DNA of 64,000 nucleotides from Alphaproteobacteria bacterium LSUCC0396 (GTDB lineage: Bacteria > Pseudomonadota > Alphaproteobacteria > Puniceispirillales > Puniceispirillaceae). This document shows positions 1 through 64,000 of this stretch, piece after piece. The position numbers and the translations under genes are program-made. The notes beneath the pieces are model-generated. The model was not told where the DNA came from and searched no databases. It saw only the letters and a list, made by a program, of their open reading frames with translations. Within the stretch, counting starts at the first letter, position 1, and the number at the start of each line of letters is the position of its first letter. The stretch lies in assembly GCA_041228345.1 (NCBI GenBank), contig CP166131.1, positions 434,001-498,000 of the forward strand, read 5' to 3'.

Positions 1-256
1 GGGGGATGGCAATTAAGGTATCGCGTTCAACTTCCCAATAAATACCGCGGAAATTGGTAACCCCAGCCGTCAGCCATTCAATCGGGCCGTCCTGCACAAA
101 ATAGGCACTGCTATCACCCTGGAATATTAGCCCCGTCAAACCAGCCAGCAGGATTGTTACAATAGCTGACCCCGGTAATGCAAAGGCAACCGGATAGCCC
201 GAGCCAAGGGCATACATCATCAGCAAAAACAAAATTGTGAGGAAAACAAGTTCCAT
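1..256 (-). CDS. dctM: TRAP transporter large permease DctM, N-terminal part only
   Basis: This is the first 85 or so residues of the large membrane subunit of a TRAP transporter, read leftwards off the window edge. It starts with Met-Glu-Leu-Val-Phe and runs straight into a long hydrophobic helix (LTILFLLMMYALG), as DctM/SiaM proteins do. The ATG at 256 overlaps the stop codon of the upstream small permease by one base (TAATG), so the two membrane subunits are probably translationally coupled. Large TRAP permeases carry the sodium-driven transport path and are usually about 430 residues, so most of the gene lies outside this window. The call rests on context plus the N-terminal hydrophobic pattern. 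Confidence 0.8.
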   Translation of the reverse strand, partial: MELVFLTILFLLMMYALGSGYPVAFALPGSAIVTILLAGLTGLIFQGDSSAYFVQDGPIEWLTAGVTNFRGIYWEVERDTLIAIP

Positions 257-1272
257 TACCCAACAACCTCTTCGCTTGTCTCTTCATCAGACAGATTTTC
301 CTTGATGTCAGCCATTGAGGTGAACAGGTAAGCGGTAAATTGAAAAATCATACTGAGCGCAAAAACCACTAAAAACGCCGCCATAAGATATTTGACATAC
401 ATGCCAAAACCGCTCATTGAGGTTTCAAAATTCATCATCGGACTGTTGATAAGGCTGGATTTGCCCCACAAGCCGCGCACCAGAATCAACCAGCAAAGCG
501 GAATACCAAAAAACACTGTGCCAATGATGTTCAGCACAGATTTCGTGCGGCGGGTCAGCCCGGCATAAAGCACATCAACGCGAACATGGCCATCTTCTTT
601 TAAGGTATAGGCCGAGGCGAACAAAAACAGGGCGGCATACCAAAATCGCACTAAGTCACCCATAAAGGTCTGTTCGTAACCATAAATGAATCGCGCCAGT
701 ACAATCAAAAATTCGGCAACAACAACCAGCAAAGTCAGCCAGATTAAGGACACTGACTTTTCTTTCAACGCGATCAACCCGGCCACAATTATCAGCGGAA
801 TATGAACATAAAAGCCGCGATCACTTGGCAGGGCAATAGCGGCGCCACCGGCCTCGCCAAGAATAATTTTATGAAAGCCTTCAACCCGTAAAAAAGACAA
901 AAACGCATCAGCCACGCCGACCAATAGCACGCTCCAAAATGCCAAACGAACGATGTAGGCAGAGGTGCGATCCATCCAATCGGCATCAGCACGCAAATCA
1001 GCCGATTTTAATGTATGGTAAATTGCAAAGCCAACAGCACCCAAAACAATCGCCGTTTGCCCAAACCCAAGCGCCGTCAAGCCGCCACTGTAGCCTTGTT
1101 TCGGCTGGCTGACACCAAAGGCGTCGCCAAGTCCGAGTGTGTTGATGACCCCGGGCGCATCAATGCCAAAAATCAGAAAATTATTGATCACATAAATAAG
1201 CGCTAGCAACGCACTGGCCAGACCGGCCAACCGTAGCGCAGAAAATACCGTAATTTGAGATAAAGGCGCCAT
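256..1272 (-). CDS. dctQ: TRAP transporter small permease DctQ, long form
   Basis: This is the small membrane subunit that partners DctM in a tripartite sodium-coupled uptake system. The C-terminal half has the four-helix DctQ pattern with FWYAALFLFASAYTLKEDGHVRVDV, where the ladder GHVRVDV is the family hallmark. At 338 residues it is roughly twice the usual 160-200. The extra N-terminal 150 or so residues contain several additional hydrophobic segments, including one near residues 10-35 and others around 65-85 and 105-125. It lies between dctP (67 bases upstream, with a terminator-like hairpin between them) and dctM (one-base overlap). Substrate cannot be read from this subunit. The ATG at 1272 has only a weak ribosome site. 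Confidence 0.88.
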   Translation of the reverse strand: MAPLSQITVFSALRLAGLASALLALIYVINNFLIFGIDAPGVINTLGLGDAFGVSQPKQGYSGGLTALGFGQTAIVLGAVGFAIYHTLKSADLRADADWMDRTSAYIVRLAFWSVLLVGVADAFLSFLRVEGFHKIILGEAGGAAIALPSDRGFYVHIPLIIVAGLIALKEKSVSLIWLTLLVVVAEFLIVLARFIYGYEQTFMGDLVRFWYAALFLFASAYTLKEDGHVRVDVLYAGLTRRTKSVLNIIGTVFFGIPLCWLILVRGLWGKSSLINSPMMNFETSMSGFGMYVKYLMAAFLVVFALSMIFQFTAYLFTSMADIKENLSDEETSEEVVG

Positions 1273-1293
1273 AAGATTGCTTTAAAATAAATC

Positions 1294-1330
1294 AAAGAAA
1301 AAGGGGCCTGCCGATGTTCTGGCAGACCCC
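1294..1330 (-). terminator. Terminator-like attenuator between dctP and dctQ
   Basis: Read on the minus strand, GGGGtCTGCC, an 8-base loop and GGCAGgCCCC form a ten-position stem with one internal mismatch. It is followed directly by TTTTTCTTT. It sits in the 67-base gap just after the dctP stop. An intrinsic terminator here would give partial read-through, so that far more binding protein than membrane subunit is made. That is a common arrangement in binding-protein-dependent transporters. Its function is inferred. Confidence 0.7.
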
Positions 1331-1339
1331 CGATAAGTC

Positions 1340-2437
1340 CTAACGCAACGCAGCGTTACGCTTCATTGTGTAGGCAACGTCGTTCAACTGAACATAGTCA
1401 CCAACGGTTTTGCGTGCCGCCATGCATGAGTCATGAATTTTCTTGGCCAGTGGCGAATGCACCTCGACCTCGGCATAGACTTCGTCTGAGCCACGCTTAA
1501 AGGCAGCATAAACGTCATCGTTAAATTCACGAACCTCAACGCCTTGCTGCTGCACCAGACGTTCCAGCGCGGCACCATTTTTGGCGTTATATTCGGCCAT
1601 GATATTGTCATTTTCAGCCTGCGTTACCGCGGTAATTAGGGCCTGATCTGACTTGCTGAGGCTTCCCCAGAATGAGGCATTAAAGCCCATCGCTAGCTGC
1701 GATGCTGGCTCATGCATGCCTGGGAAATAGTAATATTTTGCCGCTTCATAGAACTTCATGGCTTCATCGTTCCATGGGCCCACCCATTCGGTGGCTTCAA
1801 TGGCACCAGATACAAGGTTTTCATAAATCTGGCCACCTGGCAATGATACCGGCGACGCGCCAAGTTTGGCCATAACGTCACCACCAAGGCCCGGAATACG
1901 CATTTTTAGGCCTTTGAGGTCTTCGGCTGAATTGATTTCCTTGTTAAACCAGCCGCCCCACTGAACGCCGGTGTTACCGCAAGGTAAACATTTAAGGCCA
2001 AATTCACCGGCCAGCTCGTCCCACAATTCTTGACCGCCCATCCAGTTGATCCATGAGTTCATTTCAACATAGCTGAGGCCGAATGGCACGGCGGTGAAAT
2101 ACGCCCAGCCAGGGTGCTTGCCTTTCCAATAATAATCGGCGGCGTGATAGGCTTGGGCATTTCCTGATGCCACTTCGTCAAACGAATCAAAGGCACCAAC
2201 ACGTTCACCAGCTGCATAGTATGTGACTTGAATTCTGCCATCACTAACATCAGACAGGCGTTGTGCCGCGCGCTGGGCACCGGTGCCAAGGCCCGGAAAA
2301 TCGCGTGGCCAGGTCGATACCATAGCGATTTCAATACGGTCAGCTGCAATCGCTGGCGCAGACAGTGTTGATGCGGCGACGGCGCCAACCCCTGCCAGAC
2401 TGCCTTTAGCAATAAAGTCTCTGCGTTTCATCATCAT
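1340..2437 (-). CDS. dctP: TRAP transporter periplasmic binding protein DctP, TakP-like
   Basis: This is the periplasmic solute receptor of the TRAP system. The N-terminus carries twin arginines (KRRDF) and a hydrophobic stretch ending SAPAIA-AD, suggesting Tat-type export with cleavage after about residue 31. The body has TRAP receptor features such as MRIPGLGGDVMAKLG and WVGPWNDEAMKFYEAAKYYY. The latter resembles the TakP/mannitol-chloroaromatic branch, whose characterised members bind 2-oxoacids. The length of 365 fits that branch. Three successive ATG codons open the gene, and GGAGG lies 4, 7 or 10 bases before them, so the second or third is a good real start. The exact ligand is not predictable. 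Confidence 0.88.
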   Translation of the reverse strand: MMMKRRDFIAKGSLAGVGAVAASTLSAPAIAADRIEIAMVSTWPRDFPGLGTGAQRAAQRLSDVSDGRIQVTYYAAGERVGAFDSFDEVASGNAQAYHAADYYWKGKHPGWAYFTAVPFGLSYVEMNSWINWMGGQELWDELAGEFGLKCLPCGNTGVQWGGWFNKEINSAEDLKGLKMRIPGLGGDVMAKLGASPVSLPGGQIYENLVSGAIEATEWVGPWNDEAMKFYEAAKYYYFPGMHEPASQLAMGFNASFWGSLSKSDQALITAVTQAENDNIMAEYNAKNGAALERLVQQQGVEVREFNDDVYAAFKRGSDEVYAEVEVHSPLAKKIHDSCMAARKTVGDYVQLNDVAYTMKRNAALR

Positions 2438-2671
2438 ATTTCCTCCAAATGCGATACGTTCCAGTGTTTATCACTGTGTAGATCTTTAAAGTAAAGCTAG
2501 CATAGTTTTGGCAGATAGCAATTTAAACTGTGGTGGGGTCTCGGAAAATTCGACATAGGCAGCTGACTTGGTTTGCCTTTGCGCCATCAAAAAACTGCGT
2601 CGCTTGTCATCACCCTCATGGATGGGCGCGTTAAGCGACCGAAAATATCGGGCAAATTTACCGTTATAAAG

Positions 2672-3025
2672 CTACCAAGCGCGTGGATCGAAAATGGATA
2701 AAAAATGTGATCCCCAATCCATCATAGAGCCAAGCCGGAAAACATTTTCTTGGAATGCCTCATTCTTTACCTGAAGCAACGGCGCCAATAAGTTGGTAAG
2801 CAGACTGCGCTGGCCAATCACAATAACACAATCCAATAACATACCCGGGTAAAGATAGAAGCGCTCACGATCAGAGGTAAATTCATTAGCAAGCGTTTCG
2901 ATCCGTACAGGGTAAAAAATGGGGAGGCTCAGGATGATGTTGAATGGAACTGTTGTGCCTGAAGAACCAATCAAATTTGAGTGTGTGTCTGCACTGAATA
3001 AACCAGAGTTGTGGTAACCGTTCAC
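2672..3025 (-). pseudogene. C-terminal remnant of an HlyD-family type I secretion adaptor
   Basis: This is an open frame of 117 codons whose middle resembles the last part of HlyD/PrtE membrane-fusion proteins. The stretch LYPGMLLDCVIVIGQRSLL, followed by TNLLAPLLQVKNEA, matches the family pattern of PGM, VEV, I, TGER, LLKPL and A-E near the C-terminus. Full HlyD proteins are about 400-450 residues and need an N-terminal membrane anchor and a long coiled coil, none of which is present here. No ABC exporter or TolC lies beside it. The last 25 residues (FRLGSMMDWGSHFL and on) are not typical. I read it as a decayed fragment. The identification is by eye and moderate. Confidence 0.45.
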
Positions 3026-3289
3026 AAATGTACATTACACACTTTTTAACACACCTAATTTGTGAGCCTATAAAACACTGAAATTAAATAGAAAAATTTG
3101 AAGCAGTTTTATCATAATCCGCGTCTCGAGGGTTCGGTTCCATTATTTATCATAGTTACATAACCCAATAATATTGGTAGGAGCTTGAGTAAATCCTGCC
3201 CCCGCAATCCGGCACTAACCAAGTGATCAAACTCTTCTGAATGCAATACATATACGATATAATAACACCCCATAAGCGGGGTAAAATAC

Positions 3290-3649
3290 ATGCTGACAAA
3301 AGACAATGTGAACATCGGTATCGAGTGGCGGTTCGGACCGGACTGGCCGGGTCAGCGATGCGGTGCGAAGACCCGCCGGGGCACCGCGTGTCAGCGTCCT
3401 GCAAATAAGAAGAATGGCCGCTGCCGCCTCCATGGTGGGGCCAGCACTGGTGCAAAGACCGAAGACGGTCGAGCGCGGATCTCGGCGGCGAACCTTCGTC
3501 ATGGGAAGTTCATCAAGGACAAGCTTGAGAAGCGTCGCGAGAACGCTGCCAAGGGACGGCAGATCCGCAAGGAGCTTCGCCAGGTGGAGCGTGAGTTGAT
3601 CGCCGGTGGCCTGCTCGACAAGCACTGGCGGGATAGCTTCCCGTCATAG
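3290..3649 (+). CDS. HGGxSTG-motif protein of mobile-element type
   Basis: This is a small basic protein of 119 residues with the signature CGAKTRRGTACQRPA, RCRLHGGASTGAKTEDGRARI and then LRHGKF. This pattern is shared by many short alphaproteobacterial and phage or plasmid proteins (HGGxSTG family) of unknown function. The cysteine and histidine pairs (CGAKT, C-Q-R, C-R-L-H) could bind a metal. The C-terminal half is a charged helix (KLEKRRENAAKGRQIRKELRQ). It is convergent with the winged-helix gene on the other strand, and their stop codons overlap by six bases. The stretch is more GC-rich than its flanks, consistent with acquisition. The Met at 3290 has no strong ribosome site. Confidence 0.7.
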   Translation: MLTKDNVNIGIEWRFGPDWPGQRCGAKTRRGTACQRPANKKNGRCRLHGGASTGAKTEDGRARISAANLRHGKFIKDKLEKRRENAAKGRQIRKELRQVERELIAGGLLDKHWRDSFPS

Positions 3650-3877
3650 ACGCTTGAACTCGATGTAGGTGCATCGGCCTTGTTTGGCATCCAGAACGAT
3701 ACCGGGGCACTCACGCCTGATTTTGGCTATTACGCGTGACCGAGTGTCCTTATCGGTGATGCCAGCACACTCCCAATGCTTTATCGTGAGCTTAATCCTG
3801 GGGCTATCTTCGATGTCAACAAACGCTCTTGCAATAAGTATCAGTCGCGACGTGGCATCGGGAATATGGCTGCGCAT
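3644..3877 (-). CDS. Winged-helix-type protein of plasmid/phage family, start apparently lost
   Basis: The 77 residues from the ATG at 3877 (RLILIARAFVDIED, IKLTIKHWECAGITDKDTRS, VIAKIRRECPGIVL) follow the pattern of a small DNA-binding family common on alphaproteobacterial plasmids. In that family an N-terminal block like FIKGPIPLSWL precedes ALHVALALW, and the protein ends with a winged helix. The N-terminal block is present here too, upstream of the ATG in the same frame (QLFLKGPITFLWM at about 3877-3920). The frame stays open back to a TAA near 3956 but contains no ATG, GTG or TTG. So either an unusual start is used or the gene has lost its start. Function in the family is unproven. Confidence 0.5.
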   Translation of the reverse strand: MRSHIPDATSRLILIARAFVDIEDSPRIKLTIKHWECAGITDKDTRSRVIAKIRRECPGIVLDAKQGRCTYIEFKRL

Positions 3878-3959
3878 CCATAAGAAGGTGATTGGCCCTT
3901 TCAGGAATAGCTGGTCCTGCGCTTTCTGTCGGGCAACTTGTCTCCGCTGCGAGGCTTAA

Positions 3960-4613
3960 CTGAGGCGCCCTTTGATTTCCTTCGCCCTCAGGCACCCTCG
4001 CCTCCCGCTAGCTGAACACTCGCGGAACCAGCATAACTCCATTCGCACAATCGGCGAAACCGTACCTGTCTAATTATTCTTATTAATAAATATATGTATA
4101 TATATACCTATGGGTATGTCAGAAGGGACGTGTGGTCCCAGATGGCAGCGGTGGCAGAATTAAACCTGTACGTGAGGTATGAAATTCTATCTCATTCCCT
4201 ACGCCAACCAATCAAGTAAACCGGCCCTCTGAGACGCAAGCCCCGGCCAATCTAGACCCCACCCCTATAACCAAGGCCAAATCTAACAGAAAAACGTCCT
4301 CAGTAACCCTGACGCTTGATCGGCGGCTGCTGGGCAGTGGTCCGTGAAACTCGGGCCTTGGGCGTCGAAACGTGGCCCTCGAACCACGGAACTTGGTTCA
4401 GGTAAGGTTGCAGGTAAGGTTTTGATAGTTGACCATATGTGATGATCTGTTAAGCCATTGATATTGATGGATTCAGTCACGGATTGGCGCTGTGGATAGG
4501 CATCGAACCTCCGCACGCCGCTCCAACTACACTTTATCAATGGCCCTGAGGCCTGTTTAAAAGGCTGTTTCTGAAAGATAAACGTTCTAGGATTAGCACT
4601 TATTATGCGCCGG
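3960..4613. other. 650-base stretch without a convincing gene
   Basis: No open frame here looks like protein. The only one of size (4283-4540, minus strand) has no recognisable pattern and an odd composition. The stretch includes a very AT-rich segment at about 4075-4120 made of TATA-type alternation, then a region with short direct repeats such as CAGGTAAGGTT (around 4398-4420). It may be decayed mobile DNA between the accessory patch and the ammonium transporter region. Confidence 0.5.
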
Positions 4614-4799
4614 TTATTCTTCGTCGGGAATCATGGCTGTGACAAGGTTACGAATAGCCATGCCGATCAAGATGGCACCGAAACCATAAACCGCCCTTTC
4701 CGCAATCGAAAACTGATCAGCAACCAACAATGTAAGGCAAATGACCACAGCCGCGGCATAGTTTAAAAATAGGAAAGCGGCTTTAAATTTCAGTTTCAT
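4614..4799 (-). CDS. Small two-helix membrane protein, unknown function
   Basis: This is a 61-residue protein with two hydrophobic segments (about AAFLFLNYAAAVVICLTLLV and YGFGAILIGMAIRNLV) and a short acidic tail (MIPDEE). The GTG at 4805 falls inside the ribosome site. The ATG at 4799 has GAGG five bases before it, so I start there. I do not recognise the family. The promoter would lie in the 280-base gap shared with the divergent ammonium transporter. Confidence 0.6.
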   Translation of the reverse strand: MKLKFKAAFLFLNYAAAVVICLTLLVADQFSIAERAVYGFGAILIGMAIRNLVTAMIPDEE

Positions 4800-4992
4800 C
4801 TGCACCTCGTTTCACCAACCGCAAACAGTAACCATACGACAGCCCATGTCAATAACTGGCTGGTGCATAATCCTGCCTTGCCTTTAGACGCGGCAATTTA
4901 TCTTTTCGCGCGTGCGATATGATTATTAATTAGGCAATGATGTCAAAATTTGCCTTAAATTTCAACAAATTTTAAATGATTGATTAAATTTG

Positions 4993-5007
4993 TGGCATTT
5001 TCGTTGA
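4993..5007 (+). promoter_or_regulatory. Possible sigma-54 promoter of amt
   Basis: TGGCAT, five bases, then TTGA gives the GG and G positions twelve bases apart, as in -24/-12 promoters (TGGCAC-N5-TTGC). The invariant C of the -12 element is A here, so the match is imperfect. The location, about 80 bases before the ammonium transporter start, would suit nitrogen control through NtrC. This is a weak candidate. Confidence 0.3.
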
Positions 5008-5087
5008 TTTGAAAGGTCCGATGACGAGACTGCGGCATCGGTCATGCGCCAGTCTTTGCGCATGAAGCTTTTGACGGAGTTTGCAGG

Positions 5088-6392
5088 ATGACATTTTTTG
5101 TTTCGGCCCCCAAACAGCTGGGCCTTGCCCTGCTTGCGGCGTGCCTTTTTACTGCCCCTGCCTTTGCGGCGGATAGCACCATTAATAGTGGTGATACAGC
5201 ATGGATTTTGACAGCTACAGCATTGGTTCTTTTGATGACCTTACCCGGCCTTGCGCTATTTTACGCTGGCCTTGTGCAGTCCAAGAACATTGTTTCGGTG
5301 CTGATGCATCATTTCGCCATCGCGGCGTTGATATCGGTTTTGTGGGTAATTGCAGGCTATTCTTTGGCCTTTTCCGGTGATGGAGCGTGGTTTGGCGATC
5401 TTGCAAACAGCTTTATGAGCGCACTTAGTGTTGACTCAGCAAGCGGCACAATTCCGGAGTCAGTTTTTGCCGCATTCCAGATGACCTTTGCGATCATTAC
5501 GCCAGCACTGGTTATCGGTGCCTATGTCGAGCGGATGAAGTTTTCGGCAATCTTGCTATTTTCGGCGGTTTGGCTTTTGGTTGTCTATGCGCCAGTTACC
5601 CATTGGGTGTGGGGCGGCGGCATCATGGCTAGCTGGGGCGTTCTTGATTTTGCTGGCGGTATTGTTGTCCATGCAACGGCTGGTACCGCGGCGTTGGTTT
5701 GTGCGCTGGTCGTTGGCAAACGGCGCGGCTTTCCAAGCGCAATTCAGCCGCCGCATAGCCCCGTGCTGACGATGATTGGTGCCAGCATGCTGTGGATCGG
5801 CTGGTTTGGCTTTAACGGTGGTTCGGCGCTTGGCGCTGGTAACAGCGCTGGCATGGCGTTACTTGTTACCCACATCGCTGCGGCAACTGCCTCGCTGGTA
5901 TGGATGGTTATCGAATGGGCACGGTTTGGACGGCCATCGCTTGTGGGTATTGTAACTGGTATGGTTGCAGGCCTCGCAACAGTCACACCTGCATCGGGCT
6001 TTATTGGGGTTCCGGGCGGCCTGATCCTTGGTCTTGCGGGCGGTGTTGCCTGTTATGTCGGTGTTGACCTAATCCGGGTTAAATTAAAGATTGATGACTC
6101 GCTGGACGTCTTTGCTGTCCACGGGGTTGGCGGAATTCTTGGCAGCTTGCTTGTTGCCTATCTCGCCCTGCCAGCCTTTGGCGGCCTTGGCCTTGGTGAC
6201 GGCGTAACCGTTGGCGGCCAGTTTATGGTCCAGCTATCCTCGGTCGCCATTACCGTTCTTTGGACGGGTGTTGCCAGCTATGTGATCCTTAAAGTTATCG
6301 GCATGCTTGTTGGGTTGCGGGTTGACCAGCAGGATGAAATCGAGGGTCTTGACCTTAGCCAGCATGGTGAGCGTGGCTATCACAACGGCTAA
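5088..6392 (+). CDS. amtB: Ammonium transporter AmtB
   Basis: This is an inner-membrane channel for ammonium uptake. It has a cleavable signal peptide (AACLFTAPAFA, cut near residue 27) followed by eleven hydrophobic helices, a full-length 434 residues. The conserved twin histidines of the conduction pore are visible at H195 (VVHATAGTAALV) and H345 (FAVHGVGGILGS). The external gate region AFQMTFAIITPALVIGAYVERMKF is also typical. GGAG lies 11 bases before the ATG. Most proteobacterial amtB genes follow glnK, which encodes the PII protein that plugs the channel. No glnK is found beside this one, so PII control would have to come from elsewhere in the genome. Confidence 0.95.
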   Translation: MTFFVSAPKQLGLALLAACLFTAPAFAADSTINSGDTAWILTATALVLLMTLPGLALFYAGLVQSKNIVSVLMHHFAIAALISVLWVIAGYSLAFSGDGAWFGDLANSFMSALSVDSASGTIPESVFAAFQMTFAIITPALVIGAYVERMKFSAILLFSAVWLLVVYAPVTHWVWGGGIMASWGVLDFAGGIVVHATAGTAALVCALVVGKRRGFPSAIQPPHSPVLTMIGASMLWIGWFGFNGGSALGAGNSAGMALLVTHIAAATASLVWMVIEWARFGRPSLVGIVTGMVAGLATVTPASGFIGVPGGLILGLAGGVACYVGVDLIRVKLKIDDSLDVFAVHGVGGILGSLLVAYLALPAFGGLGLGDGVTVGGQFMVQLSSVAITVLWTGVASYVILKVIGMLVGLRVDQQDEIEGLDLSQHGERGYHNG

Positions 6393-6418
6393 ACGCCTTT
6401 TTACATCCGGGTATGAAG

Positions 6419-6454
6419 ACAGCGGCTTTTTTGATCAAAGTTCGCTGTTTTTTT
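6419..6454 (+). terminator. Intrinsic terminator after amtB
   Basis: ACAGCG pairs with CGCTGT across an 18-base interior that itself contains CTTT/AAAG pairs. Seven T residues follow directly. It lies 27 bases after the amtB stop and faces the end of queG, which comes from the other strand. Confidence 0.7.
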
Positions 6455-6501
6455 GCCAGAAACTCAATGCTTGATAATCGGATAATGCGCCGGGGTTTGG
6501 C

Positions 6502-7602
6502 TTAACCCAATTGGCCGTCCTGCCATTCGGTGCGAACCGCCTCATCGGCCTCATACGGCGCATAACGGTGGTGCAGTGACGCCCAGACATCATCATCAAC
6601 AAGCTGGCGTAACGCCCATACCGCCATCGCCCGAAGCAGGCTAGCAGGATGCTGCAAAAACGTCTCAACCGGCGGAACCAAGGCCTTGTCGCCGCTATTG
6701 CCAGCAGCGATCAAGACGTTCCGAAGAAACCGCTCATGGCCAGCGCGGCGCACCGGTGTACCGGCGAAATGGCGGCGAAAACCGGCATCATCAAGCTGAA
6801 GCAGATCCGCCAGAGGCGGCAGCTCACCGCCAGCTTTTACCATCAGCTTTTGCTCACTGGCAAGGCTGGCAAATTTGTTCCATGGGCAGATGGCCAGACA
6901 ATCATCACAGCCAAAAATCCGATTGCCGATCGCCGCGCGAAATTCCCGATCAATGACGCCCTTATGTTCGATTGTCAGATAAGAGATACACCGCCTCGCA
7001 TCCAGCCGGTACGGCGCGGGAAACGCATTCGTTGGACAAATATCAAGACATTGACGGCAACCACCGCAATGATCGGTCTCCGGCTCATCATAACGCATTA
7101 CGGCATCGGTAAGGATCACCCCTAAAAACAGCCATGAGCCAGCCTTGCGTGACACTAGATTTGTGTGTTTTCCCTGCCAGCCTAGCCCTGCGATTTGCGC
7201 CAATGGCTTTTCCATCAGCGGCGCGGTATCAACAAACACCTTGACCGCAGAACCGGTTTTTGCAGCAAACTGACCGGCAAGCTGTTTCAATTTGCCCTTT
7301 ACCACATCGTGATAATCCCGCCCGCGTGCGTAGACCGATATGTTGCCGGCCGATACCGCTGCTAAATTATCCATCGGATTATGGTCAGGCCCGTAATTCA
7401 TCCCAAGCACAATGGCGCTTTTTGCCTCTGGCCACATGGCCTGCGGTTGTCGGCGTTTTGCTGCCGTCTCGCGAAGCCAGCCCATATCGCCCTCAAAACC
7501 ATCATCAAGAAACGCCGCCAACCCATCACGATTGCGCTGGCCAATTTCCGCTGGACCAACTCCAAACAGCAAAAACCCCTCATCAGCCGCAGCCACTTCC
7601 AA
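6502..7602 (-). CDS. queG: Epoxyqueuosine reductase QueG
   Basis: This is the cobalamin and iron-sulfur enzyme that reduces epoxyqueuosine to queuosine in tRNA, the last step of the pathway. Two ferredoxin-type clusters are visible, CGGCRQCLDICPTNAF and CDDCLAICPWNKF. The N-terminal block GFLLFGVGPAEIG is also typical. The C-terminus has a HEAT-like helical region (SLLRAMAVWALRQLV). The 366-residue length is normal. The first usable start is TTG at 7602. The frame is open further upstream (RGWLEVAAADEG) into the end of tgt but without ATG or GTG, so the true start may be this TTG or a rarer codon. It is the third gene of a queA-tgt-queG operon. Confidence 0.93.
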   Translation of the reverse strand: MEVAAADEGFLLFGVGPAEIGQRNRDGLAAFLDDGFEGDMGWLRETAAKRRQPQAMWPEAKSAIVLGMNYGPDHNPMDNLAAVSAGNISVYARGRDYHDVVKGKLKQLAGQFAAKTGSAVKVFVDTAPLMEKPLAQIAGLGWQGKHTNLVSRKAGSWLFLGVILTDAVMRYDEPETDHCGGCRQCLDICPTNAFPAPYRLDARRCISYLTIEHKGVIDREFRAAIGNRIFGCDDCLAICPWNKFASLASEQKLMVKAGGELPPLADLLQLDDAGFRRHFAGTPVRRAGHERFLRNVLIAAGNSGDKALVPPVETFLQHPASLLRAMAVWALRQLVDDDVWASLHHRYAPYEADEAVRTEWQDGQLG

Positions 7603-7655
7603 CCAGCCGCGCGGGTTTTTTCTTGCGTTTAAAATGGGATTTTTGGGCGGGTTGC

Positions 7656-8795
7656 TCAGAATGGCTCGATATCTCCCAGTGCCTGTTCACGGTGAAAATC
7701 TGCCTCAAACTGGGCAAATTGACCGGCCTCGATGGCGCGCCGCATTCCGGCCATCAGATCCTGATAATATTGAATATTATGCCAGCTTAGCAGCATTAAA
7801 GACAAAACCTCTTCGGCCTTAAATAAATGGTGCAGATAGGCTCGGCTATAGCGTGAACAGGCCGGACAGCTACAGCCCTCATCCAGCGGCCGCGGATCGT
7901 CAGCATGGCGGGCATTTTTCAAATTCACCGGCCCACGGCGGGTAAACCCCTGACCAGTCCGGCCTGACCGGGTTGGCAGAACGCAGTCGAACATATCAAT
8001 GCCGCGCGCCACCCCCCCAACAAGATCGGCCGGTTTACCAACACCCATCAAATAACGCGGCTTGTCTTGGCGCATCAGCGGCGTTGTTACCTCCAGCGTT
8101 TCAAACATCGCCTGCTGCCCCTCACCAACGGCAAGGCCGCCGACTGCATAGCCTTCAAAATCAATTTCTTCCAGCGCAGCAACCGATTCCGCACGCAGAT
8201 CAGCAAACACCGACCCCTGTACAATACCAAACTGGCCATGGCCGGGCCTTGGCACAAAGGCCGCGCGTGATCGTTTGGCCCAGCGCATCGACAAGGCCAT
8301 CGAACTGGCCGCAACCGGTTTCGTTGCTGGAAACGGCGTACATTCATCAAAGGCCATAGTGATCGTGGCATCAAGAAGATGCTGAATTTCGGTCGAGCGC
8401 TCAGGCGTTAACCGGTGCTTACTGCCATCAAGGTGTGATTTAAATGTCACCCCATTTTCATCAAGTTTGCGAAGCGGGCCAAGTGACATCACCTGAAATC
8501 CGCCCGAATCTGTCAATAAAGGGCCGTCCCATCCCATCATTTTGCGCACACCCCCAAGCCCTGCAACACGTTCTGCCCCCGGACGAAGCATCAAATGATA
8601 GGTGTTTGCAAGAATGATGCTGGCACCCGTTGAGGCAACCGCATCAGTCATCATGCCCTTAACCGTAGCGGCGGTACCAACAGGCATGAAAACCGGTGTT
8701 TCAACCGCGCCCCATGCAGTCTCAAGCCGGCCCCGTCGGGCCATGCCATCACTGGCCTTCAGGGTAAACCCAAATTTCGTCGTTTGTTCAGACAT
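7656..8795 (-). CDS. tgt: tRNA-guanine transglycosylase
   Basis: This enzyme swaps guanine at the wobble position of Asn, Asp, His and Tyr tRNAs for the queuosine precursor preQ1. Diagnostic parts are ADSGGFQ-like [14 protein letters not shown] (the first catalytic Asp region), [25 protein letters not shown] (the nucleophile Asp in MFDCVLPTR) and the zinc site [17 protein letters not shown]. The 379-residue length is as expected. It lies 43 bases after queA and 53 bases before queG on the same strand. Confidence 0.97.
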
Positions 8796-8838
8796 GACGG
8801 TATCCGTTCGGTAAGCAGCCAGCAGATGGCGGCACTAT

Positions 8839-9933
8839 TTAGTCGGTGATGCTTTTGATGCTATCAATGATATCAGGAGATGGGTTGCGTGTCATGAAAC
8901 AGGCATCCCCATAAGAGAAAAAGCGGTAATCATGCCGGATCGCATGGCGATAGGCGGCGGCAATTTTACCCATGCCAGCAAAGGCGCTCACCAGCATAAG
9001 CAACGTCGATTTCGGCAGGTGAAAATTTGTCAACAACACATCAACAACATTAAACTTATAACCCGGCGTGATAAAAATATCGGTCTCACCGGCGAATTCC
9101 ATGACCGCACCCTGCTGTTGATAACAGGCCTCGAGAATCCGCATACTGGTGGTGCCAACAGCAATCACCCGCCCGCCTTGGCTGCGCGCCTTGGCAATTG
9201 CGGCGGCGGTTTCAGCGCTGATATGCCCCCATTCACTGTGCATCTTGTGATCTTTGATATCATCGACCGTTACCGGCAGAAACGTTCCGGCCCCAACATG
9301 CAATGTAACCGGCATGATCTTGGCCCCACTGGCGAGAATCGCTGCTGCTAGCCGGTCGGTGAAATGCAGTCCGGCGGTTGGCGCCGCCACCGCACCAGGT
9401 TGCAGCGCGAACATGGTTTGATAATCCTGCCTGTCGGTCGGATTTTCGCCGTCTGGACGGGCAATATAGGGCGGCAAGGGCATACTGCCATCGCGGTCAA
9501 GGCAGGCATCAAGCTGTGCGCCAGTTAAGGGCGTCATACGTGCCGGATGAATAAAATCAAGCTCGACATCACCGCCATCGCCGCGGCCACGCACAACAGC
9601 CGCAAAATCCTCGGCGAAAATAATCACATCATCAATCCGGCATTTCTTGGCTGGCTTGGCAAAAACCCGCCAGCTATATTCGGATAGTCGTTTATGCAGT
9701 GTAACGCTGATTTTGGCCTCGCCGCGGCGTCCCTCAAGACGGGCCGGGATCACTTGGGTATTGTTAACAATCAACACATCACCCGCGCCCAATAGTTGGG
9801 GCAGATCAGCCACTAATCGATCGGTTAACCCCTCGCCGGAAAGATCAAGCAGGCGTGCCGATTCCCGCGGATTAGCTGGCTTTGTGGCAATTTTTTCAGC
9901 CGCAAGGCTATAGTCGAATGCGTCAAGTTTCAT
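8839..9933 (-). CDS. queA: S-adenosylmethionine:tRNA ribosyltransferase-isomerase QueA
   Basis: QueA transfers and rearranges the ribose of S-adenosylmethionine onto preQ1-tRNA to make epoxyqueuosine. The protein opens MKLDAFDYSLAAEKIA as the family does and contains VIPARLEGRR, PTAGLHFTDRL, LHVGAGTFLPV and TNFHLPKSTLLMLVSAFAG. I start at the ATG at 9933, which gives the canonical N-terminus. An in-frame ATG at 9951 would add only MAGRNI. It leads the operon queA-tgt-queG. No early queuosine genes (queC, queD, queE, queF) are in the window. Confidence 0.96.
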   Translation of the reverse strand: MKLDAFDYSLAAEKIATKPANPRESARLLDLSGEGLTDRLVADLPQLLGAGDVLIVNNTQVIPARLEGRRGEAKISVTLHKRLSEYSWRVFAKPAKKCRIDDVIIFAEDFAAVVRGRGDGGDVELDFIHPARMTPLTGAQLDACLDRDGSMPLPPYIARPDGENPTDRQDYQTMFALQPGAVAAPTAGLHFTDRLAAAILASGAKIMPVTLHVGAGTFLPVTVDDIKDHKMHSEWGHISAETAAAIAKARSQGGRVIAVGTTSMRILEACYQQQGAVMEFAGETDIFITPGYKFNVVDVLLTNFHLPKSTLLMLVSAFAGMGKIAAAYRHAIRHDYRFFSYGDACFMTRNPSPDIIDSIKSITD

Positions 9934-10040
9934 AATATTACGTCCGGCCACTGGCCCATAAAATTAAAGGCCCATAAAATCAAAAAATAAACAAGGCTGG
10001 CAATGTTAGTCAGGCAAACGCGCACCAAGCTCAAACGCGC

Positions 10041-10982
10041 CTATTCATAAATCTGGATCACACCCTCGACATGGCCGGCCTCGCCAACAACGACAAGACA
10101 TTGTACACGCGCCTCCAGCATTCTCGCCTCGGCGGTTCCCATCATTTCATCAGGGCTGATCGTCAAGGGCAACGGGCTGGCCACATCACAGACTTTGGTT
10201 GTCGCAAGATCGGCACCGCCAACAAGCAACCGGCGCAAATCACCATCGGTGATCACGCCGGCCAGTTTTTGCGCGCTGCCAACCAATGCTAGCCCCAGCC
10301 TGCCTTCAGTCATCACCAAAAGTGCGTCCTGAACCGACGCCTCTGCATCAACAAAAGGCAAGTTTTGCGCGCGCATCTTGTCACGGACACGGGTCAGCAG
10401 CCGCCGACCAAGTGCCCCGCCCGGATGAGTGTTTGCAAAATCACTTTCCTGAAAGCCCCGCGCCTCCATCAATGCAACCGCTATCGCATCCCCCAAAACA
10501 AGTGAATTCAGGCTCGACGTCGTTGGCGCCAAATTCAGGGGGCAGGCCTCGCGGTTAACCGAAATATCTAACGAGATTTCAGCACTGGTCGCAATAATGC
10601 TGTCAGTATTGCCAGTCATGGCGATTAGCCGCGCCTCAAGCCGCTGAAAAGCAGGCAAAAGCCGGACAATTTCTTCGGTGGTGCCAGAATAGGATATAAG
10701 CAGAACGATATCACCGCGCCGCACCATCCCAAGATCGCCATGGATCGCTTCGGCGGGGTGTAAAAACAGCGACGGTGTTCCGGTCGATGCCAAAGTTGCC
10801 GAAATTTTACGGCCAATGATGCCCGATTTACCCATCCCGCACACAACAACATGGCCCGTGCTCGCCTGCATCAGATCAACAGTTTTCGAAAACGCATCGC
10901 CAAGCCCTGCCTCAAGACCGGTCAGTGCCTCACGATAGGCTGAAAACAACGTCTTTGCCGATGCAATTACCTTATTGGTCAT
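10041..10982 (-). CDS. kdsD: D-arabinose-5-phosphate isomerase, KdsD/KpsF type
   Basis: This enzyme converts ribulose 5-phosphate to arabinose 5-phosphate, the first step to Kdo of lipopolysaccharide. The N-terminal SIS domain (about residues 30-180) shows VVVCGMGKSGIIGRKISATLASTG, FLHPAEAIHGDLGM and ISYSGTTEE. Two CBS domains follow (about 205-313, with VITDGDLRRLL). The 313-residue length and HPGGALGRRLL linker fit the KpsF/GutQ family. It is followed at a distance by queA and preceded by mobA, all on the minus strand. Other members act on related sugar phosphates, but the Kdo role is the default in this group. Confidence 0.92.
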   Translation of the reverse strand: MTNKVIASAKTLFSAYREALTGLEAGLGDAFSKTVDLMQASTGHVVVCGMGKSGIIGRKISATLASTGTPSLFLHPAEAIHGDLGMVRRGDIVLLISYSGTTEEIVRLLPAFQRLEARLIAMTGNTDSIIATSAEISLDISVNREACPLNLAPTTSSLNSLVLGDAIAVALMEARGFQESDFANTHPGGALGRRLLTRVRDKMRAQNLPFVDAEASVQDALLVMTEGRLGLALVGSAQKLAGVITDGDLRRLLVGGADLATTKVCDVASPLPLTISPDEMMGTAEARMLEARVQCLVVVGEAGHVEGVIQIYE

Positions 10983-11091
10983 GCCGATGCGGCTCCTCTG
11001 ATTCTAACAAAGTAAACAGCAGTCTAATAACCGGTTTCGTGCGGAAAAGCCAGATCAGCGTCAGATTTATCCGCAATCAGCGATTTGATAT

Positions 11092-11697
11092 TTACTGACC
11101 CAGAATCTGCGTTGCCAGATCAAAATCATCCGGCCGGTTTAAATTCATAAACGGATCAGGCGTTCCGCAAAACTCAACAGTGACGCAATGATAACGCGCG
11201 GTAAAATCGTCGATTTTTCGCACCCCTTCGTCAATAATGGCATCGCGTAACGCCCCCGCAATCGCCACCGGCCAGATCGCAAATACCGGATGCCGCCGGT
11301 GAAGGGACATGGCTTGTGCAATTTCAGCGCCATCGCCAATTGCAGATTCCAGCACAGCAATCAGATTGACCGGCAGAAACGGCGCATCGGTCGCAAGGCT
11401 GACCATATGGCTGCAATCACTGTGGTTTGCCGCCACCCATTCAAGGCCGGTTAAAATTCCGGCCAATGGCCCAGCATGGCCGTCAATCACATCGGCGCAA
11501 ACCGGCAGGCCGAACGCAGCATAGCGCGCCGGATCACCGTTCGCATTTATCATCAACGGACGGTCGGCAAAATCAACCCGATCAAGCACGTGGCGCAGAA
11601 CCGGCTTTCCTGCCAGCATCATCAGGTTTTTATCCCCGCCACCCATTCGGCGCGCCTGACCACCGGCCAGCAGGGTTGCAGCTGATCTGATCGCCAT
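11092..11697 (-). CDS. mobA: Molybdenum cofactor guanylyltransferase MobA
   Basis: MobA attaches GMP to molybdopterin to make the guanine dinucleotide cofactor used by formate dehydrogenases and DMSO-reductase-type enzymes. The nucleotide-binding start LLAGGQARRMGGGDKNLM is diagnostic, and the 201-residue length is normal. The ATG overlaps the fdhD stop by one base (TAATG), so the two are coupled. The pairing with fdhD points to a molybdenum-dependent formate dehydrogenase elsewhere in the genome, since none is in the window. Confidence 0.94.
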   Translation of the reverse strand: MAIRSAATLLAGGQARRMGGGDKNLMMLAGKPVLRHVLDRVDFADRPLMINANGDPARYAAFGLPVCADVIDGHAGPLAGILTGLEWVAANHSDCSHMVSLATDAPFLPVNLIAVLESAIGDGAEIAQAMSLHRRHPVFAIWPVAIAGALRDAIIDEGVRKIDDFTARYHCVTVEFCGTPDPFMNLNRPDDFDLATQILGQ

Positions 11698-12578
11698 TAT
11701 CGTTCATCCTGTTGGGCAGCGCGCTGGTGCGATGGGCTGTCGACAACATCAGCCGCATCAGCACTATCAAAAACAATTCGTTCAATACCGGAAAGCGCGA
11801 TAAATCTTTTCCCCTTGGCGCGGCCAATCAGCGTTAACCCGGCCTGACGCGCCAGACCAACCGCCGCTGCGGTAAAGCCAGACCGTGACACCAAAACCGG
11901 TATCTGCATCTGCACGGTTTTGATGACCATCTCGGTGGTAAGCCGCCCAGTTGTATAAAACACCTTGTCATGCGGCGAAGCATCATTCAGAAACATCCAG
12001 CCGGCAATCTTATCAACCGCATTATGCCGTCCGATATCTTCCATATACACCAGCGGCCGGTTTTGCTGGCACAACACACAGCCATGGATCGCACCGGCAC
12101 TTAAATAAAGGCTTGGCGCGGTATTAATCGCCTTGGACAGCTCAATCAGCCAGCTGGCGTGAAAGCGCGCCTGCCGATCAAGCTGGATATCATCAAACCG
12201 TTCCATCATATCACCATAAGCGGTGCCCTCGGCACAGCCGCTGGTGCGGATCTTACGTTTCATTTTGGCTTCAAAATCGGTTTCGCGCGCAGTCCGCACA
12301 ATCACCACGCCAAGATCATCATCAACATCAATGCCCGTGATCTCATCGTCACGTTGCAGCATATTCTGGTTCAAGAAATAGCCAACAGCCAGTTCAGGAA
12401 TCCAATCGCCAAGCGTCATGGACGTCACAATTTCCTGTCGGTTCAAAAAAAGCGTGATCGGCTTTTCCGTCACCACAGGCAATGTTATCGGCTGACCGGA
12501 CTCATTAACCCCATCGACCGGTTGCGACAGGCCGGGAGTATCTGGATTTGGCTGAATTAGAAAAGGTGAATTGCTCAT
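11697..12578 (-). CDS. fdhD: Formate dehydrogenase accessory sulfurtransferase FdhD
   Basis: FdhD passes sulfur from a cysteine desulfurase to the molybdenum cofactor of formate dehydrogenase. Visible family parts are FLNRQEIVTSMTLGDWIPELAVGYF, YMEDIGRHNAVDKIAGW, YTTGRLTTEMVIKTVQM and VLVSRSGFTAAAVGLA. I start at the ATG at 12578 (293 residues). Extending to 12839 would run over the divergent nadK start and add residues unlike the family. In well-studied FdhD the sulfur-relay CxxC sits just after the TS motif. Here that place reads TSGCAEGTA with one cysteine, and a CxxC appears later as HGCVLC, so this is a variant subgroup. Confidence 0.93.
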   Translation of the reverse strand: MSNSPFLIQPNPDTPGLSQPVDGVNESGQPITLPVVTEKPITLFLNRQEIVTSMTLGDWIPELAVGYFLNQNMLQRDDEITGIDVDDDLGVVIVRTARETDFEAKMKRKIRTSGCAEGTAYGDMMERFDDIQLDRQARFHASWLIELSKAINTAPSLYLSAGAIHGCVLCQQNRPLVYMEDIGRHNAVDKIAGWMFLNDASPHDKVFYTTGRLTTEMVIKTVQMQIPVLVSRSGFTAAAVGLARQAGLTLIGRAKGKRFIALSGIERIVFDSADAADVVDSPSHQRAAQQDER

Positions 12579-12701
12579 GTCGTGAAGATGGCCGATATCA
12601 GGGCCATATGGCAAGCGGTTTTGCCTTTGTTCAGCAAAAACTCTATGATAAGCCAAAGGAAAGAATTGGTCTTCCCATTGATAGCGTATTAGCAGGTTGC
12701 A

Positions 12702-13460
12702 ATGAAACTCCATTTTAGTGCGTCCGACCATGACGAGGCGAAAGCCCGCCTTGCCCACCTGACCGGCCTTTATGGTCAGGCAAAAATTGACGATGCCACG
12801 CATATCATTGCGCTTGGCGGCGATGGTCATATGCTGCACGTATTGCAGGACACATTATCCTATGGCTTGCCAGTTTTCGGGATGAATTGCGGACGGCTTG
12901 GGTTTTTGATGAATGAATATGCTGACAGCGATTTGCACGACCGTGTCGCCGCCGCTGAAATAGCGCCGATACATCCGTTGCGGATGGAGGCAACCGCGCG
13001 TGATGGCAGCACACATAAAGCATTGGCAATCAACGAAGTCTCGCTGTTGCGCCAAACCCATAATGCGGCGCATATCGCAATTTCGGTGAATGATACGCAG
13101 CAAATGGAATGCCTTGTCTGTGACGGTATTCTGGTCGCAACGCCGGCTGGCTCTACCGCCTATAATCTGTCAGCACAAGGCCCGGTAATCCCGCTTGGCA
13201 GCGGTTTGATGGCGCTAACACCCATTTCGGCGTTTCGGCCACGTCGGTGGCGCGGCGCATTGTTACGCGACCATTTCAAAGTTGCACTGGATATTCTAGA
13301 GCATGATTTCCGGCCAGTTAGCGCAAGCGCCGACGGCGCCGAGACACGCCACGTCACCCGCGTTTCGGTTGAACAGGCGGACGATATCACGTTGAATTTA
13401 CTTTATGATCCGGGATTCTCACTGTCCGAGCGTGCGACAAGAGAACAATTCCTGACCTGA
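12702..13460 (+). CDS. nadK: NAD kinase
   Basis: This ATP-dependent enzyme makes NADP from NAD. The key GGDGH motif (alphaproteobacterial variant of GGDGT) is in IIALGGDGHMLHVL. NCGRLGFLMNE and DGILVATPAGSTAYNLSAQGP follow, with SAFRPRRWRGALL near the end. The 252-residue length is short, as in alphaproteobacteria. It is transcribed away from fdhD, and the 123-base gap holds both promoters. A weak ribosome site (AGCAGGTTGCA) precedes the ATG. Confidence 0.94.
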   Translation: MKLHFSASDHDEAKARLAHLTGLYGQAKIDDATHIIALGGDGHMLHVLQDTLSYGLPVFGMNCGRLGFLMNEYADSDLHDRVAAAEIAPIHPLRMEATARDGSTHKALAINEVSLLRQTHNAAHIAISVNDTQQMECLVCDGILVATPAGSTAYNLSAQGPVIPLGSGLMALTPISAFRPRRWRGALLRDHFKVALDILEHDFRPVSASADGAETRHVTRVSVEQADDITLNLLYDPGFSLSERATREQFLT

Positions 13461-13549
13461 TCTAAACGCCAAAATTGGTGTTAATCCATTATTAATCCCA
13501 TTATTTTATGATCATCCTAGGCAATCCTGTTCCAGCAATGAGGCCGACG

Positions 13550-13912
13550 ATGACCAAGGGAAAGCATCTTGATGTTGTTCAGGCACAGCAGGCAGTCGGT
13601 CTAAAACAGGCCAACAGCGACAAAAACAGCGCGCCTTTCAGTATCCTTTTTACCCATGGCAGCCTTGTTGTTGAGGTTTATGAGCCGGTGATCACCGATC
13701 ATCAACGCCCGCATGACCGCGACGAATTTTACATTATCATTGGCGGGACAGGAAAATTTGAAATGGGCGATTAGATTGTTAATTTTGCGCCTGGGGATTT
13801 TTTGTTCGTGCCGGCGGGCTTGCCACATCGTTTTATTGATTTTGGCGAAAAAATATCCACTTGGGTGATCTTTTATGGCCCCGCTGGCGGCGAGTCCGCG
13901 ACGACCACATAA
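13550..13912 (+). pseudogene. Cupin-domain protein interrupted by an amber codon
   Basis: This is a small single-domain cupin of about 120 residues, if read through. The first half (SILFTHGSLVVEVYEP, HQRPHDRDEFYIIIGGTGKFEMGD) carries the first metal-ligand motif with H, H and E. A TAG at 13772-13774 then breaks the frame. The same frame continues with IVNFAPGDFLFVPAGLPHRFIDFG, the second cupin motif with its histidine, and ends at a TAA at 13910. Related cupins often have glutamine or arginine at the broken place, so CAG to TAG by one transition is the simplest history. A sequencing error or suppression is possible. The start at 13550 is chosen over 13508 because it gives a family-like N-terminus. 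Confidence 0.75.
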
Positions 13913-13920
13913 ATTGCAGC

Positions 13921-14937
13921 CTAAAGCCCCTCAATCTCATAGCCAGCATCCAATCTGGCCAGAAACCGGTCAACCCTATTCCATAAGGCGTCGGTCACCT
14001 CTGGCAACTCGCGGGTTAATTCATGTCGCGCCCCGTCAAAAACAACAGTGTCGATGTTTTTGATCTGCGCCAGGCTGCTATGCGTTGACGGCGCAAAAAC
14101 GACCCGCTCGTCCCCTGCAATGAAGGCCAGAACCGGAACATCGAGCGCAGCCAACCAATCAGGATTGAGCGTATAGAGCGCACAAGACCGGTAGGCAGCA
14201 CTCACCCAGCCAATTGTCGGCCCGCTACGGCGCAGTTCAGGCGCGTCATCAAACCAGACAAATTGATCTTCATATCCCTTTGGATTGCGGGTCAAAACAT
14301 TCTCGGGCCGGTAATGACGCACCCAGTCCAGCGACAGAGCCCGGTGAAACGGCGGATGCGACCTTGCGAGACCAACACCGCCAAGAATAAAGCTGGCAAG
14401 CCGCACCAGCCAGACCGGCATAACCGGCGGTGCCATCATCGGTGCCGACAGAATAACGCCGGTAACCCAAGGCCCGCGCGATGCCGCATAACGAAGCGCA
14501 AGGTGCCCCCCCATCGAATGGCCAAACAGCACCAATTCATGCCCATCAAGCCCAGCCGCCGCGATCACCGCGTCAAGCGCACCAAGATGATGATCGAAAT
14601 CATCGCAATGCACCGCCAACGGATGCCGGCCAAAATGGCCCGACTGCCCCTGCCCGGGCCAATCAATGATCAGGACATTATAGCCCTTGTCATGAAAGCG
14701 AAGAACCTCGGCGCTATATTTTTCGCAAAATTCGGTAAAGCCGGGCAAGATGACAATGGTTTTCGTGGCCGAATTTGGCTGGGGCGCCGCATTGCCGATG
14801 ATATATCTATCATCAGGGTCAAGCGCCGCTTGCCCAGCCGCCCAGAAATTCGCCCGCACTGAAGCGCCTCGGTGATAGGCATAAATATCAACCCCACCAA
14901 GCATATCGAGACCCGCCGATCGCGCCCAGTCAAACAT
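13921..14937 (-). CDS. Alpha/beta hydrolase, lysophospholipase-like (PldB group)
   Basis: This is a serine hydrolase of the lysophospholipase/monoacylglycerol-lipase group. ILPGFTEFCEKY gives the oxyanion region, DWPGQGQSG the loop after strand four, and GHSMGGHLALRYA the nucleophile elbow. The acid is probably in FIAGDERVV, and the histidine is in DGARHELTRELP. The 338-residue length is typical. It begins on the stop codon of the upstream exporter gene (GTGATG, either codon usable), so it is co-transcribed with atm1 and the suf genes. Its substrate is not known and its link to iron-sulfur assembly may be only positional. Confidence 0.85.
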   Translation of the reverse strand: MFDWARSAGLDMLGGVDIYAYHRGASVRANFWAAGQAALDPDDRYIIGNAAPQPNSATKTIVILPGFTEFCEKYSAEVLRFHDKGYNVLIIDWPGQGQSGHFGRHPLAVHCDDFDHHLGALDAVIAAAGLDGHELVLFGHSMGGHLALRYAASRGPWVTGVILSAPMMAPPVMPVWLVRLASFILGGVGLARSHPPFHRALSLDWVRHYRPENVLTRNPKGYEDQFVWFDDAPELRRSGPTIGWVSAAYRSCALYTLNPDWLAALDVPVLAFIAGDERVVFAPSTHSSLAQIKNIDTVVFDGARHELTRELPEVTDALWNRVDRFLARLDAGYEIEGL

Positions 14938-16775
14938 CACCCCTCAACCACGGTTACACTGTCTTTAGCGTAATCAATTTTTGCGGGTAAGTCAGCATCA
15001 TCGTGAAATCCGGATGATTGACGATCCCACATTTGCGCGTATAGCCCCTTTTGCGACAGCAAATGGCGGTGGCTTCCGCGCTCGACGATCACACCGTCCG
15101 ACAGAACAATAATCTCATCCGCACTGACAATGGTGGAGAGGCGATGCGCAATAACCAACGTCGTCTGGCTTTTTGAAACAGTATCAAGCGCGCGCTGAAT
15201 TTCCTTTTCGGTTCGGCTATCGAGCGCCGACGTCGCCTCGTCAAACAAAAAGATCGACGGTTTTTTCAAAATCGCACGGGCAATGGCAACACGCTGTTTT
15301 TCACCGCCCGATAGCTTAAGCCCCCGTTCGCCAACCATGGTATCGTACCCATCTGGCAAATTAGCGATAAAGCCATCAATCGACGCCAGTTTTGCCGCGG
15401 CAGCAATCTCGTCCAGGCTAGCACCGTCACGGCCATAGCCGATATTATAGCCGATGGTCGAATTGAACATCACCGTATCCTGCGGCACGACGCCAATCGC
15501 AGCACGAACACTGGCTTGGGTTACATCGCGCACATCCTGTCCATCAAGACGAACGGCACCTGCAACCGGATCATAGAAACGGAACAATAGGCGCGAGATT
15601 GTAGTCTTGCCAGACCCGCTGGGGCCAACAATTGCCACACGCTTTCCGGGCTGCACGGTAAAGCTAATTCCCTTTAAGATCGGACGTTCACCATAGGCAA
15701 AATGGACGTTATCAAACACCAGTTCGCCGCCATTAATGACCAGCGGCTTGGCGTCGGGCTTGTCCGCAATATCTGGTCTTTCATCCAGCAGGCCGAACAT
15801 TCGCTCCATATCAACCAGCGCTTGGCGCAATTCGCGATACACCCAGCCTAGAAAATTTAGCGGCAGATAAAGCTGCAAGAGATATGTGTTAACCGCGACA
15901 AAATCACCAACCGTCAAATTGCCCTTTTGGATATCTGCACCCGCCATCGCCATCACGGCCATTAACCCAAAAGCGATGATTGTCCCCTGCCCGATATTAA
16001 CCACCGACAGCGACGTGCGCGAACGAACTGCCATCACCTCATAATCGGCCATCGCCTTGTCATATCGCGCCGCCTCAACATCTTCGGCATTGAAATATTT
16101 GACCGTTTCATAATTGAGCAGCGAGTCAACCGCACGCGTTGCGGCAGTTTCATCGGCCGTATTCATCTCACGGCGAAATTTGATCCGCCATTCGGTTACA
16201 CGCACGGTGAAATAAACATAAGCAGCAACCGTGGCAAAGGTGACACCGGCATAAAAGCCACCAAATAAATGCCACATGATGATGCTGACAAAAGCCACTT
16301 CGACGAACAGCGGCAGAACCTCAAAAAAGGCAATCGTCAACAAAAACTCAATGCCTTTTGCGCCGCGGTCAATCGCGCGCGTCATGCCGCCTGTCTGGCG
16401 ATCCATATGAAATTGCAGCGATAATCTATGCAAATACCGAAAGGCGTGTAGGGCTGCCCCGCGCACCGCGCGCTGGGCCACCTTGGCAAAAAGATATTGC
16501 TTGGCCTCGCTGAAAATCTGTTGGCCCAACCGTGCCAGCGCATAACCGCCAACAAGATACATCAAGGCTGACATGGCAAAGCCAGACTCGCCATTGACCA
16601 GATCAACCGCTGCACCATACAGCAACGGCGTAATCATGTTTGAGCCTTTAGCAGCAACAAGACAGCCAAAAGCAGCCGTAATCCGCACGCGAATCTTATT
16701 GTCACCACGCGGGGCAGTATAGTGCATCAGCGAACGAAGCAACGTCGCTGTTTTGCGCAAATTTGACCGGGCCAT
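14937..16775 (-). CDS. atm1: Atm1-type ABC exporter (half-transporter)
   Basis: This 612-residue protein fuses a six-helix membrane domain (about 1-330) to an ATPase domain (about 350-590). The Walker A is GPSGSGKTT, the signature LSGGEKQRVAIARAIL, the Walker B IFLFDEATSALDS and the switch histidine is in VIAHRLS. The membrane part has FNAEDVEAARYDKAM and NFLGWVYRELRQALVDMERMF, typical of mitochondrial Atm1 and its bacterial relatives that export glutathione-linked sulfur or metal species. The position immediately after the suf genes and with the same direction supports a role in iron-sulfur or thiol homeostasis. It is co-translated with the hydrolase downstream. Confidence 0.92.
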   Translation of the reverse strand: MARSNLRKTATLLRSLMHYTAPRGDNKIRVRITAAFGCLVAAKGSNMITPLLYGAAVDLVNGESGFAMSALMYLVGGYALARLGQQIFSEAKQYLFAKVAQRAVRGAALHAFRYLHRLSLQFHMDRQTGGMTRAIDRGAKGIEFLLTIAFFEVLPLFVEVAFVSIIMWHLFGGFYAGVTFATVAAYVYFTVRVTEWRIKFRREMNTADETAATRAVDSLLNYETVKYFNAEDVEAARYDKAMADYEVMAVRSRTSLSVVNIGQGTIIAFGLMAVMAMAGADIQKGNLTVGDFVAVNTYLLQLYLPLNFLGWVYRELRQALVDMERMFGLLDERPDIADKPDAKPLVINGGELVFDNVHFAYGERPILKGISFTVQPGKRVAIVGPSGSGKTTISRLLFRFYDPVAGAVRLDGQDVRDVTQASVRAAIGVVPQDTVMFNSTIGYNIGYGRDGASLDEIAAAAKLASIDGFIANLPDGYDTMVGERGLKLSGGEKQRVAIARAILKKPSIFLFDEATSALDSRTEKEIQRALDTVSKSQTTLVIAHRLSTIVSADEIIVLSDGVIVERGSHRHLLSQKGLYAQMWDRQSSGFHDDADLPAKIDYAKDSVTVVEG

Positions 16776-16808
16776 TTCTGCCTTATGATTTATCGTCGTC
16801 GTTGGGAT

Positions 16809-17165
16809 TTATGATGGCGTCGCGACAGAAAAGCTCTCGCCGCAACCGCAGCGGGCAATCTCATTCGGGTTACTGAACACAAATTTGGCGGAAAACTTGT
16901 CTTCCTGCCAATCCATTTGCGCGCCAATCAGAAACATCACCGCTGCCGGATCAATGAATAATGTGACGCCGTTCTGTTCAATCTTATCTTCAAAGGGCTT
17001 TTGGTCGGTGGCAAATTGCACGTCATATTGCATCCCAGAACAGCCAGCCGTTTTGACCCCGACGCGAAGGCCAATGACATCATTGTCAGCCCGCGCCATT
17101 AAACGGCGCACATGTTCGGCCGCAGTGTCCGTCAAGGTCAGAATAGGTTTTGTTGGATCAAACAT
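16809..17165 (-). CDS. sufA: A-type iron-sulfur carrier SufA
   Basis: This is a small HesB/IscA-family carrier that receives new clusters from the SufBCD scaffold and delivers them to target proteins. The three ligand cysteines are visible as KTAGCSGMQYDV and the pair in CGCGESFSV near the C-terminus. I start at the ATG at 17165 (118 residues), which has GGAG ten bases ahead. The TTG at 17174 would fall against that site. It lies between sufT and the Atm1-type exporter in the suf operon. ErpA-type function cannot be excluded from the sequence alone. Confidence 0.9.
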   Translation of the reverse strand: MFDPTKPILTLTDTAAEHVRRLMARADNDVIGLRVGVKTAGCSGMQYDVQFATDQKPFEDKIEQNGVTLFIDPAAVMFLIGAQMDWQEDKFSAKFVFSNPNEIARCGCGESFSVATPS

Positions 17166-17207
17166 CTCAATCAAGCTCCAAATGACGGCTCTTGCGAACC
17201 GCGAATT

Positions 17208-17636
17208 TTAAAATTCCAAAGCCAAACGTGCGTCATCACTCATCCGTTCGGGCGACCAAGGCGGGCTCCAGACGAGTTCAACCGACACTTCGCCAACACC
17301 CTCAACCGCCGCAAGCGCTCGCGCCACCTGCCCCGGCATTTCGCCGGCCACCGGACATCCGGGCGCCGTCAGAGACATTGTAACATAAACATCACCATTA
17401 TGCCGACGCTCAACATCATAAATCAGGCCGAGGTCAAAAATATTGACGGGAATTTCCGGATCATGCACGGACTTCAAAGCATCTTCAACCGCAATCGGAT
17501 CTGCCTGACCTACCGGGTTTTCGAGCGCCGCACCCGCTTTGGCAATATAGCCATTGCTGGTATCGGGCAGAAAATCGGCAAGTCCGGGCCCATCATTTTC
17601 TGGCATCGATGTTTTGCTGTCTTGATCTTGTGCCAT
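17208..17636 (-). CDS. sufT: SUF system protein SufT (MIP18/DUF59 family)
   Basis: SufT proteins help mature iron-sulfur enzymes when demand is high. The DUF59 core is clear: ALKSVHDPEIPVNIFDLGLIY, VYVTMSLTAPGCPVAGEM with its conserved cysteine, and VSVELVWSPPWSPERM. The first 40 or so residues are a variable polar leader. The ATG at 17636 has AAGGA seven bases upstream and lies eleven bases after the sufS stop, so I prefer it to the TTG at 17654. Confidence 0.92.
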   Translation of the reverse strand: MAQDQDSKTSMPENDGPGLADFLPDTSNGYIAKAGAALENPVGQADPIAVEDALKSVHDPEIPVNIFDLGLIYDVERRHNGDVYVTMSLTAPGCPVAGEMPGQVARALAAVEGVGEVSVELVWSPPWSPERMSDDARLALEF

Positions 17637-17646
17637 TGAACCGTCC

Positions 17647-18900
17647 TTAAGCAAAAATTCGGTTTACTTTTTCCAGCGCAATCGCCAGTCGGTCAAATTC
17701 TTCACGGGTTGTATAAACCCCAACAGATGCACGCGCCGTTGACGGGATGTCATAGAAATCCATCAAAGGTTGCGCGCAATGATGCCCGGCACGAATCGCC
17801 ACACCGTCATTATCGATGATTGTCGAGATATCATGCGAATGCGCACACGCCATGGTAAAGGACACAACCCCCGACTTACCCGCTGCCGTCCCCACAAGAC
17901 GCAATCCATCAACCGCTGACAGCCGCTGATGCGCATAGGCAAGGATATCCTGTTCATGCTGGCGGATCGCCTCCATCCCAATTGCCTGAACATAATCAAC
18001 CGCCGCACCAAGCGCGATAGTTTCAGCAATCGCCGGTGTGCCTGCCTCAAAACGCTGCGGCGGCAAGGCATAGGTTGATTTCTCGATAGTAACCCGGTCA
18101 ATCATATCACCGCCGCCCAAAAATGGCGGCAGTTCGGCCAGAATCTCAGCCTTACCCCATAGGATACCAACCCCGTTTGGCCCATAGAGTTTATGCGCTG
18201 AAAAGACATAGAAATCAGCCCCTAAAGCCTGCACGTCAACCGGCATATGCACCGCGCCCTGACAGCCATCAACCACCATTAGCGCGTTGGCGTCATGCGC
18301 AATTTTGGCAATTTCGGCAATCGGAAACACCGTGCCCAGCACGTTCGATACATGCGGTACAGATACAATCCTTGTGCGCGATGACATCATCTCGCTAAAG
18401 GCTGTCATGTTAAAGCTGCCATCCTCATCAACCGGAAAGGCACGAAGCACCGCACCGGTCTTTTCAGCAACCATCTGCCACGGCACGATATTAGCGTGAT
18501 GTTCGGCGATGCTGATCAGGATTTCGTCACCCGCCTGCAATCTTGGCAGCGCCCAGCATTGCGCAATCAGGTTTAACGACATCGTCGCCCCTGCGGTCAG
18601 GACAATCTCATCACCCGATTTTGCCCCAAGAAACGCCGCCACCTTGCCGCGCACCGCCTCATAGGCATCGGTTGAGGCTTCGGAGAGGAAATGCAGCCCA
18701 CGATGAACGTTTGAATAGGTGTCACAGTAAGCTGATACCAACGCATCCATCACTTGTTTTGGCTTTTGTGCCGAAGCCGCCGAGTCGAGATACACCAAAG
18801 GTTTGCCATGAACCTCACGGGACAGGATCGGAAAATCAGCGCGGATTTTCTCTACATCTAGCCCCTTGATACGGCTGTTATCGGCGGCGTTCATAACCAT
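17647..18900 (-). CDS. sufS: Cysteine desulfurase SufS
   Basis: This PLP enzyme releases sulfur from cysteine for SUF cluster assembly. The PLP lysine is in FSAHKLYGPNG, the substrate histidine in ISIAEHHANIVPW, and the catalytic cysteine in RAGHHCAQPLM, which is the class II (SufS) short-loop form. The ATG at 18900 overlaps the sufD stop (TGATG), and another ATG follows at 18894. Farther upstream starts would run inside sufD. Class II enzymes need a SufE or SufU partner for speed, and neither is in the window. Confidence 0.95.
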   Translation of the reverse strand: MVMNAADNSRIKGLDVEKIRADFPILSREVHGKPLVYLDSAASAQKPKQVMDALVSAYCDTYSNVHRGLHFLSEASTDAYEAVRGKVAAFLGAKSGDEIVLTAGATMSLNLIAQCWALPRLQAGDEILISIAEHHANIVPWQMVAEKTGAVLRAFPVDEDGSFNMTAFSEMMSSRTRIVSVPHVSNVLGTVFPIAEIAKIAHDANALMVVDGCQGAVHMPVDVQALGADFYVFSAHKLYGPNGVGILWGKAEILAELPPFLGGGDMIDRVTIEKSTYALPPQRFEAGTPAIAETIALGAAVDYVQAIGMEAIRQHEQDILAYAHQRLSAVDGLRLVGTAAGKSGVVSFTMACAHSHDISTIIDNDGVAIRAGHHCAQPLMDFYDIPSTARASVGVYTTREEFDRLAIALEKVNRIFA

Positions 18901-20141
18901 CACAGGTCTCCGGCGTTTGGCGTCGCATTCATCCATGCGGTGGTAACTGGCCGCAACATATCGGCCAAGGACGGATGCGTAATGCTGTCAATCGCATCAT
19001 CCAAAAACGCGGTGATCAACATTGACCGGGCAGTCTTGCGATCAATGCCACGGCTTGTGAGATAAAACAGCTGGGTGTCGTCAAGCTCGCCAACAGTCGC
19101 CCCATGCGCGCATAAAACGTCATCCGCATAGATTTCCAATTCCGGCTTGGCATCGGCTTCGGCTTTCCGTGACAGCAACAGCGCCCGGCTCATTTGCTGG
19201 CCGTCAGTTTTTTGCGCATCAGGTGCGACATGCACCTTGCCCTGAAAAACGCCGCGTGCCGAATCATCAAGAACGCCGCGAATAATCTGGTTCGACAGGC
19301 AATGCCCCTTGGCGTGGTTCATGTTCGTGGTGATGTCATGGTGCTGCTTATCGCGGCCAAGGTAAATCGCCGACAAGGTGCAGTCAGCATTTTCACCTGA
19401 TAAAACAATGTGCGTCTCAAGCCGTGCCAACTGCCCACCAGCAGAAATCTGAAACCCCTCAAAAACCGAGCCCTCACCAAGTCTCAAACCGGTCGCTGCA
19501 AGATGCGCACTTGCGGATGATTCCTGCTGCACCTTGGCGTAATCAAGCCGGGCCTTGTCGCCGACAATAATCCCCATCAATGGTGCCGAAAGCCCAACGC
19601 TCGATTGATGCCATTCTGCCATAACGGCACTGGCACCATCTGCAAGCCGAACCGATATAACCGGATGCGCTGACACACCGTTATCATCCCCGGTAAAGAC
19701 CAGAATAATCGGCACCTCAACCGTGCCAGCAATGTCAAGATGCAGACCAGTGGTCATCGCCGCCAATGATAGATTACTAATCGGATGCGCGGCCGGCACC
19801 AGTTCTGCCAATGCAGCCAGTGCGGCATCATTGTCGCTCAACAAGCTGGCAGTTACGCCGCCCGGCAAAGCCGCAAGGCCAGCCATATCCAGCACCCCAT
19901 TGCTAAACGACAGGATAACCGCGTTATCCGGTAGGCTCGCCGCAACGGCCGCTGGCTGCATTGCCGCCATTTCGGCAGGCCGCAGATCCATCTTTTCGAC
20001 GCTAGAAAGACGCGTAAAACGCCATTGTTCGGCGCGGCGATCCGGCCAACCAGTTGCCTGCCAGCGCAGTAACGCACCAGCCCGAACGCCGGTCAATCCG
20101 GCCAATTGATCAAGATTAGGCTGCATCGTCGATGCCGGCAT
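18900..20141 (-). CDS. sufD: Fe-S cluster assembly protein SufD
   Basis: SufD pairs with SufB and SufC to form the scaffold that builds clusters. The C-terminal half has the beta-helix core and the motif [24 protein letters not shown], followed by [23 protein letters not shown] and [11 protein letters not shown]. The first 150 residues are poorly conserved as usual, with [21 protein letters not shown]. It starts inside the end of sufC (26-base overlap) with GGAG seven bases before the ATG at 20141. Confidence 0.95.
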
Positions 20142-20871
20142 AGCCCGACTCCTCTACTTCAAATGCGAGTTCCTTACCGCCCGAACGACGGATTTTACCG
20201 CCAGCAAGAATATGCACATAATCCGGCACAATATGGTTCAACAACCGCTGGTAATGAGTGATGACAAGCATGCTTCGCTGCGGATCACGCAACAGATTCA
20301 CCCCGTCTGACACAATTTTCAACGCATCAACGTCAAGACCAGAATCGGTTTCATCCAGAACCGATAGAACCGGCTCTAAAAGTGCCATCTGCAAAATTTC
20401 ATAACGCTTTTTCTCACCGCCGGAAAACCCAACATTCACCGCACGTTTCAGCATATCGTCATTGATGCCAAGATGCGTTGCCTTGGCCCGGACAAGCTTT
20501 ACAAATTCCAGCTGGTCAACCTCGTCTTCGCCTGCCTCAATCCGGCGCGCATTCACCGCCGCACGCAAAAAGCTCATCCCGCCAACGCCCGGCAATTCCA
20601 CCGGATATTGGAACGCCAAAAACATGCCGGCGCGCGCCCGCTCATCAGCTTCCATTTCCAGCATGGAAACGCCATTCATTAGAATATCGCCGCCAGTGAC
20701 CTCATAGCCCTCACGGCCAGCAAGCACATAAGACATGGTGCTTTTGCCCGAGCCGTTTGGCCCCATGATGGCGTGAATTTCACCAGCATTAATCGTTAGG
20801 TTGATGCCCTTGAGGATTGGTGTATCACCAACCGAGGCGTGAAGGTCTCTAATTTCAAGTAAAGGTGCCAT
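20116..20871 (-). CDS. sufC: Fe-S cluster assembly ATPase SufC
   Basis: This ABC-type ATPase drives the conformational change of SufB-SufD. The Walker A is GPNGSGKST, the signature [14 protein letters not shown] and the Walker B region [35 protein letters not shown] is the SufC-specific end. The ATG at 20871 gives the standard N-terminus [12 protein letters not shown]. The TTG at 20883 would add four residues. It lies 81 bases after sufB. Confidence 0.96.
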
Positions 20872-20952
20872 TCGTTTTTCCAATTATCTATGCCAATTAT
20901 CTTTGTTTATATTCTGCTGTTTATATTTCACTGCTTGCCGTTAGGCCTGGCC

Positions 20953-22407
20953 TTAACCGACCGACCCTTCAAGGCTGATCCCAATCAGTTTTTGTGCTTC
21001 AACCGCAAATTCCATTGGCAGTTCTTTCATCACTTCCTTGCAGAAACCATTGACGATCAGCGACACTGAATCTTCGGTTGAAATGCCGCGCTGCTGGCAA
21101 TAGAAAAGCTGATCTTCGGAAATGCGCGAGGTCGTAGCCTCATGTTCGATTTTGGCGCTTGGGTTGCGCGAAACGATATAGGGCACTGTGTGCGCACCAC
21201 ATTTATCGCCAACAAGAAGCGAGTCACACTGGGTGAAATTACGCGCATTTTCCGCACCGGGCTGGATGCGAACCAAACCCCGATAGCAATTTTGCGAACG
21301 CCCTGCCGATATGCCCTTTGAGATGATTGTCGACCGGCTGCCTTCGCCAATATGGATCATCTTGGTGCCGGTATCGGCCTGCTGGTAATTATTGGTCAGG
21401 GCAACTGAATAAAACTCACCGACCGAGTCTTTGCCTTGCAGAATACAGGATGGATATTTCCAAGTGATTGCCGATCCGGTTTCCACCTGTGTCCATGAGA
21501 TTTTTGATCGGTCGCCAAGACAGGCACCGCGCTTGGTAACAAAATTATAAATGCCGCCACGGCCGTTTTCATCCCCCGGATACCAGTTCTGCACGGTTGA
21601 ATATTTGATCTCGGCATCATCCAGCGCAACCAGCTCAACAACCGCCGCATGAAGCTGATTTTCATCACGCTGCGGCGCCGTACATCCCTCTAAATAGCTG
21701 ACATAAGATGCGTCCTCAGCAATAATCAGGGTGCGTTCAAACTGGCCGGTATTGGCCTCATTGATGCGGAAATAGGTGGATAGTTCCATCGGGCACCGAA
21801 CGCCCTTTGGAATAAACACGAATGACCCATCGGTAAAGACCGCCGAATTCAGCGCCGAGAAATAATTATCGGCAACCGGCACAACCGACCCAAGATATTT
21901 TTGCACCAACTCGGGATAGTCGCGAATAGCCTCTGAAATCGGGCAGAAGATCACCCCAGACTTGGCAAGCTCACCGCGGAATGTGGTCGCAACTGACACA
22001 GAATCAAATACCGCATCAACCGCCACAACACCGGCAAGAATCTTTTGCTCATCCAGCGGGATTCCCAATTTTGCATAAGTCTTTAGCAATTCCGGATCGA
22101 CCTCATCCAATGAGGCCGGCCCCTCGCCGGTTTTCGGCGCGGCGTAATAATGGATATCCTGATAATCAATTGGCGGGATATCCAGCTTCGCCCAATCGGG
22201 CGATTCCATCTGCTGCCACATTGCAAAGGCCTTCAGCCGCCAATCAAGCATCCATTGCGGCTCTTCCTTCTTGGCCGAGATAAAGCGGATAATATCCTCG
22301 TTCAGCCCCTTGGGCGCCTTATCGGATTCAATATCGGTCACAAAACCGTATTTATATTTACCGGTGGCTTCCTGAAGCGTGTCGATGGTCTCTTGGGTTG
22401 CAGCCAT
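20953..22407 (-). CDS. sufB: Fe-S cluster assembly scaffold SufB
   Basis: SufB is the core scaffold of SUF. The 484-residue protein contains [38 protein letters not shown] (with the conserved cysteine), [12 protein letters not shown], and the end [12 protein letters not shown]-like [23 protein letters not shown]. The second half resembles SufD. It is the first structural gene after the Rrf2 regulator, 36 bases downstream of it. Confidence 0.97.
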
Positions 22408-22443
22408 GAGGCAGTTTCCTTCTTTATAGTTGCGTTTCGCCGA

Positions 22444-22914
22444 CTATTGCCGGCGCATTTGCAGGTCATCTTTTGCAAGGGATGGGGTTTCCGGCAGCGG
22501 AAATAATTGCGCCGGATCGGTTAAATCTTCGAGGCTGACATCATTCAACGCGTTGCGGATAGCAAGATTAACATGGTTCCAGTGACTGCTCATAAAACAG
22601 CAATTGCTAACCGCGCACGGGTCTTGTGCTCCGGTGACGCAATCGGTAACCGCAATCGGGCCTTCCATTGCCTCGACAATATCAACCAGTGAAATATCTG
22701 CCGGTGCCATGGCAAGCCGGTACCCGCCGCGCGCACCGCGCTGGGTCTCGACCAGATTTGCCGCCAGCAGAATTTTCGATACTTTTGCGACAGTCGGTTG
22801 GGCCAGTCCGGTTAACGCGGCCAGCTGTGCCGTCGCCAATAGATCGCCGTGCCGGTGGGCAAGCGCCCCAAGCACAACAATGGCATAATCGGTCATCCGG
22901 TTTAGTCGCAGCAT
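22444..22914 (-). CDS. Rrf2-family iron-sulfur regulator at the head of the suf operon
   Basis: This is an IscR/SufR-like repressor that probably senses cluster status. The N-terminal winged helix (MLRLNRMTDYAIVVL, LAQPTVAKVSKIL, TQRGARGGYRLA) is typical of Rrf2. The sensing region has cysteines at 92, 100, 105 and 106 (DCVTGAQDPC, AVSNCC), compared with C92, C98 and C104 of E. coli IscR, so spacing differs. The tail (DLTDPAQLFPLP) is longer than in IscR. It is the first gene of the operon with sufB, and is expected to control its own promoter. Confidence 0.9.
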   Translation of the reverse strand: MLRLNRMTDYAIVVLGALAHRHGDLLATAQLAALTGLAQPTVAKVSKILLAANLVETQRGARGGYRLAMAPADISLVDIVEAMEGPIAVTDCVTGAQDPCAVSNCCFMSSHWNHVNLAIRNALNDVSLEDLTDPAQLFPLPETPSLAKDDLQMRRQ

Positions 22915-22983
22915 ATCAGCCTATCTGTTCGGTTTTTCCAGCGATATCAAAAAGCCAAAAGACCCTTTAAGTCCGCCAGTTTT

Positions 22984-23002
22984 GCGAATGATTATCATAA
23001 TC
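22984..23002 (-). promoter_or_regulatory. Fur-like box before the suf operon
   Basis: The 19-base site on the minus strand matches 16 of 19 positions of the classical Fur consensus. Its core TGATTAT-g-ATAATCA is a perfect inverted repeat. It lies 70-88 bases before the regulator's start codon. Iron control of SUF is well known in other bacteria. Whether Fur, Mur or Irr acts here is not decidable from the sequence. Confidence 0.5.
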
Positions 23003-23015
23003 AAGACCAATTTAG

Positions 23016-23053
23016 TCCTGATTTAGGATAGATAGACGTGCCGAACTGTTTTT
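23016..23053 (-). promoter_or_regulatory. Candidate suf operon promoter with an inverted repeat
   Basis: On the minus strand TTGAAA, 17 bases and TATCTA could be -35 and -10 elements. An inverted repeat TCCT-N5-AGGA (23016-23028) lies just downstream, near the expected transcript start, where an Rrf2 repressor could bind. The elements are weak matches and the role is inferred. Confidence 0.3.
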
Positions 23054-23171
23054 TCAAGTCAATGTGGCGAAATTTTCGGGAAAAAGATTGATAAGTCATG
23101 GGCGCCGTTTTGGCACTGTGTTACGCCGGTCGGGACACCCCTGAAAACGGATGCTTTGTCGGCGTGCAGGC

Positions 23172-23501
23172 CTAGTTAAACGCCTCTGGGTGCAGCACAT
23201 AGCGTTCGCCATCCAGACCATCGAACATATCATCGACGTCAGGATGGCTGACCGGACCGTTTTCCGCGTCGGGCAGCAGGTTCTGCTGACTTACATAAGC
23301 TGTGTAGTAGCTGTCAGAATTTTCCGCCAGCAAATGATAGAAGGGCTGATCCTTGGCCGGGCGCACCTCGGCCGGAATGGCCTCATACCATTCGTCGGTA
23401 TTATCGAATTCCGGATCAACATCAACGACAACCCCGCGGAATGGGTAAACGCGATGACGCACGATCGCTCCAATTCCAAATTTTGCGCTTTTGTTGTTCA
23501 T
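23172..23501 (-). CDS. hspQ: Heat shock protein HspQ
   Basis: This is a small protein of the YccV/HspQ family, which is a specificity factor for Lon protease and was first described as binding hemimethylated DNA. The core KFGIGAIVRHRVYPFRGVVVDVDPEF, DEWYEAIP and QPFYHLLAENSD is diagnostic, with AYVSQQNLLPD after it. I start at the ATG at 23501 (MNNKSAKFG) because upstream residues do not resemble the family. The C-terminus is slightly extended (DDMFDGLDGERYVLHPEAF). It stands alone between the suf operon and rpmF. Confidence 0.93.
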   Translation of the reverse strand: MNNKSAKFGIGAIVRHRVYPFRGVVVDVDPEFDNTDEWYEAIPAEVRPAKDQPFYHLLAENSDSYYTAYVSQQNLLPDAENGPVSHPDVDDMFDGLDGERYVLHPEAFN

Positions 23502-23588
23502 TGAGTGATGATGCCTGTTACCACAGCGGCGATTATACATTAAGCCCGCCTTGCCGGGCAAGACGCGCGCTTGATGATGCTCTGCTGA

Positions 23589-23774
23589 CTAGATGCGTTC
23601 TTTAACTTTTAGAACCTGCTTGCCGCGATACATACCCGTTTTAAGGTCGATATGATGAGGGCGATGCAATTCACCAGTTACCTTGTCTTCAACATAGGCA
23701 TCCGAAGACAATGCGTCATGGGCGCGACGCATGTTACGCTTGGACTTGGTAATCTTACTCTTTGGAACAGCCAT
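23589..23774 (-). CDS. rpmF: 50S ribosomal protein L32
   Basis: This is a 61-residue basic ribosomal protein starting [20 protein letters not shown], as alphaproteobacterial L32 does, followed by [20 protein letters not shown]. The zinc-binding cysteines of some L32 proteins are absent, which is normal for this class. In many relatives rpmF is followed by plsX and fabH, but here the next gene downstream is hspQ, 87 bases away. Confidence 0.96.
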
Positions 23775-24169
23775 TTTCTTGCTCTTTCTAATGCCCCGAC
23801 GTTGCTGTGTCGCCAGCAATCCGCCAGATTTCGCGATCCGCCGATCCGGTGATCGTAACAATCGCAGATAATTGATGCCTGATGCGCAGGGGCCATCTCA
23901 AAAAGGGCCACCGTCAAACCGGACTGTGGTTTATGCGAAACCCCACAGATTGTCAAGAGATGGAACAGCAAAAGCACGCCGGCAAATCTTGTCAAAAATA
24001 CGCTGGTGAAACCTGCTGGCAAAACCTGTTGGCAAAAAACATCCTTACATTAACAATTTCTAAATTATTTATCGCTACCATTGAAAACTATTGAGGGATT
24101 CAATTGGCTGGTTGCCGCCATAAATATCATTGTCACCATGCAACCGGCCCAGTTATGGAGGCAGTAAAC

Positions 24170-24766
24170 ATGACGAATATTATCAGCATGCTTGGCCAGT
24201 TCACCACCCATTACAAGTTCGCAGACCGCTATAAACGGGTTTTGATTCTGACGTTTGGGGTTATCCTCATTGTACTGGCAACAGCCGGCAAGCTTCATGC
24301 CGAGCCGCAAAGCAAGGCACAGGCTCACTATCTGACCGGGATCAAATTACTGCAGCAAAAAGGCGATGCTGCCAGCAGCCATGCCAAGGCGAACATCTGG
24401 TTTACCATGGCCGCCGCTGACGGGCATAGCGGCGCGTTGTTTCATCTTGGGGTATCGTATGAAACCGGACGTGGCATCCAGCAAAACCTCCAGCTTGCTG
24501 CACATTTTTATCGGTTAGCAGCAGCACGATATCACGTTGCCGCACAATATAATTGTGCCGTGATGCACGCCAATGGCAATGGGGCAGAACGCGATCTGGA
24601 AAAGGCACTTGGCTTGATCTTGATTGCCAAGCAGCGATCTGGCGCGCATCCAAAAATAAAGCAGCGGCTAGATGCGTTCCAAGCCAGCATCGAAGACATT
24701 TTGAGCGACAGCCAAATTCACCGTGCCAGATGGCAAGTTGAACAATTATTTGGCACCGGCCTCTAA
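24170..24766 (+). CDS. Sel1-repeat protein with N-terminal membrane anchor
   Basis: A hydrophobic segment (VLILTFGVILIVLATAG, about residues 22-40) ending near KLHAEP acts as a signal or anchor. Two to three Sel1-type helical repeats follow (ANIWFTMAAADGHSGALFHLGVSYETGRG, then LAAHFYRLAAARYHVAAQYN). Sel1 repeats mediate protein contacts in the periplasm, and no enzyme activity is suggested. The ATG at 24170 has GGAGG eight bases before it, which decides the start over the earlier ATG codons. It is followed by hsp20 after 136 bases with its own promoter. Confidence 0.75.
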   Translation: MTNIISMLGQFTTHYKFADRYKRVLILTFGVILIVLATAGKLHAEPQSKAQAHYLTGIKLLQQKGDAASSHAKANIWFTMAAADGHSGALFHLGVSYETGRGIQQNLQLAAHFYRLAAARYHVAAQYNCAVMHANGNGAERDLEKALGLILIAKQRSGAHPKIKQRLDAFQASIEDILSDSQIHRARWQVEQLFGTGL

Positions 24767-24772
24767 ACGGGT

Positions 24773-24800
24773 CTTGAAATCAGATTTGCAGTTCTTAAAT
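24773..24800 (+). promoter_or_regulatory. RpoH (sigma-32) type promoter of hsp20
   Basis: CTTGAA, then CTTAAAT with 17 bases between CTTG and the second element, matches the alphaproteobacterial RpoH pattern CTTG-N17-CYTATNT at all but one position. The transcript would start near 24808, giving a leader of about 95 bases that holds the thermometer hairpins. Confidence 0.5.
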
Positions 24801-24842
24801 CAGTTTTGTGACGCCAGAACGGGTCACAATGTAAACCTAAAC

Positions 24843-24893
24843 CTGCCGGCTTGCTTTCGAGGAGACGGCAGACAACTCGCTTTATAAAAGGAG
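24843..24893 (+). promoter_or_regulatory. ROSE-like RNA thermometer in the hsp20 leader
   Basis: Two hairpins are visible. The first closes with CTGCCG (24843-24848) and CGGCAG (24866-24871). The second (24876-24893) pairs CUC-g-CUUU with AAAGGAG across a three-base loop, leaving one bulged G. It contains UCGCU, which fits the U(U/C)GCU anti-Shine-Dalgarno motif of ROSE elements, and it covers the AGGAG ribosome site. Heat would melt it and free translation. ROSE elements are the standard control of small heat-shock genes in rhizobia and relatives. Confidence 0.75.
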
Positions 24894-24902
24894 ATGACGA
24901 CG

Positions 24903-25337
24903 ATGACTTTTTTTACCACACCTATGGCGCGCCAGTTTGTTGGCTTTGATACTCTGTTTGATGAGTTAAACGCACTGGCCGAGCGCAAGGAATCAAATTA
25001 TCCGGCCTATAATATCGCCAAGGATGATGACGAGCATTACCGGATTGAACTGGCGCTTGCAGGATTTTCCAGTGACGAGATCAGCATCCAGACCGAGAAA
25101 GGCATTTTGACAATTGAGGCCAACAAGGCTGAAGAGCGCGGCAACTACATCCATCAGGGCATTGCCAAGCGCGGGTTTTCAAAAATGTTCAGGCTGGCCG
25201 AATATATGAAGATTGACGATGCCCAGTTTGTCGACGGTATCTTGACGATATTCCTGTATCGCGAAGTACCCGAGGCGGACCGGCCAAAGCAGATCAGCAT
25301 AAACGCCAACCCGAAAAAGCTGGTAAAGGCTGCATAA
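24903..25337 (+). CDS. hsp20: Small heat shock protein Hsp20 (IbpA type)
   Basis: This is an ATP-independent holdase with an alpha-crystallin domain. The visible parts are YPAYNIAKDDDEHYRIELALAGFSSDEISI, GILTIEANKAEE, YIHQGIAKRGFSKMFRLAEYM and the second strand DGILTIFLYREVPE. The ATG at 24903 is nine bases after AGGAG. The ATG at 24894 would touch the ribosome site and cannot be used well. It has its own heat-shock promoter, an RNA thermometer and a strong terminator, so it is a stand-alone unit. Confidence 0.95.
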   Translation: MTFFTTPMARQFVGFDTLFDELNALAERKESNYPAYNIAKDDDEHYRIELALAGFSSDEISIQTEKGILTIEANKAEERGNYIHQGIAKRGFSKMFRLAEYMKIDDAQFVDGILTIFLYREVPEADRPKQISINANPKKLVKAA

Positions 25338-25372
25338 AGGGCGCCTCACGACCGATCACAACATCGAACAAA

Positions 25373-25401
25373 GCGGGCCGCAAACCGGCCCGCCCTTTTT
25401 T
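25373..25401 (+). terminator. Intrinsic terminator after hsp20
   Basis: An eight-base perfect stem GCGGGCCG/CGGCCCGC with a five-base loop is followed by CC and six T residues. It lies 36 bases after the hsp20 stop. Confidence 0.88.
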
Positions 25402-25431
25402 ATCAGGGATTTGCCGCCGTTTTATATAGAG

Positions 25432-25475
25432 CCTGATCCCGCTTTATTTAGACCTTGATCCCGCTTTATTTAGAC
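25432..25475. repeat. 22-bp tandem duplication at a stop codon
   Basis: Two copies of a 22-base unit (CTGATCCCGCTTTATTTAGA core) lie head to tail with one mismatch. The stop codon of the 25466-25738 gene lies in the second copy. A replication-slippage duplication is the likely origin. Confidence 0.85.
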
Positions 25476-25738
25476 CTTGATGATGTCATCAGGCTACGGA
25501 ATGCGCTCTGGAACCGGTCTTTATCAACATGATGCGCGGTTTTCACAGTCGCTAGCTTGTCATCAAGCGAGCCGTCAGCGTTAGCCAACAAGCTTTTGAT
25601 CGCGGTTTGACGCTGATTGGGCTTGTATCTATCGGGCGCATCAGGCTGCGTGGTCTTCGATCCATCATGCCTATTTTCAGGCGCGGCGTCCGTTAAATCA
25701 TTGTGCGGATCATCATGGATATTGCCGCCGGTCACCAC
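25466..25738 (-). CDS. Hypothetical polar protein, possible operon partner of the RRF-like gene
   Basis: This is a 90-residue hydrophilic protein. The first 45 residues are rich in Asp, Asn, Pro and Thr and probably disordered. The rest (RQTAIKSLLANADGSLDDKLATVKTAHHVDKDRFQSAFRSLM) could be helical. I do not recognise it. Only three bases separate it from the upstream 233-residue gene, so the two are probably one transcript. Its stop falls inside a 22-bp tandem duplication. Confidence 0.5.
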   Translation of the reverse strand: MVTGGNIHDDPHNDLTDAAPENRHDGSKTTQPDAPDRYKPNQRQTAIKSLLANADGSLDDKLATVKTAHHVDKDRFQSAFRSLMTSSRSK

Positions 25739-25741
25739 TGG

Positions 25742-26443
25742 TTAATCGTCGGTTTCATCAATTTTAGGCATGACCATTTCCGCGGCAGCATCCTTATAAA
25801 CACGATCATTAATCCGTTTATACAGCGCCTCTTCATCTGGCCCCTCAAAAGTTAACCCGCCGCCGATCAATTGTTTGCGCCTGATCAGCCCCAAAACACC
25901 AGCATGGGTTGATGCCTGAATAATTAATTGGTCAAGCTGCAACGTCGATTTTTTGGCATCGGCTGGCTCGATATATTCGGCCTTGATTGCGGCCTGAACC
26001 CGCTGCAGTGCATCTGATTTTATAGCTGCCAGCTTTGCCAGCGTTGATTTGGTGACCCGTTTCACCTCGGTTTCCAAATCATCTTCCTGCTGCACCGTCA
26101 GGCGCGGTTTGACCACTTTCAATTCACGCTTCGAACTCATATCGATATTGATGAATTGGTTTTCCTTCAAAATGGCCACGGCACCGGCAATGGCAACCGG
26201 ATTGTGAATAATCACCTTAAATGTGCCTGCCATCGGATCAGGGCCGAGATCAATTTCGGCAAAATCACGCAATCGGCGTTTTTTGCCTTCAACCTCAATA
26301 TCAGCGCGCCGAAACAGATTCAGGATCGCAAGCGCTGAACCAACTTCATTAAGACGCCCAATTAACGCTTCAATCTCGATGACCATGCGTTCCCGCGCTG
26401 CCATCGAATAGGAATCGTCAGACAATTTCATATCCAGTTGCAT
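25742..26443 (-). CDS. Ribosome-recycling-factor-like protein of unknown function
   Basis: The order of segments resembles ribosome recycling factor. RRLRDFAEIDLGPDPMAGTF matches the place of PLNQLANISVPDPRTL. AGAVAILKENQFIN resembles the AIEKAI...LG-NP region. LTVQQEDDLETEVKRVTKSTLAKLAAIKSDALQRV resembles LTEERRKELVK through to the long third helix with IRRDA. It is longer than RRF (233 against about 185), with an extra N-terminal helix and a C-terminal piece (ALYKRINDRVYKDAAAEM). True frr should lie near tsf and pyrH, which are not here, so this would be a divergent paralogue. Similarity is judged by eye only. Confidence 0.5.
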   Translation of the reverse strand: MQLDMKLSDDSYSMAARERMVIEIEALIGRLNEVGSALAILNLFRRADIEVEGKKRRLRDFAEIDLGPDPMAGTFKVIIHNPVAIAGAVAILKENQFINIDMSSKRELKVVKPRLTVQQEDDLETEVKRVTKSTLAKLAAIKSDALQRVQAAIKAEYIEPADAKKSTLQLDQLIIQASTHAGVLGLIRRKQLIGGGLTFEGPDEEALYKRINDRVYKDAAAEMVMPKIDETDD

Positions 26444-26747
26444 GGCTTTCCCTAGTCTCTATTCCAAACCGCCCAGATGAGTTGAGCATAATATCACTAA
26501 ATTAGCCAAATAAAAGCCTTAACCAGCTGAAATTGAAACGACTCAAGCACTAGTTTTTTGGCAAAACCGGCAACCTGCCCTCAGCCGAGCCGCCGCCTGA
26601 TTCGCGCCTGCACCGCATCAGCGACGTTTGACGAGGCATGGCCAGCCGGTCAATCCGGCACAAGGAAATTTTCACGACAAATCACGGCCACGGCTATTGT
26701 CTCGCCGCTATACGTGATTTTTGAGACATGCTGGAATTTTTGAGAAT

Positions 26748-26823
26748 TGGTGGAGCCAGACGGGATCGAACCGACGACCTCCTGCTTGCAAAGCAGGCGC
26801 TCTCCCAGCTGAGCTATGGCCCC
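26748..26823 (-). tRNA. tRNA-Ala (anticodon TGC)
   Basis: The 76-base minus-strand sequence opens GGGGCCATAGCTCAGCTGG and ends GGCTCCACCA with CCA encoded. The D arm, the anticodon arm (CCTGCTTTGCAAGCAGG, anticodon TGC) and the T arm (GTCGGTTCGATCCCG) all pair. The acceptor stem GGGGCCA/TGGCTCC has one G-T pair. It stands alone, not in an rRNA operon. Confidence 0.97.
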
Positions 26824-27132
26824 TTTTGATGCACGGGATTTGTGCAGGCACGCTCTGGCGACGCACCAGAACAGGGCGCTTTATCTGCCAATGTTCGGCG
26901 CTGGTCAACCCCTTTTTGGTGATATTGGATGTTTTTTATGCGTGGCATTCATTGCCTGCCGAGATTAGCGCGGACAATGGCCGGCCAGAGCAGGTTTCAA
27001 CCGCAAAATCTGCTAAAAAATGGGCATTGCTTATCACAAGTCCCCAACCGTCAAAAACCTGCACTCAAAAGCCCAAACTCAAAAGCCCGACTTAAAAACT
27101 GATACCGGCTATCATTTTTGCGGCAAATGCAA
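26824..27132. other. Gap upstream of tRNA-Ala with no convincing gene
   Basis: About 300 bases lie between the tRNA 5' end and the terminator behind ald. I see no open frame with protein-like composition. The promoter of the tRNA should lie at the left end of this gap. Confidence 0.5.
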
Positions 27133-27161
27133 AAAAGAGGCAGAAAATTACCGCCTCTTTT
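27133..27161 (-). terminator. Bidirectional terminator after ald
   Basis: AAAAGAGGC and GCCTCTTTT form a nine-base perfect stem with an eleven-base loop. A-run and T-run flanks make it work on either strand. It lies about 60 bases beyond the ald stop. Confidence 0.8.
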
Positions 27162-27223
27162 GCAAATTATGATACTCTTTGGCCTGCAATGACAGCAAAT
27201 CAAAGCACGAAAGCCAAACGCCG

Positions 27224-28318
27224 TTAGGCCGCGACGGTGTCACCAATCGCGTCCAGAACTGCCTGATAGACAATCTTGCCGCCAGCAACATTCAAACCAT
27301 TGGCCAAATGCGGGTTATCATCAAGCGCGGCAACCCCCTTATCGGCAAGGGCCAAAACATGTGGCAATGTCGCATTATTCAACGCCTCAGACGAGGTGCG
27401 CGGCACCGAACCCGGCATGTTAGCAACGCAATAATGCACAATGCCATCGACCATATAGGTCGGGTCATCATGTGTTGTCGCCCTCGAGGTCTCGAAACAG
27501 CCACCCTGATCAATCGCCACATCGACCAGAACGGCACCAGGCCGCATGGTCGCCAATTGTGCGCGTGAAATCAGCTTTGGTGCCGCCGCGCCCGGGATCA
27601 GGACCGCGCCGATGACCATATCGGCAGATTTAATCGCCTCGGCAAGCACTGCATTGCTTGAATAGCGGGTTGTGATGCTATTGCCAAAAATATCGGATAA
27701 ATACCGAAGCCGCGGGACTGAACGATCAAAAACAGTCACCCGCGCGCCAAGGCCAACGGCCATTTTCGCCGCATTTACCCCGACAACACCGCCGCCAACA
27801 ACCAACACATCTGCCGGTGCTGTGCCGGGCACGCCTGAAATCAGCACGCCGCGCCCGCCCGCATTGGCCTTTAGATGCGATGCTCCTTCGATCACCGCAA
27901 GCCGACCGGCAACTTCACTCATCGGTGCCAGCAACGGTAATCCGCCCTGATCATCGGTAATGGTTTCATAAGCGATCGCCGTACAGCCTGACGCGGCAAG
28001 CCCATGCGCCTGTGCTGCATCAGCGGCAAGATGCAGATAGGTAAATAAAATCTGGTTTGGCGATAACTGCACCCATTCGTTTGGCTGCGGTTCCTTAACT
28101 TTGACGATCATATCAGCGGCAGCGAATACGTCGGCTGCTGATGCGGCAATATCTGCACCAGCTGCGCGATATTCATCATCATCGGCGCCAATACCCGCAC
28201 CGGCACCAGTTTCAACCAGAACCTGATGACCACGATTTACCAATTCTGCAACCGAACTTGGAACCAACCCTACGCGGAATTCCCGCGTCTTAATTTCCTT
28301 TGGAACGCCAACAAGCAT
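27224..28318 (-). CDS. ald: Alanine dehydrogenase
   Basis: This NAD-dependent enzyme interconverts alanine with pyruvate and ammonium. With the start at 28318 (MLVGVPKEIKTREFRVG, GGAG seven bases before) the catalytic residues fall at K75 (VKVKEPQ) and H96 (FTYLHLAAD), as in characterised enzymes. The nucleotide fold is VLVVGGGVVGVNAAKMAVGLGA, and MRPGAVLVDVAIDQGGCFETS is the family C-terminal signature. Upstream in-frame starts would add an unrelated leader. An Lrp-type regulator is divergent 277 bases away and probably controls it. Confidence 0.96.
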   Translation of the reverse strand: MLVGVPKEIKTREFRVGLVPSSVAELVNRGHQVLVETGAGAGIGADDDEYRAAGADIAASAADVFAAADMIVKVKEPQPNEWVQLSPNQILFTYLHLAADAAQAHGLAASGCTAIAYETITDDQGGLPLLAPMSEVAGRLAVIEGASHLKANAGGRGVLISGVPGTAPADVLVVGGGVVGVNAAKMAVGLGARVTVFDRSVPRLRYLSDIFGNSITTRYSSNAVLAEAIKSADMVIGAVLIPGAAAPKLISRAQLATMRPGAVLVDVAIDQGGCFETSRATTHDDPTYMVDGIVHYCVANMPGSVPRTSSEALNNATLPHVLALADKGVAALDDNPHLANGLNVAGGKIVYQAVLDAIGDTVAA

Positions 28319-28595
28319 TTTCACTTCTCCCATAACATGATCCGGTGTGACGACCGCCCCATCCCAGCCCGGGTCATAGACCAATTTTGCTCAATCAGAA
28401 CTGCATCTGTCCTGACAGCGATGTCGAAACAGAATGATCATGGCAGTATGATTAACATCCAGACTAGGGAATAGATTATGTGAAATTTAATGGTGTTTCA
28501 TTGCTTTATCTTGTTAGGAAAATATAAATATTCAAATTTTATTTGAATAAATAAACTAAGTACGCAATATTGTTCTAAATACCTTTGCGAGAGAA

Positions 28596-29066
28596 ATGGA
28601 AAGTGAAATGGATCGGATTGATCGATCAATTTTAACCGCCCTGCAAGATAACGCGCGGATTTCGAATGTCGATCTTGCCAATCAGGTGGGGCTGTCGCCC
28701 TCGGCCTGTTTACGGCGTGTTGCCCAATTGGAAAATAGCGGGGTGATCGACGGCTATCATGCGAAATTGGACGCCGCCAAGATGGGGCATGATGTGCTGG
28801 TTCTCTTACATATCACGTTAAAGGGGCAATCGGCCGAGATGATGGCTGAATTTGAGGCCGCGGTTGCCAAAATACCGCAGGTTCTAGCCTGTTTTCTAAT
28901 TGCTGGTGAAAGTGATTATATTTTGCGGGTTGCGGCACGCGATGTGAATGATTTTGGTCGTGTCCATTCGACCTATCTATCGGCATTGCCCCATGTTTTG
29001 CGCATGGAGAGTAATTTTGTCCTTCGCGAGGTAATGAATCGTACAATGGCACCAAATCAGCTCTAG
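28596..29066 (+). CDS. Lrp/AsnC-family transcriptional regulator
   Basis: The winged helix is DRIDRSILTALQDNARISNVDLANQVGLSPSACLRRVAQLE. The ligand-binding RAM domain follows (VLVLLHITLKG, IPQVLACFLIAGESDYILRVAA, STYLSALPHVLRMES). The 156-residue length is standard. The gene is divergent from alanine dehydrogenase, the usual position of AldR-type regulators that respond to alanine, so control of ald is the best guess. The start may be at 28596 or at 28608. The last codons lie in a 19-bp tandem duplication. Confidence 0.93.
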   Translation: MESEMDRIDRSILTALQDNARISNVDLANQVGLSPSACLRRVAQLENSGVIDGYHAKLDAAKMGHDVLVLLHITLKGQSAEMMAEFEAAVAKIPQVLACFLIAGESDYILRVAARDVNDFGRVHSTYLSALPHVLRMESNFVLREVMNRTMAPNQL

Positions 29067-29085
29067 GGCACCAAATCAGCTCTAG
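29048..29085. repeat. 19-bp perfect tandem duplication at the regulator's stop codon
   Basis: GGCACCAAATCAGCTCTAG occurs twice in a row. The TAG stop of the Lrp-type gene is the end of the first copy, so the second copy is untranslated and carries a second TAG. Confidence 0.95.
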
Positions 29086-29112
29086 CTGCTAGGCGCTCTA
29101 TTTATAGGCTCA

Positions 29113-30633
29113 TTAATAGCAAGGCCCGTTAATAGCGGAACCGTCAATAATTGTCGGCAAGGGCAGATTATGATCATCGCCATAGGCCTTACGCATCTGG
29201 TGAATTGCCGCAATTTTATCTGCCAAAAGAGACCAGTCATCGCTGGCAGCAATCGGTGCCCAGATCGCCTCGACCTCGTCAATCGTCATCGACAGCGCTT
29301 TTGCCGATTGAAAATGCGGATGATCAAGCGCAGCCGGATTGCGGGGGCGCGCATCTTGCAAATAGTCAAGAACCGGTTGCCAATAATCATCTTCATAGCC
29401 GCTAACACGCGCCCCGCCGCCATAAAGATCATGGAAAATCTGATCAAACCCGTATTGGCTTTGTTTCGCCGCTGTAAAGACATCACGCGCCAGCGCCGCA
29501 TCACGCGCGGCATCATCATTATCAAAGACAATTCCAAGGCGCCATTGGATCTGCCTGGCCAAGCGTGCCTCCAGCAACGGGTAAAAGGCGGCGAGCCGCT
29601 CCTCGAGGTCTTTTTGCGGCACAAGCTTGACAAAACAATCAGCCAAACGGCAAACCGCCCACAGCGCCGCATCCGATTGCCGCCCATAAGCATAGCGTCC
29701 CGTCTGATCAAAATAGGCAGCCGTCAGCCCTGGCTCAAAATGCGGCAAAAATCGCCATGGGCCATAATCGAAACTCTCGCCAGTTACATTAAAATTGTCG
29801 GTGTTTAGCACGCCATGGACAAAACCAGCCGCTAGCCAGCGACCGGCTGTATCGGCAATCGCGGCGGCGATGCGGCTTAGCAATGCCGGCAACAGCTCGG
29901 CCAGCGGCGCATCAGCATCCAGCGGCGCCTCATGATCGGTGCCAGCAGATAATCCGGCAGGTGTTGGGCTGATCACTGCCGAGTCAGCAAAATAATGCCG
30001 CGCCACATGACGCGCCAAAACCTCGACACCCTCTATATCATCCATATAGGCGAGCCGCTGAAAACTGCCGATCCGAATATGGCTGTGCGACAGCCTGACC
30101 AAAACCGCCGACCGGGTTGGCGATGGCTCGTCATTGCGCCGCAGGCTCTCGCCGGTTTCAATTACCGAAAAACTGCGTGACGTTGTGACATCAAGCGCGG
30201 TTAGCATTTCAGTTGCGAGAATTTCCCGAACCGCACCTTTTAACGTCAGCCGCCCATCCGCAGTGCGTGAAAACGGCGTGGTCCCCGACCCTTTGGTACC
30301 AAAATCCATCAACCGGTTTTGCTGGTCCCGCATTTGCGCAAATAAAAACCCGCGTCCATCCCCCAGATCGGGATTGTAATGCCCGAATTGGTGACCGTGA
30401 TAGCATAGCGCCAACGGCACCGGAAAACTGCCGTCTAATGGCTGAAACTGGCCAAAATGGCGACACCATTCCGCCTGATCAAGGTGATCGAGACCGACGC
30501 TCTGCGCCGCCTCATGATTGCGATACCGGAGCTGGTGCTGCGGAAACTGGGCTGCGGTAACAGGCCGGTAAAAGCGTTTATCAAGCTGCTGATGAACGGT
30601 TTCGGGGCGAAACGATGTCTTCGAGGATGGCAT
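29113..30633 (-). CDS. selO: Protein adenylyltransferase SelO (YdiU family)
   Basis: SelO is a pseudokinase-fold enzyme that transfers AMP to proteins and is linked to oxidative stress. Key parts are GYQFGHY-like CYHGHQFGHYNPDLGDGRGFLF, DFGTKGSGTTPFSRTADGRLTLKGAVREIL and FVHGVLNTDNFNVTGESFDYGPWRFL, which hold the nucleotide and metal residues. The 506-residue length is normal. It is convergent with the Lrp gene and divergent from the Rieske oxygenase. It stands alone. Confidence 0.95.
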   Translation of the reverse strand: MPSSKTSFRPETVHQQLDKRFYRPVTAAQFPQHQLRYRNHEAAQSVGLDHLDQAEWCRHFGQFQPLDGSFPVPLALCYHGHQFGHYNPDLGDGRGFLFAQMRDQQNRLMDFGTKGSGTTPFSRTADGRLTLKGAVREILATEMLTALDVTTSRSFSVIETGESLRRNDEPSPTRSAVLVRLSHSHIRIGSFQRLAYMDDIEGVEVLARHVARHYFADSAVISPTPAGLSAGTDHEAPLDADAPLAELLPALLSRIAAAIADTAGRWLAAGFVHGVLNTDNFNVTGESFDYGPWRFLPHFEPGLTAAYFDQTGRYAYGRQSDAALWAVCRLADCFVKLVPQKDLEERLAAFYPLLEARLARQIQWRLGIVFDNDDAARDAALARDVFTAAKQSQYGFDQIFHDLYGGGARVSGYEDDYWQPVLDYLQDARPRNPAALDHPHFQSAKALSMTIDEVEAIWAPIAASDDWSLLADKIAAIHQMRKAYGDDHNLPLPTIIDGSAINGPCY

Positions 30634-30770
30634 TCTTTCAAATTCCCATGGTTCAAACGCGACTTAACATGCCGCAGGCAAGACAGACAGGGCATCGTTA
30701 TCGGCAAAGATTGATTAGCGACGCAATCTTTTATCCCCTTATCGACCCAATTTAGGTGAGGAGACCAGAA

Positions 30771-31904
30771 ATGTTTGATCTTGCCAATGTAAAAGCACCG
30801 ATCGAAACCGCCAATGGCCTGCCCAACGGCTGTTATGTCGATGACCAGATATACAAACATGAACAAAACACATTGTTCCGAGACAATTGGGCCGCCATAG
30901 GTTTTGGCAAGGACCTGCCAAAACCGGGATGGGTCAAGCCGATTGATTTTGCCGGATTACCATTATTGATGGTCCGCAATCAGGATAATGGAATTAAAGT
31001 TTTTGAGAATGTGTGCCGGCACCGCGGCATGATCCTCATCAGCGACAGTCAACAGCTACGCGGCCCGATCACCTGCCCCTATCATGCTTGGGCGTATGAT
31101 CTAAACGGACAGCTTCGCAAAACACCGCATATTGGCGGGCCGGATGTGCATGAGCATGAAACTCTCAATCATTGCGATTATCCACTTAACGAGGTGCGCG
31201 CCCATGTCTGGCGTGACATTATTTTTGTCAATATTGGTGGAAACGCGCCAGCGTTCGAAATTTATGCCAGTGATTTGGTTGACCGGTGGCAGGAATTTGA
31301 CCAGCCGATTTACCACAGCGGGGCAGACTCATCATTCAGTCTGACGGTTAATTGCAATTGGAAACTCGCCGTAGAAAATTACTGCGAGGCGTATCACCTG
31401 CCCTTCATCCATCCGGGCCTTAACAGCTATTCGCGGCTGGAGGATCATTACAATATTATGCCGGTTCCGTGCTATGCCGGTCAGGGGTCGACGGTTTATG
31501 CGCCGCAAATCAGTGATGACGGCCGCTCGTTCCCAAATTTCAATGGGCTATCGGCGCAATGGATGTCAGGCGCCGAATATGTCGCGCTGTTCCCCAATCT
31601 GCTTCTTGGCGTTCACCGTGATCATTGCTATGGCATCATCCTGATGCCTGATGGGCCAGACCGCACGATCGAAAATATTGAGATTTACTATGCCCAGCCA
31701 GAGGCAATGGAATCAGATTTTGCCGCCATGCGCAGCACCAACAGCAAAATGTGGCGAGATATTTTTGTTGAGGATGTGTTTGTCGTTGAGGGTATGCAAA
31801 AAGGTCGTCATGCCAGCGGCTTTGATGGCGGTAAATTTTCCGCAATTATGGATGCACCAACGCATCATTTTCACAAATGGGTTGCCAGCGCCCTTAGTTC
31901 TTAG
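30771..31904 (+). CDS. Rieske non-haem iron oxygenase, large subunit
   Basis: This is an oxygenase of the ring-hydroxylating/choline-monooxygenase-like superfamily. The Rieske cluster ligands are CRHRG and CPYHAWAYD in the N-terminal domain. The catalytic domain shows NWKLAVENYCEAYHLPFIHPGL, which holds the bridging acid and the two histidines of the mononuclear iron site. The 377-residue size fits enzymes that act on quaternary amines as well as on rings, so the substrate is open. GAGGAG lies six bases before the ATG at 30771, and the upstream GTG overlaps it. No reductase gene is adjacent. A degenerate 7-bp repeat follows the stop. Confidence 0.88.
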   Translation: MFDLANVKAPIETANGLPNGCYVDDQIYKHEQNTLFRDNWAAIGFGKDLPKPGWVKPIDFAGLPLLMVRNQDNGIKVFENVCRHRGMILISDSQQLRGPITCPYHAWAYDLNGQLRKTPHIGGPDVHEHETLNHCDYPLNEVRAHVWRDIIFVNIGGNAPAFEIYASDLVDRWQEFDQPIYHSGADSSFSLTVNCNWKLAVENYCEAYHLPFIHPGLNSYSRLEDHYNIMPVPCYAGQGSTVYAPQISDDGRSFPNFNGLSAQWMSGAEYVALFPNLLLGVHRDHCYGIILMPDGPDRTIENIEIYYAQPEAMESDFAAMRSTNSKMWRDIFVEDVFVVEGMQKGRHASGFDGGKFSAIMDAPTHHFHKWVASALSS

Positions 31905-31928
31905 TTCTTGACTCTTAGTTCTTGGTTT
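31894..31928. repeat. Degenerate 7-bp repeat at the end of the Rieske gene
   Basis: Five units of TTAGTTC (copies three and five changed) cover the last codons, the stop and the following bases. The unit is not a multiple of three. Confidence 0.8.
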
Positions 31929-31950
31929 CGGGGCCTGCTTGCTGGTGAGC

Positions 31951-32244
31951 TTAGAGGGTTGCATTTTGCCCCGGCTTGCTCGCATTGGCATAAATCCGGT
32001 CAAGTTCACCACTGAGAACATATTCGATAAGAAATTCGCCAAGACGCTCAATTTCGGTGTAGAAACGTGTGCCTTTAATGCCATTAGGGCCGGTGAAACT
32101 CTGTTTGCCGGCGCGCGCAATCGACAATTCCGAAATTGGCGGTGCAAGGATCTCATTAACGTCTTTAATCACATCGGTGATTTGCTGAAAATTGCGCTGC
32201 AGTGGTGACACCAGGTTTTGTAAAACAATTACATGCGGCGTCAC
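31951..32244 (-). CDS. Hypothetical protein of 97 residues
   Basis: This is a soluble-looking protein (VLQNLVSPLQRNFQQITDVIKDVNEILAPPISE, then KGTRFYTEIERLGEFLIEYVLSGELDRIYANA). The composition is protein-like and mostly helical, but I know no family for it. The start is a GTG at 32244 with a weak ribosome site. It faces the end of the Rieske gene. Confidence 0.45.
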   Translation of the reverse strand: MTPHVIVLQNLVSPLQRNFQQITDVIKDVNEILAPPISELSIARAGKQSFTGPNGIKGTRFYTEIERLGEFLIEYVLSGELDRIYANASKPGQNATL

Positions 32245-32323
32245 TGCTAAAACTTAACTTTGGCAGCCAGCCATAATTGCGTTTTCTGGCTCGCTTTTTT
32301 GGCGGCTTTATGTGTCTAGCGCG

Positions 32324-32827
32324 CTACGTTTGAAGGGCTTTGGCTTTACCATAGAGGCGACGGGTCTCGGCAACATAGACATCCTTTAAAATATGTCCAT
32401 CAGCATAAAGCTGGCGCACCGCAAGCATTTCCTGCTCTATGGCGGCCAAGTCCGCATTATCATCCGCCGCAGTTTTGCAGCTGCCGCGCCTAAAAAACTG
32501 AAATCCGGCAGAATTTGCCGTCCCAACGCCCGCATTATCAGTCATAACAGCCCGATCCTTGCCAGCCTGCCCGCCATCAGTAGCAGTTTTTGATGATTGT
32601 TTTGTGCCACCAACTAGGATGATTTGGATCACGCGGAGGAAAACCCAAAGGCCAAGCAACCCAAAAACAACTGCTAACCCGGCAATGACATAACGGCCAT
32701 TCGGGTTCGAAATCAATATCGCCAATTGCGGAAAATCCATAAGCAGTGTTGACGGCAATTGCGCAATCAAACGGTCAATCGATGTTTCAATGATGTGCAC
32801 TAAATCAGGCATATTAGATTTTTGCAT
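32324..32827 (-). CDS. Single-pass membrane protein with a SHOCT-like tail
   Basis: This is a 167-residue protein with a membrane segment near residues 46-72 (YVIAGLAVVFGLLGLWVFLRVIQIILV). A polar linker rich in Gly, Thr and Asp follows, then a short C-terminal helix pair (IEQEMLAVRQLYADGHILKDVYVAETRRLYGKAK). The tail resembles the SHOCT pattern of short oligomerising domains (L, G-I-T-EE-F), though with changes. Function is unknown. It is divergent from the small interrupted frame at 32901. Confidence 0.6.
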   Translation of the reverse strand: MQKSNMPDLVHIIETSIDRLIAQLPSTLLMDFPQLAILISNPNGRYVIAGLAVVFGLLGLWVFLRVIQIILVGGTKQSSKTATDGGQAGKDRAVMTDNAGVGTANSAGFQFFRRGSCKTAADDNADLAAIEQEMLAVRQLYADGHILKDVYVAETRRLYGKAKALQT

Positions 32828-32900
32828 AATAAAAAGTAACCGCCATTAACAATAGTAAACCATAGTTAATAAATCCTTAACCGGGGTTTGAAAACGTCCA

Positions 32901-33140
32901 ATGGCTCAGACACTCGCTAAACTCGCAAAATTTTTTAGGCCAATCGGTAAGGGCAGTGATGATGTTGTCGCTATCAAACTGCATGACCCTAGCGTCACCA
33001 TTGCCGAAATCGAAGTAAAATCTAACATTATTTATTTAGAAAATCTTACCAGCGCCGCCTTTCCACGGCCGATTTAATGGCAGCAACTGACCCGTCAGCA
33101 GGAAATGATCTCGGATAGTTTGCACGCCATGTATGGTTGA
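32901..33140 (+). pseudogene. Short frame interrupted by TAA
   Basis: From ATG at 32901 a 58-codon frame reads MAQTLAKLAKFFRPIGKG, then VAIKLHDPSVTIAEIEV and YLENLTSAAFPRPI before TAA at 33075. The same frame goes on for 20 codons (WQQLTRQQEMISDSLHAMYG) to a TGA at 33138. The composition on both sides is protein-like, so it may be a small gene with a premature stop or the remains of a longer one. I do not recognise it. Confidence 0.4.
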
Positions 33141-33258
33141 TCTGCAGCAGCAAACCACTCTATGATCTTACGTTTGGAACATCCTCTGGGGTCGTGCTTT
33201 GGAGGGTGCCGCCGTGGGGTTTAAACCCGAATTCTGCCGTTGCTGGGAGGCGCAAATT

Positions 33259-33834
33259 ATGCAGCAGGTTAATTTTATCCGTATGGACGAGGGCACAGCT
33301 GAAGATTATGCACTTTTGAACAAGCTAGAGGACGAATTTGTTACCGCGCTACCGGCACGATTGATGGCGGCGCTGAAAAATCTTGAGACATCGCTCGCTG
33401 GCTATAAGGTGAACCGGCTTGAGCATTCGCTGCAATCGGCCACCCGTGCAGAGGCAGATGGCGCCGATATCGAATTAATTGTTGCCGCATTGATCCATGA
33501 CCTAGGTGATGATCTGGCACCGATGAACCATTCCCAGCTTGCCGCCACGATTATTCGGCCGTATGTCCGCGCTGAGGTGACGTGGATTATCGAGCATCAT
33601 GGCATTTTTCAAATGTATTATTATGGTGATGCGATGGGGGTCGATAAAAACGCGCGCGATATTTACCGAGACCATGAATGGTTTGACAGCTGCGAGCGGT
33701 TTTGTCGTGACTGGGATCAAATGGCGTTTGATCCGGATTACCCGACCAAGCCTTTGGCCTATTTTGAGCCAATGCTGCGCGCGGTATTTAGTCGTCCGCC
33801 GTTTGATACGCATATCCTCAATCCAGCGGCCTAG
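33259..33834 (+). CDS. HD-domain protein with PhnZ/TmpB-like metal ligands
   Basis: This is a 191-residue HD-fold protein. The expected six ligands of the mixed-valent diiron oxygenases (PhnZ, TmpB, MIOX-like) are all in place: H56 (LEHSLQ), H80 and D81 (LIHDLGDD), H91 (MNHSQ), H113 or H114 (IEHHGIF) and D151 or D153 (RDWDQMAF). Ordinary HD phosphohydrolases need only four. So it may be an oxygenase of phosphonates or a related small molecule, or a hydrolase. GGGAGG lies eight bases before the ATG at 33259, which decides the start over 33199. An SDR gene follows 64 bases later. Confidence 0.75.
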   Translation: MQQVNFIRMDEGTAEDYALLNKLEDEFVTALPARLMAALKNLETSLAGYKVNRLEHSLQSATRAEADGADIELIVAALIHDLGDDLAPMNHSQLAATIIRPYVRAEVTWIIEHHGIFQMYYYGDAMGVDKNARDIYRDHEWFDSCERFCRDWDQMAFDPDYPTKPLAYFEPMLRAVFSRPPFDTHILNPAA

Positions 33835-33898
33835 CCAGTTCGCCATACATCATTATCCGTTAAAAATTCCAACTGCATAAGCCAGAGACAGAAAATCC

Positions 33899-34618
33899 AT
33901 GTCAAAGACACTGCTAATTACCGGCGCCAATCGTGGCATCGGATTTGAGATGACCCGCCAAGCCGCCGCACGCGGTGACCAAATTATCGCCTGCGCCCGT
34001 AATATCATGGAAGCGCCTGATCTTGTTGCCCTTGCCAAAAGCAATGCGGCAATCACCCTGCTTGGCCTCGACGTCACCGCCGAAAATGACATGAAACAAA
34101 TCGCCGCTGGCATGACCCGTAAAATCGACATTCTGGTATGTAATGCCGGTATATTAAATAGTTATGGCGGGTTAGAAGATCCAAGCCATCATAGTCGTGC
34201 GATTGAAACCGTCCTTATGACCAATGTCGCTGGGGTGTTTTTCACCGCACGATCATTTCTACCGCATTTACTCGAAAGCAAATCGCCAAACGGCCAGCCG
34301 GAGGCCATGACAGGCAAAATCGCGGTTATCTCGTCGATTATGGGCAGTCAGCAGCGCGCCAACAGCAATGCGCCGATTTATCGTGCATCAAAGGCAGCCG
34401 CAACCAATATCGCGCGGTCACTCGCGGTTGAACTAGCCCCGCGCGGAATCGCCGTTGGTGCCTATCATCCGGGGTGGGTGCGCACCGATATGGGCGGGCC
34501 ATCTGCTGATGTTTCTGCCGCAGATAGTGCGGCTGGATTGCTGGCCCGATTTGATGCGCTTGACCTTGCCACTACCGGCATCTTCGAAAATTACCTTGGT
34601 GAGGCGCTACCGTTTTAA
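33899..34618 (+). CDS. Short-chain dehydrogenase/reductase
   Basis: This is a Rossmann-fold oxidoreductase. The cofactor motif is TGANRGIGFEM, followed by LVCNAGIL and ISSIMGSQ, with the catalytic Tyr and Lys in YRASKAAATNIA. The end (HPGWVRTDMGGPSADVSAADSAAGLLARF) resembles the CsgA/sniffer-type short SDRs. The 239-residue length fits. Its substrate is unknown. It follows the HD-domain gene on the same strand, and the two may be co-transcribed. Confidence 0.9.
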   Translation: MSKTLLITGANRGIGFEMTRQAAARGDQIIACARNIMEAPDLVALAKSNAAITLLGLDVTAENDMKQIAAGMTRKIDILVCNAGILNSYGGLEDPSHHSRAIETVLMTNVAGVFFTARSFLPHLLESKSPNGQPEAMTGKIAVISSIMGSQQRANSNAPIYRASKAAATNIARSLAVELAPRGIAVGAYHPGWVRTDMGGPSADVSAADSAAGLLARFDALDLATTGIFENYLGEALPF

Positions 34619-34654
34619 ATAGTTTTTTCAGGCCTCTTCTGTGGTCAAACGCCG

Positions 34655-34987
34655 CTAGATAAACTGGATCGCCAGCGCAAACGCGCCAATACCGCACAGC
34701 AGTGACGGAATTAGCCGTTTGCTAAAAAACATTGCCAACAACCCAACACCCAGCCCAACCAGCCGCTGGTCGAGGCTAGTTGTTGCCAAGACCCCGGAAG
34801 GATGCACCAGAATAAGCAGCAGAACCGCCGCAACCATCGCATAGGCCATTGTGTTCACCCATCCCATTATCGGCCCATCTGCCGGTATTCGCGCGGCCAG
34901 AATAACACCGGCAATCCGCCAGATAATCGTTCCGACAATCGCACATAACACCGCCAACCAAGATTGGAATAAACCGTAATCTTCCAT
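34655..34987 (-). CDS. azlD: AzlD-family small subunit of an amino-acid exporter
   Basis: This is a 110-residue membrane protein with about four helices (WLAVLCAIVGTIIWRIAGVILA, MAYAMVAAVLLLILV, LVGLGVGLLAMFF, LLCGIGAFALAIQFI). AzlD works with AzlC to export branched-chain amino acids or analogues. The start at 34987 (MEDYGLFQSW) keeps it clear of azlC by 26 bases. Longer starts inside azlC give an unlikely leader. Confidence 0.85.
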   Translation of the reverse strand: MEDYGLFQSWLAVLCAIVGTIIWRIAGVILAARIPADGPIMGWVNTMAYAMVAAVLLLILVHPSGVLATTSLDQRLVGLGVGLLAMFFSKRLIPSLLCGIGAFALAIQFI

Positions 34988-35013
34988 CAGGGTTTCCACT
35001 CCATGATCATCGC

Positions 35014-35760
35014 CTATTGCACCGGCTCGAGATGCCATTTGGCAACATAGCGGCTGTAAAGGCTGGCAAGACTGCCGCCAATCACACCAGCAAGCAAAAT
35101 CGCCCATTCACCAGCAAAGGGAAAGAATATCGGACTTAAGACACCGCCAATCAAAACCGCAAGCCGGTTGGCCTTTTGCCGCGCATTGATGATCAGTAAC
35201 AGAATATAAATTGGCGTAATAAAGATCACCACGCGAAGAATGTCTGCCGGCAAGAGGTCACTGAGGAAAAACCCAAAAACAGTGCCAAGAATACCAAAGG
35301 TGAAAATCGTAAGGGCGAACCCTTGATAATACGGCAAAAGCAGATGTGGCGGGTATTTCTGTTGAGCCAGCCCCAAATTCGCCCATGCGGTAATCGCCAA
35401 AAACTGCATCCAGAAAATACGCTTCCAGACCGGCAGATTATGTGATTTTAAATGCATCATATCAGCAGCAGAAATCACCATCAGCAGCATCCGCATATTC
35501 GCCAGTGACACCGCCACAAAAATGATAAATAGTGACGCTCCTGCCGAATAAAGGCTGGCAAAGGCGACCTGCCCCGGCATTCCCCACACCCCAAGCGACG
35601 TTACCAACGCCATCCAGAAATCAAATCCGGACTCGCGTGCAATCGTCGAAAACCCGGCCATTGTAATGCCGAGCGCATAGCAAGGCGCCCGCAACGCATC
35701 AACCATCGCGTTCCGGCGGGTTTGACTGGCGGTTAAAGCAAAATAATCAGAATTCGACAT
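35014..35760 (-). CDS. azlC: AzlC-family permease
   Basis: This 248-residue inner-membrane protein is the large part of the AzlCD exporter. The family pattern is ALGITMAGFSTIARESGFDFW, GVWGMPGQVAFASLYSAGAS and VSLANMRMLLM, with about six more helices. It is followed by azlD. Known AzlCD pairs move branched-chain amino acids, but the true substrate here is open, and the neighbourhood of sulfur-compound genes is notable. Confidence 0.9.
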   Translation of the reverse strand: MSNSDYFALTASQTRRNAMVDALRAPCYALGITMAGFSTIARESGFDFWMALVTSLGVWGMPGQVAFASLYSAGASLFIIFVAVSLANMRMLLMVISAADMMHLKSHNLPVWKRIFWMQFLAITAWANLGLAQQKYPPHLLLPYYQGFALTIFTFGILGTVFGFFLSDLLPADILRVVIFITPIYILLLIINARQKANRLAVLIGGVLSPIFFPFAGEWAILLAGVIGGSLASLYSRYVAKWHLEPVQ

Positions 35761-35816
35761 ATAACCTCATCACAGAACCTGCCGGCAAAATCTATTATCA
35801 AAGCTGACCATATCGC

Positions 35817-36812
35817 CTAGCGCTGGCGTGACCGGTCGCCAAACCAGCCTGCCACCATCGGGGTCAGATAAAGCGGCAATTGATACGCCGCAACAAATAA
35901 CGCAAAAACCGGATCAGGCGGCAACGCCGCAAAATAAAGGCCAAGATTACGGTTGCCCGCAACCACAGCAACCGAACGTGTCCCCCCGGGCAGCGTGCCA
36001 AATCCTGCGGATGTACCACCGCGGCGGATCATATGACCGCCGATAAAAACCAGTAATTGCGAGCCAAAATTCAACCCGCAAGCAAGTCCAAGACAGGCCA
36101 TCGCAAGCCACGGCATCATCATGGTAATCGCGCCAATACCATCAAAAACTGGCAGTAAAAACAACAGCATTGCGACCGTCGACACGCCATCGAGCTGGTG
36201 ACGGTTAGCCTCGATACGCGCCTCACCCAAGATTTTCTTTGTGAGCACGGCCAGCATCAACCCGCCACCAAGGATCGTACCAAGCCGCAAACACAGCATC
36301 GCCGATGAAACCGGCACCGCAGCCCCAAGCAGATATTCACCGATAAAAGGGCCGGTAAAGGGCGCCAACAGATTAGTCAGCAAGACTATTTCCATTGCGA
36401 TTGGTGCGGTAAAGCCCAGAAAAACACACATCCAGATCGTCGTTCCAACCGGCGGCGCCACCGCATACCAAGTGATCAGCGGCAACAGGTGATGCGACAG
36501 GCCAAACGATTTTGCTAGGGTGAAAAACAGCACCGGCGCAACCAGCAAAAGACCAAGTGAAATCGCAAAATTTCTGAGCAGCCGTTGGGGCTTTAACGCC
36601 GCCTTCAGCACCGCCCCAATATCAAGGCGAACAAGCGCCGCCCCGGCCAAAACAGCAAGGATAAACGGGGCCGCAGGCTTGAAAAACCCATCACTGCTTG
36701 GCAATAACAAGGCCAGAACAACCCCAAGCGGCAGCAGGATACGGGCGTGACGCCCGCTAACGGCCAAAATCCATAAAAAGGGATGAAAAATCATAGCTTT
36801 ATATTTTGCCAT
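35817..36812 (-). CDS. Bile acid:sodium symporter-family (BASS/SBF) transporter
   Basis: This 331-residue protein has about nine or ten hydrophobic helices. PLITWYAVAPPVGTTIWMCVFL and GTLPGGTRSVAVVAGNRNLGLYFAALPPD match the two crossover motifs of the SBF fold, where the second (GNRNL) lines the substrate site. Family members carry bile acids, pantothenate, 2-oxoacids and organic anions. It lies after the cysteate-lyase-like gene on the same strand, separated by a 116-base gap holding 18-bp repeats, so it may carry a substrate or product of that enzyme. Confidence 0.8.
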   Translation of the reverse strand: MAKYKAMIFHPFLWILAVSGRHARILLPLGVVLALLLPSSDGFFKPAAPFILAVLAGAALVRLDIGAVLKAALKPQRLLRNFAISLGLLLVAPVLFFTLAKSFGLSHHLLPLITWYAVAPPVGTTIWMCVFLGFTAPIAMEIVLLTNLLAPFTGPFIGEYLLGAAVPVSSAMLCLRLGTILGGGLMLAVLTKKILGEARIEANRHQLDGVSTVAMLLFLLPVFDGIGAITMMMPWLAMACLGLACGLNFGSQLLVFIGGHMIRRGGTSAGFGTLPGGTRSVAVVAGNRNLGLYFAALPPDPVFALFVAAYQLPLYLTPMVAGWFGDRSRQR

Positions 36813-36825
36813 GCAATGTCCGACA

Positions 36826-36897
36826 CTGCCAAATTTGCGATTCCTGCCAATTTAGTGACACCTGCCAAATTTGCGATATCTGCCAAATTTGCGATTC
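36826..36897. repeat. Four 18-bp tandem repeats before the BASS gene
   Basis: The unit CTGCCAAATTTGCGATTC starts at 36826, 36844, 36862 and 36880, followed by a partial fifth copy (TTGCCAA). The second copy has diverged. Each good copy contains the palindrome CAAATTTG. The block lies 14 bases upstream of the transporter's start codon, so it can affect its expression. Confidence 0.92.
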
Positions 36898-36928
36898 TTG
36901 CCAACACAAGAATGTGGCAGCAAACGCA

Positions 36929-37939
36929 TTATTCCGCTGGCACTGCCAATTGACTACTATAGGCAAACAAGGCTGCCGCCCCGCCGGTATGCAGGAAGAT
37001 AACATCCTTATCCGTATCAAAATAATTCTGCTCAATCAGCCCGATCATGCCAGCAAGACCCTTGCCCGAATATACCGGATCAAGCAACACACCTTCACGA
37101 CGCGCGATCAAATTAATCGCCGCAATTGTGCCCTCGGTCGGTTGGCCATAGCCCTTGCCAACATAGCCGTCATCGACAATCACCTTTTCAACGCCAAGCG
37201 GCTCGTCTGTAAGCAGCGCCGCCGTGCTTTCGGCCAATTTATGCACCAGCGCGATCTGTTTATCCTCGGGCTGGCGAACGCTGATCCCCATCACCGGAAT
37301 ATTTGATCCGGCCGCGTGCAATCCGGCAAGGATGCCGGCATGGGTTCCTGAACTGCCCGTTGCAAGGACGATCCAGCCGACATTCAAACTATTGGCTTTA
37401 ATCTGCTCAAGCAGCTCATAGGCGCATGAAACATACCCCAAGGCGCCAATCTCGTTTGATCCACCACCCGGAATAAAATAGGGTTTGCGTCCGGACGCAG
37501 CCAGCTTTTCAGTCACGGCGCGCGCCTCAGCATTCATATCAAGGCCCGCGGCACGAAATTCCAGCGTTGTCCCAAACATCTGGTCAAACAGCACATTGCC
37601 GGTTGTTTCGTAATCTGCCGCCCGATCAGGCACCCGGCGTTCCAGCAATGCGTGGCAATCAAGACCAAATTTACAGGCAGCCGCTGCGGTTTGGCGGACA
37701 TGGTTTGATTGAACCGCACCTTGGGTCACCAGCATGTCAGCGCCCTTTTCAATCGCATCGGCAATCAAAAATTCAAGCTTTCGGGTTTTATTTCCACCGG
37801 TCGCAAGGCCAGTGCAATCATCACGCTTAATCCACAGCTTTGGCCCGCCAAGCGCCGATGTCAGGCGCGGCATTGCCTCTAATGGCGTTGGCTGATGACA
37901 AAGAGAAACACGGGGAAAATCGCTGAGTTGTTTGGTCAT
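36929..37939 (-). CDS. cuyA: PLP-dependent lyase, L-cysteate sulfo-lyase (CuyA) / D-cysteine desulfhydrase type
   Basis: This is a beta-family PLP enzyme. The PLP lysine is K51 in GLATGGNKTRKLEFL, followed by TQGAVQSNHVRQTAAAACK and FIPGGGSNEIGALGYVSCAYELL. PTEGTIAAINLIARREGVLLDPVYSGKG and FLHTGGAAALFAYSSQL close it. The text is very close to what I remember of CuyA of marine roseobacters, which splits L-cysteate to pyruvate, ammonia and sulfite, and also to D-cysteine desulfhydrase. The nearby sulfopyruvate-decarboxylase-like pair favours cysteate. The exact activity needs an assay. Confidence 0.72.
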   Translation of the reverse strand: MTKQLSDFPRVSLCHQPTPLEAMPRLTSALGGPKLWIKRDDCTGLATGGNKTRKLEFLIADAIEKGADMLVTQGAVQSNHVRQTAAAACKFGLDCHALLERRVPDRAADYETTGNVLFDQMFGTTLEFRAAGLDMNAEARAVTEKLAASGRKPYFIPGGGSNEIGALGYVSCAYELLEQIKANSLNVGWIVLATGSSGTHAGILAGLHAAGSNIPVMGISVRQPEDKQIALVHKLAESTAALLTDEPLGVEKVIVDDGYVGKGYGQPTEGTIAAINLIARREGVLLDPVYSGKGLAGMIGLIEQNYFDTDKDVIFLHTGGAAALFAYSSQLAVPAE

Positions 37940-38107
37940 TTTGCGGCATCCATTCTATGTAATGATGGTTAAGTGAACTGGGGAAATTTGACGACTTTCG
38001 AGAGCGCTTGCCAAGTTTATTCTGTTTGAAAAACCAAAGAATTTTTTGAACCATGGGCAAAAACCGCGTAACACATAAACGGAACATATGAAGGAGTGGG
38101 CACAGCG

Positions 38108-39025
38108 ATGGCTGTCAGCGTTGAGTTTACCGATAGTTTTGCCGATAGCTTTATTGGCATGCGGATCGAGCATGATGGTGTTGGCATCCATCTGCGCGTT
38201 GCCGGGAACGGCCCGCCATTATTGCTGCTGCATGGCTATCCGCAAACCGGCTATATGTGGCACAAGATTGCACCGCAACTAGCCCAGCAATTCAGCGTTG
38301 TTATTCCTGATCTGCGCGGCTATGGCGACAGTGACAAACCGCAAACCGACGCAACGCATAGCCCCTATTCAAAGCGTGCCATGGCAGCGGATATGATCGC
38401 CGTCATGCGGGCCTTGGGCCATAAAAATTTTGCTGTTGCTGGGCATGATCGCGGCGGCCGCGTCGCGCACCGGCTTGCCCGTGATTACCCAGACGCAGTG
38501 AGCAGTCTTGCGGTGCTGGATATCGTGCCAACCGCGGCGATGTATGAGGCGACTGACAAGGTCTTTGCCACGGCCTATTACCATTGGTTTTTCCTGATCC
38601 AGCCTGCGCCCTTTCCAGAGAATTTAATTGGCCATGATCCAGCGTTTTTCCTGCAGCATAAGACCGGCCATTGGGGGCGTACCGAAGGCGCGATCACCGA
38701 TGCGGCATTTGCCGAATATCTTCGCTGTTTTTCAAATCCAGCGACCATCCATGCCAGCTGCGAAGACTACCGGGCTGCAGGCAGCATTGATCTTGAGCAT
38801 GATGCCGCCGATAGGGGCAAAAAACTGGCAATGCCGGTGCTGGCGCTATGGGGCGATATCGGGTTTGTTGGCGGCTATTATGATGTGATCAGCGAATGGC
38901 AGAAAGTGGCTGATCATGTCGAGGGCCAAGCCATTAGTGGCGGGCATTTTCTGGCCGAGGAATCGCCAGCTGAAACCCTCGCCGCTCTGACCAGTTTCTT
39001 TACCAGTAACAGGGCCGCATCGTGA
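38108..39025 (+). CDS. Alpha/beta hydrolase with a complete fluoroacetate-dehalogenase active site
   Basis: The protein has the fold start LLLLHGYPQTGYMW and the nucleophile D114 in AGHDRGGRVAHR. The halide and carboxylate pocket of the fluoroacetate dehalogenase of Rhodopseudomonas (D110, R111, R114, D134, H155, W156) is matched at D114, R115, R118, D138, H159 and W160, all shifted by four. A tyrosine at 221 and the late histidine in SGGHFLAEE complete the set. Ordinary epoxide hydrolases lack this Arg-Trp set. It is therefore likely to cleave haloacetates. The ATG at 38108 is preferred, since the GTG at 38096 overlaps AAGGAG. The next gene starts on its stop codon. Confidence 0.82.
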   Translation: MAVSVEFTDSFADSFIGMRIEHDGVGIHLRVAGNGPPLLLLHGYPQTGYMWHKIAPQLAQQFSVVIPDLRGYGDSDKPQTDATHSPYSKRAMAADMIAVMRALGHKNFAVAGHDRGGRVAHRLARDYPDAVSSLAVLDIVPTAAMYEATDKVFATAYYHWFFLIQPAPFPENLIGHDPAFFLQHKTGHWGRTEGAITDAAFAEYLRCFSNPATIHASCEDYRAAGSIDLEHDAADRGKKLAMPVLALWGDIGFVGGYYDVISEWQKVADHVEGQAISGGHFLAEESPAETLAALTSFFTSNRAAS

Positions 39026-39564
39026 TGGATATAGCCCCCTTATTGCCGCCTTCAAGCTGGATTATGCAGCAGGCAAGCAACTGGCCAGCGGGCGCCCGGC
39101 TGATTGATATTGCGTCAGGTCAGGGCCGTCATAGCACGGCTTTGGCGGCGGCCTATCCGGATCGCTTTGACATTCTAGCGGTTGATCGTGATCAGGCTGC
39201 CCTCGCTGCATTAAAAGCCAGATGCAGCGACATAACTACCTGTCATTTTGATCTGGAAACTGACGCAAGCTGGCCGTTTTCCGGCAAGAGTTTCGATGTT
39301 GTTCTGGTCACAAATTATCTGTACCGGCCGCGGCTTGATGATGTTTTTAGGCTCGTCGGCGCTGGCGGTTACATCGCCTATGAGACCTTTGGCAATGGCA
39401 ATGCGGCGTTTGGCAGGCCAAGCAACCCTGACTATTTACTAGAGGAGGGCGAGCTTTTAGCCCGCCTTTCCGATAATTTTATCAAAATTGATTATTTCCA
39501 TGGACAGATTGACCAGCCAAAACCCGCAATTATCCAGCGACTTTCGGCCAGACGCGCCGCCTAG
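39025..39564 (+). CDS. SAM-dependent methyltransferase, TehB-like
   Basis: This is a class I methyltransferase of 179 residues. The cofactor loop is LIDIASGQGRHSTALAAAYP, with DRDQAAL for the ribose acid, and FDLETDASWPF and FDVVLVTNYLYRP for the following strands. It is a short form without an obvious substrate domain, like TehB/UbiE-type small-molecule enzymes. It begins on the stop codon of the dehalogenase-like gene (GTGATGG, either codon usable), so the two are co-translated. Its end overlaps that of the convergent aldehyde dehydrogenase by four bases. Confidence 0.85.
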   Translation: MDIAPLLPPSSWIMQQASNWPAGARLIDIASGQGRHSTALAAAYPDRFDILAVDRDQAALAALKARCSDITTCHFDLETDASWPFSGKSFDVVLVTNYLYRPRLDDVFRLVGAGGYIAYETFGNGNAAFGRPSNPDYLLEEGELLARLSDNFIKIDYFHGQIDQPKPAIIQRLSARRAA

Positions 39565-41036
39565 CGCATGATGAACGGGTTGGCCGCGGTTGTTTGCTGG
39601 GCAATCCAGACAGACTTGATCTGCAAAAATTCCTTGATCGACTCTTTGCCACTCTCACGCCCTTGGCCACTTCGCTTGTAACCGCCAAATGGCGAGGTAA
39701 AGCTAACCGCGCGGTAAGTGTTCACCCAGACGGTTCCCGCCTTCAGCCTTTCCGACATTCGCAAGGCACGGCCAATATCGCTTGTCCATACCCCAGCCGC
39801 CAGCCCGTAAACAATATCATTACCGATGGCAATTGCCTCGTCTTCCGTATCAAACGGGATGATGGATAGAACCGGCCCAAACACCTCTTCTTGGGCGATC
39901 CGCATCTGATTATTAACACCGGTAAAGATCGTTGGCTGGACAAATTGCCGACCCTTTGCCCCCGGCCCCTGATAAGCATCACCGCCAAGCACACAATTTG
40001 CGCCTTCGGCTTTGGCAATATTAATGTAATCCATGATTTTTTCATATTGCGGCATAGTTGTCACCGGCCCCACATGGGTCTCGGTCGACATTGGATCGCC
40101 AATTTTTGCCGCGCCGGCGACCTCAACCAGCCGCTTCACGAATTTGTCATGAATTGACCGCTGAACAAGCAACCGTGATCCCGCGATACAGGTCTGCCCA
40201 GTGGCCGCAAAAATGCCCGAGATTGCCCCCATAACGGCGGCTTCAAAATCAGCATCTTCAAACACAATATTTGGTGATTTTCCGCCAAGTTCCAGTGTCA
40301 CAGGCATGATTTTCTTGGCTGCTGCCTCATAGATTTTCTGACCGGACAGGTCTGATCCGGTAAAGGCAATTTTGTCAATATGGGGGTGATCAACAAGTGG
40401 GGCGCCAACCTCAAGGCCAAAACCGGTCACCGCATTCACCACACCAGCAGGAAAACCCGCCTCTTCGACTAGTGCCATGAATTCCAATGTCGATGCCGAG
40501 GTATATTCCGATGGCTTGATCACCGCGGTATTACCCGCCGCCAAAGCCGGCGCTAATTTCCAAGCCAGCAATAGCAATGGTGAATTCCACGCGGTAATCA
40601 TGCCAATAACGCCAAGCGGCTCATAACGGGTGAAATTGAAAATACCCGGCTTGTCAGACGGAATCACTGCACCTTCGATCTTGTCGGCAAGGCCGCCAAA
40701 ATAACGGTACCATTCGGCCAGATATTTGGTTTGCGCGCCCATTTCCGCAATCAGCTTGCCATTATCCCGAACCTCAATCTCGCCAAGACGAGATGCCTCG
40801 CGTTCGATGATTTCTGCCAGCTTAACCAACAGCTTGCCGCGCGCAGTCGGCCCGGTTTCTCCCCAAACACCGTCAAATGCGGCTTTAGCAGCGGTAACGG
40901 CGGCGTTCACATCATCGGCATTACCGCGGGCAATTTTGGCCCAAACCTCGCTGGTATATGGATTTTCACTGTCAAACCATTCGCCCGATGCCGGATCGCA
41001 CAACGCCCCATTAATATAATGCTGATAGGTTTCCAT
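39561..41036 (-). CDS. NAD(P)-dependent aldehyde dehydrogenase
   Basis: This is a 491-residue enzyme of the ALDH superfamily. The base region is VTLELGGKSPNIVFEDADFE, and the nucleophile cysteine is in AATGQTCIAGSRLLVQ. EEVFGPVLSIIPFDTEDEAI and the end SPFGGYKRSGQGRESGKESIKEFLQIKSVW are typical of broad betaine- and semialdehyde-type members. It is divergent from the split decarboxylase pair at 41380. If that pair makes sulfoacetaldehyde or phosphonoacetaldehyde, this enzyme could oxidise it. That link is inferred from position only. Confidence 0.92.
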   Translation of the reverse strand: METYQHYINGALCDPASGEWFDSENPYTSEVWAKIARGNADDVNAAVTAAKAAFDGVWGETGPTARGKLLVKLAEIIEREASRLGEIEVRDNGKLIAEMGAQTKYLAEWYRYFGGLADKIEGAVIPSDKPGIFNFTRYEPLGVIGMITAWNSPLLLLAWKLAPALAAGNTAVIKPSEYTSASTLEFMALVEEAGFPAGVVNAVTGFGLEVGAPLVDHPHIDKIAFTGSDLSGQKIYEAAAKKIMPVTLELGGKSPNIVFEDADFEAAVMGAISGIFAATGQTCIAGSRLLVQRSIHDKFVKRLVEVAGAAKIGDPMSTETHVGPVTTMPQYEKIMDYINIAKAEGANCVLGGDAYQGPGAKGRQFVQPTIFTGVNNQMRIAQEEVFGPVLSIIPFDTEDEAIAIGNDIVYGLAAGVWTSDIGRALRMSERLKAGTVWVNTYRAVSFTSPFGGYKRSGQGRESGKESIKEFLQIKSVWIAQQTTAANPFIMR

Positions 41037-41379
41037 GATTTCGATCTCCCTCTACTCAGGCTCTGCTTGATAAAAACGCCACAATGTCTGTACCGACAAT
41101 CCTGCCATAATCGCCAATTATCGCGCCAAGATTTAGACTGCCAGCAAAAAATCTCTATGCCAATGCTGATAGGAAAGCTGTGCTGGAAATATTTTCAAAG
41201 TGACTGCATTTGCTGGTTGCCTCATCGGGCTTTTCCTATTTATCGTGAAAATACCAGCTGGCGTTCTGCTGGCGTAGAGGCTGGCATAGAGGCTTGACTG
41301 ACTAAGTTGTATTTTGACCCATTATTTTGATCCATTATCCTGACGCTACATCCTGCGACATCCACATGAAACCCGACGA
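41037..41379. promoter_or_regulatory. Divergent gap between the aldehyde dehydrogenase and decarboxylase genes
   Basis: The 343 bases hold the promoters of both units. I see no gene, no strong hairpin and no clear operator. Short repeats GTATTTTGACC-like (TTGACCCATTATTTTGATCCATTATCC, around 41312-41339) precede the right-hand gene. Confidence 0.4.
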
Positions 41380-41913
41380 ATGAGTGAGCAAATGGCTAGT
41401 TCTACCCCCCATGTCTGGGAAGATGATATCTATAACGCTTTTAAAAAGGCCGGGGTCAGCCAAGTCCCTTATGTGCCAGATGCCGGTCACGCGCATCTGA
41501 TCCGGCGCATCCATGCTGATCCTGATATGCACCCTATTGTTTTAACCACCGAAGAAGAAGGCGTTGCGTCATCATGCGGCGCATGGCTTGGCGGCAAAAA
41601 ATCGGTGCTGTTGATGCAGTCAAGCGGCGTTGGCAATTGTGTAAACATGCTAAGCCTTGTCACAAATTGTAATTTTCCGTTTTTGACGATCGTTAGTATG
41701 CGCGGCGAATTTGGCGAATTTAATTCATGGCAGGTACCAATGGCGCGGGCCACCCAGACCAGCTTTGAAATGATGGGGGCCGAGGTGATGCGCTGTAACA
41801 GCCCAGACGAGGTTGGGCCGACTGTGGATGCCGCCTTATACGCAACCTTTGCCAGTGAACAGAAAATCGCAATTCTATTGTCGCAGCGCCTTATCGGCCG
41901 CAAGGAGTGGTAG
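41380..41913 (+). CDS. comD: Sulfopyruvate/phosphonopyruvate decarboxylase, alpha (pyrimidine-binding) subunit
   Basis: This is the N-terminal half of a thiamine-diphosphate enzyme as a separate chain of 177 residues. The catalytic glutamate region is VLTTEEEGVASSCGAWLGG, followed by LLMQSSGVGNCVNMLSLV and FLTIVSMRGEFGEFNSWQVPM. Split two-subunit forms are typical of ComDE sulfopyruvate decarboxylase, which makes sulfoacetaldehyde, whereas phosphonopyruvate decarboxylase is usually one chain. The two are close homologues, so the substrate stays open. The beta gene follows directly. An alternative ATG lies at 41392. Confidence 0.78.
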   Translation: MSEQMASSTPHVWEDDIYNAFKKAGVSQVPYVPDAGHAHLIRRIHADPDMHPIVLTTEEEGVASSCGAWLGGKKSVLLMQSSGVGNCVNMLSLVTNCNFPFLTIVSMRGEFGEFNSWQVPMARATQTSFEMMGAEVMRCNSPDEVGPTVDAALYATFASEQKIAILLSQRLIGRKEW

Positions 41914-41915
41914 AA

Positions 41916-42503
41916 ATGTCACAACAGATAACAATCGAACGCCGCAAAGCGGTTGAGCATTTACTGCAGAACCGCGATGATATGCTGGTCGTGTGTGGCC
42001 TTGGCTCATCGACTTATGATGTATATGCAGCAGGCGACCATCATGCCAATTTCTATCTATGGGGCGCGATGGGCGGCGCGGTGATGATTGGCCTTGGGCT
42101 GGCTATTGCCGAACCTGATCGCCATATCATGGTCGTTACCGGCGATGGCGAGGCGCTGATGGGCGTTGGTGCGCTTGCCACAGTTGCGGCGCAAAAACCA
42201 AACAATCTCAGCATTGCCGTTCTGGATAATGGACATTTTGGCGAAACCGGCATGCAGAAAAGCCATACTTCACTTGGTGTTGACCTTGCCGAAATTGCGG
42301 CTGGCTGCGGCTTTGTCGGATGCCAGACCATTTATGACTATGCTGGCATTGACGCATTTATCCACAAACCAAATGACCCGTCAGGCCCGCGTCTGGCAGT
42401 GGTTAAGATAACCACTGAAAACCCGCCACGCGCATTGCCAAATGTCGATGGAGTCTATATCAAGACGCGGCTGCGGCAATGGCTTGGTCACCAGCCCTGC
42501 TAG
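41916..42503 (+). CDS. comE: Sulfopyruvate/phosphonopyruvate decarboxylase, beta (diphosphate-binding) subunit
   Basis: This is the cofactor-diphosphate half of the split decarboxylase, 195 residues. The metal and diphosphate motif is MVVTGDGEALMGVGALATVAAQKPNNLSIAVLDNGHF (GDG followed by N). GLGSSTYDVYAAGDH and FYLWGAMGGAVMIGLGLA are family parts. The ATG at 41916 is eight bases after AAGGAG and two bases after the alpha stop, so the pair is tightly coupled. A 12-bp duplication follows the stop. Confidence 0.78.
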   Translation: MSQQITIERRKAVEHLLQNRDDMLVVCGLGSSTYDVYAAGDHHANFYLWGAMGGAVMIGLGLAIAEPDRHIMVVTGDGEALMGVGALATVAAQKPNNLSIAVLDNGHFGETGMQKSHTSLGVDLAEIAAGCGFVGCQTIYDYAGIDAFIHKPNDPSGPRLAVVKITTENPPRALPNVDGVYIKTRLRQWLGHQPC

Positions 42504-42524
42504 ATACGGGCATGGCGAAGGCCA

Positions 42525-42548
42525 GTGTGTATTTGAGTGTGTATTTGA
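42525..42548. repeat. 12-bp perfect tandem duplication after comE
   Basis: GTGTGTATTTGA occurs twice in direct succession, 22 bases after the stop codon. Confidence 0.9.
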
Positions 42549-42688
42549 GTTTCTGGCATGGTCTGATTTGCGCTGTTTTGCTATAGCTGATGTGAGGTAT
42601 GACATTGTCAGCTTGACTGGGTCATTGTGGTGTCGCGCAAAGCGTCAAAAGCGATGCCTCGATAAAGTCCAATTTTTAAGGCAAACAG

Positions 42689-44191
42689 ATGAAAAAGAAC
42701 CAGCTGAAGCAATCCAATCGCTATATCAATGACCTGCGCCGAATGGACTATCAGCAAGGGCAGGTCAAATCCGCCCGGTCCGGTCTTCTGCCCTTTGTGA
42801 TTGCGGCGATCTTTTTGATCATTGCCGGCACTTACGGCAGCTTGAGTTTGCAGGTTGCCAGCGAAAATATTATAATGCTGGTCGCTGCGGCGATTATTGG
42901 CGGCTATATGGCGCTAAATATCGGGGCGAATGACGTTGCCAATAATATGGGGCCAGCGGTTGGCGGAAAGGTGCTGACCGTTGCTGCTGCGGTTACAATT
43001 GCCGCTATTTGCGAGAGTGCTGGCGCGATTCTGGCTGGCGGTGATGTCGTCCAGACCGTTGCCAAGGGCATTATCAATCCGGGCGATGGCGTCACCCCGT
43101 CTGATTTCCGTGATTTGATGCTTAGCGCGCTTTTTGCAGCAGCGTTATGGATTAACCTCGCAACCTATTTAAATGCGCCTGTATCAACCACCCATTCAAT
43201 TGTTGGCGGGGTTATGGGGGCAGGTATTGCTGGTGCTGGCTTTGGCTTGGTCAATTGGGTAACCATGTCAAAAATTGCGGCAAGCTGGGTCATCTCGCCA
43301 GTCTTTGGCGGCATGGTCGCAGCCGGCTTGTTGCTGTTGATCAAGGTCAAGATCCTTAATGTTGAAGATCGCAAACAGGCTGCCCGCAAATGGGTGCCAA
43401 TTCTGATCGGCCTGATGGCAAGCGCTTTTGCCGCCTATATGGCAATGAAAGGGTTGAAGAAAATTTGGAAGCCATCAACCACCGCCATTATCGGCTATTC
43501 AATCGCGTCGTTCTTCATTGCGTGGCTGTTGTCGGTTCCCTATATCGCCAAGCGCGCCGAACCGCTGAGCAACCGCAAAAAGCATATCTACACATTGTTT
43601 AACCTGCCATTGGTGATCGGAGTATCACTTTTATGCTTTGCGCATGGGGCGAATGATGTGGCGAATGCTGTTGGCCCGCTTGCGGCAATTGTGTCCACAT
43701 TTAGTACGACTGGGGTAGCCGCCAAGGTTTCTATCCCGCTTTGGGTCATGATTATTGGCGCAGCTGGTTTGGCCTTGGGCCTGCTGTTATTCGGGCCAAA
43801 GCTGATCAATACTGTTGGTGAGAAAATCACCCGCCTCAACGCCCCGCGCGCCTATTGTGTTGCGTTGGCATCGGCGGTAACCGTGCTGATTGCGACCACC
43901 CTTGGCCTGCCGGTCAGCTCGACCCATATCGCGATTGGCGCAATTTTTGGTGTTGGCTTCCTTCGCGAGTTTCTGGAAAACCCCGATAAAAAACGGCTGA
44001 AACGCTCGCATAAGCTGAACGCCACCGCACTTGATGCGTTTCAGAATGTCAATATAAGGCTTCGGCGCAAGCTGGTTCGGCGGCAATTCGTTCTCTCGAT
44101 TGGCGCCGCATGGATCATCACCGTACCGGCATCGGCGACGCTGGCAGCTATGCTTTTTTACGTTTTGCAGTTTCTAGTATCAGCGGCTTAA
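42689..44191 (+). CDS. pit: PiT-family inorganic phosphate transporter
   Basis: This is a proton- or sodium-coupled low-affinity phosphate carrier. The two inverted PiT signatures are NIGANDVANNMGPAVGGKVLTV and FAHGANDVANAVGPLAAIVS. PVSTTHSIVGGVMGAGIAG and PVSSTHIAIGAIFGVGF are the matching second motifs. It has 500 residues and about twelve helices, with a charged N-terminal leader (RYINDLRRMDYQQGQ). AAGG lies seven bases before the ATG. Its last 44 bases overlap the end of the convergent Nudix gene. No phoU-like partner is adjacent. Confidence 0.94.
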   Translation: MKKNQLKQSNRYINDLRRMDYQQGQVKSARSGLLPFVIAAIFLIIAGTYGSLSLQVASENIIMLVAAAIIGGYMALNIGANDVANNMGPAVGGKVLTVAAAVTIAAICESAGAILAGGDVVQTVAKGIINPGDGVTPSDFRDLMLSALFAAALWINLATYLNAPVSTTHSIVGGVMGAGIAGAGFGLVNWVTMSKIAASWVISPVFGGMVAAGLLLLIKVKILNVEDRKQAARKWVPILIGLMASAFAAYMAMKGLKKIWKPSTTAIIGYSIASFFIAWLLSVPYIAKRAEPLSNRKKHIYTLFNLPLVIGVSLLCFAHGANDVANAVGPLAAIVSTFSTTGVAAKVSIPLWVMIIGAAGLALGLLLFGPKLINTVGEKITRLNAPRAYCVALASAVTVLIATTLGLPVSSTHIAIGAIFGVGFLREFLENPDKKRLKRSHKLNATALDAFQNVNIRLRRKLVRRQFVLSIGAAWIITVPASATLAAMLFYVLQFLVSAA

Positions 44192-44588
44192 TCGCCGCAA
44201 ACTGCTTAATAATCTGTTGGAAATCTTCGCGGTCGGTCACCCGCTCGGCATCTTCTAGCAACGCCCAATGGCGTTCACGCTTTGCCTGTTCCGGCCATTC
44301 GTCAACCTGCTTTGATACCAGCATCGGGTAATAGGTAACCGCGACTTGGCTTAGCTTGCCATCGCTGCTTTTGGTGACGACATGGGTCATCGGCAGTTCG
44401 CTCATGATTCGCCCTTTTACGCCAGCCTCTTCAAAAGCTTCACGCTTGCAGCCTTTTTTATGGCTTTCATCCGGCTTTAAATTGCCCTTTGGCAAAATCC
44501 AGCGGCCGCGGCGTTGCGATGTCACAAACATAATGGCAACGCGGTCACCGCTAATAGCAAACGGTATGACACCAATCTTGTGATCCAT
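44148..44588 (-). CDS. Nudix hydrolase
   Basis: The full Nudix box G-x5-E-x7-REUxEExGU is met exactly in GNLKPDESHKKG followed by CKREAFEEAGV. LPKG just before it suggests the diphosphoinositol-polyphosphate/Ap-n-A type branch. The 146-residue size is usual. Substrates could be dinucleoside polyphosphates or damaged nucleotides. It is 109 bases after rsmJ on the same strand, and its 3' end overlaps that of pit. Confidence 0.92.
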   Translation of the reverse strand: MDHKIGVIPFAISGDRVAIMFVTSQRRGRWILPKGNLKPDESHKKGCKREAFEEAGVKGRIMSELPMTHVVTKSSDGKLSQVAVTYYPMLVSKQVDEWPEQAKRERHWALLEDAERVTDREDFQQIIKQFAAIKPLILETAKRKKA

Positions 44589-44697
44589 CGACGACTTCCT
44601 TAAAATTCAATTTGGCTGGTCGCTAGCAGTGCAATCTTGGCGCTGCTCCGGCCGTTTAACGGCGCCATCATAGAACGGGTTGGCGAACGCCGACAAC

Positions 44698-45447
44698 TTA
44701 TGTTTTCGTCACGGTGGCAGTTTTCGTCACGGTGGCAGTTTTCGTCACGGTGGCAGTTTTCGTCACGGTGGCAGTTTTCGTCATGGTGGATTGCGGCTGC
44801 ATAAACACATCATAGCGCACCGATTTTCCGATTATTTGATGCGAGGGCGCGCGGATACCCGCCATCGCAGCAGCTTTTGCCGGCCATTTCAGCACAACCC
44901 GCTTTGATGCGTGCGCCAACGCTGTTTGCAGCAATTGGGTCTGATCATCATCAACACCAACAAGCGCGCGGATCTGGCGCATTTCCGCCTTTACCAAGGC
45001 CGATTTATTGCGTGCCGGATGCATCGGGTCAACCAGCACAATTTCCGGTGATAAGGTTGGCAAAAGCGTGATTGCATCACCATGGATCAGCGTCATACGG
45101 CCAACAATATCGGCAGTAATCCCGCCTGCATCAATGGCCCGCGCCATACCATCGCGCAATAATTCATGCATTTCTGCCGATCGTTCAATCAGCGTAACAA
45201 TCGCCCCAAGCGAGGCCAGCAAAAACGCATCCCGGCCCAGCCCGGCAGTCGCATCAATAATATGCGGATTAACGCCGGGCTTAAGCCCTGCCGCCTTGGG
45301 CAAATCCTGCCCACGCCCACCGCCAAAGCGCAATCGGTGATTAACCGCCCCACCAACAAAATCACACCTAAGCGGCGCACCAAGTGAGGCACGCTCGGCA
45401 CCGGCCGCAGGGTGATCCTTGCGATCATATTTATCTTTGTCGCGCAT
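44698..45447 (-). CDS. rsmJ: 16S rRNA guanine-N2 methyltransferase RsmJ with a repeat-encoded tail
   Basis: RsmJ methylates G1516 of 16S rRNA. Visible parts are LGAPLRCDFVGGAVNHRLRFGGGRGQDLPKA, VIDATAGLGRD-like IIDATAGLGRDAFLLASLGA, LVDPMHPARNKSALVKAEMRQI and RVVLKWPAKA. The core ends near RYDVFMQPQS. After it comes a tail of about 28 residues made of the hexamer TKTATV repeated four times, encoded by 18-bp DNA repeats. The tail is not a family feature and its length probably varies between strains. Confidence 0.92.
   Translation of the reverse strand: MRDKDKYDRKDHPAAGAERASLGAPLRCDFVGGAVNHRLRFGGGRGQDLPKAAGLKPGVNPHIIDATAGLGRDAFLLASLGAIVTLIERSAEMHELLRDGMARAIDAGGITADIVGRMTLIHGDAITLLPTLSPEIVLVDPMHPARNKSALVKAEMRQIRALVGVDDDQTQLLQTALAHASKRVVLKWPAKAAAMAGIRAPSHQIIGKSVRYDVFMQPQSTMTKTATVTKTATVTKTATVTKTATVTKT
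44703..44792. repeat. 18-bp in-frame tandem repeats at the end of rsmJ
   Basis: The unit TTTTCGTCACGGTGGCAG is repeated four times exactly (44703-44774) with a fifth diverged copy to 44792. Being a multiple of three, it keeps the reading frame and encodes TKTATV hexamers. Confidence 0.95.
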
Positions 45448-45725
45448 CTTTTATGCCATTCCTTGTGGCCGCCGCTGCCAATAACATCCCCAAAAAAATA
45501 AATCCCAAAAAAAATAGACCGAGCAGCATCTTTTCGCCATGCCATTTTCAACCCTCCCCCTAAGCTTATCGCTGCGCGCCCCGGTCGGGCAATGGTTAAG
45601 CGACGAGATTTGCTCGTCTGCCGTTAGGGGCTGGTGAAGCTGGTAAAAAGGCGCATAATAAACACCATTCAATATTGGCTTCTGACCAAAATACCATCAT
45701 TGATTGCAGTAAAGGCGAACAGCGC

Positions 45726-46712
45726 GTGGAAAAACGAAACTTTGGCAATACCGGTCTGGCCGTATCAAGATTGACCTTTGGGTGCGGAGCGGTTGGGGGA
45801 CTGATGACCAAGGGCGATGCCGCCGATCAGGATCGTGCAGTTCACTGGGCCCGCGATCATGGCGTCAATTTCTTTGATACAGCGGCCAGTTATGGCGACG
45901 GCATTTCTGAGGAAAATCTTGGGCGCGCGCTAAATGGCAAAACGGACGGGCTGGTTATCAGCACCAAAGTTGGGCTTGGCAATGCCGATCTAGCTGATGT
46001 CAATGGTGTGATCACCCGTTCGCTCGAGGCGAGCCTGAAAAGACTCAAACTCGATCATGTCGACATATTCCAGCTGCATAACACGTTGGGCCGCGCCGAT
46101 TTTCGCGGCAGTTTGACAATTGACCAGATCATGGATGCAGTCGTGCCCGCCTTTGACAAGCTGCGCGATAGTGGCAAAGTGCGGTTTCTGGGCTTTACCG
46201 CCAAGGGCGAGCCGGATGATGTGCATCGGCTAATCGAATGTGGCGTTTTTCATTCTGCGCAGGTTTTTTACAATTTGCTGGTGCCATCAGCTGGTGAGGC
46301 CGTTCCGGCAGGATATCCATCCGATGATTTTCGGCAATTGCTGAATATTTCAGCGGATTATGGGGTTGGTGCTATCGGCGTGCGCGTTCTGGCTGGTGGT
46401 GCCTTGTCGGGAAGCGAGGAACGGCACCCGCTTGGCATGGCGGCGGTGACGCCAATTGGATCGGACAGCGATTACAAAACCGATGTTGAACGCGCCCGTC
46501 AGTTTCTACCACTGGTTGAGGCTGGCCATGCGGACAGCCTGCCAGAGCTGGCGATACGCTATGCGATTTCGCATCCGGCATTGCCAACGACCGAGATCGG
46601 TATTGCGACGCTGGATGAATTGCAACAGGCGGCATCAGCGGTCAATAAAGGGCCATTATCAGTGGATGCGCTGGCGCAGATCAAAACCGTTCAAGCAGGT
46701 TTTGTGATCTAG
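45726..46712 (+). CDS. Aldo/keto reductase
   Basis: This is an NADPH-dependent oxidoreductase of the AKR fold. The catalytic four are visible: Asp and Tyr in FFDTAASYGDG, Lys in LVISTKVGLG and His in DIFQLHNTLG. It resembles D-threo-aldose/galactose-dehydrogenase-type AKRs (VSRLTFGCGAVGGLM). I start at the GTG at 45726 (VEKRNFGNTGLAVSRL) behind AAAGG. The TTG at 45675 would add 17 unusual residues. The substrate is unknown. An MFS gene follows 79 bases later. Confidence 0.9.
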   Translation: MEKRNFGNTGLAVSRLTFGCGAVGGLMTKGDAADQDRAVHWARDHGVNFFDTAASYGDGISEENLGRALNGKTDGLVISTKVGLGNADLADVNGVITRSLEASLKRLKLDHVDIFQLHNTLGRADFRGSLTIDQIMDAVVPAFDKLRDSGKVRFLGFTAKGEPDDVHRLIECGVFHSAQVFYNLLVPSAGEAVPAGYPSDDFRQLLNISADYGVGAIGVRVLAGGALSGSEERHPLGMAAVTPIGSDSDYKTDVERARQFLPLVEAGHADSLPELAIRYAISHPALPTTEIGIATLDELQQAASAVNKGPLSVDALAQIKTVQAGFVI

Positions 46713-46791
46713 CCTTTTGACAAAACCTCGGCCAAGATATCCAGCATTAACATCGGTAATTATGCAACCACCAAGCCATAGCGAGATCTAA

Positions 46792-48006
46792 GTGCCACTT
46801 CATTTTTTCTTCTTTCTTGGCGCCAACGCGATCAATTATCTGGTGATTGCGATGCTGTCGGTTGCGCTTGGCTGGCATATATACCAAAGCACCGGCAATC
46901 CGTTTCATCTGGCGCTGGTTGGCCTAATGCAAGTCACGCCAGTTTTCGTTTTCTTTTTTGCAACTGGCTGGATTGTTGACACCTTTGCCCGCAAAAAGAT
47001 TTTAACCTGCTGTGCGCTTGTTGATGCGGTTATTCTGGCAGCGCTGACTGGTGTGATGCTGGCCGAAACGTTAAACCTGTTCGTGCTATTTGCGCTGTTA
47101 TTTGGACATGGCAGCGTGATGGCGCTGTATTTTCCGGCAAGCCAAGCGATCATTCCAAACATCGTTCCCGAAGCGCAAATCAGACGCGCCATCGCCTTTA
47201 GCTCAACGGTCAATAATATTGCCCAGACCGGCGGCCCGTTGCTGGCTGGCCTATTAATTGCGGCGATCAATGTCCATATTTATGCGGTAATGACTGGGCT
47301 GATGATACTGTCGGTGCTGAGTTATCAGCTATTGCCAAGACTGCCGCGCATCACGCCAACACCGCGTTCATGGGAACATATTATCGGTGGGCTAAAATTT
47401 GTCCGCTCAAACTCGATTGTGCTTGGCGCCATCGCGCTTGACCTGTTCATCGTGCTGCTTGGCAGTGTGGTAACGCTATTGCCGATTTATGCCGCTGATA
47501 TTTTAATGATCGGGCCAGAACAGCTTGGCCTGTTACGCGGTATGCCGGCGTTTGGCGCGGTGTTTGTTGGCTTGCTTCTAGCCAGCCGACCAGAGATGCG
47601 CGGCTGCGGTAGCAAGCTGTTTTTTGCACTGTTAATCTTTGGCGTTTCGATTGTGGTGTTCGGCCTATCAACCAATTTCTGGCTGAGCATGGCGGCGCTG
47701 TTTATTTATGGCGCGGCAGATATGGTAAGCGTCAATATCCGACTTAGCCTCATTCAGATTGCCACGCCCGATCATTTGCGCGGACGGGTCAGCGCGGTAA
47801 ATGGCATTTTTATCTCATCGTCAAATGAAATGGGCGATGTGCGCGCTGGCAGTATGGCGGCGCTGTTGGGGCCGGTTGGTGCAGTGGTCATTGGCGGGGT
47901 GATGGCGATTGGCGTTGCCATCGGCGGCGGGCTGGTTTTTGGCAAATTACGCAGCCTCGACAAGGTGAATGACGCCGCCCCCACCGTAACGTCGCAAAAG
48001 GCTTAG
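46792..48006 (+). CDS. Major facilitator superfamily exporter, EntS-like
   Basis: This is a 404-residue protein with twelve hydrophobic helices. The loop motif between helices two and three is GWIVDTFARKKIL. LFGHGSVMALYFPASQAIIPNIVPEAQIRRAIAFSSTVNNIAQTGGPLLAG matches the MFS_3/EntS group of small-molecule exporters. It starts at a GTG at 46792. The substrate is unknown. It follows the aldo/keto reductase and may be co-transcribed with it. Confidence 0.9.
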   Translation: MPLHFFFFLGANAINYLVIAMLSVALGWHIYQSTGNPFHLALVGLMQVTPVFVFFFATGWIVDTFARKKILTCCALVDAVILAALTGVMLAETLNLFVLFALLFGHGSVMALYFPASQAIIPNIVPEAQIRRAIAFSSTVNNIAQTGGPLLAGLLIAAINVHIYAVMTGLMILSVLSYQLLPRLPRITPTPRSWEHIIGGLKFVRSNSIVLGAIALDLFIVLLGSVVTLLPIYAADILMIGPEQLGLLRGMPAFGAVFVGLLLASRPEMRGCGSKLFFALLIFGVSIVVFGLSTNFWLSMAALFIYGAADMVSVNIRLSLIQIATPDHLRGRVSAVNGIFISSSNEMGDVRAGSMAALLGPVGAVVIGGVMAIGVAIGGGLVFGKLRSLDKVNDAAPTVTSQKA

Positions 48007-48327
48007 GCCTTCGGGCTCGATGGCGACGGAACAGCAAATTTTTGCAGATTATCTAAAAAACGCGCTGCCCAGCAGCCGTTGCGCCAATTCAGGGCAATTG
48101 GATTAAATCAACCCACCTTCACCTTAACAGTATCTTATTGCAGTGATATGCGTTACCGTGACGGCCATCAGATGCGTGCGATCTCAAGGCAGTTTGTGTG
48201 ACTTCAAAAGTCTTGCCCAAGCGCACGCCTCATTCAATTTGGCTACACAATGCTGTAGCGCAAGATTTATAAGTTGTTGAACCTATGCAAGCTAGGAACG
48301 CCCCTTATAATTCAGGGGGAAACCACT
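48007..48327. other. Gap with no recognisable gene
   Basis: About 320 bases between the MFS gene and the TM2 gene. I find no protein-like frame. It marks the beginning of the more AT-rich accessory stretch. Confidence 0.4.
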
Positions 48328-48609
48328 ATGCCTAGCAACAACAAATCCAACGAATCTATAAACGCAGACGCCAAAAACAATGTCACCGCCCACATTTTGC
48401 TAATTCTGTTAGGCTGGCTGGGTGTTCACAGGTTTTATATCGACGCAAGAAATTCTGGCGTTTTGATGCTGGCACTTTTTTTACTGTCAGTTCTGATGCT
48501 GCTTGCCAATCTTGGCGTCGCCGGCTTTGTCGCTCTGTTTTTTTGGTGGGTTCTTGATGTTTTCACGCTTCACCAACTTGTGCAAAAGCGGAATGCAGCC
48601 CCTGCCTGA
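48328..48609 (+). CDS. TM2-domain membrane protein
   Basis: This is a 93-residue protein whose core is NVTAHILLILLGWLGVHRFYIDA, with the diagnostic G-x-HRFY of TM2 domains. Two more hydrophobic segments follow (GVLMLALFLLSVLMLLANLG and FVALFFWWVLDVFTL). The DVFTL is the usual closing motif. AGGGGG lies eight bases before the ATG at 48328. TM2 proteins are widespread and mostly of unknown function. Confidence 0.85.
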   Translation: MPSNNKSNESINADAKNNVTAHILLILLGWLGVHRFYIDARNSGVLMLALFLLSVLMLLANLGVAGFVALFFWWVLDVFTLHQLVQKRNAAPA

Positions 48610-48712
48610 GCTGAATAAATGCAGATTTTTCAATTAAGTATCGCCAACCCATTTTGCGAAGAAAATGCGGTTTCCGATTTCAGAACTATTATTCATAAAG
48701 AGAGATAAATAA

Positions 48713-48919
48713 ATGCAAAAAGGTAACGTCGCGTGGTTTAGTGCCGGCAAGGGCTTTGGATTTATTACGCCAGAAGGTTCATCCGAGGATATTTATATAA
48801 ACATCAAAATCGTCAGGGATGCAGGCTTTGAAGCGCTGGAGAGCGGGCAAGCTGTCGGATATGAAACGGGTGAAGGACAGGACGGTAGGCCAAGCGTTGT
48901 AAAGCTCACGCTCCTCTAA
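48713..48919 (+). CDS. Divergent cold-shock-domain protein
   Basis: This is a 68-residue single-domain nucleic-acid-binding protein. MQKGNVAWFSAGKGFGFITPEG matches the first half of CspA-type proteins, with the RNP1 motif KGFGFI intact. The second motif, normally VFVHI, reads IYINI, losing the histidine and the second phenylalanine that stack on bases. GQAVGYETGEGQDGRPSVVKL ends the barrel. So RNA or DNA binding may be altered. An AGAGAG ribosome site precedes the ATG. Confidence 0.85.
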   Translation: MQKGNVAWFSAGKGFGFITPEGSSEDIYINIKIVRDAGFEALESGQAVGYETGEGQDGRPSVVKLTLL

Positions 48920-49028
48920 TTTTAGCCGCAAAACATCGCGCTGTTGGCACCTAACAAAAACATCAACTGCGCGCTATTGGCTGAACCGTCAGGCGCATAA
49001 ACGGTGCGACCCTTAATCCTCGATAACA

Positions 49029-49062
49029 ATAACCCAGCCTCGGCGTCGTTGGGCTGGGTTAT
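49029..49062. terminator. Inverted repeat, likely two-way terminator
   Basis: ATAACCCAGCC and GGCTGGGTTAT form an eleven-base perfect stem with a twelve-base loop. It lies between two convergent genes. There is no T-run on either side, so termination efficiency is uncertain. Confidence 0.6.
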
Positions 49063-49099
49063 GCGGTGTTCCCACTGTCGTGTTATTTACGTCTGACAA

Positions 49100-49381
49100 T
49101 CAATCTTTGAAATCATAAACATTTGGCATCTCTCTGATATCATTATCAAACAATTGCGCCATGTCGCCCAGAGTCTCAACAATCGCCTCGGCACTTTCAG
49201 CCTTCCACCAGCAGAACATAACCTTATCCGTCTTGCCAGCATTCCATTGCATTTGAAATGATGCTTTTTCATTCTTCATTGCGCCGCGGATATCAGCCTC
49301 ACTCATTGTTTCTAAAGCCTGAAAATAAGCATCCATTGCTTCATCTGATTTAAGAGTGTGGGTTACCATAAAATTTTTCAT
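49100..49381 (-). CDS. Small barrel-type hypothetical protein of the HxlR-linked cluster
   Basis: This is a 93-residue soluble protein (MKNFMVTHTLKSDEAMDAYFQALETMSEADIRG, then KVMFCWWKAESAEAIVETLGDM and NDIREMPNVYDF). The strand-helix-strand order resembles ferredoxin-like dimeric alpha/beta-barrel proteins, although I know no exact family. GAGG lies before the ATG at 49381, which I prefer to earlier starts. It is the last of four minus-strand small genes behind the divergent HxlR regulator. Confidence 0.6.
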   Translation of the reverse strand: MKNFMVTHTLKSDEAMDAYFQALETMSEADIRGAMKNEKASFQMQWNAGKTDKVMFCWWKAESAEAIVETLGDMAQLFDNDIREMPNVYDFKD

Positions 49382-49515
49382 TTTTATTTCCTCTCTCATT
49401 GTAATTTTTGCGGACTAAAAATTCAGATTGCGTCGATATTCTGGCCGAATAATCGGTTATGAATTAACGCGGTCTTGGGTGCCGAACACGATCCAGCCAT
49501 CATTTAATTGAGGGG

Positions 49516-49887
49516 CTAGTCAGCCGTTTTCCATGGTCCAAAATTCTTACCTGAATCCATGATTTCATATGCGATTACAGTTTCATCACCGACAACCCAG
49601 CCATCGTGACCGGGGGCAAAATAGTAAGCATCACCCGCCGACACCTCAATTTCACTGCCGTCGTCATGTACACATTTTAATGTTCCCTGAATAATCACCC
49701 CGACATGCCCCGCCTGACAGCTGTGGCCACCAACAGCTGGCTGCACACATTCTGACCATTTCCAACCGGGCTCGAGGGTGAGTTTGGACGCGGTGATGCT
49801 CCCTAAACTGACAACAGCGGCGTTCGTCTTCGGTGGGGTCTTTAGCTCGTCGGGTTGCGCAAACGACTTCTTTGATAAATTAGACAT
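49516..49887 (-). CDS. Cupin-domain protein
   Basis: This is a 123-residue single cupin. The first motif is GHSCQAGHVGVIIQGTLKCVHDDG and the second SAGDAYYFAPGHDGWVVGDE. Histidines in both support metal binding, although the first motif (GHSCQAGHVG) is unusual. A central cysteine pair (C-V, S-C) is present. Such proteins act as small-molecule dioxygenases, isomerases or sensors. It lies between the ABM-type gene and the last small gene of the cluster. Confidence 0.8.
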   Translation of the reverse strand: MSNLSKKSFAQPDELKTPPKTNAAVVSLGSITASKLTLEPGWKWSECVQPAVGGHSCQAGHVGVIIQGTLKCVHDDGSEIEVSAGDAYYFAPGHDGWVVGDETVIAYEIMDSGKNFGPWKTAD

Positions 49888-49983
49888 GTAAATATTCTCC
49901 TCACTTTGTTTGTTTGAATGCTAATCGCGGCGTTATAGACAATGCGCCTAGGAAGGATTCTTGGGTGTTCTGTGGGCAGTTCC

Positions 49984-50283
49984 TCAACCTTCCTTCTCGA
50001 AAACAACGGTTCCTGAAACAGGGTCTGTCACGCCTAGTTCAGGTGATAGCTCCTCGAGGAGGTGGCGTGCACTATCCAATAATCCAATCATGGATGGCAT
50101 TGCGTTTGACATATGCTCGGCGCTTTCCCACAAACCATAGCCCACATAGCTCTGTTCGCCGGTGCGCGCTAAAATTTGAAGCAACTGGCCGTCCCATTTA
50201 TCAGCCGCTCTAAAGAGGGATTCGAATTCTTCCTGTTTTCCTGATTTCACCTTGAATCTGACGACATTTGTGTGTTTAGCCAT
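49984..50283 (-). CDS. Antibiotic-biosynthesis-monooxygenase (ABM) type barrel protein
   Basis: This is a 99-residue protein with the dimeric alpha/beta-barrel pattern NVVRFKVKSGKQEEFESLFRAAD, then YVGYGLWESAEHMSNAMPSMIG and GTVVFEK. Relatives include cofactor-free quinone-forming monooxygenases and haem-degrading enzymes, but many are uncharacterised. It is in the same row as the GYD and cupin genes behind the HxlR regulator. Confidence 0.65.
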   Translation of the reverse strand: MAKHTNVVRFKVKSGKQEEFESLFRAADKWDGQLLQILARTGEQSYVGYGLWESAEHMSNAMPSMIGLLDSARHLLEELSPELGVTDPVSGTVVFEKEG

Positions 50284-50325
50284 GTAACTTTTGCTCCTTA
50301 ACTCTGTTTGTAAATGAGGGCTTGG

Positions 50326-50652
50326 TCACTCATTACCGGGGGTTTTGTAGCTTGATTTGACCGCGTTAATCGCTCTCAAACTCGTATCTAAGTCAAATTC
50401 CGGAAACATCATCATATCTTCCCAAGCACCAGAGTCCTGTACGGCCTTTAGCAGCCCGCTAGCCGTTTCAATGTCTGGCAACTCCATCAGGGCTGCCATA
50501 TCGTAGTCACCCTGTAGATACATCAAATCAAGCAGCTCTCCACCGGCTGCCTGGGCGATCGAAGCCGCAGCGTCTTTTCGCTTTGCAAGACTACTGCTCT
50601 CCAGACCTTTAAAGCCTTCCTCACTATACATCCCGACATAAAGAACTCTCAT
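50326..50652 (-). CDS. GYD-domain protein (first copy)
   Basis: This is a 108-residue member of the GYD family, which also has the ferredoxin-like barrel fold and unknown function. RVLYVGMYSEEGFKGL, GELLDLMYLQGDYDMAALMELPD and the DY pair give the family signature. It is a paralogue of the second GYD gene at 51413. The ATG at 50652 follows AGGTGG, and the GTG at 50661 is less likely. It heads the minus-strand row and is divergent from the HxlR regulator, which lies 168 bases away. Confidence 0.85.
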   Translation of the reverse strand: MRVLYVGMYSEEGFKGLESSSLAKRKDAAASIAQAAGGELLDLMYLQGDYDMAALMELPDIETASGLLKAVQDSGAWEDMMMFPEFDLDTSLRAINAVKSSYKTPGNE

Positions 50653-50820
50653 GCGCACCACCTAATCTCATCTGTTTCGAAAGCAAAGCAATGAACCAAA
50701 ACACTACTTTACGGAGAAAATCATCCGAACAAGACAGCCGCTAGTCCATTTTCGTTTTGAAACCAGTTTAATTTTTGTTACGGTTTTATTTGTTCAAGGT
50801 AGCTTTCATGGGGTTGAGTA

Positions 50821-51267
50821 ATGGATGGTTTGGTGAAAAACAGCATAGCAATGCGCGGTGAAGTAACCTGCCCCATCGCCCTAGCAGCCGAGGTACTATC
50901 AGACCAATGGACGGTTATTGTCCTTCGCGATATTGCATTTTTTAACCAGCGAACATTTGGCGCAATTTTAGAAAATAATAATGAGAGAATCCCCCGGCCA
51001 ACATTGGCAAACCGTCTAAAGCGCCTTTGTGATATCGGGCTCCTCAAGGCGCGCGGTGACACAAAACACTCACAAAGAAAAGTTTACAGCCTTACCGAGG
51101 CTGCATTGGGGCTGTTACCGGTAATGGTTGAAATGGCAAACTGGTCATTGAGTCAAGAGGCTATCAAAGCCGAAAAAATTGATTTTTTGACTGAGCTTTC
51201 GGCCCCTGAGTCACGGGCTATGACAGACTATATAAACAAGCTTAGAGTGACCCATTTGGCCATGTAA
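50821..51267 (+). CDS. HxlR-family transcriptional regulator
   Basis: This is a winged-helix regulator of 148 residues. CPIALAAEVLSDQWTVIVLRDIAFFNQRTFGAIL and PRPTLANRLKRLCDIGLLKARGDTKHSQRKVYSLTEAALGL are typical. The conserved N-terminal cysteine (TCPIA) is the one used by quinone- and thiol-stress sensors of the YodB/QsrR type. It is divergent from the first GYD gene and followed by the second, so it probably controls both sides. Confidence 0.92.
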   Translation: MDGLVKNSIAMRGEVTCPIALAAEVLSDQWTVIVLRDIAFFNQRTFGAILENNNERIPRPTLANRLKRLCDIGLLKARGDTKHSQRKVYSLTEAALGLLPVMVEMANWSLSQEAIKAEKIDFLTELSAPESRAMTDYINKLRVTHLAM

Positions 51268-51412
51268 CAATAACCCGCAGACTATTGTTTTTTTTCAACG
51301 CTATCGCGCACACCATTTTATTACCAAGACACCCTCGCCAAATATTTCTGTACTGGATTTATTTCACGGGAGATTTTTTAACCCTAACTTTGACCCTAAC
51401 AAGGAGAGAAAA

Positions 51413-51736
51413 ATGAAGTTTTTATTTTTAGGAAAATACTCAAGCGCTGGTCTTGCTGGATTTTTGAAAAATCCTGAAGATGATAGGCGTGCAGCAATCT
51501 CTGCAATGGTTGAAAAGTCAGGTGGCGCATTCATTGACCTGCAATTTCTCAGGGGCAAATACGACATCGCCGTTGTTGCGGAAATGCCTAGTTTTGCCGA
51601 TGCGGCCGCGGTGAAAGTCCTTGTCGCAGCATCAGGTTCTTTGGATGACATGGAGATGTTGGAGTATATTGATATGAATGACATTGCAGGGCGCGCAAGC
51701 AAGATAACCGGTGCATATCGCGCACCCGGCGCGTGA
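51413..51736 (+). CDS. GYD-domain protein (second copy)
   Basis: This is a 107-residue GYD protein (MKFLFLGKYSSAGLAGFLKNPED, FIDLQFLRGKYDIAVVAEMPSF, GAYRAPGA). It shares the layout of the copy at 50326 but is clearly divergent, so the duplication is old or the two were acquired separately. A GGAGAG ribosome site precedes the ATG. It ends with its own terminator and lies between the HxlR regulator and the BKACE gene. Confidence 0.85.
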   Translation: MKFLFLGKYSSAGLAGFLKNPEDDRRAAISAMVEKSGGAFIDLQFLRGKYDIAVVAEMPSFADAAAVKVLVAASGSLDDMEMLEYIDMNDIAGRASKITGAYRAPGA

Positions 51737-51768
51737 CCAATATCAAAAACAAGCTCTTACGAGCTTTT

Positions 51769-51798
51769 AAAGGTCAGACTTTGCGCTGGCCTTTTTTT
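51769..51798 (+). terminator. Intrinsic terminator after the second GYD gene
   Basis: AAAGGTCAG and CTGGCCTTT form a nine-base stem with one T-G pair and an eight-base loop, running into seven T residues. Confidence 0.8.
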
Positions 51799-51868
51799 AT
51801 GGCAACGTTTTCGTGATATCCAAATTTATGTGCAGACATGTCTATATACGGAGATGAAAGGCAATCCT

Positions 51869-52744
51869 ATGCAACCAACAATAATCTCTTGTGCGGTAAC
51901 CGGTTCTGCACCAACACCTGAAAAAAATCCTGCCGTACCAGTGACGCCAGCGGAAATTGCAGAAAGCGCAATTGAGGCAGCCAAGGCGGGGGCGGCCATC
52001 GTGCATTGCCACGTTCGGGATCCTGTGACCACAAATCCAACGATGAATATTGATTTATATCGGGACGTCACTGAACGCATAAGAAGCTCTGGGGTCGATG
52101 TAATATTAAACTTAACAACTGGACCAGGCGCTAGGTTCTCACCTTGCGACCATGATGCCGGTATCGCATCGAAGGATAGTCAGATGTGCCTGCCAGCAGA
52201 ACGCGTTAAACATGTCATTGAGCTACGTCCCGAGATTTGTTCGCTCGACGTTGTGACTATGAACCGAAGGCGTCACGTTTTTTTGAACCATCCGAACCAT
52301 TTAAAAGAAATGTCAGCAGCAATCCAAACCGCTGGTGTAAAGCCCGAGTTGGAAGTTTTTGATACTGGCCATATTTTAAACGCCATCAGTTTAATCGAGG
52401 ATGGGTTTATTGAATCGCCGCCATTCTTTCAGTTTTGCCTTGGGATTGATTTTGGTGCGCCCGCCACGGTTGAGGCAATTGTCATGATGAAAAATATGCT
52501 GCCTAAAGACGCAATTTGGTCTGCGTTTGGCATCTCGCGGTTTCAGTTTCCAATGGTTGCCGCTGCAGTCCTGCTTGGTGGCCATGTCAGGGTCGGTCTG
52601 GAAGATAACATCTATATAGAAAAGGGTGTTCTTGCGCCATCAAATGCAGCCTTGGTAACCAAAGCAGCAAGGATCATTGATGATTTGGGAGGCTCGGTAG
52701 CATCGGTCTCGCAAGCGCGCGATTTGCTCTCGCTGTCTCGATAA
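51869..52744 (+). CDS. BKACE-family beta-keto acid cleavage enzyme (DUF849)
   Basis: This is a zinc enzyme that condenses a beta-keto acid with acetyl-CoA to release acetoacetate and a new CoA ester. The signature is AGAAIVHCHVRDP with the metal-binding HxH. ELEVFDTGHILNAISLIEDG and GGHVRVGLEDNIYIEKG are also typical. Family members act on 3-keto-5-aminohexanoate, dehydrocarnitine and related compounds. The 291-residue size fits. AAGG lies seven bases before the ATG. A convergent TauD-type gene follows. Substrate is open. Confidence 0.9.
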   Translation: MQPTIISCAVTGSAPTPEKNPAVPVTPAEIAESAIEAAKAGAAIVHCHVRDPVTTNPTMNIDLYRDVTERIRSSGVDVILNLTTGPGARFSPCDHDAGIASKDSQMCLPAERVKHVIELRPEICSLDVVTMNRRRHVFLNHPNHLKEMSAAIQTAGVKPELEVFDTGHILNAISLIEDGFIESPPFFQFCLGIDFGAPATVEAIVMMKNMLPKDAIWSAFGISRFQFPMVAAAVLLGGHVRVGLEDNIYIEKGVLAPSNAALVTKAARIIDDLGGSVASVSQARDLLSLSR

Positions 52745-52806
52745 GCGTGGCAGGCGCGCATCTGCCTGATACTTGCGAAAAGATTTTGCTAAAAAGCCCA
52801 TCAATC

Positions 52807-53640
52807 CTAGGCAGGCACATCGCCCTCTAAGCAAATGCGGTGTAATATCCTGCCTTCATTTGGATCATAATCCGTGTGGGCAACATGTAGGGTTGCTCGG
52901 TTATCCCAAATAACCAGGTCACCCATTGACCATTTGTGTCGATAAGTAATCTCTGGTTTTAAAACTCGATCTAATAAAGAGTTTAAAAGATTTTTACTTT
53001 CCGACGGTGACATTCCTTCAAAGTAAGCAAGCTTCCCGGGATGAACATATATGGCCTTTTTACCAGTTTCTGGGTGCGTTCTAATGAACGGGTGCTTTTG
53101 TGGCGGTAAAGACTGCCTCGTTTTGTCATCCACGTAGCTTAAGTTTTGTTCAAGAACATTCACAGTTGTTAATGACAAAAGTTGGCTTTGCTCATCTTTT
53201 TCAAGTCCAGCAAAAGCGGCCTGCATATTAGCAAAGCCAGTATCCCCACCTTCTTTTGGAAGCTTGACTGCATAGAGAACAGTCATCTTTGGAGGTTTTG
53301 CATGATTAGTATGATCCGTATGCCAGTCCTTTGAACCGATTGGCATGATCTTGCCATCATCAGCCCTGCTATTAGCAACCCGACTGTCAAGCACAGCTAT
53401 TTCTGGGTGCTCTTCCATAAGGAGTTTAGCAAGGTGTTGGTGCATTGGATCACCAAATACCTTAATCCCTTCAACGTATTGCTTTGGTGAAAGGCTTTGG
53501 TTTTTGATTACCATTACCAAACGCTCACGGAGTGCTGCTTGAAGCAAGGAAGCTTCATTTGAGCTTACGCCCATAGCGAGGTCTATGCCTGTGACCTCGA
53601 CCCCAAAAGTTCCAGACATATCACGAAGCTCAAGTGCCAT
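52807..53640 (-). CDS. TauD/TfdA-family 2-oxoglutarate dioxygenase
   Basis: This is an iron(II)/2-oxoglutarate oxygenase of 277 residues. The iron ligands are in DWHTDHTNHAKPPKM (His and Asp) and DNRATLHVAHTDYDPNEGRILHR (distal His, then Arg for 2-oxoglutarate). Relatives release sulfite from taurine or open aryloxyalkanoates. The ligand pocket cannot be read by eye. It faces the BKACE gene. Confidence 0.9.
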   Translation of the reverse strand: MALELRDMSGTFGVEVTGIDLAMGVSSNEASLLQAALRERLVMVIKNQSLSPKQYVEGIKVFGDPMHQHLAKLLMEEHPEIAVLDSRVANSRADDGKIMPIGSKDWHTDHTNHAKPPKMTVLYAVKLPKEGGDTGFANMQAAFAGLEKDEQSQLLSLTTVNVLEQNLSYVDDKTRQSLPPQKHPFIRTHPETGKKAIYVHPGKLAYFEGMSPSESKNLLNSLLDRVLKPEITYRHKWSMGDLVIWDNRATLHVAHTDYDPNEGRILHRICLEGDVPA

Positions 53641-53834
53641 TGCCCCCTCCTTCTAAAAGTCAGTCAAGCGTAGGAGGAAAATTGGCTGAAGCAAAACAAA
53701 AAATATATTTCACTTACAACCAAACTGAGTGTCTCGATTGGCAATTTCGCAAGATGGTGAGCTCAGCAAAGTTGTGATTCTAAACTCATAATAGAGTTAA
53801 AGACAAAAAACGATGTTTAACGAAATTGAACAGC

Positions 53835-54191
53835 CTATGCACCTGTAAACTCAAGATTTTTTATCAAAAGGCCAATATTTTCCAAGTTTTCAAGATCAAT
53901 TAACTGCTGGAAAGCAGTCTCACTATGGCCTTTAGTTAAAACGCAAGAAGAGCAGTCAATGAATTTTTCTTTCAACTCCCCAATGGTCATTGGATTATCA
54001 CCGCTCCGCCCAACCATATTGTTAACGCGGTATTTTAAGACTTTACCATTTTGGGTCGTCAATTTGATTTCCGCGTCCCATGGCTCACCTTTTGGCGCCC
54101 CTTTGTACCCGAAGGGGATAGCCTTTGTAATTTCAAGAAGCCTTTTTATATTAGGTTGACGAAAAGCATCATCACTGAAAGGCCTTACCAA
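53835..54191 (-). pseudogene. C-terminal fragment of an MmgE/PrpD-family protein
   Basis: The 118-residue frame resembles the last quarter of MmgE/PrpD proteins (2-methylcitrate dehydratase and relatives): PWDAEIKLTTQNGKVLKYRVNN, then DNPMTIGELKEKFIDC. The family is about 450 residues, so three quarters are missing. The frame starts from a TTG, and an in-frame TAA lies three codons upstream. The fragment begins only about 25 bases from the 3' end of tRNA-Val. It is best read as a remnant cut at an insertion or deletion border. Confidence 0.6.
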
Positions 54192-54223
54192 GACCGCTTA
54201 AACTATTGAAATAAAATAGAAAA

Positions 54224-54298
54224 TGGTGGGAGTGACAGGGATTGAACCTGTGACCCCTTCGATGTCAACGAAGTGCTCTCCCGCTGAGCTACACCCCC
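54224..54298 (-). tRNA. tRNA-Val (anticodon GAC)
   Basis: The 75-base minus-strand gene opens GGGGGTGTAGCTCAGCGG and ends CACTCCCACCA, with CCA encoded. The anticodon arm is CTTCG-TTGACAT-CGAAG (anticodon GAC), and the T arm is ACAGGTTCAATCCCTGT. All stems pair, with one G-T in the acceptor. It separates the AT-rich accessory stretch on its 3' side from housekeeping genes, a common insertion place for islands. Confidence 0.97.
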
Positions 54299-54498
54299 AC
54301 ACCATTTCATTATGGCCGGCCAATCGATGCTGGCATCAGATCAACCGGCGAGCCATTTACGCCGCGGCGCTGGCTATCGGCTATATCTGCACTAAGCGGC
54401 GAGGCATATCAAGCCTTTTTTCGATGAATCACTGTTGCTTTTATGGAAAAAAACCTAAAGCCCGTATCAGCATGGCCGCGGCGTCAACAGCATCTATC

Positions 54499-54546
54499 AC
54501 CGCCCCCAATACCGCCCCCAATACCGCCCCCAATACCGCCCCCATT
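54499..54546. repeat. Four 12-bp tandem repeats upstream of the amidohydrolase
   Basis: ACCGCCCCCAAT occurs three times in a row, then ACCGCCCCCATT. In the upstream extension of the next gene's frame it would encode a Pro-rich PPPI tetrapeptide repeat. Confidence 0.9.
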
Positions 54547-54640
54547 ACCGGCCAACATGCCCAATATAGTGACCGACCATCGACATCCGCGACAAACTTA
54601 CATATTGCCGCGCTGGGCGCCGCACGATAACGTTTTTTTT

Positions 54641-55693
54641 ATGAGAATTAGTGACTCGACAAATTTGCCCGCCCCCAGCACTACGACCGACGGTCTGGCA
54701 CCTACTGCAATCGAGACGCGGGATATTGCTGCAAAAAATCTAGCTTCAGAAAATCTGGAAATAGGTGGTCTGGCGAATGCCGATCTTACCCCCCAAATCC
54801 TGCCATTGGCCGTCCTTGGCGCGCCTCCTTTTATGCCGGTGGAAACCATCCTGCCGCCGCCAAGCAGCACACCAAGCGCGGTCGTGCTGTCATCGCCGCA
54901 TGCGGGCCGCATTTATCCGGCCGAATTTATCACTGCAAGCATTGCCGATATCACCGCCTTGCGCGGGCTTGAGGATTTTGGCGTTGATTGTCTAATCGGC
55001 GGGGTGCGCGCGGCGGGCATCACCTGCATCAACAACCGTATCACCCGCGCCTATATTGACGTTAACCGGCCTGTTGATGCGCTTGATCATAGTATGTTCA
55101 ACCGCGCCCCCAGCGATAATGCTAAGCGCGATAATGATAAGCCGAATGGCGGCACCCTATCGCGTCACGTTCGCGCCGGTTACGGGCTGTTACCGCGCCT
55201 GACCGCAGGGCGCGAGGTGATCTATCGGCAATTGCTGCCTGTGGATGAAATAGACCAGCGTATTGCCCTTGTTCATACACCATATCATCAGGCGGTCGAG
55301 GCGGCGTTGACCGCGGCAAACGATCGGTTTGGCCGTTATCTTCTTATTGATTGCCATTCAATGCCATCACATGACCAGCATGAAAAACCGCTTGCCGATA
55401 TCGTGCTTGGTGACCTGCATCAAAGCACGCTGGACCGGGCCATCGCCAAGGTTTTGGCGGCCGAGATTATCGCTGCTGGATTCAGCATTGCCTGGAACCA
55501 TCCCTATGCTGGCGGCTATATCACGAAACATTATGGCCGCGCCGCGACACGCCAGCAATCGGTGCAGATCGAGATCAACCGGCGGCTTTATATGACCCGT
55601 AAATACACGCTGGATCCGGCAGGGGCCGCACGGGTTGCTGCCCTGCTAAGCCGCCTTGGCACGGTTTTATCTGATTTAATGGCGCGCGCTTAG
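54641..55693 (+). CDS. N-formylglutamate amidohydrolase family protein
   Basis: This zinc hydrolase family releases formate from N-formylglutamate at the end of histidine breakdown or acts on other N-acyl acids. Family parts are VVLSSPHAGRIYPAEF (first His), GVDCLIGGV, RAYIDVNRPVDALDHSMF, LLIDCHSMPSH and AWNHPYAGGYITKHYGR. The catalytic domain begins only near residue 85 of the frame from 54641, and the frame is open back to 54443 through a Pro-rich repeat, so the true start is uncertain (54443, 54641 or 54834). Its stop overlaps the convergent der stop by four bases. No other hut genes are nearby. Confidence 0.82.
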   Translation: MRISDSTNLPAPSTTTDGLAPTAIETRDIAAKNLASENLEIGGLANADLTPQILPLAVLGAPPFMPVETILPPPSSTPSAVVLSSPHAGRIYPAEFITASIADITALRGLEDFGVDCLIGGVRAAGITCINNRITRAYIDVNRPVDALDHSMFNRAPSDNAKRDNDKPNGGTLSRHVRAGYGLLPRLTAGREVIYRQLLPVDEIDQRIALVHTPYHQAVEAALTAANDRFGRYLLIDCHSMPSHDQHEKPLADIVLGDLHQSTLDRAIAKVLAAEIIAAGFSIAWNHPYAGGYITKHYGRAATRQQSVQIEINRRLYMTRKYTLDPAGAARVAALLSRLGTVLSDLMARA

Positions 55694-57132
55694 CTTGGCG
55701 CAAACGGGTTTTCACGTTTTCGCATCACCATGCGGATCGGCACACCACGCAGGCCAAAATCAGCGCGCAACCCGCTGGTCAAATAGCGCAGATAGCTCTC
55801 TGGCAAATCGGCAGGACGGCTGACGAACAGCGCAAATGTCGGCGGGCGTGTCTTGATCTGTGTCATATAGCGGATACGAAGCCGCCGCCCGTCAACCAAT
55901 GGCGGTGGGTGCGCTTCCAGCATCACATCCAGCCAGCGATTTAACCGGCCGGTTGAAATGCGCGTATTCCAGATGCCATACATCTCATCCGCCGCCTCAA
56001 GCAGCTTGCCGAGCCCCTTTTTATGCAGCCCCGACATTTGCACAACCGGAACGCCGCGCAATTGCGCCAGCGAGGTTTGTAACCTGTCCGAAATCTGCCC
56101 GCTGGCAGCCTGTTTATCGCGAACCGCATCCCATTTATTTGCCCCAATGACAATGGCTCGGCCCTCGTCTTCAATCAGGCGGGCAATCGACAGATCCTGT
56201 TTGTGCAGCTCTTCGGTTGCATCAATCAACAACACGCAAAGATGGGCATATTGAATCGCCCGCAATGCGTCGTCGACCATTAATTTTTCGACCTTGTCAG
56301 AAATTCGGGCGCGGCGGCGCATTCCGGCAGTATCGACCAATTTGTAAGGCTTGCCATTCCATTCAAACGGTACCTCAATCGAGTCACGCGTGATCCCCGC
56401 CTCGGGGCCAGTCAGCAGCCGATCTTCATTAATCAGACTATTGATCAGCGTGGATTTTCCCATATTTGGGCGACCAACGATGGCGATGCGCATCGGCTGG
56501 CTGACCTGATCATCCTGCCAGACCTCGATCGGGTTACCATTGGCATCCAGCTTTTCATCCTGCCCGTCATTCTCTTCAAAGGCGAAATCATCATCAGCGA
56601 TATCCGCCTCACCGGTGAGAACAGCATCAAGCCCGATCGCCTCGGCGGCCGCCAGCATCGCATCATGCAGATCAACAAGCCCCTCGCCATGCGCCGCAGA
56701 AATCGGCACCGGCTCGCCAAGCCCAAGTGACCAAGCCTCGGAAAGACCAGCCGCCCCCGCCTTGCCCTCGCATTTATTGGCCAGCAGCACAACGCGTGCG
56801 CCCGATTTTCTGATTTCACTGGCAAAAAACTTGTCAACAGGCGTAACACCAGCCTTAGCATCAACCACCATCAAGGTGATATCCGCATCTTGGATCGCCA
56901 TTTCGGTTTGCCGGCGCATCCGCGCTTCAAGCGAGCCGTCATCTGCCTCTTCAAGGCCAGCCGTATCAATAACGCTAAACCGAAGTCCGGCCAGATAGCC
57001 CTGCCCCTCGCGGCGGTCGCGCGTCACCCCCGGCTGGTCATCAACAATGGCGTGTTGACGGCCTATCAATCGGTTAAACAACGTTGATTTGCCAACATTT
57101 GGCCGGCCAACAATGGCAAAAGTTACAGTCAT
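55690..57132 (-). CDS. der: Ribosome-assembly GTPase Der (EngA)
   Basis: Der has two GTPase domains and a KH-like end, and is needed for 50S assembly. The first domain opens with IVGRPNVGKSTLFN, the second with IVGRPNMGKSTLIN (about residue 210). DTAGLEE and DTAGMRRR are the switch-two motifs, and NKWD closes the second domain. The KH part (PTFALFVSRPADLPESYLRYL) ends the protein. A long acidic linker lies between the domains. It follows bamB by 15 bases in the conserved yfgM-bamB-der order. Confidence 0.97.
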   Translation of the reverse strand: MTVTFAIVGRPNVGKSTLFNRLIGRQHAIVDDQPGVTRDRREGQGYLAGLRFSVIDTAGLEEADDGSLEARMRRQTEMAIQDADITLMVVDAKAGVTPVDKFFASEIRKSGARVVLLANKCEGKAGAAGLSEAWSLGLGEPVPISAAHGEGLVDLHDAMLAAAEAIGLDAVLTGEADIADDDFAFEENDGQDEKLDANGNPIEVWQDDQVSQPMRIAIVGRPNMGKSTLINSLINEDRLLTGPEAGITRDSIEVPFEWNGKPYKLVDTAGMRRRARISDKVEKLMVDDALRAIQYAHLCVLLIDATEELHKQDLSIARLIEDEGRAIVIGANKWDAVRDKQAASGQISDRLQTSLAQLRGVPVVQMSGLHKKGLGKLLEAADEMYGIWNTRISTGRLNRWLDVMLEAHPPPLVDGRRLRIRYMTQIKTRPPTFALFVSRPADLPESYLRYLTSGLRADFGLRGVPIRMVMRKRENPFAPS

Positions 57133-57147
57133 AAAATAATAACAACC

Positions 57148-58515
57148 TTATTCAAAAGCCGTGAGGGTGCCATTGCCGCTAAGGACAAACATCATACCAT
57201 TGCTCAGCTGCGGTGCGGTGACAATATCCGTGCCGACCTGCATGACTTTACCGCCAACACCGGTATCTGCGTTAAATTCAAACAAGTTTCCCGATTTCGA
57301 GATCACCATAATTTTACCCGCAGCCACAATCGGCCCGACATAACGCGGGATATCTTCCGAGGCAAACACCCCAGCTGGCAACGCCCCCGGCAGTTCAGCT
57401 GTCCAGCGCACCGCACCATCACTGCGGCGCAAGCTATATAGCCGCCCATCAATTGTCAGCAAAAATACCGACTTGCCAGCAAGCCACGGCATTTCAATGC
57501 CGCCAATCGGCTGATCCCAAAGTAACAAGCCTGAGCGCGCATTAAAGGCCGCGATTTGTCCGGCCTGACTGACAGCAAGAACCAGCCCACCATCAAAAAC
57601 CGGATGGGCGCGGATGTCGCCAAGCCCCTGTAATGGTGTTTTTGGGCTAGATGCTGCCAATGTATCAGACCAGATAACCTGCCCCGAATTAGCCTCCATC
57701 AAACTGATATCGCCGCCATAGCCAGCCACTGCCAACTGATCATTGGCATAGGCCGGCGACGGGGCACCGTAAACCACGGTATTTGCCGGCAAAACGGACC
57801 GCTGCCAAAATAATGCGCCATCCTTGGATGCATAGGTGAATATGTTGCCATCAAGATCGGTTACTGCGACGGCTTCCTGCCCAATGATTGTTGGCCCGCC
57901 GCGTACCGGCAGGCGCAGCGAGATCGACCAGAGCGTTGATCCGTCCTTAGCTGACAGGGCACCCAGCACACGGCCACCGGCGTGCACAAACAGCCGGTCA
58001 CCCGCAACCGCCAGCCCGCCTGCAATGCCCGGCAATGGATCATCGGTAAATTCTTCGACACTTACCTGCCAGTTCGCCTTGCCCGTCTTTACATCAAAGG
58101 CCGTTACCTTTCCGGTCGGCGTTACGGTAAAGACTTGGCCGTCTGCTACCACCGGTTGGGCGAGTTCGGTCAATTGACTACCGGCGCCCCCAATTGACGC
58201 CCGCCAAACCTGTTTAAACGGCAGCTCAACCTTAACGTTACCGCCAGTATGACCAGCACTCAAACCGGCATGCCCGGCCCTGACCACATCAATCATTTCA
58301 GGCAAGCCAGCGCCCTCGGCAGCGGCCGCCTGATCAACAGCAATCATCTCATTTGCAGCGATAACAGAGACGCGCTTGCCCTCAAGGATAAGTTCAGACT
58401 CCGAACAGGCAGATAGTGCCGCCACAACAAAGCAGGCCGCCAGACATTTTTTCGACGCAAACGATAAGGGGCGCAGTAAAAACAGTCTGTTTATCACTTT
58501 GTCTTTTATCGTCAT
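57148..58515 (-). CDS. bamB: Outer-membrane assembly lipoprotein BamB
   Basis: BamB is the beta-propeller lipoprotein of the BAM complex. The lipobox is ALSAC with the modified Cys at residue 37 after a hydrophobic leader. Repeated PQQ-type blades follow, for example VFTVTPTGKVTAFDVKTGKANWQVS, LGALSAKDGSTLWSISL and LYSLRRSDGAVRWTAEL. The 455-residue length is at the long end. It lies between yfgM and der as in many proteobacteria. Confidence 0.93.
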   Translation of the reverse strand: MTIKDKVINRLFLLRPLSFASKKCLAACFVVAALSACSESELILEGKRVSVIAANEMIAVDQAAAAEGAGLPEMIDVVRAGHAGLSAGHTGGNVKVELPFKQVWRASIGGAGSQLTELAQPVVADGQVFTVTPTGKVTAFDVKTGKANWQVSVEEFTDDPLPGIAGGLAVAGDRLFVHAGGRVLGALSAKDGSTLWSISLRLPVRGGPTIIGQEAVAVTDLDGNIFTYASKDGALFWQRSVLPANTVVYGAPSPAYANDQLAVAGYGGDISLMEANSGQVIWSDTLAASSPKTPLQGLGDIRAHPVFDGGLVLAVSQAGQIAAFNARSGLLLWDQPIGGIEMPWLAGKSVFLLTIDGRLYSLRRSDGAVRWTAELPGALPAGVFASEDIPRYVGPIVAAGKIMVISKSGNLFEFNADTGVGGKVMQVGTDIVTAPQLSNGMMFVLSGNGTLTAFE

Positions 58516-58601
58516 GACAGCTCCTCTATCGTTTAATCGGAATCAATGCTGTTTGCTCAGATGTGATGTTTTCGATTTTGATCTAATTCGGTAATCTAAC
58601 T

Positions 58602-58627
58602 CGGCGATATAATCCGGCGATATAATC
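58602..58627. repeat. 13-bp perfect tandem duplication between yfgM and bamB
   Basis: CGGCGATATAATC occurs twice in succession in the 147-base gap upstream of bamB. Confidence 0.85.
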
Positions 58628-58662
58628 CAAAGAATATCCCTTGTTCACCAGACCCGCGGGCA

Positions 58663-59289
58663 TTACCCTTTTAAAATTTGCAGCATTTGGCGGGCTCGCT
58701 GACGCACACCGGCCGGTATATCAGATAATCCAGCCAATGTTTCATATTTTGCCATTGCCGCGTTTCGATCACCCGAACGCAACGCCAACCCTGCCGCCTG
58801 TTCTAGCGCCATCGACTGCCATGGACCTGCGCGCGTTTCAAGATCGGCCAATCGCCCTACCAATTCATCGATTTTGCGGCTTTCTGGTGCGTTCATGACT
58901 GACAGCAAAAGCGCCGCCTCTTGATAAAGCGCGGCGACATCGGGGTTTTTCGACAACGCCAGATAGCTTGCCTCTGCCGCGGCATAATCCCCAGTTTCGG
59001 CTTGCGACGCGGCAATGCGGAATTGTGCCAGCATCGCATAGCCCGGGCTTAGCGCGTCAAGCTGTGCCGTCAAAGCCGTTACCGTATCATCGGCCTTCAA
59101 TGCCTGATGGTAAATAGTCGCCGCTTCGGTTGCCTGACGATCCTGCCATACTTTATAGCCTTGACTAGCACCAACCCCAAGAACCACCACCGAAACCGCA
59201 ACGATCACATACTTCCCGTACCGCACCCATAATTTTTGCATCTGGTCACGTTTCAGGTCTTCATTTATCTCATCAAAAATATCAGCCAT
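58663..59289 (-). CDS. yfgM: YfgM-like membrane protein with TPR-type periplasmic domain
   Basis: The protein has a short cytoplasmic start (MADIFDEINEDLKRDQMQKLW), one membrane helix (GKYVIVAVSVVVLGVGASQGYKVW) and a periplasmic helical repeat domain (YAMLAQFRIAASQAETGDYAAAEASYLALS, MALEQAAGLALRSGDRNAAMAKYETLA). YfgM helps hand over proteins from SecYEG to periplasmic chaperones. The gene order with bamB and der supports this. I start at the ATG at 59289. Confidence 0.85.
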   Translation of the reverse strand: MADIFDEINEDLKRDQMQKLWVRYGKYVIVAVSVVVLGVGASQGYKVWQDRQATEAATIYHQALKADDTVTALTAQLDALSPGYAMLAQFRIAASQAETGDYAAAEASYLALSKNPDVAALYQEAALLLSVMNAPESRKIDELVGRLADLETRAGPWQSMALEQAAGLALRSGDRNAAMAKYETLAGLSDIPAGVRQRARQMLQILKG

Positions 59290-59500
59290 AAATCCAACAA
59301 TCACTTCTGGTCATAGCGGCGTTGCAACGCCAAAACCTTTGGTTCACCCGCAAGCCCGACAGGCCGTATTATCTGGCACCGTAATAGCAATTCTTTTCAC
59401 CGAAATGCCAGTGCTTTATTGACCTTAATCGAAAGCTGTCTCAACATAGCTTGGAATAGCAAAAACAGCCACCACTAAAAGCTAGGTAACGGCAAACCAT

Positions 59501-59830
59501 ATGCAGCGAATATCCAGCCCGAAAAAGCTACGCAAGCCATTATTCTTTAACCGCGATGAACTGGGACAAATTCTGGCCACTTACAGCACCCGCGTTGCCA
59601 GCGGCGAGTGGCGTGATTACGCGATTGATCATCTCCCCGGGATCGCGGCCTTTTCGATATTCCGGCACACCCATGAAACCCCGCTTTATGTTGTCGAAAA
59701 ACAGCAGCGCTATCCAACTGAAAAACCAAAATTTACGCTTCGGGACCGCAATAAAATTCTGTGTAAGGGCAGCTCAATGCAAGAAATTATCAGCTATTTC
59801 AATCGTCTGCCACGGCTGATTACTGGCTAG
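59501..59830 (+). CDS. DUF2794-family protein
   Basis: This is a 109-residue protein of an alphaproteobacterial family of unknown function. FFNRDELGQILATYSTRVASGEWRDYAIDHLPGIAAFSIFRH and PLYVVEKQ match its core. It stands alone, divergent from yfgM with a 211-base gap. The ribosome site is weak. Confidence 0.82.
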   Translation: MQRISSPKKLRKPLFFNRDELGQILATYSTRVASGEWRDYAIDHLPGIAAFSIFRHTHETPLYVVEKQQRYPTEKPKFTLRDRNKILCKGSSMQEIISYFNRLPRLITG

Positions 59831-59990
59831 CCACCAAATGACCGCTGGGGGCAGTAACCCAATGATCTCGGACCTGCACCAACATATCCTATCTTGAAGA
59901 AATACCTGCCTGAGTGATTTCGGCTATTGCGTATCGCTAATATATAAGATATTTCTAAATTAGAACAAATAGTGAACAAGTGATGGCACA

Positions 59991-60329
59991 TTGCAGCGCC
60001 TCATGCCCGATGCGTTGCCCCACCTACTTTCCGAAAGGTCACCTGAAATGGGTTGGCATAAACGGCAATATACCGCATTGGACGAGCCTAAGAATCCGGC
60101 CACGCTTGCCGATATGATTCATGAGGGTTTATTAATTTTTTGCTGGTGTAACCGTTGTGGTCATAATAACAGCATTGATCCCGTGCCACTTGCAACGGCG
60201 TTAGGGCCGTTGTTTCCGATTCCCGAACTTGGTGGGCGTATGCGATGCAGCCTTTGTCAGGCACGCGACATTGCCACCCGTCCGGCCTGGCCCAGCCATG
60301 GCGGCGGACAAATTGCGCGGCACATCTAG
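59991..60329 (+). CDS. Small zinc-ribbon-like protein
   Basis: This is a protein of up to 112 residues with two CxxC pairs, CNRCGHNN (C53, C56) and CSLCQARD (C86, C89), about 30 residues apart, as in zinc ribbons. LATALGPLFPIPELGGRMRCSLC is like a small alphaproteobacterial family of unknown function. The start may be the TTG at 59991 or an ATG at 60003 or 60048. It stands alone. Confidence 0.6.
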   Translation: MQRLMPDALPHLLSERSPEMGWHKRQYTALDEPKNPATLADMIHEGLLIFCWCNRCGHNNSIDPVPLATALGPLFPIPELGGRMRCSLCQARDIATRPAWPSHGGGQIARHI

Positions 60330-60593
60330 CCAGTTAAGCAAAACCGTTATCGCACCTTATATGATTAAGGTCACAACTGACCGTATTTGCGCGTATTTGA
60401 TCGCAAAAACCGACATTCGGCGAAATGAAACGCCCCTTAGGCTTGCTTGACGCGCAATGATCAGGTAGTCGTGTATTAGATAAGTAATGATGACAATCTA
60501 ATATTCCCGCTGCTGATCCAGTTGATATTTTTATTGATGTTTCGGCTGATATTCCGGGCGAGCAGGATCAGATCAAAACAAGAGGCATAATCC

Positions 60594-60806
60594 ATGAACG
60601 CCAGTGATACCGCAAAAGTCCAACGCTTTTTACGCCAGCGCTTTGGCAACCATAAATTAAATCTTGCGCGTCGTGAGAATAAGGATGATTCTGCCGAATT
60701 GATGCTCGAGGATGAATTTATCGGTGTGGTCTTTCAGGATAATGAGGATGGCGAAACCTGCTATCATGTGCAGATCAGCATTCTGGGAGAAGATCTCGAA
60801 GATTAG
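60594..60806 (+). CDS. DUF3126-family protein
   Basis: This is a 70-residue protein of an alphaproteobacterial family (VQRFLRQRFGNHKLNLARRENKDDSAELML, then EDEFIGVVFQDNEDGETCYHV). Function is unknown. It faces the LysE-type exporter gene. Confidence 0.85.
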   Translation: MNASDTAKVQRFLRQRFGNHKLNLARRENKDDSAELMLEDEFIGVVFQDNEDGETCYHVQISILGEDLED

Positions 60807-60836
60807 TCCTGATCAAATCTGGCAAAATCTATCTCG

Positions 60837-61454
60837 CTAGATCCAGTCGCCGGCGCGCAACATCGCCGCCGCCAGTAAAAACATGATCAGCGCAATACCC
60901 GCATTTAGCAATCGCCACGATCCGGGGCGCTGCATATAGCCCGACAATAAATAGCCCCCATAACCAAGCGCACTAAAAAAGACCAGACTGGCGGTGATTG
61001 CACCAGCGGTAAAGGCAATTTTGGCCGCACCATCGAATTGCAGGGACACAGTGCCGATCAGCACCACCGTATCAAGATAAACATGCGGATTGCCAAAGGT
61101 TAAAACGGCAGCAACAGCAAGGCTGGCCGCAAGGCTGGCAGACGGGCGATCCCCCATTGTCAGCGCCTGATTACCAAACGCATCACGAACCCGCAACACG
61201 CCGTACCCAGCCAGCCAAATCGCCGCACCGCCAAACAGCCATGGCGCAATCTGATCGACAAAATCGGCAATCAATAGCGATAATCCGGCAACACCGGCGA
61301 TGATCAACAGCGCATCAGACACGGCACAGAACAGGACAAGCGCGCCAATATGCTGGCGAAGAATGGCCTGCCGCAACACAAACGCATTTTGCGAGCCAAT
61401 CGCCAAAATTAACGAAAAACTGAGGGAGAACCCGGTTAAATAGGCAAACAGCAT
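60837..61454 (-). CDS. argO: LysE/ArgO-family amino-acid exporter
   Basis: This is an inner-membrane exporter of basic amino acids with about six helices, 205 residues. The start LTGFSLSFSLILAIGSQNAFVLRQAILRQHIGAL is typical (GSQNAFVLRQ is the LysE signature), and LTFGNPHVYLDTVVLIG is the second. GAGGGG lies three bases before the ATG at 61454. The upstream ATG at 61502 would add 16 residues. Confidence 0.92.
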   Translation of the reverse strand: MLFAYLTGFSLSFSLILAIGSQNAFVLRQAILRQHIGALVLFCAVSDALLIIAGVAGLSLLIADFVDQIAPWLFGGAAIWLAGYGVLRVRDAFGNQALTMGDRPSASLAASLAVAAVLTFGNPHVYLDTVVLIGTVSLQFDGAAKIAFTAGAITASLVFFSALGYGGYLLSGYMQRPGSWRLLNAGIALIMFLLAAAMLRAGDWI

Positions 61455-61571
61455 CTTCCCCTCAATGATCCAGCCGGTCACATGACTGATTGTTTGATAC
61501 AAACCAGCCTCCCTTACGCCAAACTCTCATGACAAGCAACCTATGAGGCGCGCCTCGTTTAGATCATCCAT

Positions 61572-61838
61572 TCAAAATGAATCAAAAAATAGCGTAAAAT
61601 GCCCGCCCCATAGACCAGAAAAAAAAACCACATTAATCCATTTTAATTGCGGTTCAGTTCGCAGCCAGCCACAATAAATCCAGATTAAACAGAATGGCAG
61701 CGACAGGAACATTGTCAGGGGATAGAGATCAAACACCACGGCAACCGCGCTGAACAATCCGAGAATGAGCGCAAGATTTTTTAATAGTTTCTCGGCACGT
61801 TCAGACATCATAAATCTGCTGTGATTTTCTTGCTTCAT
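61572..61838 (-). CDS. Small membrane protein, unknown function
   Basis: This is an 88-residue protein (start MKQENHSRFMMSERAEK) with two to three hydrophobic segments (NLALILGLFSAVAVVFDLYPLTMFLSLPFCLIWIYCGWL and INVVFFSGLWGGHFTLFF). I do not recognise it with confidence. An earlier in-frame ATG at 61907 adds a Cys-rich leader of doubtful value. Confidence 0.55.
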   Translation of the reverse strand: MKQENHSRFMMSERAEKLLKNLALILGLFSAVAVVFDLYPLTMFLSLPFCLIWIYCGWLRTEPQLKWINVVFFSGLWGGHFTLFFDSF

Positions 61839-61973
61839 CCTTTGCTCATTTTTTAAGGACCAATTGTGCCCTAAACATTTTTGCATCATGTTTGCCGCGC
61901 CTTGCAAAGACAGTTAACGCGGCCAAAATAAGACCATGCAATGACTTCATTCTGGCATCAATGCGGATGAAAC

Positions 61974-62051
61974 AGGCCTTGATTATAGGCCTTGATTATA
62001 GGCCTTGGTTATAGGCCTTGGTTATAGGCCTTGGTTGCAGGCCTTGGTTAC
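61974..62051. repeat. Six 13-bp tandem repeats
   Basis: The unit AGGCCTTGATTAT (copies one and two), AGGCCTTGGTTAT (three and four), AGGCCTTGGTTGC and AGGCCTTGGTTAC fills 78 bases between two small membrane-protein genes. Change between neighbours is stepwise, as expected for slippage expansion. Each unit carries the AGGCCT palindrome. Confidence 0.95.
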
Positions 62052-62103
62052 AGCAAAATATAATCATCACCTAGCCGCGCTTGATGATCGTTTGTAAGAA
62101 AAA

Positions 62104-62481
62104 TCATGCGTAAATATAGCCGACCAAAAGCGATATAAAAGCACCGACATGCACCACCATAATCGCCTTGTCTTTCCACATCACCCCAACAGCAAACCAC
62201 AGAGAAATCCCAATAAAAAACAGATATACGTTATACGGGGTGAAGTTTAACCCGGTCATTCCATAACCAATGAGCTGGATGATCGTTGCAATCCATTTAA
62301 CAATATCGACAGTTTGTATTTTAGTGCCCATTTGTGTCGTTGTTACGTGGTGATGGGTCGGCTGGTTACCGGCAATTTTGATAACCTCATCTTGATCAAA
62401 CGCGTATGCGTTATAATTTACGCCAGCCGTCGCAAAACTGATCAGCGGAAGCATGGCTATCAGAAAGACAAAAAAAGCCAA
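62104..62481 (-). CDS. Small exported/membrane protein with a frame problem at its start
   Basis: This is a 125-residue protein with a signal-like start (FLIAMLPLISFATA) and two or three further helices (IVKWIATIIQLIGYGMTGL, VYLFFIGISLWFAVGVMW, IMVVHVGAFISLLVGYIY). Three histidines and a Gln lie in a row in the first loop (PTHHHVTTTQMG). The frame can start only at TTG 62481 or ATG 62454. A good ribosome site and GTG (62493) exist just upstream but in another frame, joined to this one across a run of seven T residues. I do not recognise the family. Confidence 0.6.
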   Translation of the reverse strand: MAFFVFLIAMLPLISFATAGVNYNAYAFDQDEVIKIAGNQPTHHHVTTTQMGTKIQTVDIVKWIATIIQLIGYGMTGLNFTPYNVYLFFIGISLWFAVGVMWKDKAIMVVHVGAFISLLVGYIYA

Positions 62482-62591
62482 ACGAAATGGTCACGATTTC
62501 TCCATCATGATCACTCTAAATGATAAGATTTAATTTAAGGTTAATTAAGCAGCGCGGTTTGGAACCTATGGTCTATCAACCACAACACGCC

Positions 62592-64000
62592 CTATTCCCA
62601 CTCAATCGTGCCGGGCGGCTTTGATGTCACATCATAGACCACCCGATTAACCCCCCGCACTTCATTCACAATCCGGGTTGCGGCGCGGCTCAAAAACTCG
62701 TGACTGAACGCATAGCTATCGGCGGTCATGCCGTCGCTGGACGTCACCGCCCGCAGCGCACAGACATACTCATACGAGCGCGCATCACCCATCACACCAA
62801 CGGTTTTCACCGGTAACAGGACAGCAAAAGCCTGCCAGATATCATCATAAAGGCCAGCTTTGCGAATCTCGTCAAGATAGACGACATCAGCTGCCCGCAG
62901 GATATCCAGCTTTTCGACGGTAATTTCACCCGGAATCCGGATTGCAAGCCCCGGCCCCGGAAAGGGGTGGCGTCCAACAAGGCTTTCCGGAAGGCCAAGT
63001 TCACGGCCCAATTCACGCACCTCGTCTTTGAATAACTCGCGAAGCGGCTCGACAAGATCAAGCGCCATATCGTCAGGTAAACCGCCAACATTGTGATGCG
63101 ATTTAATTGTCACCGCGCTGCCACCGGCGGCTGAAATGCTCTCGATCACATCCGGATACAGCGTGCCTTGTGCTAAAAACCGCACATCCTCGATCTTGCT
63201 GGCCTCACCGTCAAACACTTCAATAAAGCTAGCGCCGATGATTTTGCGTTTCTGCTCGGGGTCGCTGACCCCCGCCAAACGCCCCAAGAACAGGTCGGAT
63301 GCATCTTTATGCACCAGCGGAATATTGTAGTGGCCGCCAAATAACGCCACAACTTCTTCGGCCTCACCAGCACGCAGCAAACCATGATCAACAAAAACAC
63401 ACGTCAATTGCTCGCCAATTGCCTCATGGATCAACACCGCCGCAACCGACGAGTCAACCCCGCCGGACAGCCCGCAAATCACCCGCGCATCGCCAACCTG
63501 CTGGCGGATTGCGGCGACCGCGCGGCTGCGATATGCCGCCATTGACCAACTGCCAGTGCATCCGCAAATACCAAGCGCAAAGCGCGCCAGCAGATCAGCA
63601 CCATTTTGCGTATGCACCACCTCGGGGTGAAATTGCACGCCGTAATAATGGCGCGTCTCATCGGCCACAGCGGCAAATGGCGCCCCAGACGATGTTGCAA
63701 CAACGGCAAATCCATCAGGTAAGGCTGCCACGTGATCGCCATGGCTCATCCAGACCGTATGCTGGCTGTCAACCTGCCAAAACCCCTCAAACAGCGAACA
63801 GGGCGCGGTAATATCCAGCGTCGCACGCCCAAATTCACGGCTGGTTCCAGGCTCGACCCTGCCACCAAGCTGGGCGCACATGGTTTGCTGGCCATAGCAA
63901 ATACCAAGAACCGGAACACCAAGGTCAAATACGATTTGCGGGGCGCGCGGCGTATCGGCAAGTGCCACCGAATTTGGCCCGCCAGATAAAATAATGCCGT
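62592..64000 (-). CDS. guaA: GMP synthase (glutamine-hydrolysing), N-terminus beyond the window
   Basis: GuaA converts XMP to GMP with ATP and glutamine. The amidotransferase domain is seen from [10 protein letters not shown] onward, with the nucleophile cysteine in [12 protein letters not shown] and the histidine and glutamate in [11 protein letters not shown]. The ATP pyrophosphatase domain has the loop [16 protein letters not shown] and FVDHGLLR. The end is [16 protein letters not shown], the standard dimerisation tail. About 50 N-terminal residues lie past position 64000. The internal ATG at 63968 is not the start. Confidence 0.97.

Follow-up and report, generated by a model that had tools for sequence, protein, structure and literature searches.

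The locus analysed here raises the question of what a row of tiny proteins, a cupin and a divergent HxlR-family regulator might do together. In the window (the whole 64-kb stretch of DNA that was analysed), all six reading frames of the set were open at the positions first annotated. Four of the genes, encoding a SCO4226-like protein, a cupin, an ABM-like protein and GYD protein 1, lie in one row, accompanied by a divergent HxlR gene and a second GYD gene, which agrees with the arrangement described in the first-pass annotation. The features of the locus and its surroundings are as follows.

49100–49381, minus strand: SCO4226-like protein (DUF4242, PF14026), 93 aa, end gene of the row; Pfam E 4.1e-4, under the cut-off
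49516–49887, minus strand: cupin, 123 aa; Cupin_2 match under the cut-off
49984–50283, minus strand: ABM-like protein, 99 aa; PF03992 E 5.6e-4, under the cut-off
50326–50652, minus strand: GYD protein 1, which opens the row; PF08734 above the cut-off
50760–50786, plus strand: dyad AAACC-N17-GGTTT, putative HxlR operator, recurring upstream of HxlR relatives
50821–51267, plus strand: HxlR-family regulator, 148 aa, of the cassette-type clade; PF01638 above the cut-off
51413–51736, plus strand: GYD protein 2; PF08734 above the cut-off
51869–52744, plus strand: BKACE-family enzyme (PF05853), island neighbour outside the set
52807–53640, minus strand: TauD-family dioxygenase (PF02668), island neighbour outside the set
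53835–54191, minus strand: MmgE/PrpD C-terminal fragment, island debris; PF19305 E 6.2e-6, under the cut-off
54224–54298, minus strand: tRNA-Val (gac), 3' end towards the island; ARAGORN

The reported AT-richness was also found, as the G+C content in 1-kb windows was 42–49% across 48–54 kb, compared with 49–57% in 40–48 kb and 54–58.5 kb. A promoter scan yielded 5 hits, with 5.0 expected.

GYD proteins 1 and 2 belong to PF08734 (43.0 and 55.5 bits; Pfam cut-off 31.4), a family for which we know of no described role, and the regulator belongs to PF01638 (40.7 bits; cut-off 20.8). The other three proteins narrowly missed their Pfam cut-offs: the ABM-like protein for PF03992 (20.5 bits; cut-off 23.1), the cupin for Cupin_2 (PF07883; 24.1 bits; cut-off 27.2) and the SCO4226-like protein for PF14026 (20.9 bits; cut-off 28.5). 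Other cassette proteins cleared the same PF03992 cut-off (28.7 and 33.1 bits), as did the SCO4226-like member of a roseobacter cassette for PF14026 (48.9 bits). With an E value of 2.9e-5, the window cupin is a relative of Cupin_2 rather than a typical member, and Cys57, His61 and His94 are invariant in its family alignment (31/31, 31/31 and 32/32, respectively). Searched by sequence against solved structures, the two GYD proteins and the cupin had no relative at the limits used, the ABM-like protein matched glutamyl-tRNA synthetase alone (E 0.037), and the SCO4226-like protein matched viral replication proteins alone (E 0.045 and 0.093).

Fold prediction covered two cassette members, the SCO4226-like protein and an unnamed 126-aa family. 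The former was modelled as beta-alpha-beta-beta-alpha-beta (mean pLDDT 87), so the earlier guess that a further small protein has a ferredoxin-like fold holds as a prediction. SCO4226 was its top match by Z (7.3; rmsd 3.3 Å over 76 residues; Foldseek E 1.3e-3), with AldR, ClcF and TftG less than 1 Z behind. The best matches of the 126-aa model were SnoaB and ABM proteins (for SnoaB, Z 9.2 across 96 residues, a score shared with other ABM proteins). In profile-profile comparison of the cassette families, DUF3764 and DUF1330 were linked at 71% and all other pairs at 40% or less; sequence therefore does not establish common ancestry of all families. According to Pfam naming, DUF3303, DUF3764 and DUF1330 are of unknown function; a number of the cassette families lack any Pfam name.

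The first-pass annotation had staked its grouping on the genes being kept together elsewhere. When other genomes were searched, the genes did stay together, which removes this ground for giving up the grouping. Among 136 genomes of the order, 12 of the 13 HxlR matches at E ≤ 1e-20 adjoin two or more set genes, and the ABM-like protein occurs in 15 of the 136. One or more of the tiny set genes lay within 5 kb in 21 of 25 distinct cassette-type HxlR loci and in 2 of 55 HxlR loci with lower scores; the score of 142 that separates these groups was chosen after the table had been inspected. Two or more tiny genes were present in 16 of the same 25 loci and a cupin likewise in 16, while one tiny gene stood alone in five; at L184, the sole tiny gene has no Pfam match and its fold is presumed. 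Ten HxlR loci were contigs fetched twice and were each counted once, and three loci that have set genes next to cut or split HxlR genes scoring below 142 (L083, L174 and L182) were left out of both counts. Of the four loci without such a gene, L172 and L183 are truncated at a contig end, L082 is a complete locus of the HxlR clade with no tiny gene of the set, and at L168 the tiny genes were lost or never present.

The cassette loci are hosted by SAR116 bacteria, roseobacters and one MAG labelled Piscirickettsiaceae. Their content is a mosaic of GYD, ABM, SCO4226-like, DUF3303, DUF3764, DUF1330 and unnamed families, cupin and SnoaL, with up to eight tiny genes in the cassettes of relatives; the SCO4226-like gene is kept in relatives, and a SnoaL-like protein accompanies the row in many of them. 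One genome (G085) carries GYD 1, ABM-like, SCO4226-like, DUF3303, cupin, GYD 2 and DUF1330 genes on one strand, facing HxlR; its GYD 2 orthologue shares the row with the other genes. At control GYD loci from other orders of the class (58 loci in 57 genomes, out of 67 genomes with matches outside the order), another tiny family or a cupin was found in the fetched stretch in 2 of 58. Because our own profiles were built from SAR116 and roseobacter loci, they may overlook diverged members elsewhere. The recurrence of the set elsewhere, together with its rarity at control GYD loci, indicates more clustering than chance would give. One more control locus had SnoaL and one more had GFA. Rhizobial ABM homologues were considered and set aside: in the two of 19 plasmid records that were inspected, no GYD or HxlR gene was listed close to the homologue, although the Shinella homologue has two cupin genes about 3.6–4 kb away.

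The 25 top-scoring HxlRs and one extra member formed one clade (bootstrap 90) in a tree that also included 49 of the 55 HxlRs with lower scores. The dyad, which has a single match in the window, was present upstream of HxlR in 22 of 25 regions; it had been spotted by eye in the same regions that were later counted, and these differ from the 25 loci above in that L182 replaces L180, with close relatives included. Shuffles gave an expectation of 0.3, and the dyad was present in 21 of 2160 random real windows and at 10 of 55 non-cassette HxlR genes. Cys17, in a Cys-Pro motif, was invariant in 12 of 12 cassette-type HxlRs. The resemblance of this N-terminal cysteine to those of quinone/thiol sensors is a weak clue: it aligns with the Cys-Pro of two solved HxlR proteins of unrelated context, PA1607 and PG_0823, so Cys17 does not seem to mark such a sensor. 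No azoreductase or quinone reductase gene was present in the listed cassette neighbourhoods examined.

The architecture of the cassette (the set, its recurrence, the HxlR clade, the dyad, the mosaic content and the island setting) is well supported. We found no paper on this set in the open-access literature searched, in line with the earlier remark that no described pathway has it, and an HxlR-controlled tiny-protein cassette seems to be undescribed so far. As to function, we propose an accessory HxlR-controlled module whose small proteins convert or bind a reactive small molecule; its chemistry is what we infer, and we give the proposal about an even chance of being right. The detoxification route or thiol-stress response suggested in the first-pass annotation is conjectural. 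The dedicated HxlR, transcribed away from the tiny-gene row, probably binds the 27-bp dyad in the promoter region common to both and would repress the row until an inducer alters its grip on DNA. The genes of the row, several alpha+beta families of ~85–125 aa with putative ferredoxin-like/dimeric-barrel folds plus a cupin, would be co-transcribed. Such folds occur in small flavin- or haem-free enzymes, including SnoaB-type oxygenases, muconolactone isomerases and cyclases. The set may oxidise, isomerise or bind one class of reactive small molecule, with genomes possibly exchanging members to fit the compound. A single substrate common to all cassettes is doubtful because their contents vary so much. 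More tentatively, the cassettes might form a modular, combinatorial chemical response, in which the HxlR clade and its fixed operator command interchangeable tiny families, cupin and SnoaL, perhaps as multi-step or hetero-oligomeric assemblies, and might spread in part among marine bacteria on very small recombinase elements that target tRNAs and are bounded by terminal inverted repeats.

A rather unlikely alternative is that these are passengers, accessory genes gathered in tRNA-side islands or recombinase elements and linked by DNA with no common task. The window cassette does sit in an AT-rich, variable island adjoining tRNA-Val, and genus relatives have the same tRNA-Val with a variable 3' side; in one of them (G093), the BKACE and TauD genes are absent between GYD 2 and the tRNA, and they were therefore not counted in the set. 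Three roseobacter cassettes (L169, L171 and L173) lie inside an element with a recombinase of the DUF6538 type and long terminal inverted repeats. Among 20 loci of the same recombinase family, which carries many other genes, a set gene was found in only 1 of 18 repeat-bounded elements. No DUF6538-type recombinase match was found in the 64-kb window, nor any long inverted repeat in its 46.5–54.5 kb part, and the window contains no copy of the 103-bp direct repeat that flanks the G087 cassette. A tRNA-Val-like match of 19 bases in inverted orientation, at 51,301–51,319 (79%), was given no weight, as it does not continue into a terminal repeat. However, the passenger account fits poorly with the recurrence of the HxlR clade and the dyad with the set across genera and orders, and with genes that are mostly lined up on the same strand in a single row opposite HxlR.

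Two other settings were tried and rejected. For phage carriage, the HxlR alignment gave 63 pattern matches in viral_contigs, of which 0 were confirmed; for anti-phage defence, 9 of 10 proteins had no defence-family match and HxlR matched only weakly (Csa3 18.3 bits, CARF3 15.7 bits). The recombinase had no match at E ≤ 1e-15 among 50,697 phage records and one at E ≤ 1e-40 in plasmids, in Ruegeria sp. TM1040, with no set gene in the listed neighbourhood.

It is improbable that the ABM-type, SnoaL-like and cupin proteins instead make or modify a secreted small aromatic product. Tailoring in aromatic polyketide clusters is usually the work of ABM-fold, SnoaL and cupin proteins, and the structural matches of the 126-aa family to SnoaB and other ABM proteins fit this role, but no synthase was noticed when the gene lists around the cassettes were read by eye, and the content is too variable for one product. 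A metal response, in which the SCO4226-like protein and the cupin would bind metal, is very improbable: Streptomyces SCO4226 binds nickel through ligands that include His23 and His76 and is nickel-induced, according to the accessible part of its report (PMC4186839), and the window model matches it, but a nickel response was set aside as the window protein lacks the key histidines named there (its sole histidine is His8), and other families replace it in most cassettes.

Linking these tiny families with a single regulator clade, with a single putative operator and with each other allows their function to be tested as a unit, and one inducer screen would provide context for about a dozen families. 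It also illustrates how very small functional modules pass between ocean bacteria with small genomes.

Compared with tRNA-associated islands and marine satellites such as tycheposons, as far as the accessible parts of their descriptions go, the locus is alike in that content varies at the tRNA 3' side and relatives have integrases at the same tRNA-Val, but the window island has no integrase and the related small elements bear terminal inverted repeats. The window protein shares its predicted fold with SCO4226, yet scores under the PF14026 cut-off and lacks the histidine ligands given in the accessible part of that report. Cofactor-independent ABM oxygenases such as SnoaB and YgiN may be related through the modelled fold of the 126-aa family and the weak match to ABM seen for the window protein; unlike them, the window protein is under the ABM cut-off and the genes stand in rows with other tiny families. 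YodB/CatR and HypR are redox sensors of the HxlR family, and the window HxlR resembles them as a small winged-helix PF01638 protein with an N-terminal Cys-Pro, divergent from its putative target gene, whereas the cassette HxlRs form their own clade with their own partner genes.

All six genes named in the first-pass annotation were present in the window, with four in one row and the second GYD gene on the other side, as it had described:

50,652-50,326, minus strand: GYD protein 1, first transcribed of the row; passes the Pfam cut-off
50,283-49,984, minus strand: ABM-like protein, second of the row; just under the Pfam cut-off
49,887-49,516, minus strand: cupin, third of the row; just under the Pfam cut-off
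49,381-49,100, minus strand: SCO4226-like protein (DUF4242), fourth of the row; just under the Pfam cut-off
50,821-51,267, plus strand: HxlR; passes the Pfam cut-off
51,413-51,736, plus strand: GYD protein 2; passes the Pfam cut-off

Gaps within the row were 42, 96 and 134 bases in transcription order. From 48 to 54 kb, G+C was lower, at 42-49%, in line with the earlier description of the stretch as AT-rich. The LSUCC0396 genome is a single contig of 2.59 Mb and carries a second GYD 1 copy (87% identical; L041:7887-8213, G000:C1:1884886-1885203) near a DUF6538-recombinase element with DUF1330 cargo.

Across 136 genomes of the order Puniceispirillales (SAR116), matches at E <= 0.001 were found in 47 genomes for the cupin, 61 for GYD 2, 15 for the ABM-like protein and 51 for the SCO4226-like protein. 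HxlR gave 16 matches in 14 of the 136 genomes at E <= 1e-12. The proposed gene-neighbourhood check showed that other genomes do keep these genes together: at least two set genes adjoined 12 of the 13 HxlR matches at E <= 1e-20 (exception, G129:C16), and none of the three weaker matches (E between 1e-20 and 1e-12) lay beside at least two. Cassettes of these relatives contained more tiny genes than that of the window. In genome G087, DUF3303, GYD, ABM-like, DUF3764, cupin and SCO4226-like genes lie opposite HxlR, and the surroundings hold two DUF1330 genes, GFA and one more tiny gene. In G085, a single strand opposite HxlR carries GYD 1, ABM-like, SCO4226-like, DUF3303, cupin, GYD 2 and DUF1330 genes, and this same-strand row links GYD 2 to the set. 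Cupin, SnoaL-like and additional tiny genes were found in G129 and G130, and ABM-like, cupin, GYD and other genes in G067 and G068. The DUF3303, DUF3764, DUF1330 and GFA proteins of relatives passed Pfam cut-offs; several tiny families had no Pfam match and were assigned to the set by size and place. The G087 cupin (C22:9328-9696, L021) contains an in-frame TAG, and the G092 cupin match (C5:82044-82127, L038) is limited to a short piece; these genes may be decaying or may reflect assembly errors. A 103-bp direct repeat (97%), whose first part resembles a terminator hairpin, flanks the G087 HxlR cassette (L021:5370-5472 and 8060-8162).

Scanning genome_contigs with an HxlR alignment yielded 155 relatives, the best 80 of which were analysed. 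Among these 80, the top group comprised SAR116, roseobacters (Planktomarina, Planktotalea frisia SH6-1, Ascidiaceihabitans, HTCC2255, IMCC1909 and others) and one MAG labelled Piscirickettsiaceae, with HxlR mostly opposite a cupin and a SnoaL-like gene, together with DUF3764, SCO4226-like or ABM-like partners. A ~150-aa protein with a signal-peptide-like start adjoins HxlR in roseobacter cassettes (L170:5372-5833, L171:5327-5794, L177:3273-3728); that of L170 had no Pfam match. The locus table of 93 rows (the window, 12 order loci and 80 scan loci, 10 fetched twice) contained 25 distinct loci with an HxlR score >= 142. Within 5 kb, 21 of these had at least one tiny set gene and 16 at least two; a cupin was present in 16 and SnoaL in 10. 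The four loci with no tiny set gene within 5 kb were L082, L168, L172 and L183, of which L172 and L183 are cut by a contig end. Lower-scoring HxlR loci had one tiny gene in 2 of 55 cases, and neither cupin nor SnoaL in any of the 55; three cut or split HxlR genes were left out of both counts. A tree built from 74 HxlR sequences placed all 25 high scorers and L234 in one clade (bootstrap 90).

As a control, 58 GYD loci were taken from 57 genomes that belong to the class but to different orders. Other set members occurred in L135 (DUF3764, DUF1330, SnoaL) and L144 (cupin, SCO4226-like), SnoaL in L137 and GFA in L150, and GYD genes were in tandem in 6 of the 58. L144:88-2498 is a compact row of DUF6854, cupin, an unnamed 111-aa protein, a second cupin (Cupin_7), GYD and SCO4226-like genes. 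Triple tandem GYD genes were seen in two genomes, both from a single other family of the class (L116:5712-6313, L121:5882-6492).

A candidate operator dyad, [A/T]AC[C/T/A]-N17-GGTT[T/C], was found upstream of HxlR in 22 of 25 regions examined (not in L038, L183 or L186), a count that is not an independent test because the motif had been spotted by eye in the same regions beforehand. It lies mostly 30-54 bases before HxlR, and in the window at 50,760-50,786. Shuffled regions yielded a mean of 0.3 and a maximum of 2; among 2160 windows of real sequence drawn at random, 21 contained the dyad. Allowing up to 3 mismatches, a longer pattern built from the window dyad matched nowhere else in the 64 kb. 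The dyad also precedes 10 of 55 non-cassette HxlR genes, some actinobacterial, and is therefore not cassette-specific; these occurrences are partly independent evidence, consistent with a putative binding site of a wider HxlR group.

The window cassette is located 3' of tRNA-Val (54,224-54,298); between the two are an MmgE/PrpD fragment, TauD and BKACE. This tRNA and the adjoining N-formylglutamate amidohydrolase gene are kept in genus relatives. In eight relatives compared, the 3' side held an integrase (G083, G089), the same CoA-transferase and HpcH/HpaI-type genes (G080, G090, G081), other genes (G087, G088), or GYD 2 at ~340 bases (G093). The sole same-species MAG (G082; 94% complete, 260 contigs) had no match to the cupin, GYD 2, ABM-like, SCO4226-like or HxlR proteins. 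We read the window cassette as a strain-variable island, for which the G082 absence, being from a MAG, is weak evidence.

In L169 (Planktotalea), L171 and L173 (IMCC1909), inverted repeats 262-344 bases long and 97-100% complementary enclose HxlR and its small genes, in elements encoding a tyrosine recombinase with a DUF6538 domain. This recombinase family occurs in 87 of the 136 order genomes at E <= 1e-20, with 10 matches in LSUCC0396. In a non-random survey of 20 recombinase loci (six LSUCC0396 stretches and 14 from the best other matches), terminal inverted repeats enclosed 18 of 21 long recombinase genes. Of the 18 elements, 12 overlap a tRNA gene end and one carries a set gene, DUF1330. 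The small-protein cassette is one load of DUF6538-recombinase elements, which are general carriers. The window contained no such recombinase in its 64 kb and no long inverted repeat between 46.5 and 54.5 kb. One small element of LSUCC0396 (L041:4586-6209; C1, about 1881585-1883208) consists of one DUF6538 tyrosine recombinase and a little cargo. The same type was seen in L244, L245, L247-L250, L252, L254-L256, L258 and L260; these small elements have near-identical terminal inverted repeats. One end of the element overlaps the 3' end of a tRNA, and an inverted copy of that tRNA end lies at the opposite end.

Among the open-access papers searched (subscription papers and preprints excluded), none united GYD domain, HxlR and cupin, or contained two or more of DUF3764, DUF3303, DUF4242, DUF1330 and 'GYD domain'. 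Neither 'dimeric alpha-beta barrel' with HxlR nor HxlR with 'antibiotic biosynthesis monooxygenase' and operon was found together there. Individual terms do occur, two of them in one paper each: DUF3764, in a table entry for a contig of a Red Sea plasmidome (PMC10434023), and 'GYD domain-containing protein' (PMC12322963). Tycheposons are named in PMC11389934.

From the folds of the small proteins and their HxlR partner, we infer that the cassette is a module converting or binding a reactive small molecule. The chief alternative explanation is that accessory genes travel together. Cys17 of the window HxlR, previously taken as sensor-like, does not by itself mark a sensor, since two other solved HxlR proteins share it. 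A nickel-related role of the SCO4226-like protein was rejected, as the nickel-ligand histidines, as given in an excerpt of PMC4186839, are missing. As for the folds behind the small-molecule reading, the ferredoxin-like fold guessed for the SCO4226-like protein was borne out as a prediction (pLDDT 87). Foldseek ranked SCO4226 third (E 1.3e-3, TM 0.57/0.64), and a second structure comparison placed it top (Z 7.3, with an rmsd of 3.3 A across 76 residues); AldR, ClcF and TftG scored within 1 Z unit of it, so that the match backs the fold and not the function. DUF1330 has the solved sequence relatives 2fiu and 3lo3. As a side observation, two solved proteins of an uncultured marine organism, 2op5 and 2od6, are related in sequence to a DUF6974 protein encoded close to a SAR116 cupin gene (L254:5332-5643). 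For an unnamed 126-aa cassette family (model pLDDT 82), the top match was SnoaB (Z 9.2; 96 residues at 2.7 A), level with other ABM proteins.
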